A stretch of 64,000 nt of DNA from Phycisphaerales bacterium (GTDB lineage: Bacteria > Planctomycetota > Phycisphaerae > Phycisphaerales > SM1A02). This document shows positions 1-64,000 of this stretch, in pieces (position 1 is the stretch's first letter; every line of letters begins with the position of its first letter). A program made the position numbers and the translations under genes. Location: assembly GCA_014238125.1 (NCBI GenBank), contig JABABS010000094.1:40371-104370 (forward strand), read 5' to 3'. A model generated the notes under the pieces. The model searched no databases and was not told where the DNA came from. It saw only the letters and a program-made list of their open reading frames with translations.

Positions 1-951
1 CAATATTTCAGTCACTTGAACTGCATTCTCAGGTGCACACACTGCATACGCAAGTTGTTCGCCATATCCATCGTTTGGATCTACATTTGCACCAGCTTCT
101 TCAGCAAGTCCTTTGTCAACAAGTGACCAATACAACCGAGAGCCATCGCCACCACCAAGAATCGATGCAAGTGCTGCAGAAGCGTATCGGAGATCATCTT
201 GCGCTGTCACACCCTGCATCACCATAATGACATAGTGTTGACGCAAATCAGGAATCACAACTTCACGTGTTCCAGAATGTCTAACAACTTCCACGGGGCC
301 TCGCGTTGCACCTGTTCTTTTCCAAGCCCCGCACTTACTTGCAATTGTGTCGACCATTGCATCGAAGTCGACGTTTCCAGCTAATGCAACGATTGTATTA
401 TCCGCGCTATAGCGGTCATCAAAATACTCTTGCATTGAGTCGCGCTGCATGCTGTTGATCGTTTCAGGTGTTCCCAAAACGCGAAAACCCAATGGGTGGT
501 TTCCATAATATTGTTCCATCGCCTGTTCATACAAGACCCAAAACGGCTGATCATCATACATCGCTATTTCTTCAAGAATCACACTTTTTTCTGCATCAAA
601 ATCTACTTGTCGAAGCGCTGGTCTCAAAATATCAGCGAGAATATCATGCACTTCAACAATTGATTCTGGTAAAGACGCTCCCCAAAACGCTGTCATTTCA
701 CTAGATGTAAACGCGTTGTGCTTCGCCCCAAGATCGTCAAACGCCAAGTCAACTTGTTGGGCAGTTCTGGTATCGGTTCCCTTAAACATCATGTGTTCTA
801 AAAAATGACTAACGCCCATCAGTGCTGCTTCTTCGTCACGCGCACCTGTCTTCACAAAGAAACCAATCGCAGCACTTGCTGCATCCGTTGAAGTTTCCGC
901 GACAATACGCAAACCATTCTCTAATGTTGTTTCATTAAATCCAGAAGTCAA
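1..951 (-). CDS. M16 family zinc peptidase (insulinase/processing-peptidase-like), truncated by the window edge
   Basis: I translated this by hand; it is missing from the ORF track because it runs off the left edge. About 317 codons are visible. The N-terminal part carries the inverted zinc motif HFLEH and, further on, an ILEEIAMYDD segment, both typical of M16 peptidases that cleave small peptides or presequences. The reading continues through GGGDGSRLYWSLVDKG, as in the M16 N-terminal domain and linker. No ATG lies in frame. The likely start is a TTG at 949-951 that overlaps the lpdA stop codon in a TTGA arrangement, so the two genes are probably translationally coupled. The C-terminal half lies outside the window. 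Family assignment is firm; the exact start is inferred. Confidence 0.88.
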   Translation of the reverse strand, partial: MTSGFNETTLENGLRIVAETSTDAASAAIGFFVKTGARDEEAALMGVSHFLEHMMFKGTDTRTAQQVDLAFDDLGAKHNAFTSSEMTAFWGASLPESIVEVHDILADILRPALRQVDFDAEKSVILEEIAMYDDQPFWVLYEQAMEQYYGNHPLGFRVLGTPETINSMQRDSMQEYFDDRYSADNTIVALAGNVDFDAMVDTIASKCGAWKRTGATRGPVEVVRHSGTREVVIPDLRQHYVIMVMQGVTAQDDLRYASAALASILGGGDGSRLYWSLVDKGLAEEAGANVDPNDGYGEQLAYAVCAPENAVQVTEIL

Positions 952-2414
952 TTGTGAATCATTCTTCCTTCCGTACCCATAGCAGCTTCGTGAATCGATT
1001 CTGCCATGGTCGGATGTGCGTGCATCGTGGAAATAATATCTTCTACGGTCGCTTCAAGACGAATAGCCAATCCAACCTCGGCTATCAATTCACTTGCATC
1101 TTTCCCAATAATATGTACACCCAAAATTTCGCCGTATTTTTTACTTGCAAGAAATTTAACAAAACCATCTGCTGCGTCTACGGCTATCGCTTTTCCATGT
1201 GCTTTCAAAGAATAAACGCCTTTTGTAAATTCAACACCCTCATCAATTAATTCCGCTTCTGTTTTACCGATCGAAGCAACTTGTGGGTTCGTATACGTAC
1301 AAGCGGGTATAGAAGTGTAATCAACACCAAGTGTGTGATGACCAGCCATTCTCTCGACACAAGTAACTGCTTCTTCGGACGCAACGTGGGCAAGAAGCGG
1401 CGCGCCAATAATGTCACCAACTGCAAACACTCCTGGAACGTTTGTTTCATACGTCGGCTCAGCGACAAGTTTAGCGTCTGTCTTTATAAAACCACGATCC
1501 AATGCAAGTCCCAGCGAATCATCAAACAATCCGTCCGTTCGTGGGCCAACACCAATTGCAACTAACACTATTTGCGCCTGAACCGATGTTTCCTTGTCAT
1601 TCTTTGTAAAGGTAACAGTTGCACCGTTTTCATTTCGTTCAACGGATTTCACTGCCGAAGAGGTGTGGATATTCATTCCCTGCTTTTTAAATGCACGATG
1701 CGCATGTTTACTAACTTCTTCATCTTCAACAGGAAGAATTCGATCTAGCATTTCAACTATAGTCACCTCCGCGCCAAATGCATTGTACACATATGCAAAC
1801 TCCATACCGATCGCGCCTGATCCGATCACAACAACAGAGTCTGGCTTTTCATCAAGCGTCATCGCTTTGGAAGAGTTCACAATTACTTTGTGATCACATG
1901 GTGCAAATGGAAGTTCACGGGGCTTCGCGCCAGTTGCAACCATCACGCGGTCTGAAGTAATCGTTTCAACAACTTCGCTCCCAATACCACTGTAATAATC
2001 ACCGCAGGGTGAAAGAATTTCAACTTTGCAAGGTGAACTATTTGTTGCTCCTGAAACAATATGTGCATGTCCTTGCACGTGCTCAATGCCATTCTTTTTG
2101 AATAAGTAGCCAACGCCATTGTTAAGTTGCTCGGTAATTTTCCGAGATCGTCCAATGTATTTTCCCCAATCAACTACCACTTCTTTTGCGGTAATTCCCC
2201 ACGATTCTCCATGATTTACAAACTCACTGTACATCTCGGCGCCGTGCAACAAGGCTTTTGATGGAATACAACCCCAATTCAAGCACACCCCGCCGAGTTT
2301 GTCTCGGTCGATGCACGCAACTTTCATACCAAGTTGTGCCCCGCGGATCGCTCCAACATACCCGCCGGGCCCTGCACCAATCACAATTAAATCAAAATGT
2401 CGTTGATCGCTCAC
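948..2414 (-). CDS. lpdA: Dihydrolipoyl dehydrogenase (E3 component)
   Basis: A 488-residue flavoprotein that reoxidises dihydrolipoamide in 2-oxoacid dehydrogenase or glycine cleavage complexes, passing electrons to NAD+. The N-terminal FAD site is VIGAGPGGYVGAIRGAQLG. The redox-active disulfide is in GGVCLNWGCIPSKALL. An NAD-binding GSGAIGMEFAY segment follows near residue 200, and the C-terminal dimerisation end carries the HAHPTMAE motif with the catalytic His. Length is normal for the family. The start is a GTG preceded by AGAAAGGA about 7 nt upstream, one of the clearer Shine-Dalgarno sites in this window. The M16 peptidase gene overlaps its 3' end. The other complex subunits are not in the window. 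Confidence 0.97.
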   Translation of the reverse strand: MSDQRHFDLIVIGAGPGGYVGAIRGAQLGMKVACIDRDKLGGVCLNWGCIPSKALLHGAEMYSEFVNHGESWGITAKEVVVDWGKYIGRSRKITEQLNNGVGYLFKKNGIEHVQGHAHIVSGATNSSPCKVEILSPCGDYYSGIGSEVVETITSDRVMVATGAKPRELPFAPCDHKVIVNSSKAMTLDEKPDSVVVIGSGAIGMEFAYVYNAFGAEVTIVEMLDRILPVEDEEVSKHAHRAFKKQGMNIHTSSAVKSVERNENGATVTFTKNDKETSVQAQIVLVAIGVGPRTDGLFDDSLGLALDRGFIKTDAKLVAEPTYETNVPGVFAVGDIIGAPLLAHVASEEAVTCVERMAGHHTLGVDYTSIPACTYTNPQVASIGKTEAELIDEGVEFTKGVYSLKAHGKAIAVDAADGFVKFLASKKYGEILGVHIIGKDASELIAEVGLAIRLEATVEDIISTMHAHPTMAESIHEAAMGTEGRMIHN

Positions 2415-2539
2415 AAAAGCGTCCTTTCTATTGCTAGTGTTAAGTACGAGAAGTAGTTATTCTATCAAACCAAGATACGGCAAGGTTGCTCCGCTACGCG
2501 TATCATGTCCAAATTAGACTCTAGCGACAGGAAGATTTA

Positions 2540-3304
2540 GTGCGAACTGCAATTATTAGTGACATCCATGGAAACCTCGAAGCACTCACGACAGTGCTCG
2601 ATGATATTGATCAGCGTTCGATAGATCAAATTATATCTTTGGGTGACATTCTGGGATATGGTCCTGATCCAAAACAGTGTGTTGACCTAGTAGCAAAACG
2701 GTGCGAGTGGTCTCTTCTTGGAAATCACGATTACGGTGCCCTATATGAACCAACCAACTTTAATAAAGCTGCTGAAGATGCTGCGTATTGGACTCGAGCA
2801 CAGTTTGATGCTGAAGAGGATAAGGAAATCGCAGCAAAACGTTGGGAATTTCTTGGTGGACTTCGCGTTCGCACAAACTTGGGCGATTTTCTTTGCGTGC
2901 ATGGAACGCCTCGCAGACCAATTAACGAATATCTTTTTCCTGATGACGCGATTAATTCACCCGTCAAAATGAAACTAATTTTCGATCGAATTCCAAAACA
3001 CGCGATGTCTGGGCACACACACGTGCCGGGCATCTTTACGGACGAGCCAGATTTTTACCCACCAGATGATCTTAATGATTCTTCATTTAATTACAATCAA
3101 GATGACCACTTCATCATTAATCCAGGCTCGGTTGGGCAGCCTCGTGACCTCGATCCGCGAAGCAGTTATGCAATTCTTGACGACGAAGCCTCCATGGTCG
3201 AGTTTTTTAGGCTTGACTACGATATCGAAGCCGTCCGCGAAAAAATTCATGCAATACCAGAACTTAGCAACTGGCTCGGGGATCGGCTCCTTGAAGGACG
3301 GTAA
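2540..3304 (+). CDS. Metallophosphoesterase (YfcE/MJ0936-like), cytoplasmic
   Basis: A 254-residue calcineurin-like phosphoesterase. All expected metal-site blocks are visible in order: SDIHGN at the N-terminus, GDILGYGPDP, GNHDYG, VHGTPR and GHTHVPG. A late NPGSVGQPRD segment is typical of the YfcE-type single-domain group, which hydrolyses phosphodiesters or phosphomonoesters with two metal ions. The start is a GTG with AGGAAG about 6 nt upstream. It is transcribed away from lpdA and lies 30 nt upstream of yidC, so it may share a transcript with it. The physiological substrate cannot be read from the sequence. Confidence 0.93.
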   Translation: MRTAIISDIHGNLEALTTVLDDIDQRSIDQIISLGDILGYGPDPKQCVDLVAKRCEWSLLGNHDYGALYEPTNFNKAAEDAAYWTRAQFDAEEDKEIAAKRWEFLGGLRVRTNLGDFLCVHGTPRRPINEYLFPDDAINSPVKMKLIFDRIPKHAMSGHTHVPGIFTDEPDFYPPDDLNDSSFNYNQDDHFIINPGSVGQPRDLDPRSSYAILDDEASMVEFFRLDYDIEAVREKIHAIPELSNWLGDRLLEGR

Positions 3305-3334
3305 ACAAATCTCCCTTTATAGAAGAAACGCACT

Positions 3335-5533
3335 ATGACGAAGCAAGCAAAACGTCGTTTGATTCCACTCATTGTATTGGTCGCCTCAGCAGGAGTCCTT
3401 GCTGCTATTATTTTTGGGCCAGAGAAGCCCAAACCCGCAATTGAGAAAGTCCCTTCTCCAACTGTAGAGGTGACTCCTGAGGCTAAAAAGCCTGCTCAGG
3501 ACGCCAAAACGCCTGTTTCATCGGAATTAACACCCGTTGCTGAGCCCAAAACTGAGACAGAGGTAAAAAACAAGCCAATTGCAGGAAAACTATCACTCCT
3601 TCTATATAAAGATGATGCAACTCCTGCATCGCTTGGAACTTTGAACGATCCCTCAACCTCAAAAATGGAAATCGAGTTTACTCGAGCTGGCGCGGGCATT
3701 AGTTCAATCCGGTTTTCGGATATTTTTGAAACAGTTGACGGAAAACTTGCGTGGAATAAATATCGATCTGGTATTGGTGAGCAACCATCAATAGAAGAAA
3801 TGTACCTGCTTTCGACAACGCACGAGCTTGCCTATAACACAGAGCAAGGTATGCAAACTGCAGATATCTCCGTTCTTGGGGCGAGTCAAATTACAATCAA
3901 CGGCGAACTCCTTCACCTCACCTCGCCAACTGTTTGGAACATCACAGACACAGGTAGTTTTGAAGCAACCATTGTTGATGATAACCGCGAGGTGGTTGCA
4001 AAGATCACTCGTGTTTGGACACTTAACTCAGCGTATGGATTACAACTCGAACAACAAGTTCATAACCTTTCATCTTCAAAACTTGACGTTGAATGGTTGC
4101 AGTACGGACCGCCAAGTTTGCGTGTTGACCGATCGCGTTACATGGATCGTCGGCGATTTCGTTTTGGCTGGGAACTTAGTGATGAATATGATCCAAACCA
4201 AGCAGCTCCTATTCAGTCAAGTGATTTTTTGTATGAGTATGCAGATGCGACAAAAGTTGGAGACGAACCACTCTGGCCAACAACTGAAACTACAGAAGAT
4301 GGTTTAAAACTTTCGTGGTTTGCCTCTACTAATAGATATTTCGCATTAGCTGTATTTCCTAATATTAACGATGATGGAGATGGCCCAAGACTTATCAAGA
4401 ACACTGTTCAGGTTATTACTGCGCAAACAGTTGGTGTTGATGATCAAGAATTTATCTTGACTGCACTTTGGGCGCCAAAAACCTCCATTGCAGCAAACGC
4501 AGTGTTTGATTTAACGATGGGTGTGTATGCTGGTCCGCTTAAGCGATCTATTCTTGACAACGAACAGCCTTATGTTTCCCTGTCTATGCGCGGCATGGTG
4601 CTTTACCAGATGTCAAGCATGTGCGCAATTTGCACATTCCAATGGTTGGCTGACTTTTTAGCGGTGGTGCTCACAAGCCTTGACCAATACGTAGTGTTTG
4701 ACTGGGGACTTGCAATTGTTTTATTGGTGTTGATCGTAAGAACTATATTGCATCCGATTACCAAGAAATCGCAAATCAACATGCAGCGCTTTGGGAAAGT
4801 GATGCAAAAACTGAAGCCAGAGATTGACAAACTAAAATCAAAGTATCCAAACGATCCTAAAAAAGTGCAAAGCGAACAAATGGGGTTAATGCAAAAGCAC
4901 GGCGTGAACCCCTTTCAAATGCTTGGGTGTCTACCAATGTTTTTGCAAATGCCGATTTGGGTTGCGCTTTATGCTTTGTTGTATTTCATGTTTGACATCC
5001 GTCATGAACCCGCGTTTTTCGGTGTCTTTCAATTGTTTGGCGATTGGCCGTTTCTTGCAGATTTAAGTGCTTCCGACCACTTCTTCGGTGCATTTAAAGA
5101 ACCAAAACAATTTCTCTTGTGGAACATGACTGGCATTAACCTGTTACCAATTCTCATGGGTGGTATTTTCTTTATTCAACAAAAATATATGTCTCCGCAA
5201 ACTGGTTCAGCAATGACACCGGAGCAACAATCACAACAAAAAATCATGCGAATTATGATGGTCGTGTTATTCCCTGTGATGTTGTATAGTGCTCCTTCTG
5301 GTTTAACCTTGTACATTTTGACTTCAAGCACAGTCGGCATTCTTGAAAGCCGACACATTCGTAAACATGTCGATCAAATGGATGTGTCTCCCAGCGAAAA
5401 ACCAGTAGATGCAACCGGAAAACGCAGCAAGCCCAAAGACAAACAAGGCCGCGCCTGGGCAGATGCAATGGAAGCACGACGAAAGAAAGTGAAAAACAAA
5501 ACAAACAAGCGCTCGTTTAAGAAAAAGGATTAG
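3335..5533 (+). CDS. yidC: Membrane protein insertase YidC
   Basis: A 732-residue inner-membrane insertase that integrates proteins with or without SecYEG. It has the Gram-negative layout: an N-terminal membrane anchor (LIPLIVLVASAGVLAAIIFG), a long low-complexity linker rich in Pro, Lys and Glu, a large periplasmic domain, and the conserved C-terminal bundle from about residue 450. The core shows an Arg in the first core helix (IVRTILHPITKKSQ) and a NPFQMLGCLPMFLQMPIW segment. The C-terminal tail is strongly basic, as expected for ribosome contact. It sits 12 nt upstream of mnmE, matching the common yidC-mnmE neighbourhood near bacterial origins. It is longer than the E. coli protein, mainly in the linker and periplasmic part. 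Confidence 0.97.
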   Translation: MTKQAKRRLIPLIVLVASAGVLAAIIFGPEKPKPAIEKVPSPTVEVTPEAKKPAQDAKTPVSSELTPVAEPKTETEVKNKPIAGKLSLLLYKDDATPASLGTLNDPSTSKMEIEFTRAGAGISSIRFSDIFETVDGKLAWNKYRSGIGEQPSIEEMYLLSTTHELAYNTEQGMQTADISVLGASQITINGELLHLTSPTVWNITDTGSFEATIVDDNREVVAKITRVWTLNSAYGLQLEQQVHNLSSSKLDVEWLQYGPPSLRVDRSRYMDRRRFRFGWELSDEYDPNQAAPIQSSDFLYEYADATKVGDEPLWPTTETTEDGLKLSWFASTNRYFALAVFPNINDDGDGPRLIKNTVQVITAQTVGVDDQEFILTALWAPKTSIAANAVFDLTMGVYAGPLKRSILDNEQPYVSLSMRGMVLYQMSSMCAICTFQWLADFLAVVLTSLDQYVVFDWGLAIVLLVLIVRTILHPITKKSQINMQRFGKVMQKLKPEIDKLKSKYPNDPKKVQSEQMGLMQKHGVNPFQMLGCLPMFLQMPIWVALYALLYFMFDIRHEPAFFGVFQLFGDWPFLADLSASDHFFGAFKEPKQFLLWNMTGINLLPILMGGIFFIQQKYMSPQTGSAMTPEQQSQQKIMRIMMVVLFPVMLYSAPSGLTLYILTSSTVGILESRHIRKHVDQMDVSPSEKPVDATGKRSKPKDKQGRAWADAMEARRKKVKNKTNKRSFKKKD

Positions 5534-5545
5534 GCTTACGGTCCG

Positions 5546-6826
5546 ATGGATCTTGAATCAACAATTGTTGCAATAAGTTCTGCTCAAGGCTATGCAAAAC
5601 GAGCGATGGTTCGTATTAGTGGATCAAAGGCGTTTAGTGGAATAGAAAAACTTGGAGTCAAACCAAAATTTGGTTCTGTTTTATCGAGCAAGCTTGACAT
5701 TGGAGAAAATAAGTTGCCTGTTCTTGTTGGTGCCTTTCCAAAAAACTCATCGTACACAGGTGATCAACTTATTGAAATACAACTTGTAGGGAACCCGATA
5801 CTTGCAAGAAGATTGGTTTCATTGTGTATTGAAGCAACAGGTGGACGCGAAGCAACTGCGGGAGAATTTACGGCGAGAGCTTTTTTCTCGGGACGCATTT
5901 CACTTGCACAAGCGGAAGGTGTTTCTGCAACTATCTCAGCATCAAACAACGCTGAACTTTCCGGAGCAGCACTACTTCGGGAAGGCGCTCTTTCAAAGCT
6001 TACCAAACCAGTGGTATCGGTACTGACCCGTACGCTCGCACTTATCGAAGCGGGAATTGATTTTACAGATGAAGAAGATGTAGAAGCAATTTCGAACTCC
6101 AATCTCAACTGTGAACTTAATTCTGCAAAGGAATCTCTTTCCTCAATCATACACCACTCGGTTCCAATGGCTTCACTTCGGTATTTACCAAAAGTTGTTC
6201 TTGCGGGGAAGCCAAATGCGGGGAAATCTACTTTATTTAATTACTTGATTGGAAAGCAAAGAGTTGTTGTGAACAAAATATCTGGTACAACACGAGACGC
6301 TATCGAAGAAGGGGTTATATTTGGTTCTGTTAAAGCGTTGCTTGTTGATATTGCTGGGTTAGAAAATAAACATGATAATATTTCTTATTCATCACAAATA
6401 ACTGCTCAAAACGCTATTGCCAACGCAGATCTTGTATTGTGGTGTGTTGGACCAAATGACACTGCACCGTCAGCCAATGAGCAAACAATCGTCGTTAAAA
6501 CAAAAGCTGATCTTCGAGACCAAAAAGAAGGCGCCATCTGTGCAACAACTGGTGTTGGCATTGAAAAACTAAAAATACAAATTGCAGAATTATTACAACT
6601 AAAAACAATCGTGAATCTAAATGCCATCGCCACCCTGCCAAGACACGAGGAACTGTTGAGCGTTGCATTTGGGGGTATTGAAGGTGCTGAAACAAATTCA
6701 CAAACACCAGAATTGTGCGCTGCATGTATTCGTGATTCTTTACACGCGCTTGGAAAAATCACAGGTCGTATATCACCTGACGATGTACTCGAACATGTTT
6801 TTTCTTCTTTTTGCGTCGGAAAATAA
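5546..6826 (+). CDS. mnmE: tRNA uridine-5-carboxymethylaminomethyl modification GTPase MnmE
   Basis: A 426-residue protein that works with MnmG to modify the wobble uridine of several tRNAs. The N-terminal folate-binding domain is followed by helical segments and an inserted G domain with GKPNAGKSTLFN (P-loop) and SGTTRDAIEEG (G2). It ends in FCVGK, the C-terminal Cys motif that closes MnmE proteins (usually FCIGK). The G3 motif reads DIAGLEN rather than the usual DTAGLR, and switch II is shorter than in E. coli. G4 is TKAD. Total length is somewhat short for the family. It is probably cotranscribed with yidC and converges on dciA. Confidence 0.95.
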   Translation: MDLESTIVAISSAQGYAKRAMVRISGSKAFSGIEKLGVKPKFGSVLSSKLDIGENKLPVLVGAFPKNSSYTGDQLIEIQLVGNPILARRLVSLCIEATGGREATAGEFTARAFFSGRISLAQAEGVSATISASNNAELSGAALLREGALSKLTKPVVSVLTRTLALIEAGIDFTDEEDVEAISNSNLNCELNSAKESLSSIIHHSVPMASLRYLPKVVLAGKPNAGKSTLFNYLIGKQRVVVNKISGTTRDAIEEGVIFGSVKALLVDIAGLENKHDNISYSSQITAQNAIANADLVLWCVGPNDTAPSANEQTIVVKTKADLRDQKEGAICATTGVGIEKLKIQIAELLQLKTIVNLNAIATLPRHEELLSVAFGGIEGAETNSQTPELCAACIRDSLHALGKITGRISPDDVLEHVFSSFCVGK

Positions 6827-6861
6827 AAAACTAGTTAGGCAGTTCTAACTTTTATTTTTTT
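6821..6861. terminator. Bidirectional terminator between convergent mnmE and dciA
   Basis: The arms AGTTAG and CTAACT flank a 6-nt loop. An A-run lies to the left and a TTTATTTTTTT tract to the right, so the hairpin can terminate transcription from either side. The dciA stop codon lies inside the structure. Confidence 0.8.
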
Positions 6862-7173
6862 CAGCGTCCCTTTGCTTACCCGTTGTAAATCACGAAGTAA
6901 ACTTACTCGTATCAATCTGTTTAATTGATATGCAACTGCGGATCCATCTGTTGCGACTTCTAATATGCCCTTTCGCAAAGACACAATTGTCGCCTGTTTC
7001 GCAATATGTGACGGAACAAGTTCATCCCACGCTTCAACCAAAGAAGATGATTGACGGTTCCCTTTTCGTAGGCCTTTTCGCATAGCCTCAACAGTATCGC
7101 TAATACTAGTGTCTCGCAGTGGGCGTGCACGCCAGTTACGCAAGCGATCAAGTTGTGATTTTGGGTTTAACAT
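6835..7173 (-). CDS. dciA: DUF721/DciA-family protein, putative replicative helicase loader
   Basis: A 112-residue protein with the DUF721 (DciA) signature: a WDELVP segment in the first half, then a KGILEVATDGSAVAYQLNRL block, where DciA proteins have the conserved EV..D.SA...EL pattern. DciA loads or activates the replicative helicase DnaB in bacteria lacking DnaC or DnaI; that role is family knowledge and was not shown here. The ORF track starts at an upstream GTG (7176). I prefer the ATG at 7173, because TACGAT ends 7 nt before it, as at many other genes in this window. It lies among yidC, mnmE and parB, as expected for an origin-proximal gene. Confidence 0.82.
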   Translation of the reverse strand: MLNPKSQLDRLRNWRARPLRDTSISDTVEAMRKGLRKGNRQSSSLVEAWDELVPSHIAKQATIVSLRKGILEVATDGSAVAYQLNRLIRVSLLRDLQRVSKGTLKKIKVRTA

Positions 7174-7180
7174 CACTCAC

Positions 7181-7186
7181 ATCGTA
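7181..7186 (-). promoter_or_regulatory. -10 box of dciA (TACGAT, 7 nt before ATG)
   Basis: TACGAT on the minus strand ends 7 nt before the dciA start. No Shine-Dalgarno sequence fits between, so the transcript is probably leaderless. Confidence 0.5.
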
Positions 7187-7253
7187 CACTGCAAACTGAT
7201 TTGAATCACATAATTTATTCTAAGATAAAAAGCCACGCGGTTCGGTGGTCTGT

Positions 7254-7259
7254 TATTGT
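7254..7259 (+). promoter_or_regulatory. -10 box of the ABC ATPase gene (TATTGT, 8 nt before ATG)
   Basis: TATTGT ends 8 nt before the ATG at 7268 and overlaps the TTG (7256) chosen by the ORF track. This favours the ATG as the true start. Confidence 0.45.
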
Positions 7260-7267
7260 CCGCAACT

Positions 7268-8305
7268 ATGACGGCGATTTCACTGACCTGCTTAACCAAA
7301 AATTATGGCAAAACTCTTGCCGTAGACTCAATAGATTTAACCATCGGTTCTGGTGAGTTATTTTTTTTACTCGGGCCATCGGGCTGTGGAAAAACCACCC
7401 TGCTTCGAATGCTTGCTGGATTTATTGATCCTACTGCAGGCAAGATTCTTTTTGGTGATAAAGAAGTAACACACACTCCCCCAAACAAGCGAAATACTGG
7501 CATGGTTTTTCAAAGCTATGCCCTTTGGCCACATATGACAGTAGTTGAAAATGTCGCGTATGGCCTCAAAATACGTAAGAATTCCCCCACGGAACAGCGA
7601 AAAAAAGCTCTTGCGGCCTTAGAAACAGTTCATATGGGACATTTAGCAAATCGTAAGCCAAATGAACTCTCAGGTGGTCAGCAGCAGAGAGTTGCCCTAG
7701 CTCGAGCTATTGTCGTAGAACCAGATGTCCTCCTTTTGGATGAACCATTAAGCAATCTTGATGCAAAACTACGTCTTGAAATGAGAAGTGAAATACGTAG
7801 AATTTGCACTACTATCGGTATGACAACTGTTTACGTCACTCATGATCAAAAAGAAGCACTCTCTATTGCGGATCGCCTCGCTATTCTCAAAGATGGCAAA
7901 GTAATACAAGTTGGTAGCCCAAGAGAGGTATATCAAGCACCAAATTCACAGTTTGTTGCAGAGTTCATAGGTGAAACTAATTTTGTCCCTGCTACTCCTA
8001 GTCCGGGGGGCTTAAAAACTGCCTTTGGTCAACTCCGGACAAATATTTCATGCGAAGGAACAAGTGTTGTCTGTTCTCTGAGACCTGAAGCGATCAGGGT
8101 TATAGACTCCCCTGCAGCTCAAAATGGATTTTCTGGAAAAAGAGTAGAAACAATTTATCTTGGTGAAGTTGCGCAGCACAAAATCAAAGTAACTGACGAT
8201 TTAGTTTTACGAGTTACCGAGGTCAACCCCAGACACTTAGGCGAAGTAGGGGATACCCTTCACATGACAATTGATCCTTGCGATGTTGTTCCCCTGTCCG
8301 TGTAA
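7268..8305 (+). CDS. ABC transporter ATP-binding protein, FbpC/PotA type
   Basis: A 345-residue ATPase with Walker A GPSGCGKTT, Q-loop MVFQSYALWPH, signature LSGGQQQRVALARA, Walker B LLLDEPLSNLD and H-loop VTHDQKEAL. After about residue 235 a regulatory TOBE-like C-terminal domain follows. The CUT1/MOI subfamily with this layout drives uptake of Fe(III), polyamines, sulfate or thiamine. No permease is adjacent. The only matching permease in the window is the two-module FbpB-like gene at 33.6-35.3 kb, so the two may work together as a split Fe(III)-type importer; that link is inference. The ORF track starts at a TTG; I use the ATG four codons downstream, which fits a -10 box 8 nt before it. 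Confidence 0.9.
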   Translation: MTAISLTCLTKNYGKTLAVDSIDLTIGSGELFFLLGPSGCGKTTLLRMLAGFIDPTAGKILFGDKEVTHTPPNKRNTGMVFQSYALWPHMTVVENVAYGLKIRKNSPTEQRKKALAALETVHMGHLANRKPNELSGGQQQRVALARAIVVEPDVLLLDEPLSNLDAKLRLEMRSEIRRICTTIGMTTVYVTHDQKEALSIADRLAILKDGKVIQVGSPREVYQAPNSQFVAEFIGETNFVPATPSPGGLKTAFGQLRTNISCEGTSVVCSLRPEAIRVIDSPAAQNGFSGKRVETIYLGEVAQHKIKVTDDLVLRVTEVNPRHLGEVGDTLHMTIDPCDVVPLSV

Positions 8306-8325
8306 ACTCTTGCTTTATGCAAATT

Positions 8326-8343
8326 AACAACATTTGCACACAC
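8326..8343 (+). terminator. Weak hairpin downstream of the ABC ATPase gene
   Basis: The arms GCAAAT and ATTTGC flank an AT-rich loop shortly after the stop codon. The stem is only 6 bp, GC-poor, and lacks a good T-tract, so terminator function is uncertain. I see no gene in the rest of 8306-8505. Confidence 0.3.
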
Positions 8344-8457
8344 TTTCGTGCTATTTAGCAACAGTTAGATCTTTTTCGGCAATTCAAAATTCTAGTGCAG
8401 AGACTACTGGCTGGTTATCGGACTTAATAAACCGAGTAATTCGCCCTCTTATTGGGG

Positions 8458-8486
8458 TTGACGGGCACCGAAATTCCTGAGATAAA
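8458..8486 (+). promoter_or_regulatory. Candidate sigma-70-type promoter of parB (TTGACG, 17 nt, GATAAA)
   Basis: TTGACG at 8458-8463 and GATAAA at 8481-8486 are separated by 17 nt. The parS palindrome lies about 20 nt downstream, between this promoter and the parB start, so ParB binding could repress its own transcription. A TACACT at 8488-8493 is an alternative -10 box. Confidence 0.4.
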
Positions 8487-8505
8487 TTACACTGTAAGAA
8501 ACAGG

Positions 8506-8521
8506 TGTTCCACGTGGAACA
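8506..8521. promoter_or_regulatory. parS centromere site (TGTTCCACGTGGAACA)
   Basis: This is a perfect 16-bp palindrome with CACGTG at its centre. It matches the bacterial parS consensus TGTTTCACGTGAAACA except for the symmetric T-to-C and A-to-G change next to the core. It lies 36 nt upstream of the parB start codon. parS sites seed ParB spreading and are normally near the replication origin. I saw no second copy in the window. Confidence 0.9.
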
Positions 8522-8557
8522 TGTTGCGAAGCTAATTTGGTTGAAGGAGTAACCGTT

Positions 8558-9517
8558 GTGGCTAAAAATATTAAAAAGAAAAACGAACGGCGGTTGGGGA
8601 GGGGGCTTGGTGGCTTGCTGCACAAACCTGTCGAGGTCTTAAAGCCGGTAAGTAAAACATCCACGTCTTCTATATCCGGATCGGGGGTCACTGATGTTGT
8701 TCCTTTGGAGACCGGTGGTGGTCTCGTGCAATTACTGGTTGAAAAGGTGGTCCCGAATCCTAGGCAGCCTCGCCAAGTCTTTGACGATGACTCCCTGGGA
8801 TCACTTGCTGATTCGATTAAAACTGCTGGATTGATGCAGCCGATTGTGGTTAGGGCCGCTGGCGAAGGATACGAAATTATTGCGGGGGAACGCAGGTGGA
8901 GAGCTGCCTCTATTGCTGGACTTACACATGTGCCAGCAATAATTAAAGATCTTGACGATCGCACTTCGGCAGAATGGGCTCTTATTGAAAATTTACAAAG
9001 AGAAGACCTAAACCCTATAGACCGAGCAGAAGCATTTGACCGCCTTGTTGTTGACTACAACGCAACCCAGCAAGATATTGCTTCTCAGCTTGGAATTGAC
9101 CGCTCAAGTGTATCTAACTTTCTGCGATTAAACGACTTAGAGTTAACTGCTAAAGATGCCGTCCGAGATGGGCGCCTCTCTATGGGTCATGCAAAGGTGC
9201 TCTTGGGGATTCCAGAGATCACAAAATGCAAAGCAATCGCTCGAAAGTGCGCGGCCGAACAATGGTCGGTTCGAGAACTCGAGCGACAACTTAAAAAAGT
9301 AAATGCAAGTGCTAAAAGTTCGGGAGAAAAAGTCCAGCCATCAGCTCTAGAAATGTTTGCAGAAAATATGTCTACGCAACTTGGTGACCATTTAGGCACA
9401 AAGGTAAAGGTAATACTTGGACCCAAAAAGGGGGGCGGTAAGCTTATGATCGAATTTTTCGATAATGATCAACTCGAAGGTATTTTTGATCAACTTGGAT
9501 TTAAGCCTAAAACCTGA
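8558..9517 (+). CDS. parB: Chromosome-partitioning protein ParB (CTPase/parS-binding)
   Basis: A 319-residue ParB. The N-terminus has the basic RRLGRGLGGLL box that contacts ParA. The ParB/Srx nucleotide-binding fold follows, with VVPNPRQPRQVFDD and the GERRWRAA box, and ALIENLQREDLNPIDRAEAF in the parS-binding region. A helix-turn-helix (TQQDIASQLGIDRSSVSNFLRL) and a C-terminal dimerisation segment complete it. The ORF track uses a TTG at 8537. I choose the GTG at 8558, because GAAGGAG lies 8 nt before it and the protein then begins MAKNIKKK, normal for ParB. parA is not adjacent, which is unusual. A parS site lies directly upstream. Confidence 0.96.
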   Translation: MAKNIKKKNERRLGRGLGGLLHKPVEVLKPVSKTSTSSISGSGVTDVVPLETGGGLVQLLVEKVVPNPRQPRQVFDDDSLGSLADSIKTAGLMQPIVVRAAGEGYEIIAGERRWRAASIAGLTHVPAIIKDLDDRTSAEWALIENLQREDLNPIDRAEAFDRLVVDYNATQQDIASQLGIDRSSVSNFLRLNDLELTAKDAVRDGRLSMGHAKVLLGIPEITKCKAIARKCAAEQWSVRELERQLKKVNASAKSSGEKVQPSALEMFAENMSTQLGDHLGTKVKVILGPKKGGGKLMIEFFDNDQLEGIFDQLGFKPKT

Positions 9518-9560
9518 GAGTTGACAATATTTGATAAGTAAAAGTGTCGATGAAAGTCGA

Positions 9561-9740
9561 ATGTCCGCTTCGCCTATAAAAACCAAGGTTTCCCTACAAC
9601 TTTCAACAGATCTAGAAGTAATGGAAGCAGAAGCAATTGCACGTTCAAAATTTATAAAAGTTTTGCAATCTTGGGCCAGCGATCGCCTCCTTGTAAAGGA
9701 ACCGAGTTTTCAAACAATACAAACTAGAAAAGCGGCGTAA
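9561..9740 (+). CDS. Small hypothetical protein downstream of parB
   Basis: A 59-residue ORF beginning MSASPIKTKVSLQLS, 43 nt after parB on the same strand. The ORF track starts at an upstream TTG (9531). The ATG at 9561 is the more natural start, but its ribosome site is poor. The protein is charged, has no membrane segment, and could form helices around residues 15-35. I do not recognise a family. Its position suggests cotranscription with parB if it is real. Confidence 0.4.
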   Translation: MSASPIKTKVSLQLSTDLEVMEAEAIARSKFIKVLQSWASDRLLVKEPSFQTIQTRKAA

Positions 9741-9773
9741 GGTGACTGGGGCAGTGTTATCGGACGTTCAGAC

Positions 9774-10958
9774 TTAATCCAAAACAGACCAGTCTGTGCC
9801 ATTCCTTTGAACTTTTCGATATAAAGTATCTCGTTCCACGGGAGTAAAACCTGCATCAATAATAGCTCGTTCCAAATCTTTCACTGTGCACTCTTGATGA
9901 GTTGAACTGGATGAAACTTTTGTAATGTCGTACCAAACAACAGTCCCGTCAATATCGTCGGCGCCACACTGCAACATGTGCTGTGCCATTTGTATAGTTT
10001 GCATAATCCAAAACGCCTTAACATGGGGGACGTTATCTAGCATAAGTCTTACGATTGCAATGGTACGCAAGTTTTCTAATCCACCTGGCCCAGGGAGATG
10101 CGAGAGTTCACTAACACCTGGTATAAACGGAAGGGGAATGATCGCTTGAAATTTCCCTTCAATACTGTCTTCGTTGGCGCGGTCTTGCTCTTCTCGCAAT
10201 AAGGACATATGCCGTAACCGCTCTACCCTAGATTCAATGTGTCCGTACAGCATGGTTGCATTTGAATTAAGTCCAAGTTCGTGCGCAGCACGGTGGACAT
10301 CCATCCATTGTTGTCCACGTATTTTTCCTCGAAATGCTTCGTCATGTACGCGGTCATCAAAAACTTCCGCACCACCACCAGGAAGAGAACCCAAGCCAGC
10401 ATCAATTAAATCGTGTATTACTGAGGAAATTCCTGCATTTCCATCACGTCCACGTTTTGAGATTTTAGCAAGATGAACAATTTCTACCGCAGTAAATGCT
10501 TTGATATGAATGTCGGGTGCTATTTCCCTGATCGCACGAATTAGATCTGTGTAATATGAAAATGGAAGCCATGGATGCAAACCACCGACAATATGTATTT
10601 CAGTTGCGCCTGATTCTTTTGCACCCTGCGCTTCTTTTTTAATATCTTCAATTGAATATTCATACGCACCCTCTTGATCTTTCTTCCGATAGAAATCGCA
10701 AAACTTGCAACTTAGTGCGCATACATTTGAATAATTTATGTGACGGTTTATGTTGTAGTAGGCAATGTCGCCGTGCCATTTTCTTCGAACTTCATCTGCC
10801 AACGAGCAAAGTGTCCAGATGTCGTTCGTTTCATAGAGTTGCAAGCCTTCAGTTTCGGTGATACGCACACCAGCTCGAACTTTTTCTACGATTGGTTCAA
10901 GCAGTGGGTCTTTAATTCTAATCTCTGGATTTTGTAGGGGCGCAATTGGGGGTGTCAT
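9774..10958 (-). CDS. mqnE: Aminodeoxyfutalosine synthase MqnE (radical SAM)
   Basis: A 394-residue radical SAM enzyme of the futalosine pathway to menaquinone. It joins 3-(1-carboxyvinyl)oxybenzoate to the adenosyl group of SAM to make aminodeoxyfutalosine. The cluster motif CALSCKFCDF (Cx3Cx2C) follows a NINRHINYSN segment. HIVGGLHPWLPFSYY, KAFTAVEI and LGSLPGGGAEVF are hallmarks that separate MqnE from MqnC. It therefore suggests menaquinone is the respiratory quinone, matching the Complex I genes nearby. The ORF track begins at a GTG two codons upstream. I favour the ATG at 10958, since TACGAT ends 9 nt before it. No other mqn gene is in the window. Confidence 0.93.
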   Translation of the reverse strand: MTPPIAPLQNPEIRIKDPLLEPIVEKVRAGVRITETEGLQLYETNDIWTLCSLADEVRRKWHGDIAYYNINRHINYSNVCALSCKFCDFYRKKDQEGAYEYSIEDIKKEAQGAKESGATEIHIVGGLHPWLPFSYYTDLIRAIREIAPDIHIKAFTAVEIVHLAKISKRGRDGNAGISSVIHDLIDAGLGSLPGGGAEVFDDRVHDEAFRGKIRGQQWMDVHRAAHELGLNSNATMLYGHIESRVERLRHMSLLREEQDRANEDSIEGKFQAIIPLPFIPGVSELSHLPGPGGLENLRTIAIVRLMLDNVPHVKAFWIMQTIQMAQHMLQCGADDIDGTVVWYDITKVSSSSTHQECTVKDLERAIIDAGFTPVERDTLYRKVQRNGTDWSVLD

Positions 10959-10967
10959 GAGCACCGT

Positions 10968-10973
10968 ATCGTA
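10968..10973 (-). promoter_or_regulatory. -10 box of mqnE (TACGAT, 9 nt before ATG)
   Basis: TACGAT on the minus strand ends 9 nt before the mqnE ATG, and no Shine-Dalgarno sequence lies between them. Confidence 0.45.
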
Positions 10974-11025
10974 CCTTTACTTTTACCAATCAGAGCCTCG
11001 GGTTTCAGTATGTTCACACTTTGTT

Positions 11026-11100
11026 GTTAGACATTGGACCCTGTTAAACATTGGACCCGGTCCCGTACCCAGTGTTGTACCCGATCCTGTACCAGGTCCC
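11026..11100. repeat. Short tandem repeats in the mqnE upstream region
   Basis: GTTAGACATTGGACCCT (11026-11042) is followed directly by GTTAAACATTGGACCCG, a 17-bp unit repeated twice with two differences. A degenerate GTACCC/GGTCCC array with roughly 12-nt spacing then runs to 11100. The region lies between mqnE and a small unknown gene. An ORF through it would encode a Pro/Val-rich stretch, which I judge to be a by-product of the repeat. The rest of 10974-11240 shows no gene. Confidence 0.7.
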
Positions 11101-11240
11101 GCGCTAATTGGTTGGGTCAACTGATTCATATGACAAAATGGGTAGTTTGGAGAATGTGTACTTGCAATATTAAAAATAGAGCATTTGCAAAATGAAGAAT
11201 CACAAAACTCGGTGTATTTTTCCGCCGATTAACCAGAATC

Positions 11241-11504
11241 ATGGAAAATCCAACACAATATCCAAATCCACATACAGGTCACGGTTTTCCAAATCCATCT
11301 GTACCAATCGACCCAATTATTCGCTCAAACCGCCTATCTCTTCCGTTTCCACGTGAAGCGGCAGAAATACTTGGCAATGAACGTGGTTTACATTGCAAAT
11401 ATGATGATGATGCAATCGCAGCAGCTCAAAAGCAAATTTATTTGACCGCATCAATAATGGGTATTTGGGATCATCGTAACGATGAACCTCCAACAGCTGC
11501 CTAG
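11241..11504 (+). CDS. Small hypothetical protein (87 aa)
   Basis: An 87-residue soluble protein starting MENPTQYPNPHTGHGF, with a Pro- and Asn-rich N-terminus and a more helical second half (DDDAIAAAQKQIYLTASIMG). There is no signal peptide, membrane segment or recognised motif. The ATG has no clear Shine-Dalgarno site. It ends 5 nt before the stop of the convergent exported-protein gene, which leaves little room for another reading of this region. I do not recognise the family and propose no function. Confidence 0.55.
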   Translation: MENPTQYPNPHTGHGFPNPSVPIDPIIRSNRLSLPFPREAAEILGNERGLHCKYDDDAIAAAQKQIYLTASIMGIWDHRNDEPPTAA

Positions 11505-11508
11505 ATCG

Positions 11509-12030
11509 TCACTGTTGAATATATATTTCTAAAACAAAAGAAGCGAGCCTTTGCCTTCTATATTGAGAGTCATCGAGAAATCTAATAGTGTGTAACGGCG
11601 CATGTGAAATTGTCGGCGGCGTAGGATTCCTAGCTGCAACTTGTTCATTCGAAACCTGTTCATTTTTAAGGGTTAATTCTCCACGGGCGATAACGCCGAG
11701 TTGATGCAACACATCCTGTGTGACTTCCCCGATGCAATAGATTGTACCCGCTGGGACTAGTGGAATTGACCCACCAATTGTTTCAAGATAATGCGGGTCA
11801 CGAAACACTGCATGCAAAGAACCAGCTCGCCTTACATAAATTTCTGGGCTGCCTTTAACTCGAAACAGTTGTTCGAACGATTGATTGTCGCGCATATCAA
11901 ATGGTTCTAATATCAGTGATTCACTCAAACCATTTACATCCTCAACTCCAGCATCAACTGGTGTAAGTTCAACAGACGTTGGTTGGATCAACAAGCAAAA
12001 AAGAGGTATTAATAGCGATACGAAATTCAT
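11509..12030 (-). CDS. Hypothetical exported protein (173 aa)
   Basis: A 173-residue protein with a likely signal peptide: a short N-terminus, then VSLLIPLFCLLIQPTSV, with no basic residue before the hydrophobic core. The mature part is mixed alpha/beta by eye (SPEIYVRRAGSLHAVFRDPHY) and is not Cys-rich. No domain is recognised. It is transcribed divergently from the MOSC gene; the two start codons are only 23 bp apart and their -10 boxes overlap. A TATACT ends 9 nt before its ATG, so its mRNA is probably nearly leaderless. Confidence 0.6.
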   Translation of the reverse strand: MNFVSLLIPLFCLLIQPTSVELTPVDAGVEDVNGLSESLILEPFDMRDNQSFEQLFRVKGSPEIYVRRAGSLHAVFRDPHYLETIGGSIPLVPAGTIYCIGEVTQDVLHQLGVIARGELTLKNEQVSNEQVAARNPTPPTISHAPLHTIRFLDDSQYRRQRLASFVLEIYIQQ

Positions 12031-12039
12031 GTTATGTAG

Positions 12040-12047
12040 AGTATAAT
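12040..12047. promoter_or_regulatory. Overlapping divergent -10 boxes (AGTATAAT)
   Basis: Read on plus, TATAAT (12042-12047) ends 6 nt before the MOSC gene ATG. Read on minus, TATACT (12045-12040) ends 9 nt before the ATG of the exported protein. The two boxes share the central TATA, so only one polymerase could sit here at a time. No Shine-Dalgarno site is possible for the plus gene in 6 nt. Confidence 0.65.
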
Positions 12048-12053
12048 TCGTTC

Positions 12054-12500
12054 ATGCCAACTCTAGTATCTGTAAACGTTTCTACTGGTGGAATTCCTAA
12101 ACTTCCTGTAAAAATTTGCTCAGTAACCCTAGATGGCCTACAAGGAGATGGGCGAGATCATGATAAGCATGTCAAAAAAGACAGGGCGATTAGCTTAATA
12201 GATATTGAAATCCTCAATCAGCTCATAAAAGAGGGGTACAAAGTTTATCCCGGCGCTGTAGGTGAAAATTTCACTGTTGAAAAACTCAATGTGCAATCCC
12301 TTGAGCCGGGTGATCAACTCTCGTTTTCAGGGGGCTTAGTGATCGAACTTGTTGAATCTAGAAGACCGTGCTTTGTACTTGATACCCTTGGCGAGCAACT
12401 TAAAACAGATATTGTTGGGCGATGTGGATTCCTTGCAAAGGTACTCGTAGAGAATAATGTGACTCCCGGCGAAGCAATTACAGTTCTCAACAATAACTAA
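12054..12500 (+). CDS. MOSC-domain protein (molybdenum cofactor sulfurase C-terminal family)
   Basis: A 148-residue stand-alone MOSC domain. Recognisable parts are the LQGDGRDHDKHV block, the AVGENFTV motif (usual form PGxxGENxT) and a late conserved Cys in SRRPCFVLD, the residue expected to carry sulfur. MOSC proteins bind or sulfurate Mo/W cofactor; some, such as YiiM, detoxify N-hydroxylated bases. mobA lies 4 nt downstream, and a molybdopterin oxidoreductase converges on mobA, which supports a cofactor role. The ORF track extends to 11979. The ATG at 12054 is preferred, because TATAAT lies just before it and the upstream extension crosses the divergent gene. Confidence 0.85.
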   Translation: MPTLVSVNVSTGGIPKLPVKICSVTLDGLQGDGRDHDKHVKKDRAISLIDIEILNQLIKEGYKVYPGAVGENFTVEKLNVQSLEPGDQLSFSGGLVIELVESRRPCFVLDTLGEQLKTDIVGRCGFLAKVLVENNVTPGEAITVLNNN

Positions 12501-12504
12501 TCAA

Positions 12505-13059
12505 ATGTGGCCACACACCATTGCAATTTTAGTGGGTGGAAAAAGCAAACGGATGGGGGCACCTAAACACAAAATACCGACATCAACTGGCAAAACAATG
12601 ATGGAGGCAATGCTTGAATTTGCAACTTCCACTGCAGTTAACACGGTCATTGTTGGGGGTTCAATTAGTGGACAACGTTGTATAGATGACCGCCAACCTG
12701 GACTTGGACCAGTTGCTGGGCTTGAAGCGTTGCTCATATCAAACATCGATAAACGTTACTTAGTTGTTGGTTGCGACATGCCCTTGCTTAAAACAGAAAC
12801 CGTGCAACCGCTCCTTATTACTGGAGATGCTGTAATTTTTTCTGGTAAAGAAGAGGATGACTTTCCAACACCGCTCCCTCTTGTCATCAGTTCAAATTGC
12901 AGAGCTAAATGCTCTGCATATTTAGAAAGCGGGGGGAGATCACTCCATGGTTTTCTTCGAGAACTTCGCACAACTCATATCAAAAGACCAAAAGGTATTG
13001 ACCAACAACTAACAAGCATCAACACACCCGAACAACTCAACAATTGCGCCTTTGAATAA
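12505..13059 (+). CDS. mobA: Molybdenum cofactor guanylyltransferase MobA
   Basis: A 184-residue nucleotidyltransferase that attaches GMP to molybdopterin to make the MGD form used by DMSO-reductase-family enzymes. The N-terminal GTP-binding loop is LVGGKSKRMGAPKH. A VVGCDMPLL motif with the metal-binding Asp comes at about residue 90, and the usual NTPEQL segment is near the C-terminus. It is probably cotranscribed with the MOSC gene, with only 4 nt between them. Its last 51 nt overlap the end of the convergent YdeP-type oxidoreductase, the likely client enzyme. No clear ribosome site is visible, so translation may depend on coupling. Confidence 0.9.
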   Translation: MWPHTIAILVGGKSKRMGAPKHKIPTSTGKTMMEAMLEFATSTAVNTVIVGGSISGQRCIDDRQPGLGPVAGLEALLISNIDKRYLVVGCDMPLLKTETVQPLLITGDAVIFSGKEEDDFPTPLPLVISSNCRAKCSAYLESGGRSLHGFLRELRTTHIKRPKGIDQQLTSINTPEQLNNCAFE

Positions 13060-15168
13060 TGGCGTTTTAGATTCGTGGTCAATTTTAGTCGAAAGAAGAA
13101 CGTTTGCTTCTGGAAAATACATTGCACAATTTCCACGTTTAATATCAAACTCCCGAACAATTACTTTTAACTCTCCCGCATCTCCTCGTACGCAAACTAA
13201 TTTGTTTTCTACAAATTCAAACTCAGCGATATCATCTGGATGCATTAAAACAATATCTCGCCTTGTTTGGTTTCGATAGACATCTTCTTCTTCATACACA
13301 ACGGTGTTAAATTGCCCCTCACTACGAATTGTCATCAAACGTAACTGTTGTTTGGACAAAACATGGTGGGGCTTAGGGAGTACATCGTGCGCAATAACTT
13401 TGCCCGAGTTTGTAGCGAAAGTTGGCTTGTGGAAAGTTCTGCCTTCTATTTGGTGCTCTTCAACAGGGTCAAAGCCATCAACACACCTCGAAATCAATGT
13501 GCGGATTGAATCGTAGTTTTGAAATTGTTCCCATTGAATCCCGCCAATTGCCGTGTGTGCAAGTTCGGCTATCACCGAAACTTCGCTCCTTGGTCCAGAA
13601 TGTCTCGGAACACCACCAGAACTTCGCCTAACAAAATTAAACATTGACTCTTGTGTGGTAATTTGTTCCTCTTCATCACGAGCTAACACAGGAAGCACAA
13701 CCGTCTCCATCCCCTTTCCCAAAAAGTGGCCACTGTTAAGCGTTGTTGACATGTACGAAATAAACTTTATTTTTGACATGGCATCAATTGCAAAACGTGT
13801 GTCTGGGTTTGAACCAAGTAGATTACCTCCTAGACACATCGCATAATCAATTTCTCCTCGGTGCGACGCCTGCATGCAAGCCATTGTGTCGCCCCGAAAA
13901 CCAGCCTTTTCCTTTGGAAGCGTTATTTTTAGTTCACTTTCAATTGCTTCGGCCATTTTTCCTTTAAGAATTGGAACAACACCAACTGTTCCCATACCCT
14001 GAACGTTTGAATGACCTCGAAGGGGTAACAAACCAGCACCTTCGCGACCAATCATGCCCCGGGCAATAGCGGTATTGGCAATCATTCTTACACTGTCAGC
14101 ACCCCCCTCGACGTGTGTAATACCCATCGCCCAACAAAAAATTGTTCCTGAAGATTTCGAATAAATACCACTTGTTTTTTCGATTGTGTCTTGATCAACT
14201 CCACATTGTTCTACGATCGAAGACCACGATGTAACAGAAGCACGGCTAGCAACTGCATCAAAACCCTCTGTGTGCTCTTCTAAGAATTGGTCGTCAAACG
14301 TATCAGTTTCACCTAGGGATTTTATTATTCCTAAAAGAAATGCACTGTCGCCGCCAATATTTGGTTGCACGTACATATCAGAAATTGTTGATCCAAAAAG
14401 CAAACTGCGAAAATCACTTGGCACTTTAAATTTGCAAAGACCTTGCTCTTTCATTGGGTTAACGACGATGACTTTTCCACCTCGGCGACGTATATCAACG
14501 AGCGTTTTAAGCAATCTTGGATGATTTGACGCAGGGTTACATCCAATCAAAAACACAAGGTCGCATTTCTGTAAATCTTCTAAAACTACTGTCGCGGTTC
14601 CTGAACCAGTCACACTTGTTAGCCCAACACCACTAGCTTGGTGGCAGTAAAACGAACAATTATTGACTTTGTTTGTTCCACGAACACGCGCTGCAAGTTG
14701 CAATAAGAAACCTGCTTCAATACTAGACCGGCCACTTAAATAATAAAACGACCTGTTGGGTTCAATCTTTTTGATTGAATTAGAAGTTCGACCAAGTGCA
14801 TCATCCCACGACATTGGTTTATAATGTGTATCGAGCGGTCCTGCAAAAATTGGGAAGACGAGTCTACCGCACGATTCAAGTTCACGAGGTGAAAATGCAG
14901 AAAGTTCTGCAATTGAATATCGTTCAAAAAATTCAGGCGTTATTGCTCCCTGCATATCCGCAGCCATAGCTTGCACGGATTTTTTACAAAACTCTGGAAA
15001 TTTTCCCGTCTCATTCACCATGCCACCACGCTGGCCACCCATTCCAAGTCCGCATGTTTTACATGCATTTGGTGATCGCATCGCTTTCCACATTGCGAAT
15101 AAACCGCCTGCGTTTAGAGACTTTCTTAGTACATACAAGATTGAACGAAAGCCACCTTGAGCTTTCAT
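13009..15168 (-). CDS. Molybdopterin oxidoreductase, YdeP/FdhF-like alpha subunit family
   Basis: A 719-residue member of the formate-dehydrogenase-alpha-like YdeP clade (TIGR01701 type). The N-terminal CKTCGLGMGGQRGGMVNE motif is characteristic; it gives two cysteines instead of the four that bind [4Fe-4S] in classical FdhF. The Mo-site region includes NNCSFYCHQASG, and later LIGCNPASNHPRL and WAMGITHVEGG are typical bis-MGD contacts. A C-terminal molydop-binding domain follows. The E. coli relative YdeP is linked to acid resistance, but the substrate is unknown. It overlaps the M3 peptidase stop by 4 bp (ATGA) and converges on mobA. There is no signal peptide, so it is probably cytoplasmic. 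Confidence 0.9.
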   Translation of the reverse strand: MKAQGGFRSILYVLRKSLNAGGLFAMWKAMRSPNACKTCGLGMGGQRGGMVNETGKFPEFCKKSVQAMAADMQGAITPEFFERYSIAELSAFSPRELESCGRLVFPIFAGPLDTHYKPMSWDDALGRTSNSIKKIEPNRSFYYLSGRSSIEAGFLLQLAARVRGTNKVNNCSFYCHQASGVGLTSVTGSGTATVVLEDLQKCDLVFLIGCNPASNHPRLLKTLVDIRRRGGKVIVVNPMKEQGLCKFKVPSDFRSLLFGSTISDMYVQPNIGGDSAFLLGIIKSLGETDTFDDQFLEEHTEGFDAVASRASVTSWSSIVEQCGVDQDTIEKTSGIYSKSSGTIFCWAMGITHVEGGADSVRMIANTAIARGMIGREGAGLLPLRGHSNVQGMGTVGVVPILKGKMAEAIESELKITLPKEKAGFRGDTMACMQASHRGEIDYAMCLGGNLLGSNPDTRFAIDAMSKIKFISYMSTTLNSGHFLGKGMETVVLPVLARDEEEQITTQESMFNFVRRSSGGVPRHSGPRSEVSVIAELAHTAIGGIQWEQFQNYDSIRTLISRCVDGFDPVEEHQIEGRTFHKPTFATNSGKVIAHDVLPKPHHVLSKQQLRLMTIRSEGQFNTVVYEEEDVYRNQTRRDIVLMHPDDIAEFEFVENKLVCVRGDAGELKVIVREFDIKRGNCAMYFPEANVLLSTKIDHESKTPLFKGAIVELFGCVDAC

Positions 15169-16871
15169 TCTGCGTGTTGATCCAATGCTACTTCTACTGC
15201 TTTCATCAAAGTACCCACCATCTGTGCAGTAAAATCAAACTGCAATCCAGTTGTTTCAAAAAGTTCAGGAAGCGGTTTACTTGCACCAAGTTTTAAACCT
15301 TCTTTGTATAAAGCGAGTGCTTCTTTTGGATTATTGCAATAGTTCAACCACAGTTGCAATGCGCCAAGTTGCGCAATGCCATATTCAATGTAATAAAAAG
15401 GAACTTCAAATGGGTGGAGTTGCCGATGCCACACCGCCTCTTGTTCTTCTTCAAGCCCAGACCAATCAATATTACCTCCGAATCGTTTGTCAATTTCTAG
15501 CCACTGAGCAGTTCGCTCTTCTCGTGTATGTTCTGGGTTTAAGTAAATCCAATGCTGAAATGCATCAATAGTTGCAACCCATGCAAGTGTTGAAACAATA
15601 CCTTCTAGGTGTTTTCGTATAGCTCGTTTCGTTTCTTCTTTAGAATAAAACTCACCCAAGAATGGATATGCAAGCGATTCCATACTCATTGATGCAACTT
15701 CGGCAAATTCAAGTGGCGCACCACGATACCAAACTAGGTCGTCATGCCGACACAACATGTAATGAAATGCGTGACCTGCTTCATGCACCATCGTATCGAG
15801 ATCACGCGGAAGACTCGCAGCATTCATAAATATAAATGGTTTTCGTTGTCTATCTCGGCTCGCCTGATATCCACCGGGCGCCTTCCCCTTACGAGAATCA
15901 AGGTCGAGGGAATAACCTCCATCTCGCATGGAATCAAACATAACACCGAGTTCACCATCCATTTTATAAAACAACTTTGAAGTTTTTTCAATGAGATCAT
16001 CAGCGTTTTCAAATGGTTTAAGTGCAGAGTGACCATGCGGATCAACCGCTAAATCCCAGGGCCGAATCGAATCAACACCAAGCGCTACTTTGCGTTCTTC
16101 TGCAAGTTTTCGAACAATAGGCATGCATGTTTTTTCTATCGCATCGTGAAAAGCAATGCAATCTTCTGGTGTGTAATCAAAACGATGCTTCACTGCAAAC
16201 ATATATCCTCTGTAATCCTCAAAATCCGCGTTAGTTGCAGATGCGTGACGAATTTTTACCATCTTGTCAAATATGCCATCAATGTTTTCTCTATCTTGCA
16301 ATCTTCTTTCAGCAACTGCACGCCAAGATGCTTCTCGAGTGGAACGATCTTGTTCTTGTTGGTACACACCCATTTGTGGCATGGTTTTTTCTTCGCCGTC
16401 GAATTCAACCATCATTGCCCCGCAAAGTTCTGCGTATTCCTGACCAAGTTTTGTGTCTTCGGTTTGAAGTGGAACATTTTTTTCTCGGAAAATTTCAACA
16501 TCTGCAAACCAGTCTCGCAGTAATACGGCATACCGTTGTTTATCTAGGTCTTTGACGTGGGGGCACGAAACCACTTTTTTATTTAATTCAAACCCAACCT
16601 TTGTCAATTCAGGCTCTACGGTTTCAACAAAATGGAGGAAACTTGCTTTGGCTTCTTCGTCTTCTGTATTACATGTCATTGCAATGTAGAGATTTGACCC
16701 AGCCTCAGCGGCGGCTGCATCTAGTTCACTGCGATCAAGTAAGAACTGTTTTAAGCAGCCCGAACATTTAAACTCGCGATCAATGAGTTGTTGGTAATAA
16801 GGTTGCAAATTTTCCCATATTGATGCATCAATATCAGCAGGTACAAATTCGGTCATCATCATTGTTGTCAT
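15165..16871 (-). CDS. M3 family oligoendopeptidase (PepF-like)
   Basis: A 568-residue zinc peptidase with the motif TMVHEAGHAFHY at about residue 362 and the third ligand in PLEFAEVASMSMESL. The layout matches oligoendopeptidase F-like M3 enzymes, which cut short peptides in the cytoplasm. No signal peptide is present, unlike the exported M3 enzyme at 46.7-49.5 kb, so the window carries two distinct M3 peptidases. Its ATG overlaps the ispE stop (ATGA), and its own stop overlaps the start of the molybdopterin oxidoreductase, giving a coupled three-gene operon with no obvious metabolic link. Confidence 0.93.
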   Translation of the reverse strand: MTTMMMTEFVPADIDASIWENLQPYYQQLIDREFKCSGCLKQFLLDRSELDAAAAEAGSNLYIAMTCNTEDEEAKASFLHFVETVEPELTKVGFELNKKVVSCPHVKDLDKQRYAVLLRDWFADVEIFREKNVPLQTEDTKLGQEYAELCGAMMVEFDGEEKTMPQMGVYQQEQDRSTREASWRAVAERRLQDRENIDGIFDKMVKIRHASATNADFEDYRGYMFAVKHRFDYTPEDCIAFHDAIEKTCMPIVRKLAEERKVALGVDSIRPWDLAVDPHGHSALKPFENADDLIEKTSKLFYKMDGELGVMFDSMRDGGYSLDLDSRKGKAPGGYQASRDRQRKPFIFMNAASLPRDLDTMVHEAGHAFHYMLCRHDDLVWYRGAPLEFAEVASMSMESLAYPFLGEFYSKEETKRAIRKHLEGIVSTLAWVATIDAFQHWIYLNPEHTREERTAQWLEIDKRFGGNIDWSGLEEEQEAVWHRQLHPFEVPFYYIEYGIAQLGALQLWLNYCNNPKEALALYKEGLKLGASKPLPELFETTGLQFDFTAQMVGTLMKAVEVALDQHAE

Positions 16872-17743
16872 TCTGTTTTCTCCAGTTCCTTAGTTGGAAC
16901 AAATGTTTGGGTCGTAATTGCGACAAGCCCAGTTTTTTCTTCAATTGCAAGAGCGAGTACTTTTGCATGCGTTGGATTATCGCAGATCACGAACATGCTT
17001 GAACCACTCCCTGATAAATGCACTTCGGTCTCTGCAATCTTATGCACTTGTTCCATATCAATGGCTAATTGTTCTGTGCTTGCTTTCGCAGCAGAGGTTA
17101 AATCATTAAAAATATCGCCATTACGGGCACGCTCAATATCAAGATATCCCTCTGAAAGATCATCAAACGCGTCGTAAACTTCGCCCGTTGCACAGCCGTA
17201 GGGGGGCAGAATCATAACAATTGCCAGATCAACATCTTCTAAGAGTTCAAGTTTCTCCCCAAAACCAGATACAAGCTGGGTTCCACCATCTAATAGAAAT
17301 GGAACATCAGAACCGATGTCTGGGGCAATGGTCTGTAAATCAACATCAAGATCAAATAGTGCAACGGTTGCTCGAAGCATGGCTGCTGCATCAGAAGAAC
17401 CGCCACCGAGCCCAGCACCAACGGGGATTCGTTTGTCTAGTTTTAATTGCACCGGCAGCGTTTTTCCAACCTTTGCTTCAAGGTGCCGATGCGCCCTAAC
17501 CGCCAAATCACTCGTTATTGGCCAATCAATGGGGGTTTTGCGAGGTGCATCCTCATGCCAAAGGATGGCGTACCTTGACATATCGCCTTCGTCGAGCCGT
17601 GTTACGCTCAAATCGTCACAAAAATCAACTGTTGTCATCACCGATGCGATAGGGTGCATCATTGAAAAAGACGCATCAGGGGAACCCACTGATAAAGACA
17701 TATTAATTTTTGCAGCTGCCTTTATTTCAATTTTCTTGCGCAT
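16868..17743 (-). CDS. ispE: 4-diphosphocytidyl-2-C-methyl-D-erythritol kinase
   Basis: A 291-residue GHMP kinase of the non-mevalonate isoprenoid pathway. It phosphorylates the 2-hydroxyl of CDP-methylerythritol. The ATP loop PVGAGLGGGSSDAAAML is clear, and an N-terminal AAAKINMSLSVG segment matches the substrate-side KINL motif. The C-terminal HLSGSGSSMFV block is the third GHMP motif. Length is normal. It is the first gene of an operon with the M3 peptidase and molybdopterin oxidoreductase. A weak TATCCT box lies 9 nt before the ATG and there is no Shine-Dalgarno sequence. Confidence 0.95.
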   Translation of the reverse strand: MRKKIEIKAAAKINMSLSVGSPDASFSMMHPIASVMTTVDFCDDLSVTRLDEGDMSRYAILWHEDAPRKTPIDWPITSDLAVRAHRHLEAKVGKTLPVQLKLDKRIPVGAGLGGGSSDAAAMLRATVALFDLDVDLQTIAPDIGSDVPFLLDGGTQLVSGFGEKLELLEDVDLAIVMILPPYGCATGEVYDAFDDLSEGYLDIERARNGDIFNDLTSAAKASTEQLAIDMEQVHKIAETEVHLSGSGSSMFVICDNPTHAKVLALAIEEKTGLVAITTQTFVPTKELEKTE

Positions 17744-17811
17744 AATTCGTTAAGGATACCAATCCCTCAAGTGTCAGGTGCTTAATTCAGGCCAAATGCA
17801 ATGAATCAAAC

Positions 17812-17832
17812 TTGACCTGGCCACAGGGGTCA
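17812..17832. repeat. Imperfect inverted repeat TTGACCTG...CAGGGGTCA in the ispE/AsmA divergent region
   Basis: TGACCTG and CAGGGGTCA form a stem with two unpaired G residues around a 4-nt loop. It lies between two divergent genes and has no T-tract, so operator function is more plausible than termination. The outer TTGACC/GGTCA arms resemble inverted repeats at 44805-44835 and 46682-46696. Nothing else is seen in 17744-17869. Confidence 0.45.
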
Positions 17833-17869
17833 GATCCAACGGCGGGTCCCCTGAGAACACGCAAACCGT

Positions 17870-17875
17870 TACGAT
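17870..17875 (+). promoter_or_regulatory. -10 box of the AsmA-like gene (TACGAT, 9 nt before ATG)
   Basis: TACGAT ends 9 nt before the ATG at 17885, with no ribosome binding site between. Confidence 0.45.
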
Positions 17876-17884
17876 TCACACTTC

Positions 17885-20578
17885 ATGTCGAAGAAGAGAA
17901 AATTTCTGGTTTTCTGTGTTCTGGCGCTAGTAACAATCGGTATCGGTGCCTCTATTACCATTCCCATCTTTGCACAAAAAATGATCCGGCAAGCAGTTGA
18001 AGTTGATGGCACAACTGTGGAAAATATTTCTGTGGGGTGGACTGGTCCACAGGTGTTAACCGGAGTACATTTTGTTCATGATGACTCAACTGCCGATCTC
18101 AACATCGAAGTAGAAAACGGGCTTATTTCTTTACTGCTGAATTCAAAACCAATCAAAGCTGCGATCACCGGCGATGGGGTCGTTGTGATTCCAGTTGCAA
18201 CAGAAAAAATCAAAATTGTCACTACAACACCTTCACCCAACTCGGCTTCACAAAAAAAAGAACCGTTTGTTTTTCCAAAAATTAATCTCACTTTGTCTCT
18301 TGATACATTGACTGTTGAATATGAAGAACCGCTCTTCTATAACAATGTCACCGCATCACTTGATATCGATCCGGGACATCACTTTGCAGCCGAAGTAAAC
18401 GCTGAGACATTACTTGGTGGATTTATAGAAGCATCTTGTACATCGCCTTCCCTCATCAATGCAGCAGGTTTGATTGATCTCCAAGGAGGCGGTGCACTAA
18501 CAATAGGAATTAGCAACGCACAACTTCCGACAATTAACGGTATACGCGGCTGGACCATCAAAAAGTTTATCGGTGCAATTTCCTCGCCCAACATGACTGA
18601 ATCATTTAATGTTGGTATGAACGGCTCTCTTACAGAATACGATCAAGAGCGTGGAACTATGTTTTGCAAAACCCAATTTGTAAAATCAAACACAAAAGAT
18701 GCGTTTACTTTTGGGGAGTGGGCAATCATAGGCACAGCAAACGTGTCAGATGTTCCAACATCAATCCTTGCCGCTTTCCTTGATTCGGTGCAAGTTAATA
18801 CTTTTCGGGACCTTGGCCCTACCATGAGTGCAAAACTTAGTCGAAATGGTAAAGATGAACCAACGAGCGCAACATTTAGTGCTCGAGACCTACGCATCGC
18901 TGCCTCACTAAATGCAACCGACGGAACAATGACTGACGTTGACGTTAATGCAAACATCCACAGTGAATTTCTTGAAACACTCACGGAAGGAAGCGTGTCG
19001 GGCAATCCAACAATTACAATCCGCCTCGATACATTCAGTCCAACGGGCTTAACAAACGACGCATTAGTTGGCAACGTCGAAGTCAACGGTGAACTTTTAC
19101 ACCTTCCATCTAATACAACTGTGAATTTCATCAAGGCCACTTTACAAGCCGATGTTCTTGATCGCACACTTTCAACAAGTGGCACGGCAAAATTAAATGC
19201 AACCAATTCTGCATTTACGGCGAAACTATATTCTCCAAACAAAAACAAACTCGATGGAATTGATGACCTTTGGAAAACAATTATTGATCAGCTTCCCCGT
19301 GGTAAGGGCGAGATAACGCTGGCGAACATTCCCTCAACAATATTTGAATCCTACATCACAGATGATAGAATTGTTATAAAAAGGGATATTGGAAAAACGA
19401 TACACACAACCGCAATACTGGATTGGAGTAGCATTGATCTATCAATGCATAGTTCAAAAATAAACGGTTCGTGCAATGTGGTTTTAGAAGGCGACCAAAT
19501 CCACTCCTTAAAAAATATAGAATTAACCGCAGCAATCGATAAACAACTTGCAACATCATTTACAAAAACAAACATTGGATCAATTACAACCCTCCGTTTC
19601 AAAGCCCCAACAGTAGACATTGAAGGTAATGCAACTTTCGATCTAGTGTTTGATATTGGAAATCAACACACCGTTGTACGTGGAAAAACGAATAAAACAA
19701 GTGATGGATTAAATTTACATGTGGCAGCAACAGGTATTGACACCCACTTACTCGAAGCGTTCTGTAATACTGATGGTATTTTGTTTGATACGCTTGGATC
19801 ACCAATTTCGGTAGAGGTTATTGGAGAGAATATCTTTGAAAAACCGCGATTTAAAGCAGGGGGAACTTCACCAAACGCTGCATTTGAAACGAATCTGACT
19901 TTTTTAAATGGAAAAATTGAAACGGTTGAAAAAACATATACAGACGCTGAATTACAACTTTCTAGAAATTTAACACAACATTTACTCAAAGACCTCGGCC
20001 CCGTGCTCTCGGACATTCGTTCTGTCAACAAGCCCATTCGGTTTCGGGTTGCAAACGCAAGTGTTCCATTAGACGGAAATCTTAGGGAACTCAACGCCGA
20101 TATTACAATTGATATTGGTGAAGTTGCCCTCGATAGTGGCTCACTCACAATGCAACTTCTTCCACTGTTCAAATCCAGTCACGTTGATGTCATTCGGGGT
20201 TACTTTGAACCTATCGAAATGCGGATTCGAAATGGCGTCATTTCTTACAAAGAATTCAAACTTAAACTCGATAATAAATACAACATTCCATATTCTGGAA
20301 CAATTAATTTAGTAAACAGAAAACTACATTTAAAATCTGCAATCCCTCTCACTGGTCTCGGTTATTCCATAAAAGAACTGCGAGGCCTTGCAACTGACAT
20401 TGATGTACCCATTCTTATTACTGGGACGATTGAAAACCCAGTTGCAAAAGTGGATCCCGACTTTGACCTTGTACAAATATTACTTTCAAGCGGGGTAGGA
20501 AATCTTTTAGACAATGCACTTGGCGGGGATAGAGAAGTACCAAATCCTCTGGATTTGATTGAAGAGTTGTTTAAGTAA
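17885..20578 (+). CDS. Large AsmA/TamB-like envelope protein
   Basis: An 897-residue protein with one N-terminal membrane segment (FLVFCVLALVTIGIGASITIPIF) and a long beta-rich, Asn/Thr/Asp-rich body with no catalytic motif. The opening VDGTTVENISVGWTGPQVLTGV and the C-terminal pattern (LRGLATDIDVPILITGTIENPVAKVDPDF) are typical of AsmA-like proteins. These are thought to span the periplasm and move phospholipids to the outer membrane. The fit rests on architecture and the C-terminal motif, not on a close match. It converges on the GYF_2 protein gene with a 12-nt gap. Such a protein suits a diderm cell envelope. Confidence 0.65.
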   Translation: MSKKRKFLVFCVLALVTIGIGASITIPIFAQKMIRQAVEVDGTTVENISVGWTGPQVLTGVHFVHDDSTADLNIEVENGLISLLLNSKPIKAAITGDGVVVIPVATEKIKIVTTTPSPNSASQKKEPFVFPKINLTLSLDTLTVEYEEPLFYNNVTASLDIDPGHHFAAEVNAETLLGGFIEASCTSPSLINAAGLIDLQGGGALTIGISNAQLPTINGIRGWTIKKFIGAISSPNMTESFNVGMNGSLTEYDQERGTMFCKTQFVKSNTKDAFTFGEWAIIGTANVSDVPTSILAAFLDSVQVNTFRDLGPTMSAKLSRNGKDEPTSATFSARDLRIAASLNATDGTMTDVDVNANIHSEFLETLTEGSVSGNPTITIRLDTFSPTGLTNDALVGNVEVNGELLHLPSNTTVNFIKATLQADVLDRTLSTSGTAKLNATNSAFTAKLYSPNKNKLDGIDDLWKTIIDQLPRGKGEITLANIPSTIFESYITDDRIVIKRDIGKTIHTTAILDWSSIDLSMHSSKINGSCNVVLEGDQIHSLKNIELTAAIDKQLATSFTKTNIGSITTLRFKAPTVDIEGNATFDLVFDIGNQHTVVRGKTNKTSDGLNLHVAATGIDTHLLEAFCNTDGILFDTLGSPISVEVIGENIFEKPRFKAGGTSPNAAFETNLTFLNGKIETVEKTYTDAELQLSRNLTQHLLKDLGPVLSDIRSVNKPIRFRVANASVPLDGNLRELNADITIDIGEVALDSGSLTMQLLPLFKSSHVDVIRGYFEPIEMRIRNGVISYKEFKLKLDNKYNIPYSGTINLVNRKLHLKSAIPLTGLGYSIKELRGLATDIDVPILITGTIENPVAKVDPDFDLVQILLSSGVGNLLDNALGGDREVPNPLDLIEELFK

Positions 20579-20590
20579 TCATTGGTTGAC

Positions 20591-21751
20591 TTATCTAAAC
20601 ATTCGTTCAAACATGCTATAAACCAACAGCACAAAGTACATTACAAGTGGATAAAAACCTGCAATCAGCAAAAACAATAGTGGCTTCTCCCAGCCAGACA
20701 TGTTTGTGAGTGCCACTACCTCATCAGCCCGCCAGAGGTGATACAAGGCAATGCTTCCCTGAAGAACGCCTATCGCACTACAACTTGCTAGAACAAATGG
20801 GCTTAGGAGTAATCCCGCTTTGGCAACAAGGGCAACAAGTCCAAACGCTTCCTCTGTTGAAGTAACTGTTTCTATTTCAACATTTGTAATTGATGGGCTC
20901 AACACAAGCCCCGCAGCAAGAACAGTTGCAAGGAGCGCTAACACACCGTAAATAATTGTCCAAATAACACTTTCTGTTCCACCGGTGAGTAAAAATGCTG
21001 AGAGTATCGATCCAACCAACATCGCCAAACCAGCAGTTAAAATCATCAAACCAAGCATATCTAATGGTTGGTGACCTCGGACAGATGTGGGGGTACTTGC
21101 AACTAAACGTTGACCTGCATGCCGGCACTTTCCTGCTGCAATACTCCCAATAATAATCGCTGCTGCAAAGGAAGCCGCTGTTAGAAGCGGGTCTGGCGAT
21201 TGAGGGTTTTTATATACGAGATAGGTAAAGACAGCCAAAATAACAACGGCGATGTATTGAAGGATGACTCCGTATTTTTGAATAGAGTCAGCGTTATTAA
21301 TAAAAATACTACGACGCAAGTAATTTTGAGTAGCAAAAATTGTTGCCCGTTTAAGATCTGACCTTGCTTGATCTGGTTCTATCGAACTTAGATCTTCGTC
21401 CATGGAATCATCAACAGAATCAATATCGTCATCAAGCGTGTCGCTTTCGAGATCAACACTTGTATCATCGGGATTTTGTGCAACCGCGTTAAAACCTGTT
21501 TGATCAGCTGAATCCGGACTGATCACAAAAGAGACTTCTGTTGGTTCTTTTGTTCTTTTGGGTGTTGTGGCTGTCTCTTTTAGGTCTTCCGACAATTTAG
21601 AAACAGATCCAACAGGGTGCCATTCTCTTGTACCTGTTTGTCGCATTTCATCAGAAGGTTTCACTTCACCCGAACGGATTCCTTGCTTCAACTGGCGCTT
21701 TGTAAATACGCCAATTTCGTCACCTTCGCGCTGAATAACATATGTTTTCAT
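20591..21751 (-). CDS. GYF_2-domain membrane protein
   Basis: A 386-residue protein. The first about 55 residues form a GYF_2 (DUF4339-type) domain: YVIQREGDEIGVFTKRQLKQ, then WHPVGSVSKL, with the conserved late Trp. An acidic, probably disordered linker follows (about residues 60-130, many Asp, Ser and Glu). At least six hydrophobic segments come after residue 165. GYF_2 domains bind proline-rich peptides and are common in planctomycete membrane proteins of unknown role. GGTGGA lies about 10 nt before the ATG. The specific function is unknown. Confidence 0.75.
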   Translation of the reverse strand: MKTYVIQREGDEIGVFTKRQLKQGIRSGEVKPSDEMRQTGTREWHPVGSVSKLSEDLKETATTPKRTKEPTEVSFVISPDSADQTGFNAVAQNPDDTSVDLESDTLDDDIDSVDDSMDEDLSSIEPDQARSDLKRATIFATQNYLRRSIFINNADSIQKYGVILQYIAVVILAVFTYLVYKNPQSPDPLLTAASFAAAIIIGSIAAGKCRHAGQRLVASTPTSVRGHQPLDMLGLMILTAGLAMLVGSILSAFLLTGGTESVIWTIIYGVLALLATVLAAGLVLSPSITNVEIETVTSTEEAFGLVALVAKAGLLLSPFVLASCSAIGVLQGSIALYHLWRADEVVALTNMSGWEKPLLFLLIAGFYPLVMYFVLLVYSMFERMFR

Positions 21752-21821
21752 ATTTGATATTCCACCTAACTACTCCACCAGAGATTCACTTTATCTAAGA
21801 AGTGTATACTAGCAAATACTT

Positions 21822-22388
21822 ATGACACGATGTACTTGGTGTGGAACTGATCCAATTTACGTGAATTACCATGACCAAGAGTGGGGAGTCCCTGAACACG
21901 ATGACAAAGCGTTGTATGAAAAACTGTGCCTTGATGGATTTCAGGCTGGGCTGTCTTGGATTATTGTCTTGAAAAAACGAGATAATTTCAGGAACGCATT
22001 TGATGATTTTGATCCCGAAAAAATTGCAAAGTATGGAAAGCGAAAAGTAAACCGACTTCTAAAAGATGCTGGAATTATTCGTAGCCAATCAAAAATTAAT
22101 GGGGCAATTGCCAATGCCAAAGCGTGGCTTAAAATTATGGAAAAAGGCAAAGGGTCATTTGATGATTTTTTATGGAAACATGTCGACTACAAACCGATTA
22201 TCAATAGATGGAAAACGAGTGTGCAGATTCCTGTATCTACATCAATCAGTGAAATAATGACAAAAGATCTCAAAAAACAAAACTTTAAATTTGTTGGTCC
22301 GACAATCTGCTACGCCTTTATGCAAGCCGTAGGTATGGTGAATGATCATGTTGTGAGTTGTCCGCGGTATAAAGAAGTAATGCAGTAA
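21822..22388 (+). CDS. tag: DNA-3-methyladenine glycosylase I
   Basis: A 188-residue base-excision repair enzyme that removes 3-methyladenine from alkylated DNA. The N-terminal zinc-site part RCTWCG and the HDQEWGVPEHDD block are diagnostic. GFQAGLSWIIVLKKR contains the helix-hairpin-helix lead-in and catalytic region. The C-terminal HVVSCPRY completes the zinc site. Full length. A TATACT box lies 11 nt before the ATG. It ends exactly where the convergent RDD gene ends; the two stop codons abut. Confidence 0.97.
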   Translation: MTRCTWCGTDPIYVNYHDQEWGVPEHDDKALYEKLCLDGFQAGLSWIIVLKKRDNFRNAFDDFDPEKIAKYGKRKVNRLLKDAGIIRSQSKINGAIANAKAWLKIMEKGKGSFDDFLWKHVDYKPIINRWKTSVQIPVSTSISEIMTKDLKKQNFKFVGPTICYAFMQAVGMVNDHVVSCPRYKEVMQ

Positions 22389-22835
22389 TTACCTATATAC
22401 AACCAAACACTTTGCAGCCATGTCATGCAAGCCCTGTTTTTTTGATGAAAGTGCAACTACGAACAAGGTGATCGGCAAAAGAACGATGGATATGTACATA
22501 CCAACATATCGAAGGCTTGCTCTCCAAAAACCAATTTTGTTTCCAGAGTAATCTACTACTTTCAAACCAAAAATTTGTTTACCGAGGGTTGCTTGGTTAT
22601 GCGAACTGTCTAGCGCGGAGAAATAAATCCACCATACAACAAAAGTTATTATTGATTCATATACCGATAAATAAATAAATGTATCCGTAACTGTTTCTGT
22701 TGTATTTGGAATGATTGGCATTAGAAGTCCAAACAAGAATGAAAGGAATAACACTGCGATTAACTGAAGAATTAGGATCATAACGCAATCAACAAAAAAT
22801 GCTAAACACCGAGTTATCAATCCTGCATATTTCAT
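22389..22835 (-). CDS. RDD-family membrane protein
   Basis: A 148-residue integral membrane protein. The first helix begins with AGLITRCLAFFVDCVMI, carrying the Arg and Asp typical of RDD proteins. A second helix pair and a QATLGKQIFGLKVVD segment between helices are the other family marks. RDD proteins include Na+/H+ antiporters and proteins of unknown transport role. AAGGA lies about 9 nt before the ATG. It is 12 nt downstream of the NIF3 gene and probably in its operon. Confidence 0.85.
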   Translation of the reverse strand: MKYAGLITRCLAFFVDCVMILILQLIAVLFLSFLFGLLMPIIPNTTETVTDTFIYLSVYESIITFVVWWIYFSALDSSHNQATLGKQIFGLKVVDYSGNKIGFWRASLRYVGMYISIVLLPITLFVVALSSKKQGLHDMAAKCLVVYR

Positions 22836-22847
22836 GTTGTGTATTCC

Positions 22848-23972
22848 TTAAAAATATGTCCAGAGTGGAGCGTCTGCTTTGCTCACCGAAATAACAACTT
22901 CGGGAAGTAGGGTGGTAAGTTGTTCTTTGAGTTTTGGCAAGAACCCTCGTTCGCTGTTGGTATGTCCAGTCAACACAACAGTACAGCCGCGCGCCGTTGC
23001 TGCAACAACATCATGATGTGTCATCTCGCCAGTAATGAATACTTCACATCCGTCATCTACTGCAAGGTCGCAAACTGAACCGCCAGCGCCTGCACATAAT
23101 CCAATGGTTTGGACTTTAATCCGATCACCTTTGCCCGCCGCAGGGGCTACACGTACGTATCCAATTCCCAGGTGTTTTTTAAGTTTCCTAGCGAGTTCAT
23201 CTAGTTGCATCGGTTTATCTAAATGTATACGTCGGCCTACACCTATTTCCCTTCGGGGGCGTTCGCCAAGTTCGTGCACTTCAAGGGCGGGTTCCTCATA
23301 GGGATGAAATTGTCGTAGTGCCTGAATTGCTAAGGATAGCGAAGCTTTTGAAACAACCATTTCGAATTTACACTCGATTACCTTTTGCAACACGCCAGAT
23401 TCACCGTGCGTTGGATTTGTCCCCTCTTTGCCTATAAATGTTCCAACACCCTGTGTTGTAAACGAACACTGTTCGTACATCCCAATACGACCACACCCGA
23501 CGCTTGAAAGCGCGGAACGTAATTCCTCTGCTTTTTCTTGGGGACAAAATGTAATCAGTTTGCATTCTTCGTCAGGAGGCAAATTCCCAAACGGACGCAG
23601 GGCACGTACATCACCTTTACCCAAACACTCCGCTATCCAATCATTCACGCCGCCAGTTGCAACATCAAGTGCGGTGTGTGGTGAATAAATAGCGATATGA
23701 TTTGAGATCGCCTCAAGCACAACACGCTCTTTAAATGAATTGTCCGTAACTGATGTAAGTGGCTTAAATATCGGTGGATGATAAGAAACAATGATGTCAA
23801 CGTTCATGTTGATAGCTTCTTTCATCACCGCTTCAGTTAAATCGATGGTTAGCAATATCGAATCTGCCGACCACGAACTTGACCCAACGAGCAGGCCAAC
23901 ATTGTCCCATTCGTTGGCGAGGTATGTTGGTGCAAATGATTCAAATGCTAAGATGAGGTCTTTTGTCTGCAT
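22848..23972 (-). CDS. NIF3-like dinuclear metal centre protein
   Basis: A 374-residue NIF3/YqfO family protein. The N-terminal NIF3 half shows NEWDNVGLLVG and SYHPPIFKPL, with the His of the dinuclear metal site. The C-terminal half has GLCAGAGGSV, FITGEMTHHD and GHTNSERGFL, giving the other ligands. Between them lies the CutA-like insertion (KLITFCPQEKAEELRSALSSVG...FHPYEEPALEV) that defines the longer form. Members form hexamers; several appear to act as GTP cyclohydrolase-like or metal-binding proteins, and the role is unsettled. The ORF track begins 11 codons upstream; the ATG giving MQTKDLI is the normal N-terminus. Confidence 0.92.
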   Translation of the reverse strand: MQTKDLILAFESFAPTYLANEWDNVGLLVGSSSWSADSILLTIDLTEAVMKEAINMNVDIIVSYHPPIFKPLTSVTDNSFKERVVLEAISNHIAIYSPHTALDVATGGVNDWIAECLGKGDVRALRPFGNLPPDEECKLITFCPQEKAEELRSALSSVGCGRIGMYEQCSFTTQGVGTFIGKEGTNPTHGESGVLQKVIECKFEMVVSKASLSLAIQALRQFHPYEEPALEVHELGERPRREIGVGRRIHLDKPMQLDELARKLKKHLGIGYVRVAPAAGKGDRIKVQTIGLCAGAGGSVCDLAVDDGCEVFITGEMTHHDVVAATARGCTVVLTGHTNSERGFLPKLKEQLTTLLPEVVISVSKADAPLWTYF

Positions 23973-24019
23973 AGGTGTATGCGGGTACAATACACCAGAC
24001 CACAACGGAGGTTATCACA

Positions 24020-24841
24020 ATGCGAATGAAACGAAACATGTTAGATACATCCAACCCTGTATTGAAAAATCCAGAAATTTGGGATGCCGGACTTTCTGCA
24101 GAAGGGGCTGAAACCGCCTCAATACAAGGCGTTGTCAATAAAACTGGCATGTTGACTGTCATTTGCCTCATCGGAGGAATGCTTGGCATTTGGATCACGC
24201 AAAATCAACCCGCACTTGCTTGGCCACTTGGAATCGCTGGGTTAATTGCGACAATTGTTGTGTATTTCATGATCTATCGAAATCCAATGCGAGCGAAACA
24301 AACGGCTTGGATTTATGCAATTGTGCAGGGTGCTTTTTTAGGTGTGCTTACCAATGCTCTCGATAGCACACTGGCAAACATGGGTTACGCTGCTGTTGGC
24401 GGGCTTGCACTCCAAGCGTTTGTGATCACAATGAGTGTTCTCGTTTCAATGCTCGCGTTGTATTATTTTAGAATTTTACAACCAACAAAAAAGTTTACTG
24501 CCGCGGTGCAAGTCCTCACTCTTGGTATTTTTGTAACCTATATGATCTCATTCGTCATGTCGATGTTCGGGACTCAAATGCCATTTTTGTCACTTGGGTC
24601 CGCAATGGAGGGTGGAACCTCGGCGCTCATTGGCATAGGACTCAATGTCCTTATTCTTGGAGTTGCTTCACTTTGGTTGATCATCGACTTTGGCATGGTT
24701 GAACAACAGGTGAAATCAGGCGCTCCAAAACAAATGGAGTGGTTCTGCGGTTTTATTCTCATGGTGACGCTCGTTTGGATTTACCTTGAAGCGGTCAAAC
24801 TTTGCTTCCGCTTGGCAATTATGTTTGGAAATCGAGATTAG
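24020..24841 (+). CDS. Bax inhibitor-1/YccA-family membrane protein
   Basis: A 273-residue protein with seven hydrophobic segments after a soluble N-terminus of about 45 residues. The last parts match the BI-1 pattern: LGVASLWLIIDFGMVEQ with conserved Asp near the penultimate helix, then an LVWIYLEAVKL helix. Family members act as pH-sensitive calcium leak channels or protease partners; the function here is not evident. The ORF track starts at 23975. The ATG at 24020 is preferred, since GGAGG lies 8 nt upstream. It is transcribed divergently from the NIF3 gene. Confidence 0.88.
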   Translation: MRMKRNMLDTSNPVLKNPEIWDAGLSAEGAETASIQGVVNKTGMLTVICLIGGMLGIWITQNQPALAWPLGIAGLIATIVVYFMIYRNPMRAKQTAWIYAIVQGAFLGVLTNALDSTLANMGYAAVGGLALQAFVITMSVLVSMLALYYFRILQPTKKFTAAVQVLTLGIFVTYMISFVMSMFGTQMPFLSLGSAMEGGTSALIGIGLNVLILGVASLWLIIDFGMVEQQVKSGAPKQMEWFCGFILMVTLVWIYLEAVKLCFRLAIMFGNRD

Positions 24842-24845
24842 ATAA

Positions 24846-25057
24846 TTAAAACACTGGGCTACAGTTTATTTTTGGTATTTTAGAAGCCTCCACTTCGTTC
24901 CAAATTGTCCAAATGTCATTTAGTTCATATTTTTCATAGTAAATTTCTTTCAAAAAGTAATTCTGGCTATTGCTTCGTCAAATTTATCTGCATCCAGAAA
25001 GAGTGCACCTTCATTATTTAATATTGCAATATACAAATGGAATGGGATGATTTTCAC
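24846..25057 (-). pseudogene. Frameshifted small gene (about 70 codons), not in the ORF track
   Basis: Reading from GTG at 25057 (AAGGGGTGA upstream), frame 1 gives VKIIPFHLYIAILNNEG...FDEAIARITF and then TGA. The next frame continues at once with LKEIYYEKYELNDIWTIWNEVEASK... and stops at TAA (24846-24848). Adding one T to the run of five T residues in ACTTTTTGAAAG joins both halves into a coherent 70-residue protein. This is either a true frameshift or a homopolymer error in the assembly. The protein is acidic and aromatic-rich; I recognise no family. It lies 44 nt downstream of ribBX on the same strand and converges on the BI-1 gene. Confidence 0.6.
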
Positions 25058-25101
25058 GAAAGTCACCCCTTAAATTTCCTTGTTATTGTTGAGTGATCTT
25101 T

Positions 25102-26286
25102 TTAACGAACTGAATCCAATTCGATTGGAATCTGCTCCTCAATATCAATGCCAAAACCATGCAAAGCGGTGAGGCGCTTAGGATGATTCGTTAAAAGTTT
25201 GAGTTTTCTTAACCCAAGGTCGCGGATGATTTGAATGCCTGTTCCGTAATCCCTGCGATCCATTGGTTTTTCTGAAACTGTAAGGTCTCGTACATTGACG
25301 TCAGTTTCTGGTCGTTGAATTTTTTGTAGACGGTCGATAAATTCATCACCGTATTGCTCTGGGCGTAAATAGATGATTGCACCCCTGCCAGCATCAGTAA
25401 TCATTTTCATCGAAGCGCGAAGTTCCTTGCCAGAAGGATGGTCAGCCACATCAAAAATATCACCAAGTAAATTGCGACGGTGAACACGTACAAGGATTGG
25501 TTCTTCAATTGGTTTAGCACTTCCGTATTCGTCAAGTTCTCCGACATCTCCAACAGTGAGCGCAAGATGTGGAACCGCGTCAATTGCACTGTGATATGCA
25601 ATCAAATTAAATATCCCGTAAGGAGTCTCGATTGGCGTTCCGCACTTCGGATCTATTCGGTGGATAAGGCTTTCTCGTGCAAGGCGATACTCAATAATTT
25701 GCTCAACAGAACACATCTTAAAATTTTGTTCTTCGCAAATTTTTTCTAAATCTGGAACTCTCGCCATTTCGCCATCTTCTTTGACGATTTCAATAATAAC
25801 TGCTGATGGTTTAAGCCCTGCAAGTTTACACAAATCAACTGAGCCTTCGGTTTGCCCAGTCCTAGCAAGTACACCACCAACGCGTGCGCGAAGAGGGTTG
25901 ATATGACCTGGGCGAACAAAGTCGTCTGGTCTTGAATCTGTATCTACGAGAAGCTTTAGGGTTTTTACACGGTCTGCTGCTGAGATTCCAGTACTTACAT
26001 TATGGCGAGGATGACCATCAACACTAATCGTAAAAGGTGTTCCTCGAACGCTAGTGTTCTCTGCAACTTGTGGACCAAGTTCTAGGCGATCACAGTCCTC
26101 ACCGGACATCGCTACGCAGAGGTAACCTCCACCAACGCGTGTAAGAAAGTTGATCAACTCCACGTTGATGTGCTCCGTTGCGACAACAAAATCCCCTTCG
26201 TTTTCACGATTTTCGTCATCGATAAGCACGATGACTTTCCCGTCACGCAAATCTTCCAAAATCTCTTCTATCGTAGCAAGTGCCAT
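25102..26286 (-). CDS. ribB: 3,4-dihydroxy-2-butanone-4-phosphate synthase with degenerate GTP cyclohydrolase II domain (RibBX type)
   Basis: A 394-residue two-domain protein. The N-terminal DHBP synthase domain is well kept: DDENRENEGDFV, HNVSTGISAADR, RPGHINPLRAR and a TEGSVDLCKLAG block. It makes the four-carbon unit for riboflavin. The C-terminal GTP cyclohydrolase II-like domain (from about residue 205) has lost the zinc cysteines; the stretch reads RRNLLGDIFDVADHPSGKEL where active enzymes have C...G...C-x-C. It is therefore unlikely to hydrolyse GTP, as in reported RibBX hybrids. In the first domain the usual GHTEA reads GQTEG. The ORF track extends to 26487. I use the ATG at 26286, with TACAAT ending 6 nt upstream. 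Confidence 0.9.
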   Translation of the reverse strand: MALATIEEILEDLRDGKVIVLIDDENRENEGDFVVATEHINVELINFLTRVGGGYLCVAMSGEDCDRLELGPQVAENTSVRGTPFTISVDGHPRHNVSTGISAADRVKTLKLLVDTDSRPDDFVRPGHINPLRARVGGVLARTGQTEGSVDLCKLAGLKPSAVIIEIVKEDGEMARVPDLEKICEEQNFKMCSVEQIIEYRLARESLIHRIDPKCGTPIETPYGIFNLIAYHSAIDAVPHLALTVGDVGELDEYGSAKPIEEPILVRVHRRNLLGDIFDVADHPSGKELRASMKMITDAGRGAIIYLRPEQYGDEFIDRLQKIQRPETDVNVRDLTVSEKPMDRRDYGTGIQIIRDLGLRKLKLLTNHPKRLTALHGFGIDIEEQIPIELDSVR

Positions 26287-26292
26287 CTCCGC

Positions 26293-26298
26293 ATTGTA
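26293..26298 (-). promoter_or_regulatory. -10 box of ribBX (TACAAT, 6 nt before ATG)
   Basis: TACAAT on minus ends 6 nt before the ATG. A GGAG directly abuts the start codon, too close for ribosome binding. Confidence 0.55.
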
Positions 26299-26319
26299 TG
26301 GTGCCTTGATGCGAGGCAC

Positions 26320-26325
26320 TATGAT
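26320..26325 (+). promoter_or_regulatory. -10 box of the M42-like peptidase gene (TATGAT, 6 nt before ATG)
   Basis: TATGAT ends 6 nt before ATG 26332. With the ribBX box it forms a compact divergent promoter; the two start codons are 45 bp apart. Confidence 0.5.
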
Positions 26326-26331
26326 GCACAC

Positions 26332-27435
26332 ATGAAAAAACACTTGAAATGGTTGATGGAAATTACAGCAATCCCAACAGCGGCTGGGCAAGAGTGGCGA
26401 GTCATAGACTGGATTGAGAAATGGGTAATAAAGCAATCTGGCATCACTTTGAACAATGACCAGTTTGGCAATCTCCTTCTCACCCAAACTCGCAAATCCT
26501 CAAAGAAGCCCATTTATATCACAGCTCACCTCGATCACCCAGCGTTTGTGGTTCGAGAACAAATTGACGAAAAACATATTGAATTGGATTTTAGAGGTGG
26601 CGTAAATGACGCTTATTTTGTCGGAGCAAAAATTGAAGTCTTCGACAACAACGACAATAGTTATTTTGGAATAATCGAATCGCTCGATGCTAAAGCAAAA
26701 CCATTTAAACGAGTTGTTGCCAAACTACAAAAAAGCGTTGCGGGTTTTTTGCTCAAGGGCGATGTTGCAAGGTGGCGTTTTAATCCACCCATTGTAAAAG
26801 GCGATTTGCTTCATGCACCCGCATGCGATGATCTCGCAGGCGTTGCCGCTGCGATTTCAGCGTTAGATAATATCAAATCCCTACGGGGTCTGGGTCATGT
26901 TGGTGTTTTGCTTACTCGCGCAGAAGAGATTGGATTTATCGGAGCAGTTGCTGCTGCAAAAAATAAAACCGTATCAAAATCATCAAGATTACTTTGCCTT
27001 GAAACATCACGGAGTTTTCCAGAATCTCCAATTGGGGCTGGTCCAATTCTTCGAGTTGGTGACAAAACAAGTGTCTTTGGTCCAGAGCTAACAAACGCAA
27101 TAGCTGAAATCATGAACACGCAAAAGAATTTTCCGTGGCAACGCAAACTTATGCCCGGTGGCACGTGCGAATCTACTGCATTTTGTAACTACGGATACCT
27201 CTCAACATGTTTGTGTCTTGCGCTTGGTAATTATCATAATATGCTTGACATGGATGGAGTTTTGCAAAAAAATAAGCCCGCGAAAGTCGCGCCTGAAATT
27301 ATTTCAGTGAACGACTATCACGGGCTTGTCAAAATGCTAACTGTTGTGTGCCGAGATCTCGATAAACCAAGACCAGCAACACTGCGACGCGGTTTAGAAA
27401 AACGACTCAACGCATACAGAAATATCCTTAATTAG
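26332..27435 (+). CDS. M42/M28-type zinc aminopeptidase-like hydrolase
   Basis: A 367-residue metallohydrolase with a co-catalytic zinc site: TAHLDHPAF (His and Asp), ACDDLAGVAAA (bridging Asp), LTRAEEIGFIGA (catalytic Glu pair), CLETS and a late GGTCESTAF. The order and spacing fit the M42 glutamyl/deblocking aminopeptidases better than M20. No signal peptide, so cytoplasmic peptide turnover is likely. The ORF track begins at 26170, inside the divergent ribBX gene. The ATG at 26332 gives a natural N-terminus, MKKHLKWLMEITAIPT. Its 3' end overlaps the convergent lipoprotein gene by 8 bp. Confidence 0.85.
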   Translation: MKKHLKWLMEITAIPTAAGQEWRVIDWIEKWVIKQSGITLNNDQFGNLLLTQTRKSSKKPIYITAHLDHPAFVVREQIDEKHIELDFRGGVNDAYFVGAKIEVFDNNDNSYFGIIESLDAKAKPFKRVVAKLQKSVAGFLLKGDVARWRFNPPIVKGDLLHAPACDDLAGVAAAISALDNIKSLRGLGHVGVLLTRAEEIGFIGAVAAAKNKTVSKSSRLLCLETSRSFPESPIGAGPILRVGDKTSVFGPELTNAIAEIMNTQKNFPWQRKLMPGGTCESTAFCNYGYLSTCLCLALGNYHNMLDMDGVLQKNKPAKVAPEIISVNDYHGLVKMLTVVCRDLDKPRPATLRRGLEKRLNAYRNILN

Positions 27436-28336
27436 AAACAACAAGTTCTATCATTAAATCTACGGCTTCTTCTTGCCTGTCAAGTTCTTGCAGTGTCTCG
27501 ATTGAAACGATGAGTGCAGCATTTCTGGAAGGTGAACCTTCGTCAGTTTGACTGATAATTCTTTCTAACGCCTTAATTCTATCTTCTGGTTCAAGTTCAT
27601 CTCTGATCATGCGAATACCAAACATTGACATTGAATGTGGTGTCATATAACTAGACACTTCATCAAGCATTGAAAGCTCTTCCATAAATTGATGTTCTTC
27701 AGAAATGTCGCGATCTTCTTTGTGTTCACGCCACTCACCACTCCATTCACCGTGTTCACCACCATCGTGCATCATGTGTTCACGCATGCCTTCAGGAGGA
27801 CCATCGCCACCATGCATCATTACCATCTTCGGATGACCGCCGCCTTCGCCGCGATCGCCCATCATTTTCATCATGTGCTCGCGCGTACCTGCAGGTGGAC
27901 CATCACCACCATGCATCATTACCATCTTCGGATGACCACCGCCTTCGCCGCGATCACCCATCATTTTCATCATGTGTTCACGCATACCTTCTGGTGGTCC
28001 CTCGCCGTCCATCATTTCCATCATGTACACGTGCGTGCCTTCGGGAAGACTACCTTCATCACCCATCATTTTCTCAATGTGTACTTCAATGGAATCGTCA
28101 CCATCACCAAAATCTATATTGTGCATCAACTCGGAAAGATCACCGATTGATCGTTCTTCCCCGTTGACCACCACAACAATTTCGCCATTATCTACTTTTA
28201 CACTTACGTCCATTTCAATTGGTTCGGATTGAGAGACTAAGGTTGCAGTTGTTTCAGTTGCTACTGTTTTGGTTTTTTTACATCCTCCAACAACAATAAT
28301 GGAGCCAACGGCAAGCGTGGTTAATATCATTTTCAT
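27428..28336 (-). CDS. Lipoprotein with Met/His/Gly-rich tandem repeats
   Basis: A 302-residue protein with a lipobox (SIIVVGGC, Cys at about residue 19), so it is exported and lipid-anchored. The centre holds a 33-residue unit, GPPEGMREHMMKMMGDRGEG..., present twice in full and a third time in part. It is loaded with Met, His, Asp and Glu. The C-terminal 85 residues are predicted helical and acidic. Clustered Met and His outside the cytoplasm suggest Cu(I) or other soft-metal binding, but I recognise no known copper-protein family and this is inference. AAGGA lies 8 nt before the ATG. Confidence 0.75.
   Translation of the reverse strand: MKMILTTLAVGSIIVVGGCKKTKTVATETTATLVSQSEPIEMDVSVKVDNGEIVVVVNGEERSIGDLSELMHNIDFGDGDDSIEVHIEKMMGDEGSLPEGTHVYMMEMMDGEGPPEGMREHMMKMMGDRGEGGGHPKMVMMHGGDGPPAGTREHMMKMMGDRGEGGGHPKMVMMHGGDGPPEGMREHMMHDGGEHGEWSGEWREHKEDRDISEEHQFMEELSMLDEVSSYMTPHSMSMFGIRMIRDELEPEDRIKALERIISQTDEGSPSRNAALIVSIETLQELDRQEEAVDLMIELVVSN
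27768..28002. repeat. 99-bp in-frame tandem repeat inside the lipoprotein gene
   Basis: The period is 99 bp: ccatcgccaccatgcatcatt at 27801 recurs from 27900. Two full units plus a partial unit are nearly identical at DNA level, which suggests recent duplication or ongoing unequal recombination. The repeat keeps the reading frame. Confidence 0.85.
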
Positions 28337-28407
28337 TTCATTTTTCCTTAATTTGGGTTAATAGAAGACAGAGCAATATAACAACAAAATGAAAAAATTA
28401 TTTCGAT

Positions 28408-29679
28408 TTATTCTTCGCGAAGTGAATACGCAATAGAAATGCGGTTTATCTGAGTTGCAGAAGCCTCAAGTGTCGTAAAACGCTTCGCGAATGCTTCAAG
28501 AACTTCACCCACTTCTGGAACATGACCGAGGTGAGCAAGGACAAAACCTGCGAGCGTGTCATACTCTTCGTCTTCAGGAAGTTCCCAAGAAAGTTCGTCA
28601 TTCAAATCGTCTATGTTATACCGTCCATCAACTTCAACGAGACCGTCATTTACTCTCACGAGTTTCGGTTCATCCGGCTCAGCGTCATCGTGTTCATCTC
28701 GAATTTCACCGACAATTTCCTCAATGACATCTTCAATTGTCACAATGCCAGCAGTTCCGCCGTACTCGTCGATCACCACTGCCATGTGAACTTCGCTTCG
28801 TTGAAAGTCACCCAACAGTTCTTGCACAGGTTTTGTATCTGGAACAACAATTGGTTGACGTAAAATAGAAAGCAAGTTAAAACTTTCATCTTCCTCGCCA
28901 AAAAACGCAACCAAATCTTTCACGTATAAAATCCCAAGAATATGATCAATGTTTTCTTCATACACAGGAATTCGAGATCTACCTGACTCCAAAACAATTT
29001 TTCGGATCTCATGCAAATCATCTGTGTGTTCGATGCCTTCGACATCAGTTCTAGGAGTCATAATTTCACCAACATCAGTCGTGCGAAACTCGACTACATT
29101 TTCTAACATTTCTGCCGCTTTAGCTGGAATGCCACCTTCTCGCTGCGAGTGTTCAATCGATTTTAATAATTGTTCTTCAACATCTGTCGAACCATTTTGC
29201 TGTGCCAAATTTGCACCAGTTAAACGCCTTACGATTTCACCAATCACTGCAATTGGAACTCTCGCAAGTCCACCAAGAACCATTGACAATCGCACCAACC
29301 ACCAACTCCTGCAAACTGTTCCAGCTGGGACAGCTGCAGCAATCGCACCGCCAATAACAGATGCACAAACCCATAAAATTACTCCAGAAATTGCCAACGC
29401 TCCAACAACCAACCAGTAATCAACCAACTCAAAACCACCGAGCAAGCCTGTTACTGATGCAATCACCATGAGAAAACAAAAACCTCTTGCAAATGCGACA
29501 GATTGTGTCACAGCTTCATATTGAGACGAAAGCCACAGTGCACGGTTTGGCATTCCGCGAACTTCCATTTCGTGCCGAAGGCCAACTTGTGATGACATCA
29601 GCAACGATCGTTCTATCGCAGCAAGCCACGAAGCAAGTAATACAAACAAAACTAAAAGTATCCAAAGTGTTAAGGTCAT
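28408..29679 (-). CDS. CNNM/CorC-family transporter-associated protein with CBS domains
   Basis: A 423-residue hemolysin C-like protein. The N-terminal DUF21/CNNM membrane part has about four helices, with SWLAAIERSLLMSS at the start. Two CBS domains follow (IMTPRTDVEGIEH...GRSRIPVYEENIDHILGILYVKDL; then MAVVIDEYGGTAGIVTIEDVIEEIVGEI). A C-terminal CorC/HlyC domain begins at about residue 340. Such proteins are linked to magnesium or cobalt export. The ATG overlaps the ybeY stop (ATGA). A ybeY-corC pairing is common in bacteria and supports both calls. Confidence 0.92.
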   Translation of the reverse strand: MTLTLWILLVLFVLLASWLAAIERSLLMSSQVGLRHEMEVRGMPNRALWLSSQYEAVTQSVAFARGFCFLMVIASVTGLLGGFELVDYWLVVGALAISGVILWVCASVIGGAIAAAVPAGTVCRSWWLVRLSMVLGGLARVPIAVIGEIVRRLTGANLAQQNGSTDVEEQLLKSIEHSQREGGIPAKAAEMLENVVEFRTTDVGEIMTPRTDVEGIEHTDDLHEIRKIVLESGRSRIPVYEENIDHILGILYVKDLVAFFGEEDESFNLLSILRQPIVVPDTKPVQELLGDFQRSEVHMAVVIDEYGGTAGIVTIEDVIEEIVGEIRDEHDDAEPDEPKLVRVNDGLVEVDGRYNIDDLNDELSWELPEDEEYDTLAGFVLAHLGHVPEVGEVLEAFAKRFTTLEASATQINRISIAYSLREE

Positions 29680-30149
29680 GTGCTATGACTCCAAACCACT
29701 CCTACACCAATTGCTTTTAATATTCGATCTTCTTCTTGATGCATTAGTTTGTGATCTTCTTCGTTGTGGTCATCAAACCCAGTGCAATGCAAAATGCCAT
29801 GCACGATGTACAACAACAGTTCGTTTTGCACAGAATGGTTTCTGTTTTTCGATTCACGCATCGCAACATCGAAACAAACTGCTAAATCAGCACGCACTGA
29901 TTGCTCGTCACTGCCATGATCAAAAGTTAACACATCAGTTGTACCTTCAACGCCAGAATGTTTAATATGCAATGTAGACATTTCTTCATCACAAACAACT
30001 CGCACTGACACTTCAGAATTTTGCCGATGTAAAAAATGCAAAACCTCCACCGTTTGCTCTTCAAGCCATTTGTATTCAATGTCAATATCACCGCCGACGG
30101 TGACAGTTGTCGGTGGAGGTTGGTCTATTTGTTCGTTTGACTCTTCCAT
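29676..30149 (-). CDS. ybeY: Endoribonuclease YbeY (rRNA maturation factor)
   Basis: A 157-residue zinc protein needed for 16S rRNA 3' maturation and ribosome quality control. The metal motif is HGILHCTGFDDHNEED; the third His comes one residue later than in E. coli (GYDH), a variant I believe is shared by other phyla. ELLLYIVHG precedes it as usual. Extra acidic residues extend the N-terminus. It overlaps the corC-like gene. TATATT ends 9 nt before the ATG, but GGGAG also lies 4 nt before it, so the start context is ambiguous. The nuoF stop lies 38 nt past this start on the upstream side of another gene pair, so cotranscription with nuo is possible. Confidence 0.9.
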   Translation of the reverse strand: MEESNEQIDQPPPTTVTVGGDIDIEYKWLEEQTVEVLHFLHRQNSEVSVRVVCDEEMSTLHIKHSGVEGTTDVLTFDHGSDEQSVRADLAVCFDVAMRESKNRNHSVQNELLLYIVHGILHCTGFDDHNEEDHKLMHQEEDRILKAIGVGVVWSHST

Positions 30150-30187
30150 TACGCTCCCAATATACCTTCAAAACATACAAAAACAAA

Positions 30188-31516
30188 CTAAGAAGCAGTA
30201 AGTGGCGTTACCGGAACAATATACGGCTTACAACGCTCTTCAAACTCACTTCTGTACTTATTAATAATCGTGCGAACTGCCCAGTTATTCCCATCTGCGA
30301 GGCCGCAGATCGTCGTGCCGGGAATAATTCCCATCGAACCAGCAACCTCTAATACTTGATCAAGGTCCTTCATCGAACCATCGCCAGATTCAATTCGGCA
30401 AAGCAATTTATAAATCCAATCAGCGCCTTCGCGGCATGGTGTACATTGACCACATGATTCATTTTTGAAAAACCGTGCAACATTGCGGGCCACAGCAACC
30501 ATGTCGGTACCTTCGTCAAAAATAGTTGGACAAGCAGTTCCAAGCCCCATGACGTCGTATTTCTTGCCAATGTCAAAATCCATTTCCGCATCAAACTGAT
30601 CTGGTCCAAGAATCCCCATGCTTACACCCCCAGCAATCGCACCTTTAAAACGGCGACCATCTTTCATGCCACCTGCATACTGTTCGACAAGTGTTCGAAG
30701 CGTTGTTCCAAGTTCGATTTCAAAAACATCTGGGTTGTTAACATGACCAGAAACTCCCATAAGTTTTAGGCCAAAACTTGCCGGCCCACCAATAGAAGAT
30801 GTACAACCAAACGACTTCCACCACTCCACTCCGTGTTCAATAATAAGGGGAATTGCTGCAAGTGTTTCAACATTGTTAATAATTGTTGGGCGCCCAAACA
30901 ATCCTTTGACAGCGGGAAATGGTGGTTTAATTCTTGGCCAACCACGTTTACCTTCGACTGCTTCTAGGAGTGCAGTTTCCTCACCGCAGATATATGCACC
31001 AGCGCTGCGGTGCAGCGTGCACTCAACAGCAAAGTCGCTTGCCCCTCCCATTAGTCCTTGAGAACCAAAAATTCCGTTTGCATATGCTTCATCAATTGCG
31101 TTCTGCATAATCACAGCTTGTTCTGACCACTCGCCCCTTATAAAGAAATACACGGAGTCAAGTCTGCATGCGTAAGAAGCTATTGCCATTCCTTCTATGA
31201 CTGAATGTGGATCGAAATCTACAAGTAATCTGTCTTTAAATGTGCCCGGTTCTGCTTCATCACAGTTCACACAAAGGTACCGCGTTTTTCCGTCTGGTTC
31301 GGGCAGGAACGTCCACTTTACACCGCATGGAAAGCCTGCGCCACCCCGACCGCGAAGTTCAGCATCTTTGACGATCGTCACGACTTCTTCTGGCGGCATC
31401 ATCAATGCTTTCTTTAAAGCAGCGTATCCACCTCGTTCAACATACGTCTCATAGGAAACCGTTTGACGGTCTTCTCGTTTTGCAGGAATGTTTCTAGTTA
31501 AAAAACGTTCAGGCAT
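30188..31516 (-). CDS. nuoF: NADH-quinone oxidoreductase subunit F
   Basis: A 442-residue flavoprotein that takes electrons from NADH through FMN. The glycine-rich LRGRGGAGFPCGVKWTF is the NADH/FMN site. CVNCDEAEPGTFKDR and GAYICGEETALLEA follow. The C-terminal SCGQCTPCREG plus a later Cys (PGTTICGL) bind the N3 [4Fe-4S] cluster. The ORF track extends 11 codons upstream; AGGGG about 7 nt before the ATG at 31516 supports this shorter start. It overlaps the end of orf66 by 8 bp, which suggests translational coupling. It is the last nuo gene of this block. Confidence 0.97.
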   Translation of the reverse strand: MPERFLTRNIPAKREDRQTVSYETYVERGGYAALKKALMMPPEEVVTIVKDAELRGRGGAGFPCGVKWTFLPEPDGKTRYLCVNCDEAEPGTFKDRLLVDFDPHSVIEGMAIASYACRLDSVYFFIRGEWSEQAVIMQNAIDEAYANGIFGSQGLMGGASDFAVECTLHRSAGAYICGEETALLEAVEGKRGWPRIKPPFPAVKGLFGRPTIINNVETLAAIPLIIEHGVEWWKSFGCTSSIGGPASFGLKLMGVSGHVNNPDVFEIELGTTLRTLVEQYAGGMKDGRRFKGAIAGGVSMGILGPDQFDAEMDFDIGKKYDVMGLGTACPTIFDEGTDMVAVARNVARFFKNESCGQCTPCREGADWIYKLLCRIESGDGSMKDLDQVLEVAGSMGIIPGTTICGLADGNNWAVRTIINKYRSEFEERCKPYIVPVTPLTAS

Positions 31517-31709
31517 GTGTATCCCCTGATTGAATTTCAACTTCATCAATCGTAGTTCGACGCAACGTGATTTGGTTGTTAGACTTTTCTTCCACCGAAC
31601 GGTTAAGTTCGCGGGTATTTTTTTTGGGAGTTTGTTTCACAGCATTCACAATGTGGCCAACAAATTCGCCTAAACATCGCATCAATGGTTTGTCTGGAGT
31701 TGTTGCCAT
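31509..31709 (-). CDS. Small protein encoded between nuoE and nuoF (orf66)
   Basis: A 66-residue protein, MATTPDKPLMRCLGEFVGHIV..., with a short amphipathic N-terminal helix and a basic/acidic C-terminal half ending in an ITLRRTTIDEVEIQ segment. It has no membrane helix or metal motif. Its ATG overlaps the nuoE stop (TAATG) and its end overlaps nuoF, so it is embedded in the operon and almost surely translated. The usual nuo operon has no gene here. I do not recognise a family; a role in assembly or as a supernumerary subunit is a guess from position. Confidence 0.8.
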   Translation of the reverse strand: MATTPDKPLMRCLGEFVGHIVNAVKQTPKKNTRELNRSVEEKSNNQITLRRTTIDEVEIQSGDTHA

Positions 31710-32239
31710 TATTCTTTGCTCAACTTATCAACTAGGTCATCCACCATAGAAACAGAAATGTTGTTGTATTGTTTGCCGTTAATAAGAGCACAAGGTGCCA
31801 TGTCACACGCGCCAATACACTCCATGCCAAGCAAGGTAAACTTACCGTCCGCTGAAGTTTCATGCACTTCTACACCAAGTCGATCCTTGAGATGGTCAAT
31901 CAATGCTTGGTGACCACACACTTCACAAGCGATGGATTGACAAATGCCAACTATGTTTTTTCCCATAGGTTCGCTGTGATAATCTTCATAGAACGAAACT
32001 ACATCTGCGACTTCTGCCGCAGAAATAACTAACACTTTAGATATTTCGACCATCGCTTGCCATGGGATATATCCATATACGTGTTGCACTTCATGCAACG
32101 TGGTCATCAGGGCACCCTTATTCGTTGCATACCGAGGCATGATGTCTTTCGTGATCTTCTCGATAAGTGCTGGAGTCAAATATGGCTCATCTCGAATTTC
32201 AAGCTTTGTGTTTGCAGTTTGTTTTGTTTTCCAAGACAT
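31709..32239 (-). CDS. nuoE: NADH-quinone oxidoreductase subunit E
   Basis: A 176-residue thioredoxin-like subunit carrying the N1a [2Fe-2S] cluster. The ligands are visible as CQSIACEVCG and then CIGACDMAP. VQHVYGYIPWQAM and VVSFYEDYHSEP are typical of the N-terminal helical part. The ATG directly follows the nuoD stop codon (TAAATG), and the gene ends in a TAATG overlap with orf66. Length and order fit NuoE. Confidence 0.96.
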   Translation of the reverse strand: MSWKTKQTANTKLEIRDEPYLTPALIEKITKDIMPRYATNKGALMTTLHEVQHVYGYIPWQAMVEISKVLVISAAEVADVVSFYEDYHSEPMGKNIVGICQSIACEVCGHQALIDHLKDRLGVEVHETSADGKFTLLGMECIGACDMAPCALINGKQYNNISVSMVDDLVDKLSKE

Positions 32240-33532
32240 TTATCGATCAAGTTCCGCTGCAATAATGTTAAGTGAACCAAGAATTGCTACAAGGTCTGCA
32301 AGTTGATGACCTTCAAACATTTTTGCAAATACTTGGAAATTAATAAACGAACACGGGCGCGGTGCAACTCGCCAAGGATACACGCCACCGGCTGAAACTA
32401 TAAAGAAACCCATCTCGCCATTTGCGCCTTCAATTGCACTGTAACTTTCACCAATTGGCGAATCAAACCCACAGTTTGGCATTACCATTTCAAATTGTTG
32501 AATGGTGCCTTCAATAGAATTATAAACAGCCTTTTTATCAGGCATACTGACATTTCCGCTCGGCGAAGTATTCACGGGACCTTCAGGAATATTATCAATC
32601 AACTGAGAAATGATATGGCATGATTGGCGAATTTCTTCGAGTCGCACGTGATATCTCGCAAGACAGTCACCAGTTGTTGCAATTGGCACTTTGAAATCAA
32701 CAGCCCTTGCACCTTGTCCATCCCAGTTATCTGCAAAGCAAAGATATGGATCGTCTTTTCGAATGTCACGCTTGACACCAGAAGCGCGAGCCAAAGGACC
32801 CGTCAGTGACCATGCGGTAACTTCTTCTTTTGTAAGTGTTCCTACGCCTTCAACTCTATCTATAAAAATTCTATTTGTGTTGAGAAGCGTTTCAACATCA
32901 CCAATTGCTTTTGGAATACGCACATCAATAAAATTATGCACCATTTTTTGAAACGTTTCTTCGCAAGGAAGATCGTTTTGCAAACCCCCAACCCGAGTGT
33001 AATCTGGATGGAACCGTTGACCGGCTACAAAATCCATAATGTCGTATATATGTTCTCGTTCGTTAAATCCATACAAAAATCCTGTGAACGCACCAAGGTC
33101 TAACGCCGCAGCTCCAACACAAAGCAAATGGTTTTGGATGCGACCAAGTTCCCCAAGAATAGTGCGAATAACTTTGCAGCGAGGCGTCAGATCAATGTCA
33201 AGCAATTTTTCAACTGCATGGTGCCATGCAATATTATTCATAATTGGGCTGACATAATCCATGCGACTCGTAGTACAAACCCATTGGTTGTAATCTTGAT
33301 GTTCAGCAAGTTTTTCAAAACCACTGTGCAAGTAGCCAATATGTGGAGTTGCACGAACAATTCTTTCGCCATCAAGTTCCAACACCAAACGAAGTGTGGT
33401 GTGGGTTGCTGGGTGCTGCGGGCCGAAATTCAAAATCCAACGATCGGGAACATCGGCGCGGCCCTTGAGTTCATCGAGGGTTTCGATCTCAAGGTCGTAC
33501 GTTTTTTCTAATGGAGTCAGTGTATATGGCAT
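32240..33532 (-). CDS. nuoD: NADH-quinone oxidoreductase subunit D
   Basis: A 430-residue 49-kDa-type subunit that helps form the quinone site. Diagnostic blocks are LNFGPQHPATH, TPHIGYLHSGFEKLAE, WHHAVEKLLDI and the C-terminal PRPCSFINFQVF...GHQLADLVAILGSLN. It is a separate nuoD, not a nuoCD fusion. The ORF track starts nine codons earlier at MHHYNVRF; I prefer MPYTLTPLEK, 12 nt after a TATAAT, but the start is uncertain. No nuoA, nuoB or nuoC precedes it; an unrelated ABC permease gene does, so Complex I genes are scattered in this genome. Confidence 0.95.
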   Translation of the reverse strand: MPYTLTPLEKTYDLEIETLDELKGRADVPDRWILNFGPQHPATHTTLRLVLELDGERIVRATPHIGYLHSGFEKLAEHQDYNQWVCTTSRMDYVSPIMNNIAWHHAVEKLLDIDLTPRCKVIRTILGELGRIQNHLLCVGAAALDLGAFTGFLYGFNEREHIYDIMDFVAGQRFHPDYTRVGGLQNDLPCEETFQKMVHNFIDVRIPKAIGDVETLLNTNRIFIDRVEGVGTLTKEEVTAWSLTGPLARASGVKRDIRKDDPYLCFADNWDGQGARAVDFKVPIATTGDCLARYHVRLEEIRQSCHIISQLIDNIPEGPVNTSPSGNVSMPDKKAVYNSIEGTIQQFEMVMPNCGFDSPIGESYSAIEGANGEMGFFIVSAGGVYPWRVAPRPCSFINFQVFAKMFEGHQLADLVAILGSLNIIAAELDR

Positions 33533-33577
33533 TGCGAACCGAACATTATAGTGATGCATTGGGGCTGAATTAGAGGG

Positions 33578-35305
33578 CTAAACACGGAAAATTGCACCCA
33601 TTTTCTTGCCCATTAAAACACTTGCACCAATCAGGGTGACAGCTAAAAGTGCCATGCCCCAGACGCCCATCGCACTCGCCACATAGGGACCATCGCCGAG
33701 CCGCTCAAAGAGCGTGTAGATTGCCTTTGTGATTGGATAATGAGACTCTCTTTGAGCCAAAATAAGCGAGTCGGAGACCTCCAACATCGCAAAACTAAAC
33801 GCCAACAGACCCCCAGCAATCAAATTAGCCATAATCAAAGGAATAATAATAGTTCGCACTGCCTTCACGCGTGTTGCCCCAAGATTCATCGCAGCCTCTT
33901 CAAGTTCACCAGATGTTTGCTCAAGACCAGCGACTGTTGAACGTACAACATATGGCAATCGCCGAACACCATAAGCAATGACGAGTAGCAACATTGGATT
34001 TGGATTTGCACCAAGCACATCGATCCATCCTTCAAGCGGGTCGCCTTCACCAAATGGCCAGCGCAACGACATCGCAACGTAACCAAACGCCATTACTAAA
34101 CCTGGTACAGCGAGAGGTAACATAGATAGCGCATCAAGCAAACTGCGGCCGCGGAATTTTGTTCGTACAACAATGTAACCAATCAAAATTCCAATAAACA
34201 AATCAAGTATTACTGCAAGAGTTGAATATAACAAACTGTTCCCAATTGAACCAACGGCAAGTGTGTGGCTAAGCGCACCTTCATAATGTTCGCCTGTCCA
34301 AGCGGTTGGCAACACTGTTTTATACCACGAACCCTCAACTGCAAAACTAGTAAAAATTACAGAAATATGTGGCAAAACGGCGAGACCAATCACAATGGTA
34401 AATGCCAAGGTTGCAAGCAATCCCTTAAATCGACTGAGTGTTTGCACAGTCGATTGCACCGATGCTTTAGAATACATCGCATACGCCTTGCCGCCAAACA
34501 CAAGTTTACCTAAAACATAAAACGAAATTGCCGCAAACAACATCACAGCGGTCAACGCGTAAGGTTGCTGTGATGTGTTCATTTCCTTGATGCCGTTAAA
34601 AATTTGCACTGGGGTTACGGTTTGATAATCAAACATAAGTGGAGTGCCAAGTTCGGTGAACGACCAAATGAAAACAATGGTTGCGCCCGCAAAAAGTCCC
34701 GGGCGAATCAGCGGCAAAACAATTTGTCTGAAACGTCTCCAAGGCGAAGCACCTAGGTTTTCAGCGGCTTCTTCAAGTGCGGGATCAAGGTTCGCAAGTG
34801 CAGCCGTCGCATTCAAATATAAAATTGGATATAAGTGCAACGCTTCGATAAACACGATCGCCCAAAATCCACCATTACCTATATAGTCATACCCCTCAGT
34901 GATCCAACCCATATCCATGAACAATGTATTAATCGCACCGTATTTTCCAAGAAGGTGATGCAAGCCAATTGCACCAACAAAAGGTGGGAGGATCAAGGGC
35001 ACCAACACCAAAGCTGAAAAAACTGTCTTGCCTGGAAAATTACATCTCGCCGAAAGTGTTGCAAGGGGTAGTGAAATCACCAAGCAGGCAAGTGTGGTGC
35101 AAACAGCAATTCCTATGGCATTAAAAAACCCAGATCGGAGCACTGGATCGTCAAAAACTGACCAAATATGGTGGAGGGTAAACCCGCCCCCGCGACCTTC
35201 AAAACCGCCCTGTACGGTTAGCCAAATTGGATAAATCAAGAATGCGGCAAAAAACGCAAACAGCCCAAACATGATCAATTTTCCAATTTTATTACCTCGT
35301 TGCAC
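33578..35305 (-). CDS. Fe(III)-type ABC transporter permease, two fused modules (FbpB-like)
   Basis: A 575-residue integral membrane protein with about 12 helices in two homologous halves. Each half has an EAA loop that contacts the ATPase: EEAAENLGASPWRRFRQIVLPLIRPG and EEAAMNLGATRVKAVRTIIIPLI. Fused duplicated permeases of this kind serve Fe(III) (FbpB, SfuB) or thiamine (ThiP) uptake. There is no solute-binding protein nearby. The FbpC-like ATPase at 7.3-8.3 kb is the natural partner in this window. The start is a GTG with TACACT ending 6 nt upstream. Specificity is inferred from family only. Confidence 0.88.
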   Translation of the reverse strand: MQRGNKIGKLIMFGLFAFFAAFLIYPIWLTVQGGFEGRGGGFTLHHIWSVFDDPVLRSGFFNAIGIAVCTTLACLVISLPLATLSARCNFPGKTVFSALVLVPLILPPFVGAIGLHHLLGKYGAINTLFMDMGWITEGYDYIGNGGFWAIVFIEALHLYPILYLNATAALANLDPALEEAAENLGASPWRRFRQIVLPLIRPGLFAGATIVFIWSFTELGTPLMFDYQTVTPVQIFNGIKEMNTSQQPYALTAVMLFAAISFYVLGKLVFGGKAYAMYSKASVQSTVQTLSRFKGLLATLAFTIVIGLAVLPHISVIFTSFAVEGSWYKTVLPTAWTGEHYEGALSHTLAVGSIGNSLLYSTLAVILDLFIGILIGYIVVRTKFRGRSLLDALSMLPLAVPGLVMAFGYVAMSLRWPFGEGDPLEGWIDVLGANPNPMLLLVIAYGVRRLPYVVRSTVAGLEQTSGELEEAAMNLGATRVKAVRTIIIPLIMANLIAGGLLAFSFAMLEVSDSLILAQRESHYPITKAIYTLFERLGDGPYVASAMGVWGMALLAVTLIGASVLMGKKMGAIFRV

Positions 35306-35311
35306 CTAAGC

Positions 35312-35317
35312 AGTGTA
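35312..35317 (-). promoter_or_regulatory. -10 box of the FbpB-like gene (TACACT, 6 nt before GTG)
   Basis: TACACT on minus ends 6 nt before the GTG start. There is no space for a ribosome binding site. Confidence 0.45.
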
Positions 35318-35323
35318 CACGCA

Positions 35324-36874
35324 CTACCAATAGGAGAGGAGTTGTAATAAATCGCTAATATCTACCACGCCATCGCCAGTGATGTCTTCAGGACAATCGA
35401 AACTACATGGTCCCCAACCAGAAAGTAGCATCAGCAAATCTTCAACATTAACTAAGCCATCGCCATTTACATCGCCTAGCACAGCGTCGGATTCTGGCAA
35501 TATCCAACCTACACTAAAAACCTTGGAACTGCCTGAAGAGGCACTGCGATTAACTTCAAGAACGTATTGTCCTATCGCAAGATTCTTTACATATAGATGC
35601 TCAACATTATCCACAGCACTCTCGCTTACAACGTTACCGTCAGAAAAAACGCTTAACCCTGAATTACCTGTAATGTCCACGAGTGAACTACCGTCAAATT
35701 TCCAGAGTAGTAAATCTAAATCAACTATTGAGTAACTTCCAAACCCACTATTCACGGTTTGATTCCAAGTAAGTACAACTGATACTTCATCTGCAGGAGA
35801 TATGACATCAAACAAAATATATTTGCTTTGGTTATTAGCAATAATCCCTGTATCCCAACCAGCGTGCGGTGCTGAAATCAAGTCGCTTAACGAAGTGCTT
35901 GAAGCATGTTGCCCGCTACTCATCACTTGCCAAGAGTTGTCTATATTTACCGTTCCCACACCAAGCATAGAATCTATAGGTTGACTTGTTCGACCACGGT
36001 TTGGGCCGGTTATTTCTGCATTATTTGTCCAAGCTGCTTCGTGTTTTCCACCCGTTAGCAATACAGCCTTGATTGTTTCCGAAAGTGTTGCAAAGTAATT
36101 TCCCGCAGTATTTGGGTGCGTGTCCGCTGTTTCAATAATCATGGATGTTACACCAGAAACAATACCAGTTGCGTCACTTGTTGTGCCTTGTACAGCAACG
36201 ATTAGTGGAATTTGGCAGCCCGACGTATCGTACCCGCTTGGAATTACTCCACCAATGTGACCTCCATCTGCTGTGCCAACACTCACACAATTAAAACCAA
36301 ACGACATCAACGGCGAGTGTTCACCGCTGTTGGCAACACCGTTCAACATCATCGCATTGCTAGAATCGATTGACCAATCAGCGCGTCTTAAAGCTTGGCT
36401 GTCAAGCGAAACACTGCCAAAGGAACCTATCCAACTGTTATTAAAGAGTGCAACATTTCCGGGAGGGCTTGCTGGATTAGCGCTTGAGCCAACATTCAAA
36501 AAAGTATTTTGCGCCCAACCTGCAGCAGAATAAACAAAAATCGTATCGGTTCCGGGTGCAATCCCATAACTCCCTGTTCCATAGATACGTTTTGCTACGT
36601 TTGTTGCATGATATGAAACACCCGAACTCCCATTCATGAGTGTAAATGATTTACCTGTAAACTCTGGTTGGGTTGGATCGGGTGCATATCCACCCGCTTC
36701 ATCTGCTTCAACTTGCGCGACTTCAACACCGGCACCCGTTGGTTCATTTCCAGCACCAAGCCTATCGATTAAATCAGTCAATCCGTGATTATCTTGTACA
36801 GGTCCAGCAAGTGCAGTAGTACAGACAAAACTGCTTACGACGATTGCACATATTTTTACGTGTGTTTTGAGCAT
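35324..36874 (-). CDS. Exported subtilase-like protein with C-terminal dockerin-like repeats
   Basis: A 516-residue protein with a signal peptide (KICAIVVSSFVCTTALAG). The body looks like an S8 subtilase fold: VAQVEADEAG near the Asp region, HATNVAKRIYG...GIAPG near the His region, LFNNSWIGSFG near the oxyanion Asn, and GTTSDATGIVSGVTSM in place of GTSxAAPxVxG. The match is loose, so protease activity is uncertain. The C-terminus has two calcium-loop repeats (GDVNGDGLVNVEDLLMLLSGW and DITGDGVVDISDLLQLLSYW), a planctomycete surface-protein hallmark. The ORF track begins at a TTG three codons earlier. Confidence 0.7.
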   Translation of the reverse strand: MLKTHVKICAIVVSSFVCTTALAGPVQDNHGLTDLIDRLGAGNEPTGAGVEVAQVEADEAGGYAPDPTQPEFTGKSFTLMNGSSGVSYHATNVAKRIYGTGSYGIAPGTDTIFVYSAAGWAQNTFLNVGSSANPASPPGNVALFNNSWIGSFGSVSLDSQALRRADWSIDSSNAMMLNGVANSGEHSPLMSFGFNCVSVGTADGGHIGGVIPSGYDTSGCQIPLIVAVQGTTSDATGIVSGVTSMIIETADTHPNTAGNYFATLSETIKAVLLTGGKHEAAWTNNAEITGPNRGRTSQPIDSMLGVGTVNIDNSWQVMSSGQHASSTSLSDLISAPHAGWDTGIIANNQSKYILFDVISPADEVSVVLTWNQTVNSGFGSYSIVDLDLLLWKFDGSSLVDITGNSGLSVFSDGNVVSESAVDNVEHLYVKNLAIGQYVLEVNRSASSGSSKVFSVGWILPESDAVLGDVNGDGLVNVEDLLMLLSGWGPCSFDCPEDITGDGVVDISDLLQLLSYW

Positions 36875-36959
36875 ACTTCTCAAACAAGAGAGTACTTATA
36901 TTTACACAAATTGCAACGTTAAATTGTTCGGTTTTTTAAGGGTTGCCCGCACTACCCCA

Positions 36960-37589
36960 TTATTGAGCCGATAACTGTGATAACACGCTTGCGAGAAGTG
37001 CTCGTTCGCGTGCAACATCGCGGGTCATGGGAACCCAAAACGTAGATGGGGTTTGTTCCCAGAGAGAATCCGCTGGCAATTCTTTCGTCACTGTCTCTGC
37101 ACTCAGCGACCACGTGCCCCTGCGAATACCACGCTTGTATTGACGATCAACATACACCCATGCGCGAACTTCGATTGGACCTTCATAGGTAGTAAGATCA
37201 ACGTCTAAACCAGTCAGAAGGGCGGGACCAGCAAGTTTACCCACATCGGTGTTTGGTAATTCTTCAACTCCAACTGGTCTAAATTCAAACCGGGCGGTGC
37301 GACGTTGTAGCGTCATTGTATTTTCAAGTGCTTGTCTTGGAGATGAAGCCCTTGGCTTCCATGGTTCAACGAGACTTCCAGCAGCGGCGGGATCGGTATG
37401 AATATATCCACCACGTCGATCCATCACTGCTGGTTTCATTCCATCGGCGCGGACAACGCTTGCCGCCGCATCAAATGCTGCAGCATAATTTGATGATTCA
37501 ATTACAAGTACACCAGGGCCAGTGCTTGTTGAGGCGCAGCCTGTACATGCAGCAAAAGTGAAAACAAAAATGAAAAGCAAAAACTTCAT
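36960..37589 (-). CDS. Hypothetical lipoprotein (209 aa)
   Basis: A 209-residue protein with signal peptide KFLLFIFVFTFAACTGCAS; either Cys could be lipidated, with the second followed by Ala-Ser. The mature part holds a VIESSNYAAAFDAAASVVRADG segment, then an RRGGYIHTDP turn and mixed beta strands (RTARFEFRPVGV; IEVRAWVYVDRQYK). It resembles small periplasmic lipoproteins of unknown role. TAGAAT ends 6 nt before its ATG, and the terminator of the upstream metalloprotease gene lies just before that box, so it is its own transcription unit. Confidence 0.65.
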   Translation of the reverse strand: MKFLLFIFVFTFAACTGCASTSTGPGVLVIESSNYAAAFDAAASVVRADGMKPAVMDRRGGYIHTDPAAAGSLVEPWKPRASSPRQALENTMTLQRRTARFEFRPVGVEELPNTDVGKLAGPALLTGLDVDLTTYEGPIEVRAWVYVDRQYKRGIRRGTWSLSAETVTKELPADSLWEQTPSTFWVPMTRDVARERALLASVLSQLSAQ

Positions 37590-37595
37590 GTGAGC

Positions 37596-37601
37596 ATTCT
37601 A
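37596..37601 (-). promoter_or_regulatory. -10 box of the 209-aa lipoprotein gene (TAGAAT, 6 nt before ATG)
   Basis: TAGAAT on minus ends 6 nt before the ATG, immediately after a terminator for the preceding gene. Confidence 0.5.
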
Positions 37602-37611
37602 CATAAATAAA

Positions 37612-37636
37612 CACCCCGACTGAATAGGTCGGGGTG
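37612..37636 (-). terminator. Terminator downstream of the metalloprotease gene
   Basis: CACCCCGAC and GTCGGGGTG pair around a 7-nt loop; on the minus strand TTTATTTA follows. It lies 32 nt past the metalloprotease stop codon. Confidence 0.85.
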
Positions 37637-37667
37637 CCTTGTTTATAATTAATAACACGTCCTTCTA

Positions 37668-40600
37668 TCAAGGACAATCGCCAAACATATCGATCAAGAT
37701 AAGTAGGTCACCAACATCAACAGTACCGCTCTGGTCAAGATCTGATTTACTTGCGGAAGTGCCCCAATCAGAAATCAGTGCAAGAATATCGTCAATTCCA
37801 ACAGAGCCATCGCCATCAATATCTCCAAGGCAAGATGCTTCGATAATAATCCCAAGAACACCGTCGCCTGCAACGCAACCGCCGAGTTCACTTGTTGATG
37901 AACCAACTTGAATTAAGTACGAGTTGCCCTCGACAACCGGTAACATTGCAATGGACGATCCATCACTGCACGCCGACTCGTTACACGCGAGCAAATATTC
38001 CATTGTGCACCCATCATATACATTGACAATAGAATCAAAATTTGTTGCTCCGCCAATATCTTCGCACGTCCCAATTGAGGCAGTGCCAGTATCGGTGGCA
38101 ACCCACTTGAACCAAACATCACAGCCAATTGGATTCCCAGAGCAATCGTGCGTACCACTTGTCGATGCGCCACGAGTTGTAAATGGAACAGTTGATACTT
38201 CAACCGACATCGATGAATCGCAACTGTTGTTGGTTTGGTTTGCAGTCTGCAACGAAACAGTGAGATCAAACTCTGGTTGATCAAATGGGTTAGCCAATAC
38301 TTGGATGAGAAAGGTCATTCCTGCTTCGGTATCCCAATACACTGTGGATGTTTGCGTGTTACCACTTACACAAGACTCAACACTGTCATCATTACAGGTC
38401 ACTGGAACAAGGCCTGGCGTAAACACGCCAATAATCGTATCGATGTCTCCACTGCCACACGTTGTTGCTTCCACTGTTCCACCGTACTTTGCGGTGTACA
38501 CAAACCAACGGTCAATTAAATCGTCATTACCACCAACACACGGTCCTCCATCACCAAAGAACGATGTAGAGTTTGGAGGATACTTTGCAAAGGTAACGCC
38601 CTCGTCTACAGGTATTGCAATAGTTGGAGTATCTCCAACAAGGTCTGTTGGAAGAATCTTAAGCTGCGCCCAACCAGTAATTCTATTGTGATTAACGCCT
38701 CCTATACGAATATAATATCGCTCTCCTTTTGTAATATCTGCTACTGCTGGGCCTTCGTACGCCGTAGCACAAGCCGTTGCAACTGGTTGGTTACCGTTAT
38801 CTGGGAACCCTCTATATATTTCAACAAAGTCAATATCTTTTGCTTGTAACCCTTGGCCATCGCCTGCTGGTTCTACGTTTGGAATTCCAATGGCAACTTC
38901 GCCGTCTATATCTGCATCAAAAAACCACCATAGATCACGTCCATACGTTCCGCAGATGCCTCCGCCGCCGTTGTCTTCATCGTCGTTGGCGCCAGAATTA
39001 TCTACCCACCAGTTGGTATTAAGCCAGCCGTAAGGAACCAATTGAGCATTCATTATTACGTCATTAAATTCCCACACGCCGTCGTTTTCAACGTGAATTT
39101 GCTCAGGCATCCATGTTGCGTTATTCCCTGAATAATCGTCCCACCAATAATCGTCGCCATCGAGCGTAGCAATTAGTCCAACGTAGTAGTCACCAGTTGG
39201 TACTGTTTGTGGAATGGTCATCGATAAGTCGCCAGTCCAAAAAGAATCCTCAGACATTGAACTAAATGAGAAAGTAGATATTTTCTTGTCATTCTCACTA
39301 ATAGTATTGTTTGTTGATAGATAGACTCGCAAACGAATATCTGACTGTGAATTACTCGAAACGTTTTCGACTGTCACGTTGTACAGTTCAAGAGTGTCGA
39401 GGTCGTTTAACCAGGTACTATTTGTAGATGCGTTTACCATGCCAGCATTGCCATAATAGGACTCCACACCAACATCTTCCAAGACAAGAATATCTGAATC
39501 GTAGATACCCCTAACTCCTACTGCATCTAAAGCGTGCAATCCCTTCCCATTCTCAACGATGTTTCGATACGCCGCAGTCATTGTTGTTGGTTGGTCATAT
39601 AGATACGACTCATCACCACAACCAGTCTCATCTCCTGAGTCGTCTGTGTGCCCTCGTTCCAGCCCGACAGCGTGTCCTAGTTCGTGCGCTACAACTGGTC
39701 TGTAGAGAAAGGTGTCTGTGCCAAATGTATCATCCAAATCATATCCCCAAGACAAGGTACGATTAAAGATAATATCCGCTTCGGTTATTTGCCCACACCA
39801 ACCAATCGAATTCGTAAAACATATTGCAACGGCTGACCCCCAGCCATCGAAACTTGAATACTCATCCGTTATTTCTGCATCCGTTGGCCATCCACAAAAT
39901 TCATCATCACCGTTGTTTGCCCATGAGCCATCTGAGTCGATATAACGAAACAAATCTACGATTATGTTGTAGTTCGCCATCGCCCAGTTGTTGTGGTCAA
40001 AACTAGTCCAATCTTCGTGAACTTGTTGTATAACGACGTTAGTTGATTGGTAGCCACACCAACAAATAACGCCGCGAGATGGGTCGTACATTCTTTTTAT
40101 TGCACCAAGGGGTGAGCGGGATTTAGGGGATTGCATTTTTGACAAAGCCTGTTTACTACCAAACGTTTGTGTAATGTATGAAGGAATAGATGTCTGCCTT
40201 GCAAGTTCAAGGTTTGTAACAAAATCCTCAAGAGAAATTATAGATTCTGGCGTTTCGATTCTTCTCGTATTTGAAGTTGCGCCCTCTGTCATTGCTCGGG
40301 GCGGTTCAACCGTACTTGCAAATTCTGGAGTCTCCCAATAAATTGGACTACCTTGCCATACCTGATTCACTGTGGGGGTTGGCGTAAAATCAAATGCTGA
40401 TATTTTTTGAATACCGCGACCCTTGTACGTTACTGGGTACATCTCACCGCGATCATCTTGCAGAATTCGAAAGAGCCCTTGCGTACCGCCCGAGAACGGT
40501 GAGAGGTATGTGTTTCCGTCGAGCAGGGTACACACAAGATAATCTTCACCTACATCAAAGATAGGTTGGCAACAGGCAGATATATCGACTCCACCATACG

Positions 40601-40874
40601 ATCCTCCAGCAAACCGAAGAGATACTTCCTCAGAGATAAACGCTCTCGCTGAAGGTCTAGTTGAAAGTGCGTCGATTTCAGCAAACACGACTTCGGTTCC
40701 GACCATTCCGCCTCCACCATCAAAACTGCGAATTTCAGAAACACGACCAATAAAAATCGCGTCTGACATGTGCACGACTTCGTTCAGTTGCATGTCTGGG
40801 CTGTGAGCTTGCGAGTGTTGGGCTACCACACATACGATGAGGCTTGTAAATACAGTAAGTAGTGTCTTTTTCAT
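37668..40874 (-). CDS. Large exported zinc metalloprotease (metzincin) with C-terminal dockerin-like repeats
   Basis: A 1068-residue protein with signal peptide KKTLLTVFTSLIVCVVAQHSQA. The metzincin motif VVAHELGHAVGLERGH (HExxHxxGxxH) lies near residue 395, after a region resembling matrixin catalytic domains. A CARDB-like beta domain follows (about 450-590), then two beta-sandwich regions with repeated TPGLVPVTCNDD and NVYDGCTMEYLLACN patterns. The C-terminus has two calcium-binding dockerin-like repeats (GDIDGDGSVGIDDILALISDWG; DLDQSGTVDVGDLLILIDMFG). It is probably secreted and acts on extracellular protein. TACAAT ends 7 nt before its ATG. Confidence 0.85.
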   Translation of the reverse strand: MKKTLLTVFTSLIVCVVAQHSQAHSPDMQLNEVVHMSDAIFIGRVSEIRSFDGGGGMVGTEVVFAEIDALSTRPSARAFISEEVSLRFAGGSYGGVDISACCQPIFDVGEDYLVCTLLDGNTYLSPFSGGTQGLFRILQDDRGEMYPVTYKGRGIQKISAFDFTPTPTVNQVWQGSPIYWETPEFASTVEPPRAMTEGATSNTRRIETPESIISLEDFVTNLELARQTSIPSYITQTFGSKQALSKMQSPKSRSPLGAIKRMYDPSRGVICWCGYQSTNVVIQQVHEDWTSFDHNNWAMANYNIIVDLFRYIDSDGSWANNGDDEFCGWPTDAEITDEYSSFDGWGSAVAICFTNSIGWCGQITEADIIFNRTLSWGYDLDDTFGTDTFLYRPVVAHELGHAVGLERGHTDDSGDETGCGDESYLYDQPTTMTAAYRNIVENGKGLHALDAVGVRGIYDSDILVLEDVGVESYYGNAGMVNASTNSTWLNDLDTLELYNVTVENVSSNSQSDIRLRVYLSTNNTISENDKKISTFSFSSMSEDSFWTGDLSMTIPQTVPTGDYYVGLIATLDGDDYWWDDYSGNNATWMPEQIHVENDGVWEFNDVIMNAQLVPYGWLNTNWWVDNSGANDDEDNGGGGICGTYGRDLWWFFDADIDGEVAIGIPNVEPAGDGQGLQAKDIDFVEIYRGFPDNGNQPVATACATAYEGPAVADITKGERYYIRIGGVNHNRITGWAQLKILPTDLVGDTPTIAIPVDEGVTFAKYPPNSTSFFGDGGPCVGGNDDLIDRWFVYTAKYGGTVEATTCGSGDIDTIIGVFTPGLVPVTCNDDSVESCVSGNTQTSTVYWDTEAGMTFLIQVLANPFDQPEFDLTVSLQTANQTNNSCDSSMSVEVSTVPFTTRGASTSGTHDCSGNPIGCDVWFKWVATDTGTASIGTCEDIGGATNFDSIVNVYDGCTMEYLLACNESACSDGSSIAMLPVVEGNSYLIQVGSSTSELGGCVAGDGVLGIIIEASCLGDIDGDGSVGIDDILALISDWGTSASKSDLDQSGTVDVGDLLILIDMFGDCP

Positions 40875-40881
40875 ACAAACT

Positions 40882-40887
40882 ATTGTA
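40882..40887 (-). promoter_or_regulatory. -10 box of the metzincin gene (TACAAT, 7 nt before ATG)
   Basis: TACAAT on minus ends 7 nt before the ATG. It is paired with the divergent pyrB promoter about 45 nt away. Confidence 0.55.
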
Positions 40888-40931
40888 AAGAGTAAATCCC
40901 CCTAATCCTAATTGCCTATTTTTACTTTTGG

Positions 40932-40937
40932 TACAAT
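40932..40937 (+). promoter_or_regulatory. -10 box of pyrB (TACAAT, 9 nt before ATG)
   Basis: TACAAT ends 9 nt before the pyrB ATG, and no Shine-Dalgarno sequence lies between. Confidence 0.5.
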
Positions 40938-40946
40938 CTGCATTCT

Positions 40947-41846
40947 ATGGCGTGGAACGGAAGACATTTTTTAAGTTTGGCGGATTTGAACCATGAGGAC
41001 ATGGTGGGCTTGATGCAACGGGCGTCGCACTTTCTCGATGCTGGCGATCGGTTTGAACCAAGCGCACCCCTTGCTGAAAAAATTATTGCCAACCTCTTTA
41101 TGGAAAACTCAACAAGGACTCGTTGCAGCTTCACGATTGCAACCAAACGCCTTGGCGGTGGTTGCTTCGACCTGCTTGGTGAAACATCGAGCGCATCCAA
41201 AGGTGAAACACTTGTGGATACTGCATTGAATCTTGAAGCAATGGGTGTTGCGGGAATTGTGGTCAGGTGTTCTCAAAATGATGGACCGAGTGAAATTAGC
41301 GCGTGTGTCGGTATTCCCGTCATCAACGCTGGCTCTGGGACTTGTGCCCATCCAACCCAAGCACTACTCGACGCTGTGACACTTACTCGTTATTTCGGAA
41401 CGGATGATCTTTCGGGGCAACACATCGCAATCGTCGGCGACATTGCACACAGCATGGTTGCGAGATCAAATGTCATTGGTTTAACTAAACTTGGTGCAAA
41501 AGTAACGCTAGTTGGTCCCGCTGATTTATTACCAGACGATTTGAACTGTGACACTTCTTCTGATTTTGATGCTGTACTATCCAAAGTTTCTGGGGTCATG
41601 ATGTTACGCGTGCAGTTTGAACGCAACGCACAAGTCGGCGAAAATTACCGCGAGAAGTTTGGCCTTACAGAAGGAAGGTTCGCTAACTTCCAAGGAGCTG
41701 TTATGCACCCCGGCCCTATGAACCGCGGTTTAGAAATTGACGACAACGTGGCGAACATTGAAAGTTCTTCGCACAACCTCATACTCTCACAAGTAACAAG
41801 TGGTGTTGCAACTCGCATGGCGATTCTTGAACACTTGATTGGATAA
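40947..41846 (+). CDS. pyrB: Aspartate carbamoyltransferase catalytic subunit
   Basis: A 299-residue enzyme that joins carbamoyl phosphate and aspartate in the second step of pyrimidine synthesis. The carbamoyl phosphate motif is MENSTRTRCSF, followed by a GETSSASKGETL loop and GSGTCAHPTQALLD. The C-terminal PGPMNRGLEID block, with the conserved Arg, binds aspartate. Length is normal for a catalytic chain. No pyrI or pyrC is adjacent. tnaA follows after 5 nt, which suggests one transcript. Confidence 0.95.
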   Translation: MAWNGRHFLSLADLNHEDMVGLMQRASHFLDAGDRFEPSAPLAEKIIANLFMENSTRTRCSFTIATKRLGGGCFDLLGETSSASKGETLVDTALNLEAMGVAGIVVRCSQNDGPSEISACVGIPVINAGSGTCAHPTQALLDAVTLTRYFGTDDLSGQHIAIVGDIAHSMVARSNVIGLTKLGAKVTLVGPADLLPDDLNCDTSSDFDAVLSKVSGVMMLRVQFERNAQVGENYREKFGLTEGRFANFQGAVMHPGPMNRGLEIDDNVANIESSSHNLILSQVTSGVATRMAILEHLIG

Positions 41847-41851
41847 AAAGC

Positions 41852-43225
41852 ATGGAATTCAAAACGATTATTGAACCCTTTCGTATTCGACAGGTACAAC
41901 CAATTCACTCAACAACGAGAGAGGAACGTGTTACTGCACTTGAAAAAGCTGGCAACAACGTCTTCTTGTTAAAAGCAAAAGATGTCTTGATTGATTTACT
42001 TACTGATTCTGGCACTGGCGCCATGTCCAACGAACAATGGGCGGGCATGATGCGAAGCGATGAAAGTTATGCTGGTGCTGAGTCTTACTACCGTTTTGAG
42101 AAAGCAGTAAAAGATATCACCGGTTTTAAACACATTATTCCAACACATCAAGGTCGCGCAGCTGAGCGAATTTTATTCGGTGCTGCGGTTGAAGAAGGGC
42201 AAATTGTTCCAAACAACACGCACTTTGATACAACCCGCGCAAACATTGAAGTTCGTGGTGCAACAGCTGTGGACATCCCAAACAAAGATGCGTCTGACAC
42301 GCAAACCTTTTTGCCATTCAAGGGCAATATGAATATTGATGAGTTAAAATCAATCCTTGATCAGTGGCCAGACAAAGTACCAATGGTCATGATGACCATT
42401 ACAAATAACTCGAACGGTGGGCAACCCGTTAGCTTAGATAACATACGAGCTGCAAGTAAACTTTGTAAAGAACGCGGCGTGCCTTTCTTTATCGACGCGT
42501 GCCGTTTTGCGGAAAACTCTTGGTTTATTAAATTGCGAGAAGAGGGTAATAAAGATAGAACGCCAATTGACATCGCGCAAGAAATTTTCTCGCTCGCAGA
42601 TGGTGCAACTATGAGTGCAAAAAAAGACGGCATGGCAAACATGGGTGGTTTTCTAGCGCTGAACGATGATGCACTTGCTGAACAGTGTCGCACGATGTTA
42701 ATTTTGACAGAAGGGTTTCCCACGTACGGCGGGCTAGCTGGGTATGACCTAGAGACTATTGCAGTTGGTTTGTACGAAGCATTGCGAGAAGATTATTTAG
42801 CATATCGAATTCGAACCATTGCCTATGTAGGTGAGCGATTAACAAAAATGGGAATTCCAATTCTGCAACCACCTGGCGGTCACGCCATTTATCTTGATGC
42901 GAAAGCGTGGTTGCCACATATTCCACAAAAAGAATATCCAGGTTGGGCGCTTGCAAATGTGTTGTACAGAGAAGGTGGTATTCGAACGAGTGAAATTGGC
43001 AGTGTCATGTTCGGGCAACAGCCAGATGGAAGTGAGAAATTTGCAGACAAAGAGTTGGTGCGGCTTGCGTTTCCAAGGCGTGTCTACACACAAAGCCACA
43101 TTGATTATGTTGTAGAGGTTTTGGAATACATCAACACCATGAAAGATTCCATCAAGGGTGTTCGCATTACAAAACAACAATCTAGACTTCGACACTTCAC
43201 AGCAAAATTTGAAATTGCTGACTAA
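41852..43225 (+). CDS. tnaA: Tryptophanase (tryptophan indole-lyase)
   Basis: A 457-residue PLP beta-lyase. FRIRQVQPI, DLLTDSGTGAMS, PTHQGRAAE, FIDACRFAEN, MSAKKDGMANMGG (PLP Lys) and EGFPTYGGLAGYD are shared by tryptophanase and tyrosine phenol-lyase. Two positions favour tryptophanase: EIGS where tyrosine phenol-lyase has MERG with its phenol-binding Arg, and LRHFTAKF (His) where the latter has LRFFTAR. It should split tryptophan into indole, pyruvate and ammonia. It follows pyrB by 5 nt, and its stop abuts the nuoG stop. No tnaC-like leader or tnaB is present. Confidence 0.88.
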   Translation: MEFKTIIEPFRIRQVQPIHSTTREERVTALEKAGNNVFLLKAKDVLIDLLTDSGTGAMSNEQWAGMMRSDESYAGAESYYRFEKAVKDITGFKHIIPTHQGRAAERILFGAAVEEGQIVPNNTHFDTTRANIEVRGATAVDIPNKDASDTQTFLPFKGNMNIDELKSILDQWPDKVPMVMMTITNNSNGGQPVSLDNIRAASKLCKERGVPFFIDACRFAENSWFIKLREEGNKDRTPIDIAQEIFSLADGATMSAKKDGMANMGGFLALNDDALAEQCRTMLILTEGFPTYGGLAGYDLETIAVGLYEALREDYLAYRIRTIAYVGERLTKMGIPILQPPGGHAIYLDAKAWLPHIPQKEYPGWALANVLYREGGIRTSEIGSVMFGQQPDGSEKFADKELVRLAFPRRVYTQSHIDYVVEVLEYINTMKDSIKGVRITKQQSRLRHFTAKFEIAD

Positions 43226-44785
43226 CTATACTTCAGATAACGGCATGTCTGTTTCAACACGGTTAGTATTTTTTGGCAACTCAACTTCGTGCATACCCGC
43301 AACACCTGCCTCAGCCATTCTTCTTCTCACAGTTGCCGCGTTAAACACAGTTGTTTCCATATCATTAACTATTGCTTGCAAGTTCATTGCAATTTGACCC
43401 TCCGCCTGCGAATCACCAATTGGTTGAATTGCACGTTCAAATATTTGCAACACGTTGTTGCAGTTTTCAAATGTGCCTGCTTTTTCTGCCCAGGTTGCAC
43501 CCGGCAAAAACACATCGCATCGGTCTGTTAGATCGTTTAAAAGTGTGTCGATAAGAATCAATGTCTGCGAATCGGAAATTTCTGGAGTTTGCCATTGTTC
43601 TGGATAATTTCCGGTTACAACAACAGTGTCTGCGTTTGACATTTGGTTTTTCCAATCGTCGTACGCAAGCGAATCGCCAAGTGCTCTGCGAATGCCTCTG
43701 ACATTGGGTGCTTTCTCTGCTCGAACCGTAAACCCACTTGGAAAAGTTTTATCTTTTCCATTAATTTCAACGGGACCAATACCAATGATAGCATTTGCAT
43801 CTATCGATAGAACAAGTTGGCCAAGAAGCCACGCGTCTTCACAGCTGATCATTGGACTGACAAGCAGTGCAATTTTTGTTGCTTGTTGAAGTTTGTCAGC
43901 TGCAATTAATTCTGCATCTTCATTCATTTCTATCGCTCGATTATCGCTGTGAACAAACTTCCACCCGTATCGCACTTCATCGGTTATCCAATATTGATTT
44001 AACAGGTGATTTTCACGGGGTTTTACTCTGTAAATTTTACCGTCGGTGTGTTCGATGTTAATGTTGTCACCGCTTGCAGTAAGCGGATCTATTGAGGGAA
44101 CTTTATCTAAAAACCAAACACGCTGTTGGAACATAAAGTCTTTGTCAAGAAACGCGCCAACTGGGCAAATATCAACAACATTTCCACTCAATTCGTTATT
44201 CAGCCCTTCACCGGGAAATACATCTATCTCTTCAACTGCGCCGCGTCCATTAATATAAAGTTCCGAAGTGCCTGTAATTTCTTGGGTAAAACGCACGCAA
44301 CGAGTGCACATAATGCAGCGGTCCCCATACAGCATGATGTTGTTGCCAACATCTTTCTTAGACTGTGTAATTTTTTCAGTATCACATCGCCGCTCTCCAC
44401 GACCGTACTCGTATGCGTAATCTTGCAAATCACATTCGCCCGCTTGATCGCACACAGGGCAATCGATCGGGTGGTTTGTAAGTAAAAATTCCATCACGGC
44501 TTTTTGATTTGCCGTTGCTTTTGGGGAAGATGTATAGACAACTTGCCCATCACCTGCGGGTGTCTGGCACGTTGGCAATAGTTTAGGCATTGGTTCTAGT
44601 TTGTTATCGTTACGTGGGTTTGGAGCCCAGACTTCTGCCAAGCAAATACGGCAATTTGCAACTACGCTCAATGAGGGGTGGTAGCAGTAGTGTGGGATTT
44701 CAATACCGTTGTCGTGTGCAACATCAAGAATTGATTGACCCTGCTCAAAGGCAAGGGGTTTTCCGTCTATCGTAATCGTAGGCAT
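43226..44785 (-). CDS. nuoG: NADH-quinone oxidoreductase subunit G
   Basis: A 519-residue subunit. The N-terminal [2Fe-2S] domain has HYCYHPSLSVVANCRICLAEV, then HPIDCPVCDQAGECDLQDYAYEYG and the ferredoxin-like RCIMCTRCVRFTQE. A molybdopterin-fold domain follows without a cofactor role. It is much shorter than E. coli NuoG (about 900), as the C-terminal oxidoreductase part is reduced. It lies about 10 kb from nuoDEF and on its own. TACAAT ends 9 nt before the ATG. A strong inverted repeat covers the expected -35 region. Confidence 0.93.
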   Translation of the reverse strand: MPTITIDGKPLAFEQGQSILDVAHDNGIEIPHYCYHPSLSVVANCRICLAEVWAPNPRNDNKLEPMPKLLPTCQTPAGDGQVVYTSSPKATANQKAVMEFLLTNHPIDCPVCDQAGECDLQDYAYEYGRGERRCDTEKITQSKKDVGNNIMLYGDRCIMCTRCVRFTQEITGTSELYINGRGAVEEIDVFPGEGLNNELSGNVVDICPVGAFLDKDFMFQQRVWFLDKVPSIDPLTASGDNINIEHTDGKIYRVKPRENHLLNQYWITDEVRYGWKFVHSDNRAIEMNEDAELIAADKLQQATKIALLVSPMISCEDAWLLGQLVLSIDANAIIGIGPVEINGKDKTFPSGFTVRAEKAPNVRGIRRALGDSLAYDDWKNQMSNADTVVVTGNYPEQWQTPEISDSQTLILIDTLLNDLTDRCDVFLPGATWAEKAGTFENCNNVLQIFERAIQPIGDSQAEGQIAMNLQAIVNDMETTVFNAATVRRRMAEAGVAGMHEVELPKNTNRVETDMPLSEV

Positions 44786-44794
44786 AGGTCGCGT

Positions 44795-44800
44795 ATTGTA
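44795..44800 (-). promoter_or_regulatory. -10 box of nuoG (TACAAT, 9 nt before ATG)
   Basis: TACAAT on minus ends 9 nt before the ATG, with no ribosome site. The palindrome at 44805-44835 lies immediately upstream. Confidence 0.5.
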
Positions 44801-44804
44801 ACAA

Positions 44805-44835
44805 TTGACCGCGGGTCAACCTGACCCGCGGTCAA
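44805..44835. repeat. Perfect 14-bp inverted repeat TTGACCGCGGGTCA / TGACCCGCGGTCAA
   Basis: The arms are separated by 3 nt. It contains the stop codon of the upstream 209-aa gene and covers the nuoG -35 region. It may be a terminator, although the T-tract on minus is weak (TTGTTA), or an operator for nuoG. Confidence 0.8.
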
Positions 44836-45461
44836 TTAGGGAGTTTGGTCGTACAAGTTAGGATGATGGCCCCGTTTTCGAGTGCGATATGTTGCACAAC
44901 AACAATTCGATCATCTAACAGTGGAATTTCGGCGTTAGCATCCGAGAATTGCACGTGAAATTTTGCTATTTGTTTATCAAACAGCGCGATTGGAAGCGGA
45001 AGTTTTCCAAGGCGAACCGCGATTGGTTCAATAAACAACCTCTCCGCATCAACCCAAATCCACCATTTGATGCCAAGTGGTCTTGGCGATTTTTGAATAA
45101 TCTCAACGTTCGCATACGTCCAAACTCCACCATCAGTTACATGAATCTGCGGGTCGTGAATTTCTGGAGGTAGTTCGATATTCTGATCATGTGACAGCCA
45201 TCCCTCAAGCCTTCCCGCAAGCCACGCGTTCATCGCATTATCACCAAGACGAATTCTCCACACTTCATCTTTGGGTCGAATTTTATGAAGTTCCTCATTG
45301 AAACGATACTCTGCTCGATCTGCAAGTACAGCGACTTCGGGATTAGTAAAATCTAGCGGGGAATACCAGTGTGGAGATTGGAAACTAAACCACACAAGCA
45401 CGGCTACAGTGATGGCAATAATTCCAATTGCAACAATAAGACTAATAAATAAACGCTTCAC
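44832..45461 (-). CDS. Hypothetical membrane-anchored protein (209 aa)
   Basis: A 209-residue protein with one N-terminal membrane helix (LFISLIVAIGIIAITVAVLVWF) and a soluble, probably periplasmic domain. The domain has WRIRLGDNAMNAWLAGRLEGWL and later beta-rich segments (GVWTYANVEIIQ; KWWIWVDAERLFIEPIAVRLGKLPLP), giving an SRPBCC- or lipocalin-like feel, but no family is recognised. Its GTG start lies 6 nt after the MFS transporter stop, so the two are cotranscribed. Its stop codon lies inside a perfect inverted repeat. Confidence 0.65.
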   Translation of the reverse strand: MKRLFISLIVAIGIIAITVAVLVWFSFQSPHWYSPLDFTNPEVAVLADRAEYRFNEELHKIRPKDEVWRIRLGDNAMNAWLAGRLEGWLSHDQNIELPPEIHDPQIHVTDGGVWTYANVEIIQKSPRPLGIKWWIWVDAERLFIEPIAVRLGKLPLPIALFDKQIAKFHVQFSDANAEIPLLDDRIVVVQHIALENGAIILTCTTKLPN

Positions 45462-45467
45462 GGGTGG

Positions 45468-46676
45468 TCAGCGTACCGAAATTGGGATCTTCCGAAGGAC
45501 ACCAAGCAAAACAAAATTCACAATGATGAATAAAACACCCGCAATGGGAAACATTATTGATAGGAGTGTTCCCGCCGGCAATGCAACAGCACTCACAATC
45601 CAGGCGCCGCCAAGGACGCCAACTGCAAATCCCGCTTGGCCAGCAGTTTGAAGCGAACTAAAAACAAGGTTTGACGCATCTGAGCGGACAGCAACAGAAA
45701 ATGCGGATGGCATGAGCCCCGCCGCACCGGCACCATAGACCAGTAAACATGGTGGTAATACAACAATTGGTGGCAACCACGCCATGAGACCCAAACCAGC
45801 CAATGCGAATCCGCAAAGCAGCGAGGAAATCAACCTGATTTTTTCACCACCGTGGCGATCGGCGAGAATGCCAACAGGTGCAGAAAATGAAGCTAGCGCA
45901 AGAAACATTCCACCAAGTGCAAGCCCAAGGGTCATTTTTCCAATATTAAACCCTGAAGCCAGTAAAAGTGGAAGAGATGTTGCAACAAGGGCTGCAAGTC
46001 CCCTATCAATTGCTAGAAAACCAGCACCTAGCCATTCTCTTGGAATAAGAGGACAACTATGAGGCTTAGGAAACGGAGAAGCCGGCATGTTATCAACAGT
46101 ATGACGCACAATCACAACAATTGGCGTAAGTACAGCCATTATCACCACGCCGGTCCAAAGCACTGCTACTGGGGACTCGCGTCCGATGAAACCACCTAAT
46201 CCAACGCCAAGGGCCAAGGCGACCATCATGACCGTAAAACCACCGCCCATTCTACCGCCGTAACGCTCCCTTTTTCCTGCTCCTGCAATCAGTCGAAACG
46301 AGACGGAAAGAAGTACCAAATCAGCACCACCTTCAAGACAACGAAACGCCAACATCGCCCACCACGTAGTCGAAATGGCCATTCCTGCCAGAAATAATGC
46401 CGACAGGACTGCTGAAGCGAGAAGCAGGACCGAAGAAGGAAACCGCCTTTTAAAAATATACAGCAGCCCTACAGCAAGAATTGCTCCAAGTAAATTCACC
46501 GCCATCAATAAATGAGCCGCGCTCTGAGAAACTCCAAACCGTACCACTGTTAGGTCGTGCAAGACTGGCACGATCAGAGCATCTGGAATTGCGGCAAGTC
46601 CAAGCAACAGGCACCCGACAGCAAGCGGGTGTTTGCTTCGAATTTGCGTGGTTTTATCGCTAACTTCTAGGATCAT
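45468..46676 (-). CDS. Major facilitator superfamily transporter
   Basis: A 402-residue protein with about 12 hydrophobic helices in two halves. LRISKHPL-type cytoplasmic N-terminus, then a first helix with PDALIVPVLHDL. The typical MFS loop motif between helices 2 and 3 is weak (LYIFKRRFPSS). GILADRHGGEKIRLIS in the second half matches the GxLaDrxGrr signature. The substrate cannot be inferred; the layout resembles sugar or drug efflux members. There is no Shine-Dalgarno site, and a short TTGACC/GGTCAA hairpin lies 6 nt upstream. It is cotranscribed with the 209-aa gene. Confidence 0.85.
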   Translation of the reverse strand: MILEVSDKTTQIRSKHPLAVGCLLLGLAAIPDALIVPVLHDLTVVRFGVSQSAAHLLMAVNLLGAILAVGLLYIFKRRFPSSVLLLASAVLSALFLAGMAISTTWWAMLAFRCLEGGADLVLLSVSFRLIAGAGKRERYGGRMGGGFTVMMVALALGVGLGGFIGRESPVAVLWTGVVIMAVLTPIVVIVRHTVDNMPASPFPKPHSCPLIPREWLGAGFLAIDRGLAALVATSLPLLLASGFNIGKMTLGLALGGMFLALASFSAPVGILADRHGGEKIRLISSLLCGFALAGLGLMAWLPPIVVLPPCLLVYGAGAAGLMPSAFSVAVRSDASNLVFSSLQTAGQAGFAVGVLGGAWIVSAVALPAGTLLSIMFPIAGVLFIIVNFVLLGVLRKIPISVR

Positions 46677-46681
46677 GTTTA

Positions 46682-46696
46682 TTGACCCGAGGTCAA
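46682..46696. repeat. Inverted repeat TTGACC-CGA-GGTCAA between the M3-FKBP gene and the MFS gene
   Basis: Six-base arms with a 3-nt loop, in the 24-nt gap between the two genes. On plus it is followed by ATTTTTA. It is too short to be a confident terminator for the minus gene. Its arms match those of the 44805 and 17812 repeats. Confidence 0.5.
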
Positions 46697-46700
46697 ATTT

Positions 46701-49487
46701 TTAGTCGGTAACGCTGATGAGCTCGACGTCGAAAACGAGGGTTGCTCCGCCTGGAATCACAGGAGGCATACCATTTGGTCCATAACCGAGAGTTGATGGA
46801 ATGATCAATTTACGTTTTCCGCCAACCTTCATTGAACCAACACCCTCCGTCCAACCAGCGATCACGCCGTTGAGTGGAAATGAGATCGTCTGACCACGGT
46901 CAACACTACTGTCAAATTTAGTGCCGTCAGTCAACCAACCCGTGTAATGCACTTCAACAGTACTTGAAGCACCCGCAGGTTGTGGGCCATTGCCCTCTGT
47001 CATGTCGTACCAAGAAAGACCACTATCGCTGGTCGCCGCTTCGCCTGTTACAGGATTACCTGGTAATTGTTCCATAGAAGGTACCTTTCCATAATCAATG
47101 ATGTCTAACAATTCGACATCGAAAATAAGAGTTGAGTCCGGTGGAATACTAGGCCGTCCACGCGAACCATACGCCAAGTTTGCCGGAATTCTAAATTTAC
47201 GTTTTTCGCCAACCTGCATGTCAGCAACGCCCTCTGTCCATCCCCGAATGACTCGATTAAGTGGAAATGTCGCGGGCGCACCACGCTTTACGCTGCTATC
47301 AAACATTGTGCCCTCTTCAAGCCACCCAGAATAATGCACCTTGACCGTGTCGGTGACACACGGTGTCGTGTCACCCTTTCCCTCTTGAATCACCCACCAC
47401 TCCAAGCCAGAAACAGATGTCGATGGTTCACCGAAAACTTCGTCACCCGGGACATCTACAGCAACTCTGGCTTCAACTTCCAAGCCAAGTGATTCTAAGA
47501 ATGCATCCATGCTTGGCTCGCGACCAAGATACTCACGAACAAGATCCAAACTGTCCTCTGTTCCACCCATCGACAAAATCTTCTCTCGATAATACGCGCC
47601 CGCTTCAGGATTTAGCATGCCCAGTTCCCTAAACCGCTGGAACATGTCTTGTGCATACACAAGTGACCACATATATCCGTAATAGCCCGCTTGGTAACCA
47701 GTGAGGTGCCCAAAACTGCTTTGAAAATGAGAGCCCGGGGTGTGCGGATACATTCGCGTCATATCATGAACGTCATACGCAACTTGCGTCGTATCAACAA
47801 CGCCATCTTCATCGGTATGGTACGCCTGATCAACCATGCCCAAGAAAATTTGGCCTTCGGCTTTTACTCCACTTTGCAAATTCTTTGCAGCAATCATACC
47901 TTCAATAAGTTCGTCTGGCATTGGTTCATTGGTTTCATAGTGTCGAGCAAAAAGTTTCAATGTCTCGGGTGTCCATACCCACTCTTCAAACATTTGTGAG
48001 GGTGCTTCGACAAAATCACGCTCAACACTGGTGCCAGCAAAGCCCGCCATTTCTGCTTCACTTAACAATGTATGTAAACAGTGACCAAATTCGTGGAAAA
48101 AAGTTTCTGTTTCGTCATGTGTCATTAACGATGGTTTGTTTGCGGTTGGTTTTGTAAAGTTACACACAAGCGCAGCGACTGGAAGTTGTACCGTTCCATC
48201 TGCCCACACTTTATGTTGTACCAAGCCCCACTGCGCGGCGTGTGAATATTTATTGTCACGCGGATGCAAGTCAATATAAAACTCACCAAGCTGCTTGCCA
48301 GAGTTCTTATCCCACACTTCAAACAATCTAACGTCACCGTGCCACAGCGGCGTTCCTCGTTCAGTGGCCAAATCTGTAACTTCGCGATACTCAATGCTGT
48401 ATAAATTTTGTGTGATTTCAAACAATCCGTCCATCACGTTTTGCAGTGGTAAATACTCCTGGACTTTTTGTGAATCAACTGCGAACTTGTCGTTTTTAAT
48501 TTTTTCGTAGTAATAACTAAAGTCGTAAGGATAAAACTCAGCAGTAGGATTGCCCGTATCTTCACGTTTTGCTTCAACGAGCTCAGCCCAGTCTTTTTCT
48601 GCTTTTTTGCGGACAACTGGGCGTAGTTTTTCGTAAAATGCAGCAACTGTAGCGGCGCTTTTTGACATTTTTAATTCGGTTTCATAATCTGCTGTTGTTG
48701 CGTACCCGAGTAAATCAGATGCTTCGTCTCGCAACTTAATAATGCGTTCGAGCAATTCAACGTTCTGTAATCCAGCACGTTTTGAATATGCAAACCGAAC
48801 TTTCTTTCGTGTTTCTGATACCGAACAATAGTCCAAAATTGGACCGAAGGTTGGATAGTCAAGTGTGACCTGATAATTACCATCCACTACATCAAGACCA
48901 TCAACAACATCTTGAGGAACACCGGTCAGCCCATCGGGCGGGATCGGAACGATCGTTTTATCTTCGCGAATGTTTGTGTCGAAATCAAGTGTCAATGTGC
49001 CTAGCTCTTTTTGGATTGTTTTTAATTTTTCGCGATCTTCTACAGTAAGAGACATGCCACTTCTTCGATAATCACGCATCGTGTGTTCAAGCATGCGTTC
49101 TTGTTCACCTGATAGTTCTGGGTTTGTATCTGCGTAAGTTTTAATCGCGTTGTACAAATCAACATTAGTTGCAAAGTCAATTGACCAATCTGACCAAAGT
49201 TGTGCTGCACCTTGTGCGGCTTCTCGTATGTCAGGGTTCGTGTGCACATACGCCATGAACGCTGGAATATTTGATGCCCCATCAAGACGAACCATCATGT
49301 CGTCAAGCGCACCAACCGTATTTTCAAATGTTCTTTCATCATCTGAAACAGCAATGATTGCTGCAATTTCAATGTCCGCGTTTGCAAATGCCGTTTCAAC
49401 GGTTGTTGTTAATTCTTCAGGAGTCTGTGGAATTGGGCGGTCAGCGATAAAGTTAGATGTGATCAATAGTACTGTTGTTAAAAACAT
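46701..49487 (-). CDS. Exported M3 metallopeptidase fused to two FKBP-type peptidyl-prolyl isomerase domains
   Basis: A 928-residue single ORF. An N-terminal hydrophobic segment ([14 protein letters not shown]) suggests export. Residues about 25-690 form an oligopeptidase-A/Dcp-type M3 peptidase, with [11 protein letters not shown] at about 463 and an [13 protein letters not shown] block holding the third zinc ligand. Two FKBP domains follow (about 705-815 and 820-928), each with VHYxGWL...GTxFDSS, GWTEGV and LAYGSRG or LGYGPNG signatures and most active-site aromatics. AGGA lies about 7 nt before the ATG. I know of no named family with this architecture. The fusion may join proline isomerisation to peptide cleavage in the periplasm. 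Confidence 0.93.
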
Positions 49488-49526
49488 AAGTGTTCCTTTA
49501 TTTGAGCAACGTAGTGTATAAGGAAA

Positions 49527-49556
49527 CAGGGCTCACAACGTATGTTGTGAGCCCTG
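49527..49556 (-). terminator. Terminator downstream of atpD
   Basis: A perfect 13-bp stem (CAGGGCTCACAAC / GTTGTGAGCCCTG) with a 4-nt loop; TTTCCTT follows on the minus strand. It lies about 20 nt past the atpD stop. Confidence 0.85.
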
Positions 49557-49576
49557 TGATTTGAGGGTTTACTGAG

Positions 49577-51151
<1,575 letters not shown>

Positions 51152-51168
51152 TCATCGCAGAGGTGCGG

Positions 51169-51174
51169 TATACT
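51169..51174 (+). promoter_or_regulatory. -10 box of fabZ (TATACT, 9 nt before ATG)
   Basis: TATACT ends 9 nt before the ATG at 51184, and no ribosome binding site lies between. Confidence 0.5.
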
Positions 51175-51183
51175 TCGCCGCCT

Positions 51184-51579
51184 ATGAAGTTTGATCTTAT
51201 AGATCAGGTGCTCGAACAAGAAGAAGGGCGAATTGTGGCCATCAAGCAAGTCACGCTTGCTGAGGAATATCTCGCCGACCATTTTCCGAGTTTTCCAATT
51301 CTACCGGGTGTTCTTATGCTTGAAGCAATGGTGCAAGCGGCCTCAAAATTGCTCCCACCAAAAGGCCGCCGGCTCGTCCTTGGCGAGGTAAAGGCCGTAA
51401 AATACGGAGCCATGGTTCGCCCCGGAGATACGCTCAGGGTGGAAGTTATTGCAGGTGCCACAAACGAGGATGGCGCCACCCCTTGTAAAGGGACGGGGAC
51501 TGTTCTTCGAAGAGACAGTAGCGAAACGACGATAGCAGTGGCAGGACGTTTTACGATGCGGCCTGCTCGAATTGAATAA
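51184..51579 (+). CDS. 3-hydroxyacyl-ACP dehydratase, FabZ type
   Basis: A 131-residue hotdog-fold dehydratase. The catalytic pair is visible: His in DHFPSFPILPGVLML and Glu in LMLEAMVQAA. EVKAVKYGAMVRPGDTLRVEV is the usual strand pair. It removes water from 3-hydroxyacyl-ACP in fatty-acid or related acyl-chain synthesis. The ORF track starts at 51145; the ATG at 51184 gives MKFDLIDQVLEQ, a normal FabZ N-terminus. It leads a tight cluster with an acyl carrier protein and a second hotdog protein, which suggests a dedicated acyl-chain or lipid pathway. Confidence 0.88.
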   Translation: MKFDLIDQVLEQEEGRIVAIKQVTLAEEYLADHFPSFPILPGVLMLEAMVQAASKLLPPKGRRLVLGEVKAVKYGAMVRPGDTLRVEVIAGATNEDGATPCKGTGTVLRRDSSETTIAVAGRFTMRPARIE

Positions 51580-51598
51580 CACGAAATAGGAGACGGTT

Positions 51599-51985
51599 AT
51601 GAACCGCGATGATATTTTCTCAAAAATCCAAGGAGTTCTCGATGATGCCCTCGGCGTAGACGAAGACGAGGTAACTCCAGAAGCAAGCCTAACAGCCGAT
51701 CTCGGAGCTGAATCCATCGACTTCCTCGACATTGTTTTTCGAATTGAAAAAACGTTTGGTCTCAAAATTTCACAAGGTGAACTTTTTCCAGAAAACCTTG
51801 CAGATAACGCTGATTGGGTTGCTGATGGCAAACTCACAGACATGGGTCTTGAAATGCTCAAGGGACGCATGGCACACGTTGATTTTGCGGTATTTGAGGG
51901 CGGAGATCGCTCCGTCTCGAAACTAGGTGATGCCATTACTGTCGATTCCCTCGTCAATTTTGTTGAAATCAAACTCGCCGGATAA
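51599..51985 (+). CDS. Acyl carrier protein with C-terminal extension
   Basis: A 128-residue carrier protein, longer than the usual about 80. DLGAESIDFLDIVFRIEKTFG holds the phosphopantetheine Ser (about residue 39). The usual DSL motif is ESI, as in several specialised carriers. After residue 75 comes an extension with a GRMAHVDFAVFEGGDRSVSKL segment, then a helix ending VDSLVNFVEIKLAG, the normal last ACP helix displaced by the insertion. So the extra residues look like an insert before the final helix. It sits 19 nt after fabZ and 6 nt before the second hotdog gene. Ribosome site: AGGAGA about 5 nt upstream. Confidence 0.88.
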   Translation: MNRDDIFSKIQGVLDDALGVDEDEVTPEASLTADLGAESIDFLDIVFRIEKTFGLKISQGELFPENLADNADWVADGKLTDMGLEMLKGRMAHVDFAVFEGGDRSVSKLGDAITVDSLVNFVEIKLAG

Positions 51986-51991
51986 CACCTT

Positions 51992-52504
51992 ATGCGTTGG
52001 TTGTGGATAGATCGAATCATAAATCACGAACCGAACAAGCGGCTCGTTGCAATCAAAAATGTCTCGCTTGCCGAGGAACACCTTCACGATTGCATCGTGG
52101 ATGGTCAAGTTGTAATGCCTGCATCCCTTCTTATTGAGGGTATGGCTCAAACCGCTGGCATTCTTGTGGGGACCACTTCAAACTTCAAAGAGAAGGTAAT
52201 ACTCGCAAAAATAACAAAGGCCTCGTTCGATAGCGATGTGACGGCGGGGGATACCGTCCGTTATGACGCAACGATTGATCGAATCGACGATGCGGGAGCT
52301 GCAACAAGTGGCACAGTGGACAAACGCGTTGCCGGCGGTGATGCTTGGGAACGTATCGGTAGAATTGAGTTAATGTTCAGTCATATTGATAACAACATGG
52401 CCGGAACAGAATTTCCCGAGCACAATTTTGTCTTTTCCGACAACTTCAAGATGATCTTAGATGCCGCTGGTCTTGGAAATTATGTTTGCAACCAAGACGC
52501 TTAA
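51992..52504 (+). CDS. Hotdog-fold dehydratase-like protein (FabA/FabZ superfamily)
   Basis: A 170-residue protein with the FabZ-type order: MRWLWIDRIINHEPNKRLVAIKNVSLAEEH, then VMPASLLIEGMAQTAGILV, then KASFDSDVTAGDTVRYD. The catalytic Glu (LIEGMAQ) is conserved. The His region differs: the usual HFPGxPxMPG reads LHDCIVDGQVVMPASLL, so the His may be displaced. It could act alone or with the neighbouring FabZ as a heteromer. It is cotranscribed with the ACP gene (6-nt gap). Confidence 0.8.
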   Translation: MRWLWIDRIINHEPNKRLVAIKNVSLAEEHLHDCIVDGQVVMPASLLIEGMAQTAGILVGTTSNFKEKVILAKITKASFDSDVTAGDTVRYDATIDRIDDAGAATSGTVDKRVAGGDAWERIGRIELMFSHIDNNMAGTEFPEHNFVFSDNFKMILDAAGLGNYVCNQDA

Positions 52505-52556
52505 TGTTACAATGATATATCGAGTTATTTCTATACTTTACTAAGGAGGCACTTCC

Positions 52557-53087
52557 ATGCCAAGATTAAAAAACATTGACCCAGCAACCGATACTGGTGC
52601 GGGCGCTGACCTTCTCAACGGTCCACTCAAGGAAAAACAAATTAACATTTTCAAGGGACTCGCCGCACATCCGTCTGTCCTAGAAGGGTATATGGGCTGG
52701 GCTGGTGCTTCAAAAGGGGGCGCTTTGACAGCCGCCGAATGTGAAGTTGTTCAATTGCTTGCTGCAGAAAAATTCCACTGTGCGTATTGCACTGCCGCGC
52801 ACACAATGATTGCTGCTGGTACAGGATTCAACGAGGAAGATTGTGCAAATATCCGCCGCCGCATTTCAAGTGATCCAAAAACCCAAGCACTCATCAATTT
52901 CACCGCTGAAGCACTAGACACAATTGGAAATGTCAGCGATGAAACCCTCGCCGCGTTTATGGATGCTGGATATAACACTGAAGCGGCTATTGAGGTAACG
53001 GCAGGTATTTCGGTCATGACTTTCACGAGTTATTACAACCATATCAATAACACTGTTGTTGATCTCCCAGAGCCAGCCACCGTGTAA
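52557..53087 (+). CDS. AhpD/carboxymuconolactone-decarboxylase-like protein
   Basis: A 176-residue all-helical protein with the redox motif FHCAYCTAAHTMIA (CxxC followed by His), as in AhpD-like peroxidase or alkylhydroperoxidase partners. GYMGWAGASKGGALTAAECEVVQLLAAEK is the usual lead-in helix. Length fits the single-domain AhpD-like group. It has one of the strongest ribosome sites in the window (TAAGGAGG, 7 nt before ATG) and its own -10 candidate (TATACT at 52532-52537), followed by a perfect terminator, so it is probably well expressed and independent of the hotdog genes. Confidence 0.88.
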   Translation: MPRLKNIDPATDTGAGADLLNGPLKEKQINIFKGLAAHPSVLEGYMGWAGASKGGALTAAECEVVQLLAAEKFHCAYCTAAHTMIAAGTGFNEEDCANIRRRISSDPKTQALINFTAEALDTIGNVSDETLAAFMDAGYNTEAAIEVTAGISVMTFTSYYNHINNTVVDLPEPATV

Positions 53088-53107
53088 TTCAGACTATCCC
53101 AAAAAAT

Positions 53108-53139
53108 AGGCTCCTCGCCGTAAAGCGAGGAGCCTGTTT
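53108..53139 (+). terminator. Terminator after the AhpD-like gene
   Basis: AGGCTCCTCGC and GCGAGGAGCCT pair around a 6-nt loop, followed by GTTTT. A clean rho-independent terminator. Confidence 0.93.
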
Positions 53140-53340
53140 TCATATGATCGACTGGAGGATCGATCAAGGAGAGGAGTGTCCCGCCAAGGCGGGCTCTAAG
53201 TAGGAGGAGAGAAAAGAGAGCAATTTATTGTTCACCTGAACAGTCGAATATCTCTACGGTGAATGCAAGTCGTTGTGGAAATATAAACATCGATTTCTGA
53301 TTCCGTGGGTTGCTTTGTAACGGTTATGTCAATTACGCCG
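53140..53340 (+). other. Purine-rich intergenic region with a short hairpin and a 19-codon ORF
   Basis: Between the terminator and coaD lies a GA-rich stretch (aaggagaggag ... taggaggagagaaaagagag) around a CCCGC-CAAG-GCGGG hairpin at about 53180-53194. ATG 53144 to TAG 53203 could encode a 19-residue peptide (MIDWRIDQGEECPAK...). Several purine runs look like ribosome sites without a gene after them. A small RNA or leader is possible; nothing is proven. Confidence 0.3.
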
Positions 53341-53346
53341 TACAAT
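53341..53346 (+). promoter_or_regulatory. -10 box of coaD (TACAAT, 7 nt before ATG)
   Basis: TACAAT ends 7 nt before the coaD ATG; the spacer CGCGGGT contains no ribosome site. Confidence 0.55.
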
Positions 53347-53353
53347 CGCGGGT

Positions 53354-53911
53354 ATGAAGGAACACGTAGCCATGTACGCAGGGTCATTTGATCCAATTAC
53401 ATCTGGACATTTAGATGTTGTTGCACGATCACGGCACCTTTTTGATCGAATAGTGGTTGGCATTGGTTTCAATCCAGACAAGGAAGCGCTTTTTCCCGTC
53501 GAGGAAAGAGTCGAGATGGCAACCACTCTCATCGATGCGCTTGTTGCGAATGACCCAAATGCAGCAAGTGTTTCCGTTGAGCGATATTCTGGTCTCACTG
53601 TTGATTTTGCCAAAAAAGCTGGTGCATCAGCACTTGTTCGTGGCATTCGCAACGTCACAGATCTTGCTACCGAAACACAACTCGCAATTACAAACAGGCA
53701 AGTTGCAGACATCGAAACTGTTTTTATAATTACTGGCGAAGCGTATGCTTTCACATCTTCAAGTTTGATTCGACAAATTGCCGCACTCGGTGGCAATTTA
53801 GATCGACTTGATAGCATCATCCCACCCCTCGTCATTGAACGGCTCAAAATATTGCAAGCAGACCCAAGTGGTTTGCTTAAGGCGATGGCAAATGATGCGA
53901 ATATGGAATAA
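53354..53911 (+). CDS. coaD: Phosphopantetheine adenylyltransferase
   Basis: A 185-residue enzyme that adds AMP to 4'-phosphopantetheine in coenzyme A synthesis. AMYAGSFDPITSGHLDVVAR holds the HxGH-type nucleotide site; KKAGASALVRGIRNVTD and the C-terminal TSSSLIRQIAALGG are also typical. It is slightly longer than the E. coli protein (159) at the C-terminus. The MBL-fold gene follows after 3 nt, probably on one transcript. coaD products feed the phosphopantetheine arm used by carrier proteins such as the ACP encoded nearby. Confidence 0.95.
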   Translation: MKEHVAMYAGSFDPITSGHLDVVARSRHLFDRIVVGIGFNPDKEALFPVEERVEMATTLIDALVANDPNAASVSVERYSGLTVDFAKKAGASALVRGIRNVTDLATETQLAITNRQVADIETVFIITGEAYAFTSSSLIRQIAALGGNLDRLDSIIPPLVIERLKILQADPSGLLKAMANDANME

Positions 53912-53914
53912 CTG

Positions 53915-54586
53915 ATGTATCCCAGAGTTGTATCCATCGGAACGCTTGCAAATAACCCGCTTTGGAATGAACGTGGAAACTCTAGAATTAGTCATTCAAC
54001 GACGACTGTTATCAAAACGGGAGATGCAATTATTCTCGTTGATCCATCGCTCCCCCCAACGCTAATGGATGCGAGATTAGACGAAAGGTGGGGATTAAAA
54101 CTTTCAAACATTACGCATGTTTTTCTCACGAGTTTCGATCCAGATAGACGCCGCACACTTCCTGGGATTGAACATGCAAACTGGCTCATGCACGAACCAG
54201 AAATACAATCTGCTTCTGCAGCAATTCAAGATGAAATACTCAGAGCTGAAAACGATCCTGCGGTAGTCAATATCCTAGAAGAACATTTGGGATTACTTGC
54301 AAGTTTCACATCACCAGAAGACAATCCTTTTCCTTCTGTGGATTTGTTTCCCATTCCCGGATTCACGCCCGGAAGTTGTGGTCTCTTGCTACCTCTTCCA
54401 AAACAAACTGTTTTAATTACAGGCGACACTGTCGCAACACTGGAACATCTTCAAAACGGATCCGTTCTTCAAAATTGTGCAAACATTGAATTAGCTAAAG
54501 AGTCATTCGTTGAGTGTGTAGAAATCGCAGATATTATTATTCCCGGAAGAGACAATATTATTCTTAATCCAGCGCGATCACAATGA
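53915..54586 (+). CDS. Metallo-beta-lactamase-fold protein with a degenerate metal site
   Basis: A 223-residue protein with the MBL outline: RISHSTTTVIKTGDAIILVDPSLPP, then THVFLTSFDPDRRRTLPGI where active members read TH-x-H-x-D-H, then FTPGSCGLLLPL where the third His (GHTPGS) should be, and LITGDTVATLEHL. The first, second and fourth ligands of HxHxDH read Ser, Asp and Arg, and the GHTPG His is Phe. It is therefore unlikely to bind two zinc ions in the usual way. It follows coaD by 3 nt and overlaps the next gene by 4 bp (ATGA). The function is unknown. Confidence 0.75.
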   Translation: MYPRVVSIGTLANNPLWNERGNSRISHSTTTVIKTGDAIILVDPSLPPTLMDARLDERWGLKLSNITHVFLTSFDPDRRRTLPGIEHANWLMHEPEIQSASAAIQDEILRAENDPAVVNILEEHLGLLASFTSPEDNPFPSVDLFPIPGFTPGSCGLLLPLPKQTVLITGDTVATLEHLQNGSVLQNCANIELAKESFVECVEIADIIIPGRDNIILNPARSQ

Positions 54587-56430
54587 TTGTTATTCACAAC
54601 ATACTACTTGCCCTCATTTTGCAAACACCAACACCTGCGGACGTAGAGTTCCAAACCGCTGCAACCGCTGGTCAACAAGCGGTGCAATTGCAACATTCTT
54701 TACCGCTAATAAACCAAGTTGTACTTGTTCCTGATGAAGCAACATATCTTGACGAACTTTCAAAGTGGTCGCCAGATGCACGGTGGCCAATTCTGTTTGA
54801 TGACAACCAACTTGCACCTATGTTTATACGAAAATTTCGTCCGCAAAAAGTTTGGAGAAGATTGTCTGTTGGCAAACGCATTGAAGATTTTGAAACAACA
54901 TCACAGAACGTCATCGCAAGGGCGTGGGGCGGTACAGCTTCGCCAAACATCGCGTTCGCCAACAACAACATCGATCCCATCGGTCTTGTAATTACAAACA
55001 AGGACGACCATGCAAGAGTTGCCGCTGTTGCCCTTGCGGCAGGAAGAGGGCAACGGCTCCGCTTTGTTGAAAAATGGGGAGGAGAAGATGTCTTGTGGAG
55101 CGTTGATGAAACGTTACAACGCATGCAAAAAGTGCAAACGCTAGTTCAAGAAACGAACGACAACGTTGTGGCCATTACGCTCTGCATGTCCATGTCACCA
55201 CGAGCACAGTACGCGAATGCAAAAGAAAACCCTGTTGCAACGACAGACCTAATTGGTCGTGATAAAAACGGAAACCGATTTGCGTGGTGTGGCTGGATTT
55301 TTGGCTCAAAAAAACATTCTGCATATGTCGCCGCGTGCAGTCTATTCTTGCCGCGAGATCATTATTGGTTTTGCAACACATATCCAGATTCTGGAATTTG
55401 GAGTAACTATGGTATTGGAAACGTAGATGAAGTGTTACCAAAACTTGGAATTACACTGGGAATATCAGATGGGACACTTGCGTCGCTGTATGAAATTAAT
55501 CATGGCGGAGTCAGTGCAGATGTTATTTTTTTCACATCAAAGGGTAACCAAGATTTTTTTGATCTTGCTGATACTCGAATCGCTCCAACGTGGGTACCAA
55601 TTCTAAATACACCAGCGGCACTTTATTTTCTGCACAGTTGGTCGCTTAAAAAACCTGCAAACAGAATGACTGTTGGCGGGACGTGGCTGGAGCGAGGTGT
55701 ATATGCCTACGTTGGCTCATCGCATGAACCAATGTTGCAAGCGTTCGTTCCACCCATGGAAACAATGCGGAGAACGATGAGTCATGTCCCTTTCCTAATC
55801 GCATCAAGGTGGTTTGAAGGTCAGGGGGAGCAATCTAAACCCTGGAGAATCAATACAATTGGTGACCCACTTATGGTGTGTGGTCCAAGCCCAGTTACCA
55901 ACAGAAAAAGAGTTGATGCAAGCGAACGTACTGGTTGTACAGATGTTGTTGCAGAAGCAAGATTGTTTTTACAACAAGCAAGCGAAAATCCAAGCGATTC
56001 TTCGTTTGCAAAAGCAATTGAAACAGTATCGCTTCTAGGAAGAGACCGCGTCGTTATACAACTTTGGCATGCGGCAAATGAACAGGGGGTTGCGAAAAAA
56101 CGTACCGCCAAAAGCGCGTTACCATCGCTTTTTAGGGCAAAAGCGGTTGACGCTTTTTTATGGGCATATCGTTTATTAGAAACCCCCCATCGGAATGAAC
56201 GTGACATGCTGTGGCAACTCGCGACACTGTTTCCAAACTCTGCGTCCCCGCTTCTTGTAGATAACATTCGGAGTGTTTATGCTTGTGATGACATTCGTCT
56301 TATCGCACCAACAGTTATGAAAAATCGAGGCAAACATGCCGTTTTGTCTATCATAAACACACACCTTCCAAAAGCGAGGGGTAGAAACGAACGCGAACTT
56401 AAGCGGTTGCTCAAACAATATGGAAAATAA
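54583..56430 (+). CDS. Exported protein of unknown function, possible caspase-like (CHAT/C25) fold
   Basis: A 615-residue protein with a short N-terminal hydrophobic segment (VIHNILLALIL), possibly a signal peptide. The middle has NHGGVSADVIFFTSKG and later GGTWLERGVYAYVGSSHEPM, a spacing that recalls the His-Gly motif and end strand of caspase-like C25 or CHAT proteins. The place where a catalytic Cys would be reads YFLHSWSL, without Cys. FINTIGDPLMVCG follows, as in gingipain-like folds (GDPxM). The C-terminal 170 residues are helical. This is a weak fold guess. It overlaps the MBL gene and, by 11 bp, gpmI. Confidence 0.45.
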   Translation: MIVIHNILLALILQTPTPADVEFQTAATAGQQAVQLQHSLPLINQVVLVPDEATYLDELSKWSPDARWPILFDDNQLAPMFIRKFRPQKVWRRLSVGKRIEDFETTSQNVIARAWGGTASPNIAFANNNIDPIGLVITNKDDHARVAAVALAAGRGQRLRFVEKWGGEDVLWSVDETLQRMQKVQTLVQETNDNVVAITLCMSMSPRAQYANAKENPVATTDLIGRDKNGNRFAWCGWIFGSKKHSAYVAACSLFLPRDHYWFCNTYPDSGIWSNYGIGNVDEVLPKLGITLGISDGTLASLYEINHGGVSADVIFFTSKGNQDFFDLADTRIAPTWVPILNTPAALYFLHSWSLKKPANRMTVGGTWLERGVYAYVGSSHEPMLQAFVPPMETMRRTMSHVPFLIASRWFEGQGEQSKPWRINTIGDPLMVCGPSPVTNRKRVDASERTGCTDVVAEARLFLQQASENPSDSSFAKAIETVSLLGRDRVVIQLWHAANEQGVAKKRTAKSALPSLFRAKAVDAFLWAYRLLETPHRNERDMLWQLATLFPNSASPLLVDNIRSVYACDDIRLIAPTVMKNRGKHAVLSIINTHLPKARGRNERELKRLLKQYGK

Positions 56431-58006
56431 ACAAAAACCAGCTGTACTTATTATCCGTGACGGCTGGGGTCAAAACCCAGACACGAAAATGGATGAGTAC
56501 AACGCAATTTTGCAAGCCAACACGCCATTTGCCGATTCTTTACACAGGGATTGGCCAACGACACTTGTTGGAACATCGGGTTTACAAGTTGGTCTTCCGG
56601 ATCAAATAATGGGGAATAGTGAAGTTGGTCACCAAAACATTGGTGCGGGAAGAATTGTTCCGCAAGAACTTGTGCGACTTAACAAAGCAGTTGAATCGGG
56701 CTTGTTTAAAACCAACCCTGTGTTTGCAAAGGCGTTTGACCGAGGCTGCAACGGACATTTATTACATATCATTGGGCTTGTCAGCGAAGGTAGGGTGCAT
56801 AGTGACATTAAACATTTATTTGCATTGCTTGATGCAGCACCAAGCGATTGCAACATTTGTATTCACGTGATTACAGATGGTCGCGACTGCTCCCCAACAA
56901 TCGGCCTTGGGTTTGTTGAATCAGTTGAGAAAAAAATCAAGGGAACAAATGCAAAAATTGCATCCGTCATGGGTAGATATTATGCAATGGATAGAGACAA
57001 CCGGTGGGATCGCATTGCGCTTGCATGGAGCGTTTTAACAAGTAAAGCACGTAGTGCTAAGTCGGCTGTTGAAGTTGTCAGAAACTATTACAACTCCCCA
57101 ACAAAAGCCAACATGGCGGGTGATGAATTTGTTTTTCCAACACAAATCGTAGATGCAGCAAACAAACCAGTTGGTATTGTAAATGAGGGCGATGCAATAA
57201 TTTTCTTCAATTATCGGGGTGACCGACCTCGCGAATTATCCCGGGCTTTCGTTCTTGACGAAGACGCGTGGAGCAATGTCGATCGTGGTGGTTTTAATCG
57301 AGGAAAACAATACAAAGATTTGTTTTATGTCACCATGACCAACTACGAATCCGACCTTCCGGTTTCTGCTGTTGCGTTTGAAAAACCAAAACCTATGCAA
57401 AATATTCTAGGCGCGGTAATTGCAGAAAAAGGTCTCGCTCAATTTAGGTGTGCAGAAACAGAAAAATTTCCGCACGTCACATTCTTTTTTAACGACTATC
57501 GCGAAGAACCTTTCGCCCGCGAAACAAGATTGCTGATTCCAAGCCCAACAGACGTTGCAACATATGATTTAAAACCAGAAATGTCCGCCGAAGGTGTTTG
57601 CTGTGGTGTTCTTGAACAATTGGCAAGCGAAAACTGCCCCGCTCTACTTATTGTAAACTTTGCAAACGGAGACATGGTTGGTCACACAGGAAATTTGCCG
57701 GCTATTATTAAAGCGGTAGAAGTTGTTGATGATTGCACCAAGAGAATTACCGAAGCAACGCTTGCAGTTGGTGGTTCTCTTGTAATCACCGCTGATCACG
57801 GGAACGCAGAACGCACGTGGGATGTTGAGACGAATGGTCCAGACACCTCGCACACCACTTACGATGTTCCGCTTCATGTTGTCGGGGAACGGTGGAAAAA
57901 TAAACAACTACGTGGCGGGGGAATTCTTGCAGACATTGCGCCAACGCTTCTTGCTTTTTTAGATATAAAAAAACCGAAAGAGATGCGAGGAAACAGTTTG
58001 GTGTAA
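56420..58006 (+). CDS. gpmI: 2,3-bisphosphoglycerate-independent phosphoglycerate mutase
   Basis: A 528-residue alkaline-phosphatase-superfamily enzyme interconverting 3- and 2-phosphoglycerate. LIIRDGWG gives the first metal ligand; MGNSEVGHQNIGAG holds the phospho-Ser; FFNYRGDRPRELSRAF and VITADHGNAERTWD supply the other ligands. Length is normal. It overlaps the preceding gene by 11 bp, suggesting a coaD-MBL-615aa-gpmI transcript. Its stop is 1 nt from the holA stop (convergent). Confidence 0.96.
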   Translation: MENKQKPAVLIIRDGWGQNPDTKMDEYNAILQANTPFADSLHRDWPTTLVGTSGLQVGLPDQIMGNSEVGHQNIGAGRIVPQELVRLNKAVESGLFKTNPVFAKAFDRGCNGHLLHIIGLVSEGRVHSDIKHLFALLDAAPSDCNICIHVITDGRDCSPTIGLGFVESVEKKIKGTNAKIASVMGRYYAMDRDNRWDRIALAWSVLTSKARSAKSAVEVVRNYYNSPTKANMAGDEFVFPTQIVDAANKPVGIVNEGDAIIFFNYRGDRPRELSRAFVLDEDAWSNVDRGGFNRGKQYKDLFYVTMTNYESDLPVSAVAFEKPKPMQNILGAVIAEKGLAQFRCAETEKFPHVTFFFNDYREEPFARETRLLIPSPTDVATYDLKPEMSAEGVCCGVLEQLASENCPALLIVNFANGDMVGHTGNLPAIIKAVEVVDDCTKRITEATLAVGGSLVITADHGNAERTWDVETNGPDTSHTTYDVPLHVVGERWKNKQLRGGGILADIAPTLLAFLDIKKPKEMRGNSLV

Positions 58007-58007
58007 T

Positions 58008-59012
58008 TCAAGCAACTGTTTTGCAAACTTGCAGAGCTAATAACTCGACACCCCTGCGAGGGTTGAGTTTTCCGGAACGCATTTTGGCATCCATCGCAAC
58101 GGCGTGGGTAAATAAATCGGCTAATTCTTTTGGTTTACGCCGCTTGGCTACTGCAATAACTCGGTCACCACTGTTTCCAAAAAGTTTAAGCGACCTGCGA
58201 ATATCCCCGGAAGTTGAACCTGTTGCGTGCATTGCTGATGCTGCGGCAAGCCTGCGCGACAAATCAACAACAGACCACACCACTAGCTCCCTTGGTTGTC
58301 TTGAAATATCAATGAGCTCGCCAATTTTTGTCATAACCTCGCCAGAATTTCCAGATAACAAAACAGATTGGATTTCCCACGCCTGTTCTTCGCGGCTAAG
58401 CCCAACCATTTCAACTACATCTTCGTACCCAATGGATGTTTCAGGTGCCACTTTTGCAGCAAGTTTTGCTAGCTCGGTGTCAAGCCTTGTAAGTATTGTG
58501 CCAATTCTTTTGACGAGCAGTTGAGCTGCTCGTGAATCAAGCTCACAACCATGCTCTTTTGCACAACGACCGGTGCACCACCGAACAGAATCGTGTTCGT
58601 TCAGTTCTTGAAGTTTAAACACCAGGCCTTTTTTGTTTACAATTTTGTCAAGGTTTCCTTTTCGCCACGACGTTGCGCGAAGCAACAATGTTGCTGAATC
58701 AACTGGTGACTCTGCATACCGTTCCAGCACTTTTCGAGTTGACGTTGCCGCGGAATCTTTTGCAGCAATAAATGCATCTGCATGGTCGACGACTACGAGT
58801 TTGTGCCGCATGAGCATGTCATACGTTCTGAGTTCATCAAGAACGGTAGCTAGGCCCACTGTATCACCATCAAAAACTACTCGATCAACTTCGCCGTGCT
58901 CGGCCTTCAAAGTGTCTTCAAGATCCGAAGTGTACCTTTTCATCAAAAAAGAGTCCTTACCGTGCAGGATGATTACGCCCATTTTCGAATCAAATTTCGG
59001 TTGACCTGCCAT
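58008..59012 (-). CDS. holA: DNA polymerase III subunit delta
   Basis: A 334-residue clamp-loader subunit. VIILHGKDSFLMKRYTSDLEDTL is the usual N-terminal AAA-like opening, LMRHKLVVVDHADAFIAAK matches the Walker-B-like region, and the C-terminal helical domain ends WSVVDLSRRLAAASA...RRGVELLALQVCK. Sequence identity within HolA is low, so the call rests on this order. The ORF track extends to 59474 across the divergent FHA gene. I use the ATG at 59012 (MAGQPKFD), with TATGAT ending 6 nt upstream, which removes the overlap. Confidence 0.85.
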   Translation of the reverse strand: MAGQPKFDSKMGVIILHGKDSFLMKRYTSDLEDTLKAEHGEVDRVVFDGDTVGLATVLDELRTYDMLMRHKLVVVDHADAFIAAKDSAATSTRKVLERYAESPVDSATLLLRATSWRKGNLDKIVNKKGLVFKLQELNEHDSVRWCTGRCAKEHGCELDSRAAQLLVKRIGTILTRLDTELAKLAAKVAPETSIGYEDVVEMVGLSREEQAWEIQSVLLSGNSGEVMTKIGELIDISRQPRELVVWSVVDLSRRLAAASAMHATGSTSGDIRRSLKLFGNSGDRVIAVAKRRKPKELADLFTHAVAMDAKMRSGKLNPRRGVELLALQVCKTVA

Positions 59013-59018
59013 CAACAC

Positions 59019-59024
59019 ATCATA
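59019..59024 (-). promoter_or_regulatory. -10 box of holA (TATGAT, 6 nt before ATG)
   Basis: TATGAT on minus ends 6 nt before the chosen ATG and supports that start against the longer ORF. Confidence 0.5.
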
Positions 59025-59100
59025 GTGAACATTCCCAAGATCATTCAATCTGTTTGTGTACGATTTTTGATGCTGATGGGGGACCGACCCAACTGTCTGG

Positions 59101-59106
59101 TACAGT
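59101..59106 (+). promoter_or_regulatory. -10 box of the FHA-GAF kinase gene (TACAGT, 9 nt before ATG)
   Basis: TACAGT ends 9 nt before ATG 59116. It pairs divergently with the holA promoter. Confidence 0.45.
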
Positions 59107-59115
59107 GATGTTGGT

Positions 59116-60735
59116 ATGTTGGTATTAGAAGTCATTGATGGACCAGATTTAGGAAGTACGTTTCCATTGCCACAGGGTGAACCGCAGCTAATTGGACGTT
59201 CTTCAGAAGCGTTGCCTCTAACAGATCCAACCGTAAGCCGAAGGCACGCAGAATTAACGCCCGATGGAGATAAATGGTTTCTCAGAGATCTTGACTCTTC
59301 AAACGGAACTTTTTTAAACGGCAGGAGACTTGTTGATCGCGTGGCACTTCGCCCAAGTGATGAGGTTGGGTGTGGTTCAACTTTATTTTTTATCTCCGAA
59401 CGTACCTCACTTCCAACCGAAACTGTTCTCTCTTCAACGAACCTTGATACCAGTGCCGAGTCCATCATCGTCACTTCTCCACACTCTTTCCAAGCAGCAA
59501 AAAATCATTTGAGAATGGTGTACCGACTCACCGCTGCTACTGCTGGCACAATCGATTCAACAGCAATTTTACAGAGACTCGTTGCGGTCGTTGCAGATGA
59601 ATTCAAACCCGATCGTGCCATCGGCGTACTGTTTAATGACGAGGGTCACATCGCAACATCTATCGAAGCAATTGACGGCCACTTGCTCGACAAAGCACAA
59701 CCTTTCTGCGAATCCCTCGTGTTACATGTTTGCCAAGAAAGACGTGGATTACTTATTGCTGACATCACCGACGATATACGTTTTTCTGGAGACACTTCTG
59801 TCAAAACATTGAGTGTCCGTGGTTGTATTTGCGTACCACTGATTGCCCACGATCAAGTGCTCGGCGCGATATTGCTCGAATCACATTCAGTTTCAAGACA
59901 TTGGACGGATGAAGAATTTCAACTTCTCACCGCCGCGACTGAACACACTGGGCTTGCAATTTTAACCGCGAACCTCGTTCGTACGCGTCTTCACCATGAA
60001 CGCCTCGCCGCGATGGGCGAAACTGTTGCATCAATCAGTCACAGTGTAAAAAATATTCTCCAAGGGCTGCGTAGCGGAGCTGGGGCAATTGAACTCGCCC
60101 TTCGCCGAGGTGATCTCGAACTTGCACGTGAAGGTTGGCCAATTCTCGCACGAAATCTAGATCGCGTGTACGCGCTCACCTTCAACATGCTTGCGTGGTC
60201 AAGAGCTGGGCATCCTGAAATTTCGCTCGTCAATTTGTCCATGGTTATCGAGGATGCAATTTCACTTGTTCGGGGCGCGGCTGAACGGAAAAAGGTTTCC
60301 ATACGCGTCGATGTTGAACAGGATATGCCGCCAATTCCAGTAGACCAAACAGCAATTTTGCAAGTACTGCTCAACATTCTCAACAACGCGGTTGAGGCCG
60401 CCCCATCCAAAACCGGCATCGTTGCAATTCTCGCTTCAATTCCCCGATCTGGAGATTTGATAAAAATTGCGATCGAAGACAATGGACCGGGAATCGAAGC
60501 GTCACAGCGAGAAGCCGTTTTCCGTGCATTTCACTCAACGAAGGGACAACGAGGTACTGGTCTTGGGCTCGCGGTTTCACGAAAAATTATCATCGAACAC
60601 CAGGGCACAATTAGTATTCTTGATGCACCGCACGGCGGAACACTTTTCAACATTTATCTACCATTAGGTCGAGAAGATGACCCTGGAGATACGAGAGGTC
60701 CAGCAACCATTGATGATCCAAATAGTTTTCTGTAG
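59116..60735 (+). CDS. FHA-GAF sensor histidine kinase
   Basis: A 539-residue cytoplasmic kinase. An FHA domain (IGRSSE...VSRRHAEL...LRDLDSSNGTFLNGRRL, residues 1-95) binds phosphothreonine. A GAF domain spans about 135-295. The HisKA-like region has ETVASISHSVKNILQGL with the phospho-acceptor His. The ATPase domain follows (LLNILNNAVEAAPSK, IAIEDNGPGIEAS, GTGLGLAVSRKIIIEHQG). There is no membrane helix, so it senses an internal signal. No response regulator is adjacent. FHA input suggests crosstalk with Ser/Thr kinases; one such gene lies about 2.5 kb downstream, but the link is inference. Confidence 0.95.
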   Translation: MLVLEVIDGPDLGSTFPLPQGEPQLIGRSSEALPLTDPTVSRRHAELTPDGDKWFLRDLDSSNGTFLNGRRLVDRVALRPSDEVGCGSTLFFISERTSLPTETVLSSTNLDTSAESIIVTSPHSFQAAKNHLRMVYRLTAATAGTIDSTAILQRLVAVVADEFKPDRAIGVLFNDEGHIATSIEAIDGHLLDKAQPFCESLVLHVCQERRGLLIADITDDIRFSGDTSVKTLSVRGCICVPLIAHDQVLGAILLESHSVSRHWTDEEFQLLTAATEHTGLAILTANLVRTRLHHERLAAMGETVASISHSVKNILQGLRSGAGAIELALRRGDLELAREGWPILARNLDRVYALTFNMLAWSRAGHPEISLVNLSMVIEDAISLVRGAAERKKVSIRVDVEQDMPPIPVDQTAILQVLLNILNNAVEAAPSKTGIVAILASIPRSGDLIKIAIEDNGPGIEASQREAVFRAFHSTKGQRGTGLGLAVSRKIIIEHQGTISILDAPHGGTLFNIYLPLGREDDPGDTRGPATIDDPNSFL

Positions 60736-60756
60736 TACAGGCTTTGCGGAGAAGGT

Positions 60757-60762
60757 TACAAT
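60757..60762 (+). promoter_or_regulatory. Candidate -10 box of clpP1 (TACAAT)
   Basis: TACAAT ends 3 nt before the GTG used by the ORF track and 30 nt before the ATG at 60793. Transcription would begin at about 60769, inside the GTG-started extension, so the ATG is favoured. Confidence 0.4.
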
Positions 60763-60792
60763 AGGGTGACTTCGGAAGAAACGATAATAAAT

Positions 60793-61452
60793 ATGACACA
60801 AAATGAACAAGAACAATTTAACGGCATCGACCTAGCAAGAGTAGCGGGATCAAACGTAACTCCACAGCCTATGGCGATGAGTAACTACCAACGAACAAGA
60901 GAGATGTCTCTCGATGAGTTGATGCTCGAAAACCGAGTGATCTTCCTCATTGGTGAAATTAATCAGGCATCTGCTGCACGAATCATGATGCAAATGTTGT
61001 ATCTCGAAGACCAAAAGAAAGGTCAACAGGTCAACCTCTACATCAACAGTCCAGGTGGCGCGGTCGATGACACCCTTGCGATGTATGACACCATGCAATT
61101 CATCAGTTCCGACGTTGCAACGTACTGCGTTGGTAAGGCATATAGTGGCGCGGCCGTCCTGCTTTGTGCGGGTGAAAAAGGTAAACGGCATATTCTTCCA
61201 CACGCCAAGGTCATGATTCACCAACCTTACGGTGGCATCACTGGTCAAACTACTGATGTACAAATTCAAGCAGAACAAATCGTTGGCGCAAAGAAAACGT
61301 TGAATGAAATTATCTCAGCCCATACCGGTCAATCGTTTGAAACCGTTGCTGCAGATGGTGAACGTGATAAATATTTCTCGGCTGATGAAGCCAAAGCGTA
61401 TGGACTTGTTGATGAAGTCTTTAAACTCCAAGACGACAAGAAGAAGGGCTAA
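60793..61452 (+). CDS. clpP: ATP-dependent Clp protease proteolytic subunit, first copy
   Basis: A 219-residue serine protease of the ClpP family. LYINSPGGAVDDTLAMYDTMQFI, the Ser motif AYSGAAVLLCAG (in place of the usual AASMGA), and HAKVMIHQPYGG (catalytic His) are clear. The Ser surroundings differ from classical ClpP, as in partner isoforms of mixed heptamer complexes. An N-terminal extension of about 40 residues precedes the handle region. The ORF track begins at GTG 60766; the ATG at 60793 is a better fit to the promoter. The second clpP begins 3 nt after it, so both should be made together. Confidence 0.93.
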   Translation: MTQNEQEQFNGIDLARVAGSNVTPQPMAMSNYQRTREMSLDELMLENRVIFLIGEINQASAARIMMQMLYLEDQKKGQQVNLYINSPGGAVDDTLAMYDTMQFISSDVATYCVGKAYSGAAVLLCAGEKGKRHILPHAKVMIHQPYGGITGQTTDVQIQAEQIVGAKKTLNEIISAHTGQSFETVAADGERDKYFSADEAKAYGLVDEVFKLQDDKKKG

Positions 61453-61455
61453 CGC

Positions 61456-62058
61456 ATGTCAACACTTGTACCTATCGTGATTGAAAAAACTGGTCGTGGC
61501 GAACGAGCATACGACATTTTTTCCCGCCTCCTCAATGACCGAATTATTTTTCTCGGCGGCCCTGTAATGGACGAATCAGCAAATTTGATCGTCGCACAAT
61601 TGCTCTACCTTGCAAACGACGATCCAAAGAGTGATATCAATTTGTATGTCAATTCCCCAGGCGGTTCAGTGACCGCCGGTTTGGGCGTTGTCGACACAAT
61701 GAACTTCATTCCGTGCAATGTTTCAACATATATCATTGGTCAAGCTGCATCGATGGGTTCAGTCATTGCTTCAAGTGGTGCAAGGGGACAGCGGTTCGCT
61801 TTACCACACGCAAAAAACCTTATGCACCAACCACTCTTGAGTGGAGTTCTAGAAGGCCAAGCAACTGACCTTGAAATCGAAGCCCGTGAAATGCTTCGAT
61901 TACGCGACATACTGTTTGCAATTTACGCAAACGCAACCGGAAAAGACCAGAAGATTATTCACGAAGATTGCGAACGAAATAAGTGGCTCGATCCAGAAGA
62001 AATGAAGGAATATGGTCTTATTGACGAAGTTCTTTCACACCTTCAAGCGAGCGAGTAG
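61456..62058 (+). CDS. clpP: ATP-dependent Clp protease proteolytic subunit, second copy
   Basis: A 200-residue classical ClpP. The Ser site is [19 protein letters not shown], with [22 protein letters not shown] before it and [12 protein letters not shown] holding the His. The usual Asp ([17 protein letters not shown] region) is present. Compared with the first copy it has the standard motif, so the pair may form a mixed ClpP1P2 complex, as known in other bacteria. It lies 3 nt after the first copy. clpX and clpA are not in the window. Confidence 0.95.
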
Positions 62059-62059
62059 G

Positions 62060-62065
62060 TATTAT
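62060..62065 (+). promoter_or_regulatory. -10 box of the 71-aa lipoprotein gene (TATTAT, 6 nt before ATG)
   Basis: TATTAT ends 6 nt before ATG 62072, directly after the clpP2 stop codon. Confidence 0.45.
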
Positions 62066-62071
62066 CAAACC

Positions 62072-62287
62072 ATGTCTCGACGATTGCTACTCGCAATTCT
62101 GCTTCTTGCTCTCTTCACAACCATGTGTGGGTGCAACCGAACATTATTTTCGGAAAGCAACAAGGATAAAACTCAGTTTGATTCCTATGACATGATTCGA
62201 CACGGCCCAAAGATTAACGAACAGCCAAACGAGTATGGATTACCAGAACCTGCAATTCGTAATCGTTTGGGTCGGCACCGCCGGTAG
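62072..62287 (+). CDS. Small lipoprotein (71 aa)
   Basis: A 71-residue protein with signal peptide SRRLLLAILLLALFTTMCGC; lipidation at one of the two Cys is likely. The mature part is short, polar and Asp/Asn-rich (SESNKDKTQFDSYDMIRHG), ending in a basic RNRLGRHRR. No family is recognised. The ORF track starts 20 codons upstream inside clpP2; the ATG at 62072 fits both the signal peptide and a TATTAT box 6 nt before it. Confidence 0.65.
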   Translation: MSRRLLLAILLLALFTTMCGCNRTLFSESNKDKTQFDSYDMIRHGPKINEQPNEYGLPEPAIRNRLGRHRR

Positions 62288-62288
62288 C

Positions 62289-62315
62289 AAAAAACTACCT
62301 ACGGGGTAGGTTTTT
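62289..62315 (+). terminator. Terminator after the small lipoprotein gene
   Basis: CTACC and GGTAG pair around a short loop, flanked by an A-run and followed by GTTTTTC. This is a compact rho-independent terminator for the clpP-lipoprotein region. Confidence 0.75.
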
Positions 62316-62425
62316 CTCCACACAGAATTTAAGGTCTTTTTTCGTCCGATATCCCGCATTGTAAAGTCCACAGGGGGGTTTTGCCCGATAGACTACTAAC
62401 GAGCGCGTTTGTAGCTCGACAAGGA

Positions 62426-62431
62426 TATACC
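62426..62431 (+). promoter_or_regulatory. -10 box of the amidase-fold gene (TATACC, 7 nt before ATG)
   Basis: TATACC ends 7 nt before ATG 62439, with no Shine-Dalgarno sequence between. Confidence 0.4.
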
Positions 62432-62438
62432 GACACCA

Positions 62439-63098
62439 ATGACCAATGATTTTGCATGGATGCACTCAAAACGAACCCAAATAGTTTGGGGGTCGTTTTT
62501 TGTTGTCATGTCGGCAATGCTTGTTCTATTACAAGCTGGTGGGGGTGATATCCAAGGTGGCGTTCTCTTCACAAACATCTCGTCCATGAATGAGCTCCCT
62601 GAAGTTGATCCTATTTTTAACGAAGACATGCCTGTCAATACAACAAAATGGTCAAGCATTGTCATCCAACACCTAGGCGAACCCGCGGGTTCCATTAAAT
62701 CAATTCAGCGATCGCACCTCTCTGGTGGATTAAATGGTATTGGCTTCCACTTCATTATTGGAAATGGCAATGGTCTTGGCGACGGTGTCGTTCACGGTAG
62801 TGAACGTTGGGTGCATCAAACTAGAGCAGCTCGTCCAATCTCCGTTGATCCTGAAAGCTGGGACGAAAACGTCATCACAATCTGCTTAATTGGAAATGGA
62901 AACCGTCGGTCATTCACGGAAAAACAAATCCTACACCTTTCAAGACTGGTGCAACGGCTTCAGAATAAACTCTCAATCGAATCGAGCGATGTTTACTTGG
63001 CATCTGACCTTGATAATTCCTCGAATGTGGCGCCATCACCAGGTAAATTCTTCGCCGAAGCAATGTTTCGGAGCCAATTGCTTGATATCGCTCACTGA
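62439..63098 (+). CDS. N-acetylmuramoyl-L-alanine amidase-like (PGRP-fold) protein lacking zinc ligands
   Basis: A 219-residue protein with one N-terminal membrane helix (TQIVWGSFFVVMSAMLVLLQAG), so it is probably periplasmic. The amidase_2/PGRP outline is clear: WSSIVIQHLGEPAGS, then GLNGIGFHFIIGNGNGLGDGVV and a TICLIGNGNRRSFTEKQ helix. Active enzymes have a His where this reads Q (VIQHL), and a GHxDxxxxxC.PG zinc site where this reads ASDLDNSSNVAPSPG. All three expected ligands (His, His, Cys) are replaced, so it probably binds peptidoglycan without cutting it. TATACC ends 7 nt before its ATG. Confidence 0.75.
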   Translation: MTNDFAWMHSKRTQIVWGSFFVVMSAMLVLLQAGGGDIQGGVLFTNISSMNELPEVDPIFNEDMPVNTTKWSSIVIQHLGEPAGSIKSIQRSHLSGGLNGIGFHFIIGNGNGLGDGVVHGSERWVHQTRAARPISVDPESWDENVITICLIGNGNRRSFTEKQILHLSRLVQRLQNKLSIESSDVYLASDLDNSSNVAPSPGKFFAEAMFRSQLLDIAH

Positions 63099-63196
63099 TT
63101 CTAGTTGAATCAAACCCTTAAAAAGAGTACTCTTAGCGTTCATTTCTACCGCGCTGCATGAGAAACAGCACAGGCTAACACCCACACATCGATTCT

Positions 63197-64000
63197 ATGA
63201 GTACAAAACCGGCACAACCTCGAAAAATAGGTACATACAACGTTCTTGCTAAATTAGGCGAGGGTGCTGCATCCATGTTGTACGCCGTGCAAAACCCGAA
63301 AACCAAACAAGTATCTGCACTTAAACACGTTAATAAAACGGATGAAAAATCCCAACGATTTCTCGATCAAGTTGAACAAGAATATGCCATTGGTTCAAAA
63401 CTAGAACACGAATCTATTAGAAAACTAACAAAAATTATCCGTCACCTGAAAATGTTCAAAATTACTGCCGTCTCAATGATTATGGAACTCGTTGACGCAA
63501 TGACTCTCGATCAACAGTTACCAAAAAATCACGCACAAGCAGTTGAAATATTTAGCCAAATCGCCCGCGGACTCGCGCACATGCACGAACGTGGGTTTGT
63601 GCACGCTGATATCAAACCAAACAATGTATTGATTGGTGAAAACAACGCTGTAAAAATTATCGATCTTGGTCAAGCATGTGCAATTGGCACTGTGAAAAAA
63701 AGAATTCAGGGCACGCCCGGTTATATGGCTCCCGAACAAGCACACCGTGGTGAAATCACACCCAAGACAGACATCTACAATTTTGGTGCAATGATGTACT
63801 GGGTTCTTGTTGGTGAAGTCATTCCCACAGCAATGCCTCCCAAAAATTCTCAAGAGGGACTGCTCACCGGCGCTGTTGAAACCGAAAACATTGCATTGCC
63901 AGATCCTCCACATGACCGCAATCCACGTATCCACCCTCTCTTGTCCAAACAAATTATGGATTGCATACAACCACTCGAAAAAAATCGGCCAGAATCTATG
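63197..64000 (+). CDS. Ser/Thr protein kinase, truncated by the window edge
   Basis: About 268 codons of a bacterial Hanks-type kinase, translated by hand because it runs off the right edge. LGEGAASMLYAV is a divergent glycine loop, ALKHVN holds the ATP Lys, HADIKPNNVLIG is the catalytic loop (HxD, with A for R, so a non-RD kinase), and IIDLGQAC replaces DFG. The GTPGYMAPEQAHRG activation segment and DIYNFGAMMYWVLVGE helix are normal. Domains after residue 268 lie outside the window. The ATG at 63197 has no clear ribosome site. Confidence 0.9.
   Translation, partial: MSTKPAQPRKIGTYNVLAKLGEGAASMLYAVQNPKTKQVSALKHVNKTDEKSQRFLDQVEQEYAIGSKLEHESIRKLTKIIRHLKMFKITAVSMIMELVDAMTLDQQLPKNHAQAVEIFSQIARGLAHMHERGFVHADIKPNNVLIGENNAVKIIDLGQACAIGTVKKRIQGTPGYMAPEQAHRGEITPKTDIYNFGAMMYWVLVGEVIPTAMPPKNSQEGLLTGAVETENIALPDPPHDRNPRIHPLLSKQIMDCIQPLEKNRPESM

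Follow-up and report, generated by a model that had tools for sequence, protein, structure and literature searches.

Near the end of the 64,000-nucleotide stretch of Phycisphaerales DNA analysed here (the window; contig JABABS010000094.1) lies a gene for a protein of the PGRP/Amidase_2 fold, followed on the same strand by a protein kinase gene. The features are:

62295..62311 (+): terminator-like hairpin in the interval between a lipoprotein gene and the PGRP gene (consensus match only)
62439..63098 (+): membrane-anchored PGRP/Amidase_2-fold protein without zinc ligands, 219 aa (ORF, Pfam, AlphaFold, alignment)
62466..62537 (+): juxtamembrane and transmembrane (TM) segment, residues 10-33, with Arg12, Val16 and Leu31 (family alignment, identity)
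62667..62669 (+): Gln at the first zinc-ligand (His) position, codon 77 (alignment)
62745..62747 (+): Phe at the catalytic Tyr position, codon 103 (alignment; role of the Tyr from PMC8124813)
63000..63002 (+): Ala at the second zinc-ligand (His) position, codon 188 (alignment)
63036..63038 (+): Ser at the zinc-ligand Cys position, codon 200 (alignment)
63197..64000 (+): cytosolic non-RD Ser/Thr protein kinase (motifs HAD, DLG, APE), cut by the contig end (Pfam, comparison of loci)

The ORF starts with ATG and has the extent given in a preliminary description of this DNA; its product consists of the TM segment, a linker (residues 34-70) and a PGRP domain (71-213). Amidase_2 (PF01510) is the sole Pfam match (residues 69-183, 31.6 bits against a cut-off of 26), and a search of NCBIfam with the protein returned no family. 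An AlphaFold2 model built on an alignment of 41 family members has a mean pLDDT of 86.8, and about 95 over most of the domain. The top Foldseek matches of the model in the PDB are Clostridium amidases (E down to 1e-7), bumblebee PGRP-SA, amphioxus PGRP3, PGRP-LC and T7 lysozyme; a profile search gave a similar set, with PGRP-SA, PGRP-LC and PGRP-LE among the closest matches. The Pfam score and the model thus bear out the amidase/PGRP fold of the preliminary description. So too for its membrane anchor: hydropathy averages 2.07 across the 19 residues starting at residue 15, and the model has one TM helix, spanning residues 11-33.

The zinc site within the window and the class

Ligand columns were defined on 43 ligand-bearing amidases of the same subfamily, all of which have H, H and C in columns 77, 188 and 200. 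The reference state H77/Y103/H188/C200 becomes Q/F/A/S in the window protein: all four catalytic positions are changed, leaving neither the His/His/Cys ligand set of zinc amidases nor the catalytic Tyr (T7 Y46, PGRP-LB Y78). The preliminary description had read the three ligand positions as Gln, Ser and Ser or Pro, and had proposed an alignment with planctomycete proteins of this fold as a check. Made with the reference amidases, that alignment agrees that all three ligands are absent and shifts the second position by one residue, to Ala188 (the Ser is its neighbour, 189); it places the third at Ser200 instead of Pro. The stretch GIGFHFIIGNGNG, described as preserved, is indeed kept, yet it includes the site of the catalytic Tyr, which is Phe103 here. 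Of the 43 columns that are conserved in the reference amidases, 29 persist in the window protein, among them the core residues W71, F105, G108-N109-G110, R123-W124, Q127, G152 and P201-G202; the 14 changed columns include G130, H132, N142, G147 and T195 besides the four catalytic positions. With these four replaced, the window protein is predicted to be non-catalytic, a conclusion strongly supported by the alignment and backed by two known substitutions: C160S in fly PGRP-LB abolishes zinc binding, and Y46F (Tyr to Phe) in T7 lysozyme abolishes activity (PMC8124813). That catalysis survives through another metal site or mechanism is highly improbable, as it has no positive support and all three ligands and the catalytic Tyr are replaced in the window protein and both of its closest orthologs.

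An ortholog was found in 59 of 61 genomes searched (the window's own and 60 relatives), mostly as one copy per genome; the genomes compared here are mostly MAGs, as is the window genome (2.07 Mb). The closest two orthologs, from Planctomycetota bacterium NIOZ-UU92 and Phycisphaerae bacterium SI047_bin83, are 86-87% identical to the window protein, and the three share the state Q/F/(A or S)/S. All 12 members from the window's genus have lost the second His, while the first His is lost in 5/12 and the Tyr (to Phe) in 5/12; position 200 is Ser in all 12, position 132 is always Lys or Arg in place of His, and Asn142, Gly147 and Thr195 are lost too. Much of the order has lost the Cys alone, mostly to Ser, keeping Tyr103, His132 and both ligand His. 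Among 42 members of the order outside the genus (families f1-f5), Cys occurs in none, Tyr103 is kept in 83% (7/12 in the genus), and the commonest state is H/Y/H/S (20/42), in which only the Cys is lost. Homologs with the same TM anchor occur throughout the class Phycisphaerae. Most lack the Cys, and a few keep all ligands (f7, f14, f16; family codes are anonymous, and several family-level statements here rest on one or few genomes).

A first tree, made with the ligand columns left out, placed 85 Cys-less proteins in one clade, with support 99/99 in a careful subset tree. A single loss of the zinc Cys was considered and dropped, since in a tree with more TM-anchored members f7 and f14 (H/Y/H/C) and f25 (H/S/H/C) fall inside the Cys-less TM clade; these domain trees have 140 columns and are poorly resolved, and some f7, f14 and f25 members sit on long branches. 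Intact and broken sites both occur within the TM-anchored family, so that the ligands were lost inside it, probably more than once, as judged from the alignments and trees. The f16 TM-anchored proteins did not group with the clade in these trees; they have all ligands, the Arg..VW..MT membrane motif and a phosphatase neighbour, and are treated as likely orthologues. In four f16 loci (L125, L126, L128, L161) a full-ligand TM-anchored amidase gene is directly followed by a phosphatase gene; the kinase family was not found in these genomes.

The membrane segment and the neighbouring genes

Arg12, at the membrane edge, is present in 100/100 aligned TM-anchored members, with Val16 in 95 and Leu31 in 94. 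Mean identity across the order is 47% in the domain and 40% in segment 10-33, falling to 18% in the linker and 10% in the tail. This cytosolic tail has only about 10 residues and is unconserved, so a direct dock for the kinase is not obvious. In f22 (L197, L204) and f21 (L199), the membrane segment is still present in the product of the gene that precedes the kinase gene, next to a reduced periplasmic part, which the family profile scores at only about 14 bits or does not recognise; this segment thus seems to outlast the PGRP domain.

In 67 of the 85 Cys-less loci the next gene downstream, on the same strand, encodes a kinase of about 300 aa (302 aa in the sister species of the window, where the kinase is cut short), with gaps of 36-490 nt and scores of 325-476 bits; in the other 18 an adjacent kinase is absent. 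The kinase profile was seeded from loci fetched around PGRP genes, where resemblance to the window kinase, rather than a position next to the PGRP gene, decided which members were taken. Only 1 of 47 Cys-bearing amidases has a nearby kinase, a generic one scoring 98 bits. Chance neighbourhood was rejected: about 0.7 adjacent kinases would be expected in 85 loci, a rough figure that assumes 15 kinases per 1800 genes and ignores shared descent. Members of f9, f12, f14, f15 and f25 likewise precede this kinase gene. The size of the gaps does not suggest translational coupling. The kinase link next to the Cys-less family is new here: like the ligand loss running through the class, it goes beyond the preliminary description, and the literature searched, in which subscription papers are mostly outside coverage, held no description of the family or the cassette.

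The catalytic Lys, the HxD Asp and DxG are kept in 96/96 kinases, and the x of HxD is Ala, Cys, Gly or Ser, never Arg. No 19-residue stretch with a mean hydropathy of at least 1.6 was found in 95/96. Family searches with the roughly 300-aa chain matched kinase-type families only, with no PASTA repeats; the score with the NCBIfam PASTA kinase model was 122, where the cut-off is 450. The kinase family spans nearly the whole class, with matches in 138/150 genomes at the threshold used. In a search of the phylum most of it stood well apart from the other planctomycete kinases, although a few from f55 and f72 are intermediate.

A calcineurin-like metallophosphatase is the candidate third partner, with one match in each of 145/150 genomes. 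Both genes were located in 128 genomes of the class, and in 91 of these the phosphatase gene follows the kinase gene. The two are not neighbours in f1 (the window's family), f4, f5, f6 and f11, and in the window genome the phosphatase gene is unlinked to the cassette (contig C5:43943-44806). In the kinase-less f16 and f7 it follows the gene of the TM-anchored protein, and in f8, f19, f20 and others a kinase-phosphatase pair occurs with no recognisable adjoining PGRP.

Some other features of the region were noted: (i) clpP genes and a small lipoprotein gene lie upstream of the PGRP gene in the order; in the window the latter is a lipoprotein-like ORF of 71 aa from the ATG at 62072 (62072-62287), and most loci of the order have a similar small ORF ahead of the PGRP gene. 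(ii) In one f11 locus (L133 2498-4786) genes for a zinc-ribbon membrane protein and an SppA-like protease precede the PGRP gene, replacing clpP. (iii) An FHA-GAF-histidine-kinase-like gene lies upstream of the window's clpP genes, at 59116-60735. (iv) A perfect 12-bp palindrome, AAGAGTACTCTT, lies at 63123-63134 between the PGRP stop and the kinase start, and is a possible regulator site; a consensus scan found no terminator-like hairpin on the + strand between these two genes.

A candidate sensor for a kinase

We propose that a former zinc amidase has become a non-catalytic, membrane-anchored periplasmic sensor or adaptor for the non-RD kinase, often together with the calcineurin-like phosphatase, a reading to which we give an even chance. 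The PGRP domain would sense something in the periplasm, be it peptidoglycan, fragments of it or a wall protein; the signal would cross through the Arg-bearing membrane segment to the kinase, directly or by way of another membrane protein, and the phosphatase would reverse the action of the kinase. The pocket is strongly eroded in the window lineage, so the domain there may have a ligand different from the usual stem peptide. We infer the sensor role from gene order and conservation. Speaking for it are the lost catalytic residues in a kept fold, the selection described below, and the conserved membrane segment and gene order; counting against it are the 18 of 85 loci without an adjacent kinase, the kinase and phosphatase genes found elsewhere without a PGRP, and the erosion of the pocket in the genus.

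The preliminary description had suggested a peptidoglycan-binding receptor. A receptor or sensor role is indirectly supported by the invariance of the membrane segment and by the conserved kinase and phosphatase genes nearby, and peptidoglycan as the ligand is plausible for much of the order and less so for the window's genus. In its strict form, with muropeptides bound in the old active-site groove as in animal non-catalytic PGRPs, this alternative seems unlikely. The fold is the same, with PGRP-SA, PGRP-LC and PGRP-LE among the closest PDB matches, and Tyr103, His132 and both ligand His are intact in much of the order, where the Cys alone is lost. Peptidoglycan synthesis genes are also present, the window genome having two PBP transpeptidase matches and one MurG-type match, so that a wall to monitor is likely. 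Against it, the genus has Phe103 in 5/12 and Lys or Arg at 132 throughout, whereas even non-catalytic animal PGRPs are described as keeping the groove Tyr without exception (PMC8124813); moreover, little of the domain is left in f21 and f22. The once-disputed planctomycete cell wall, which had been given as a reason for interest, adds little, in view of these synthesis matches, a ligand-bearing amidase in the genome, and a report of peptidoglycan in anammox planctomycetes (PMC4432595).

That amidase is the second of two Amidase_2 proteins in the window genome (at C1), lipoprotein-like and with all ligands present. Its presence in the same genome, and the good conservation of the domain in the order, fit a structural or regulatory pseudoenzyme that binds either the wall or an active amidase, for example this paralogue, and tethers or regulates it independently of the kinase. 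We consider this improbable too: it leaves unexplained the kinase beside 67/85 members, the phosphatase, and an invariant membrane segment that outlives the domain.

For the window protein and its closest two orthologs dN/dS is 0.05-0.08, and for the other pairs of the genus 0.04-0.13 (all close pairs tested; Nei-Gojobori, with values approximate given high dS). By part, the three give 0.03-0.06 for the N-terminal part and 0.06-0.08 for the domain; the N-terminal part is at least as constrained as the domain. Such purifying selection, with the same catalytic state in two sister species, speaks against a chance or pseudogene state, and decay of the gene is unlikely given these ratios and the AlphaFold model. 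The progressive loss of ligands, and the shrunken domain of some families, could instead mark a relic that inherited its gene order and is slowly decaying without a role. This we regard as very improbable in view of the low dN/dS in every close pair, the invariance of Arg12, and the retention of the gene across the order with few exceptions, even by small 2-Mb genomes.

Comparison with known systems

In animal non-catalytic PGRPs the zinc Cys is replaced, usually by Ser. These proteins (PGRP-SA, PGRP-LC, PGRP-LE, human PGLYRPs) have the fold and the lost zinc site in common with the window protein, which likewise has Ser in place of the Cys (S200) but Phe in place of the groove Tyr; PGRP-LC is also a transmembrane receptor (title of PDB 1z6i). 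The window lineage differs from them in lacking both His and the Tyr as well, in its short cytosolic tail, and in having a bacterial Ser/Thr kinase gene as the partner. The nearest relatives found are planctomycete amidases, in trees that included no animal sequences, and the likeness to animal PGRPs therefore looks convergent. More tentatively than the sensor role itself, we suggest a bacterial, independently evolved counterpart of the animal PGRP receptors: a class-wide cassette in which a pseudo-amidase receives a signal from the cell wall and controls both a kinase and the phosphatase that opposes it, catalysis having probably been lost repeatedly inside a family that still holds members with a complete zinc site. 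If this is right, a cell-wall enzyme became part of a bacterial signalling system, in parallel to animal innate immunity, and the cassette offers an entry point for studying wall monitoring in planctomycetes of the class Phycisphaerae. The cassette is simple and widespread, and with the site intact in some lineages and the domain almost lost in others, the transition would be traceable in living species.

The Amidase_2 N-acetylmuramoyl-L-alanine amidases (T7 lysozyme, AmpD, Clostridium LysC) have the same fold, detected by Pfam Amidase_2 above its cut-off. These amidases, of which the planctomycete ones carry an RW..Q..GAH motif, have the NG, RW..Q and PG motifs in common with the window protein, which differs in lacking the zinc ligands and the catalytic Tyr and in having a TM anchor with a conserved Arg. 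With the PASTA Ser/Thr kinases (PrkC, PknB, Stk) the common idea is a Hanks-type kinase that is informed, from outside, of the cell wall; muropeptides are bound by the ectodomain of PknB (PMC3145798). Here, in contrast, sensor and kinase would be separate proteins, and the kinase is non-RD, with no PASTA repeats and no clear TM segment. In a sister species (L034 6682-8706, - strand) the cassette has a second Ser/Thr kinase gene in convergent orientation beside it, whose product combines a hydrophobic segment with a long C-terminal part.
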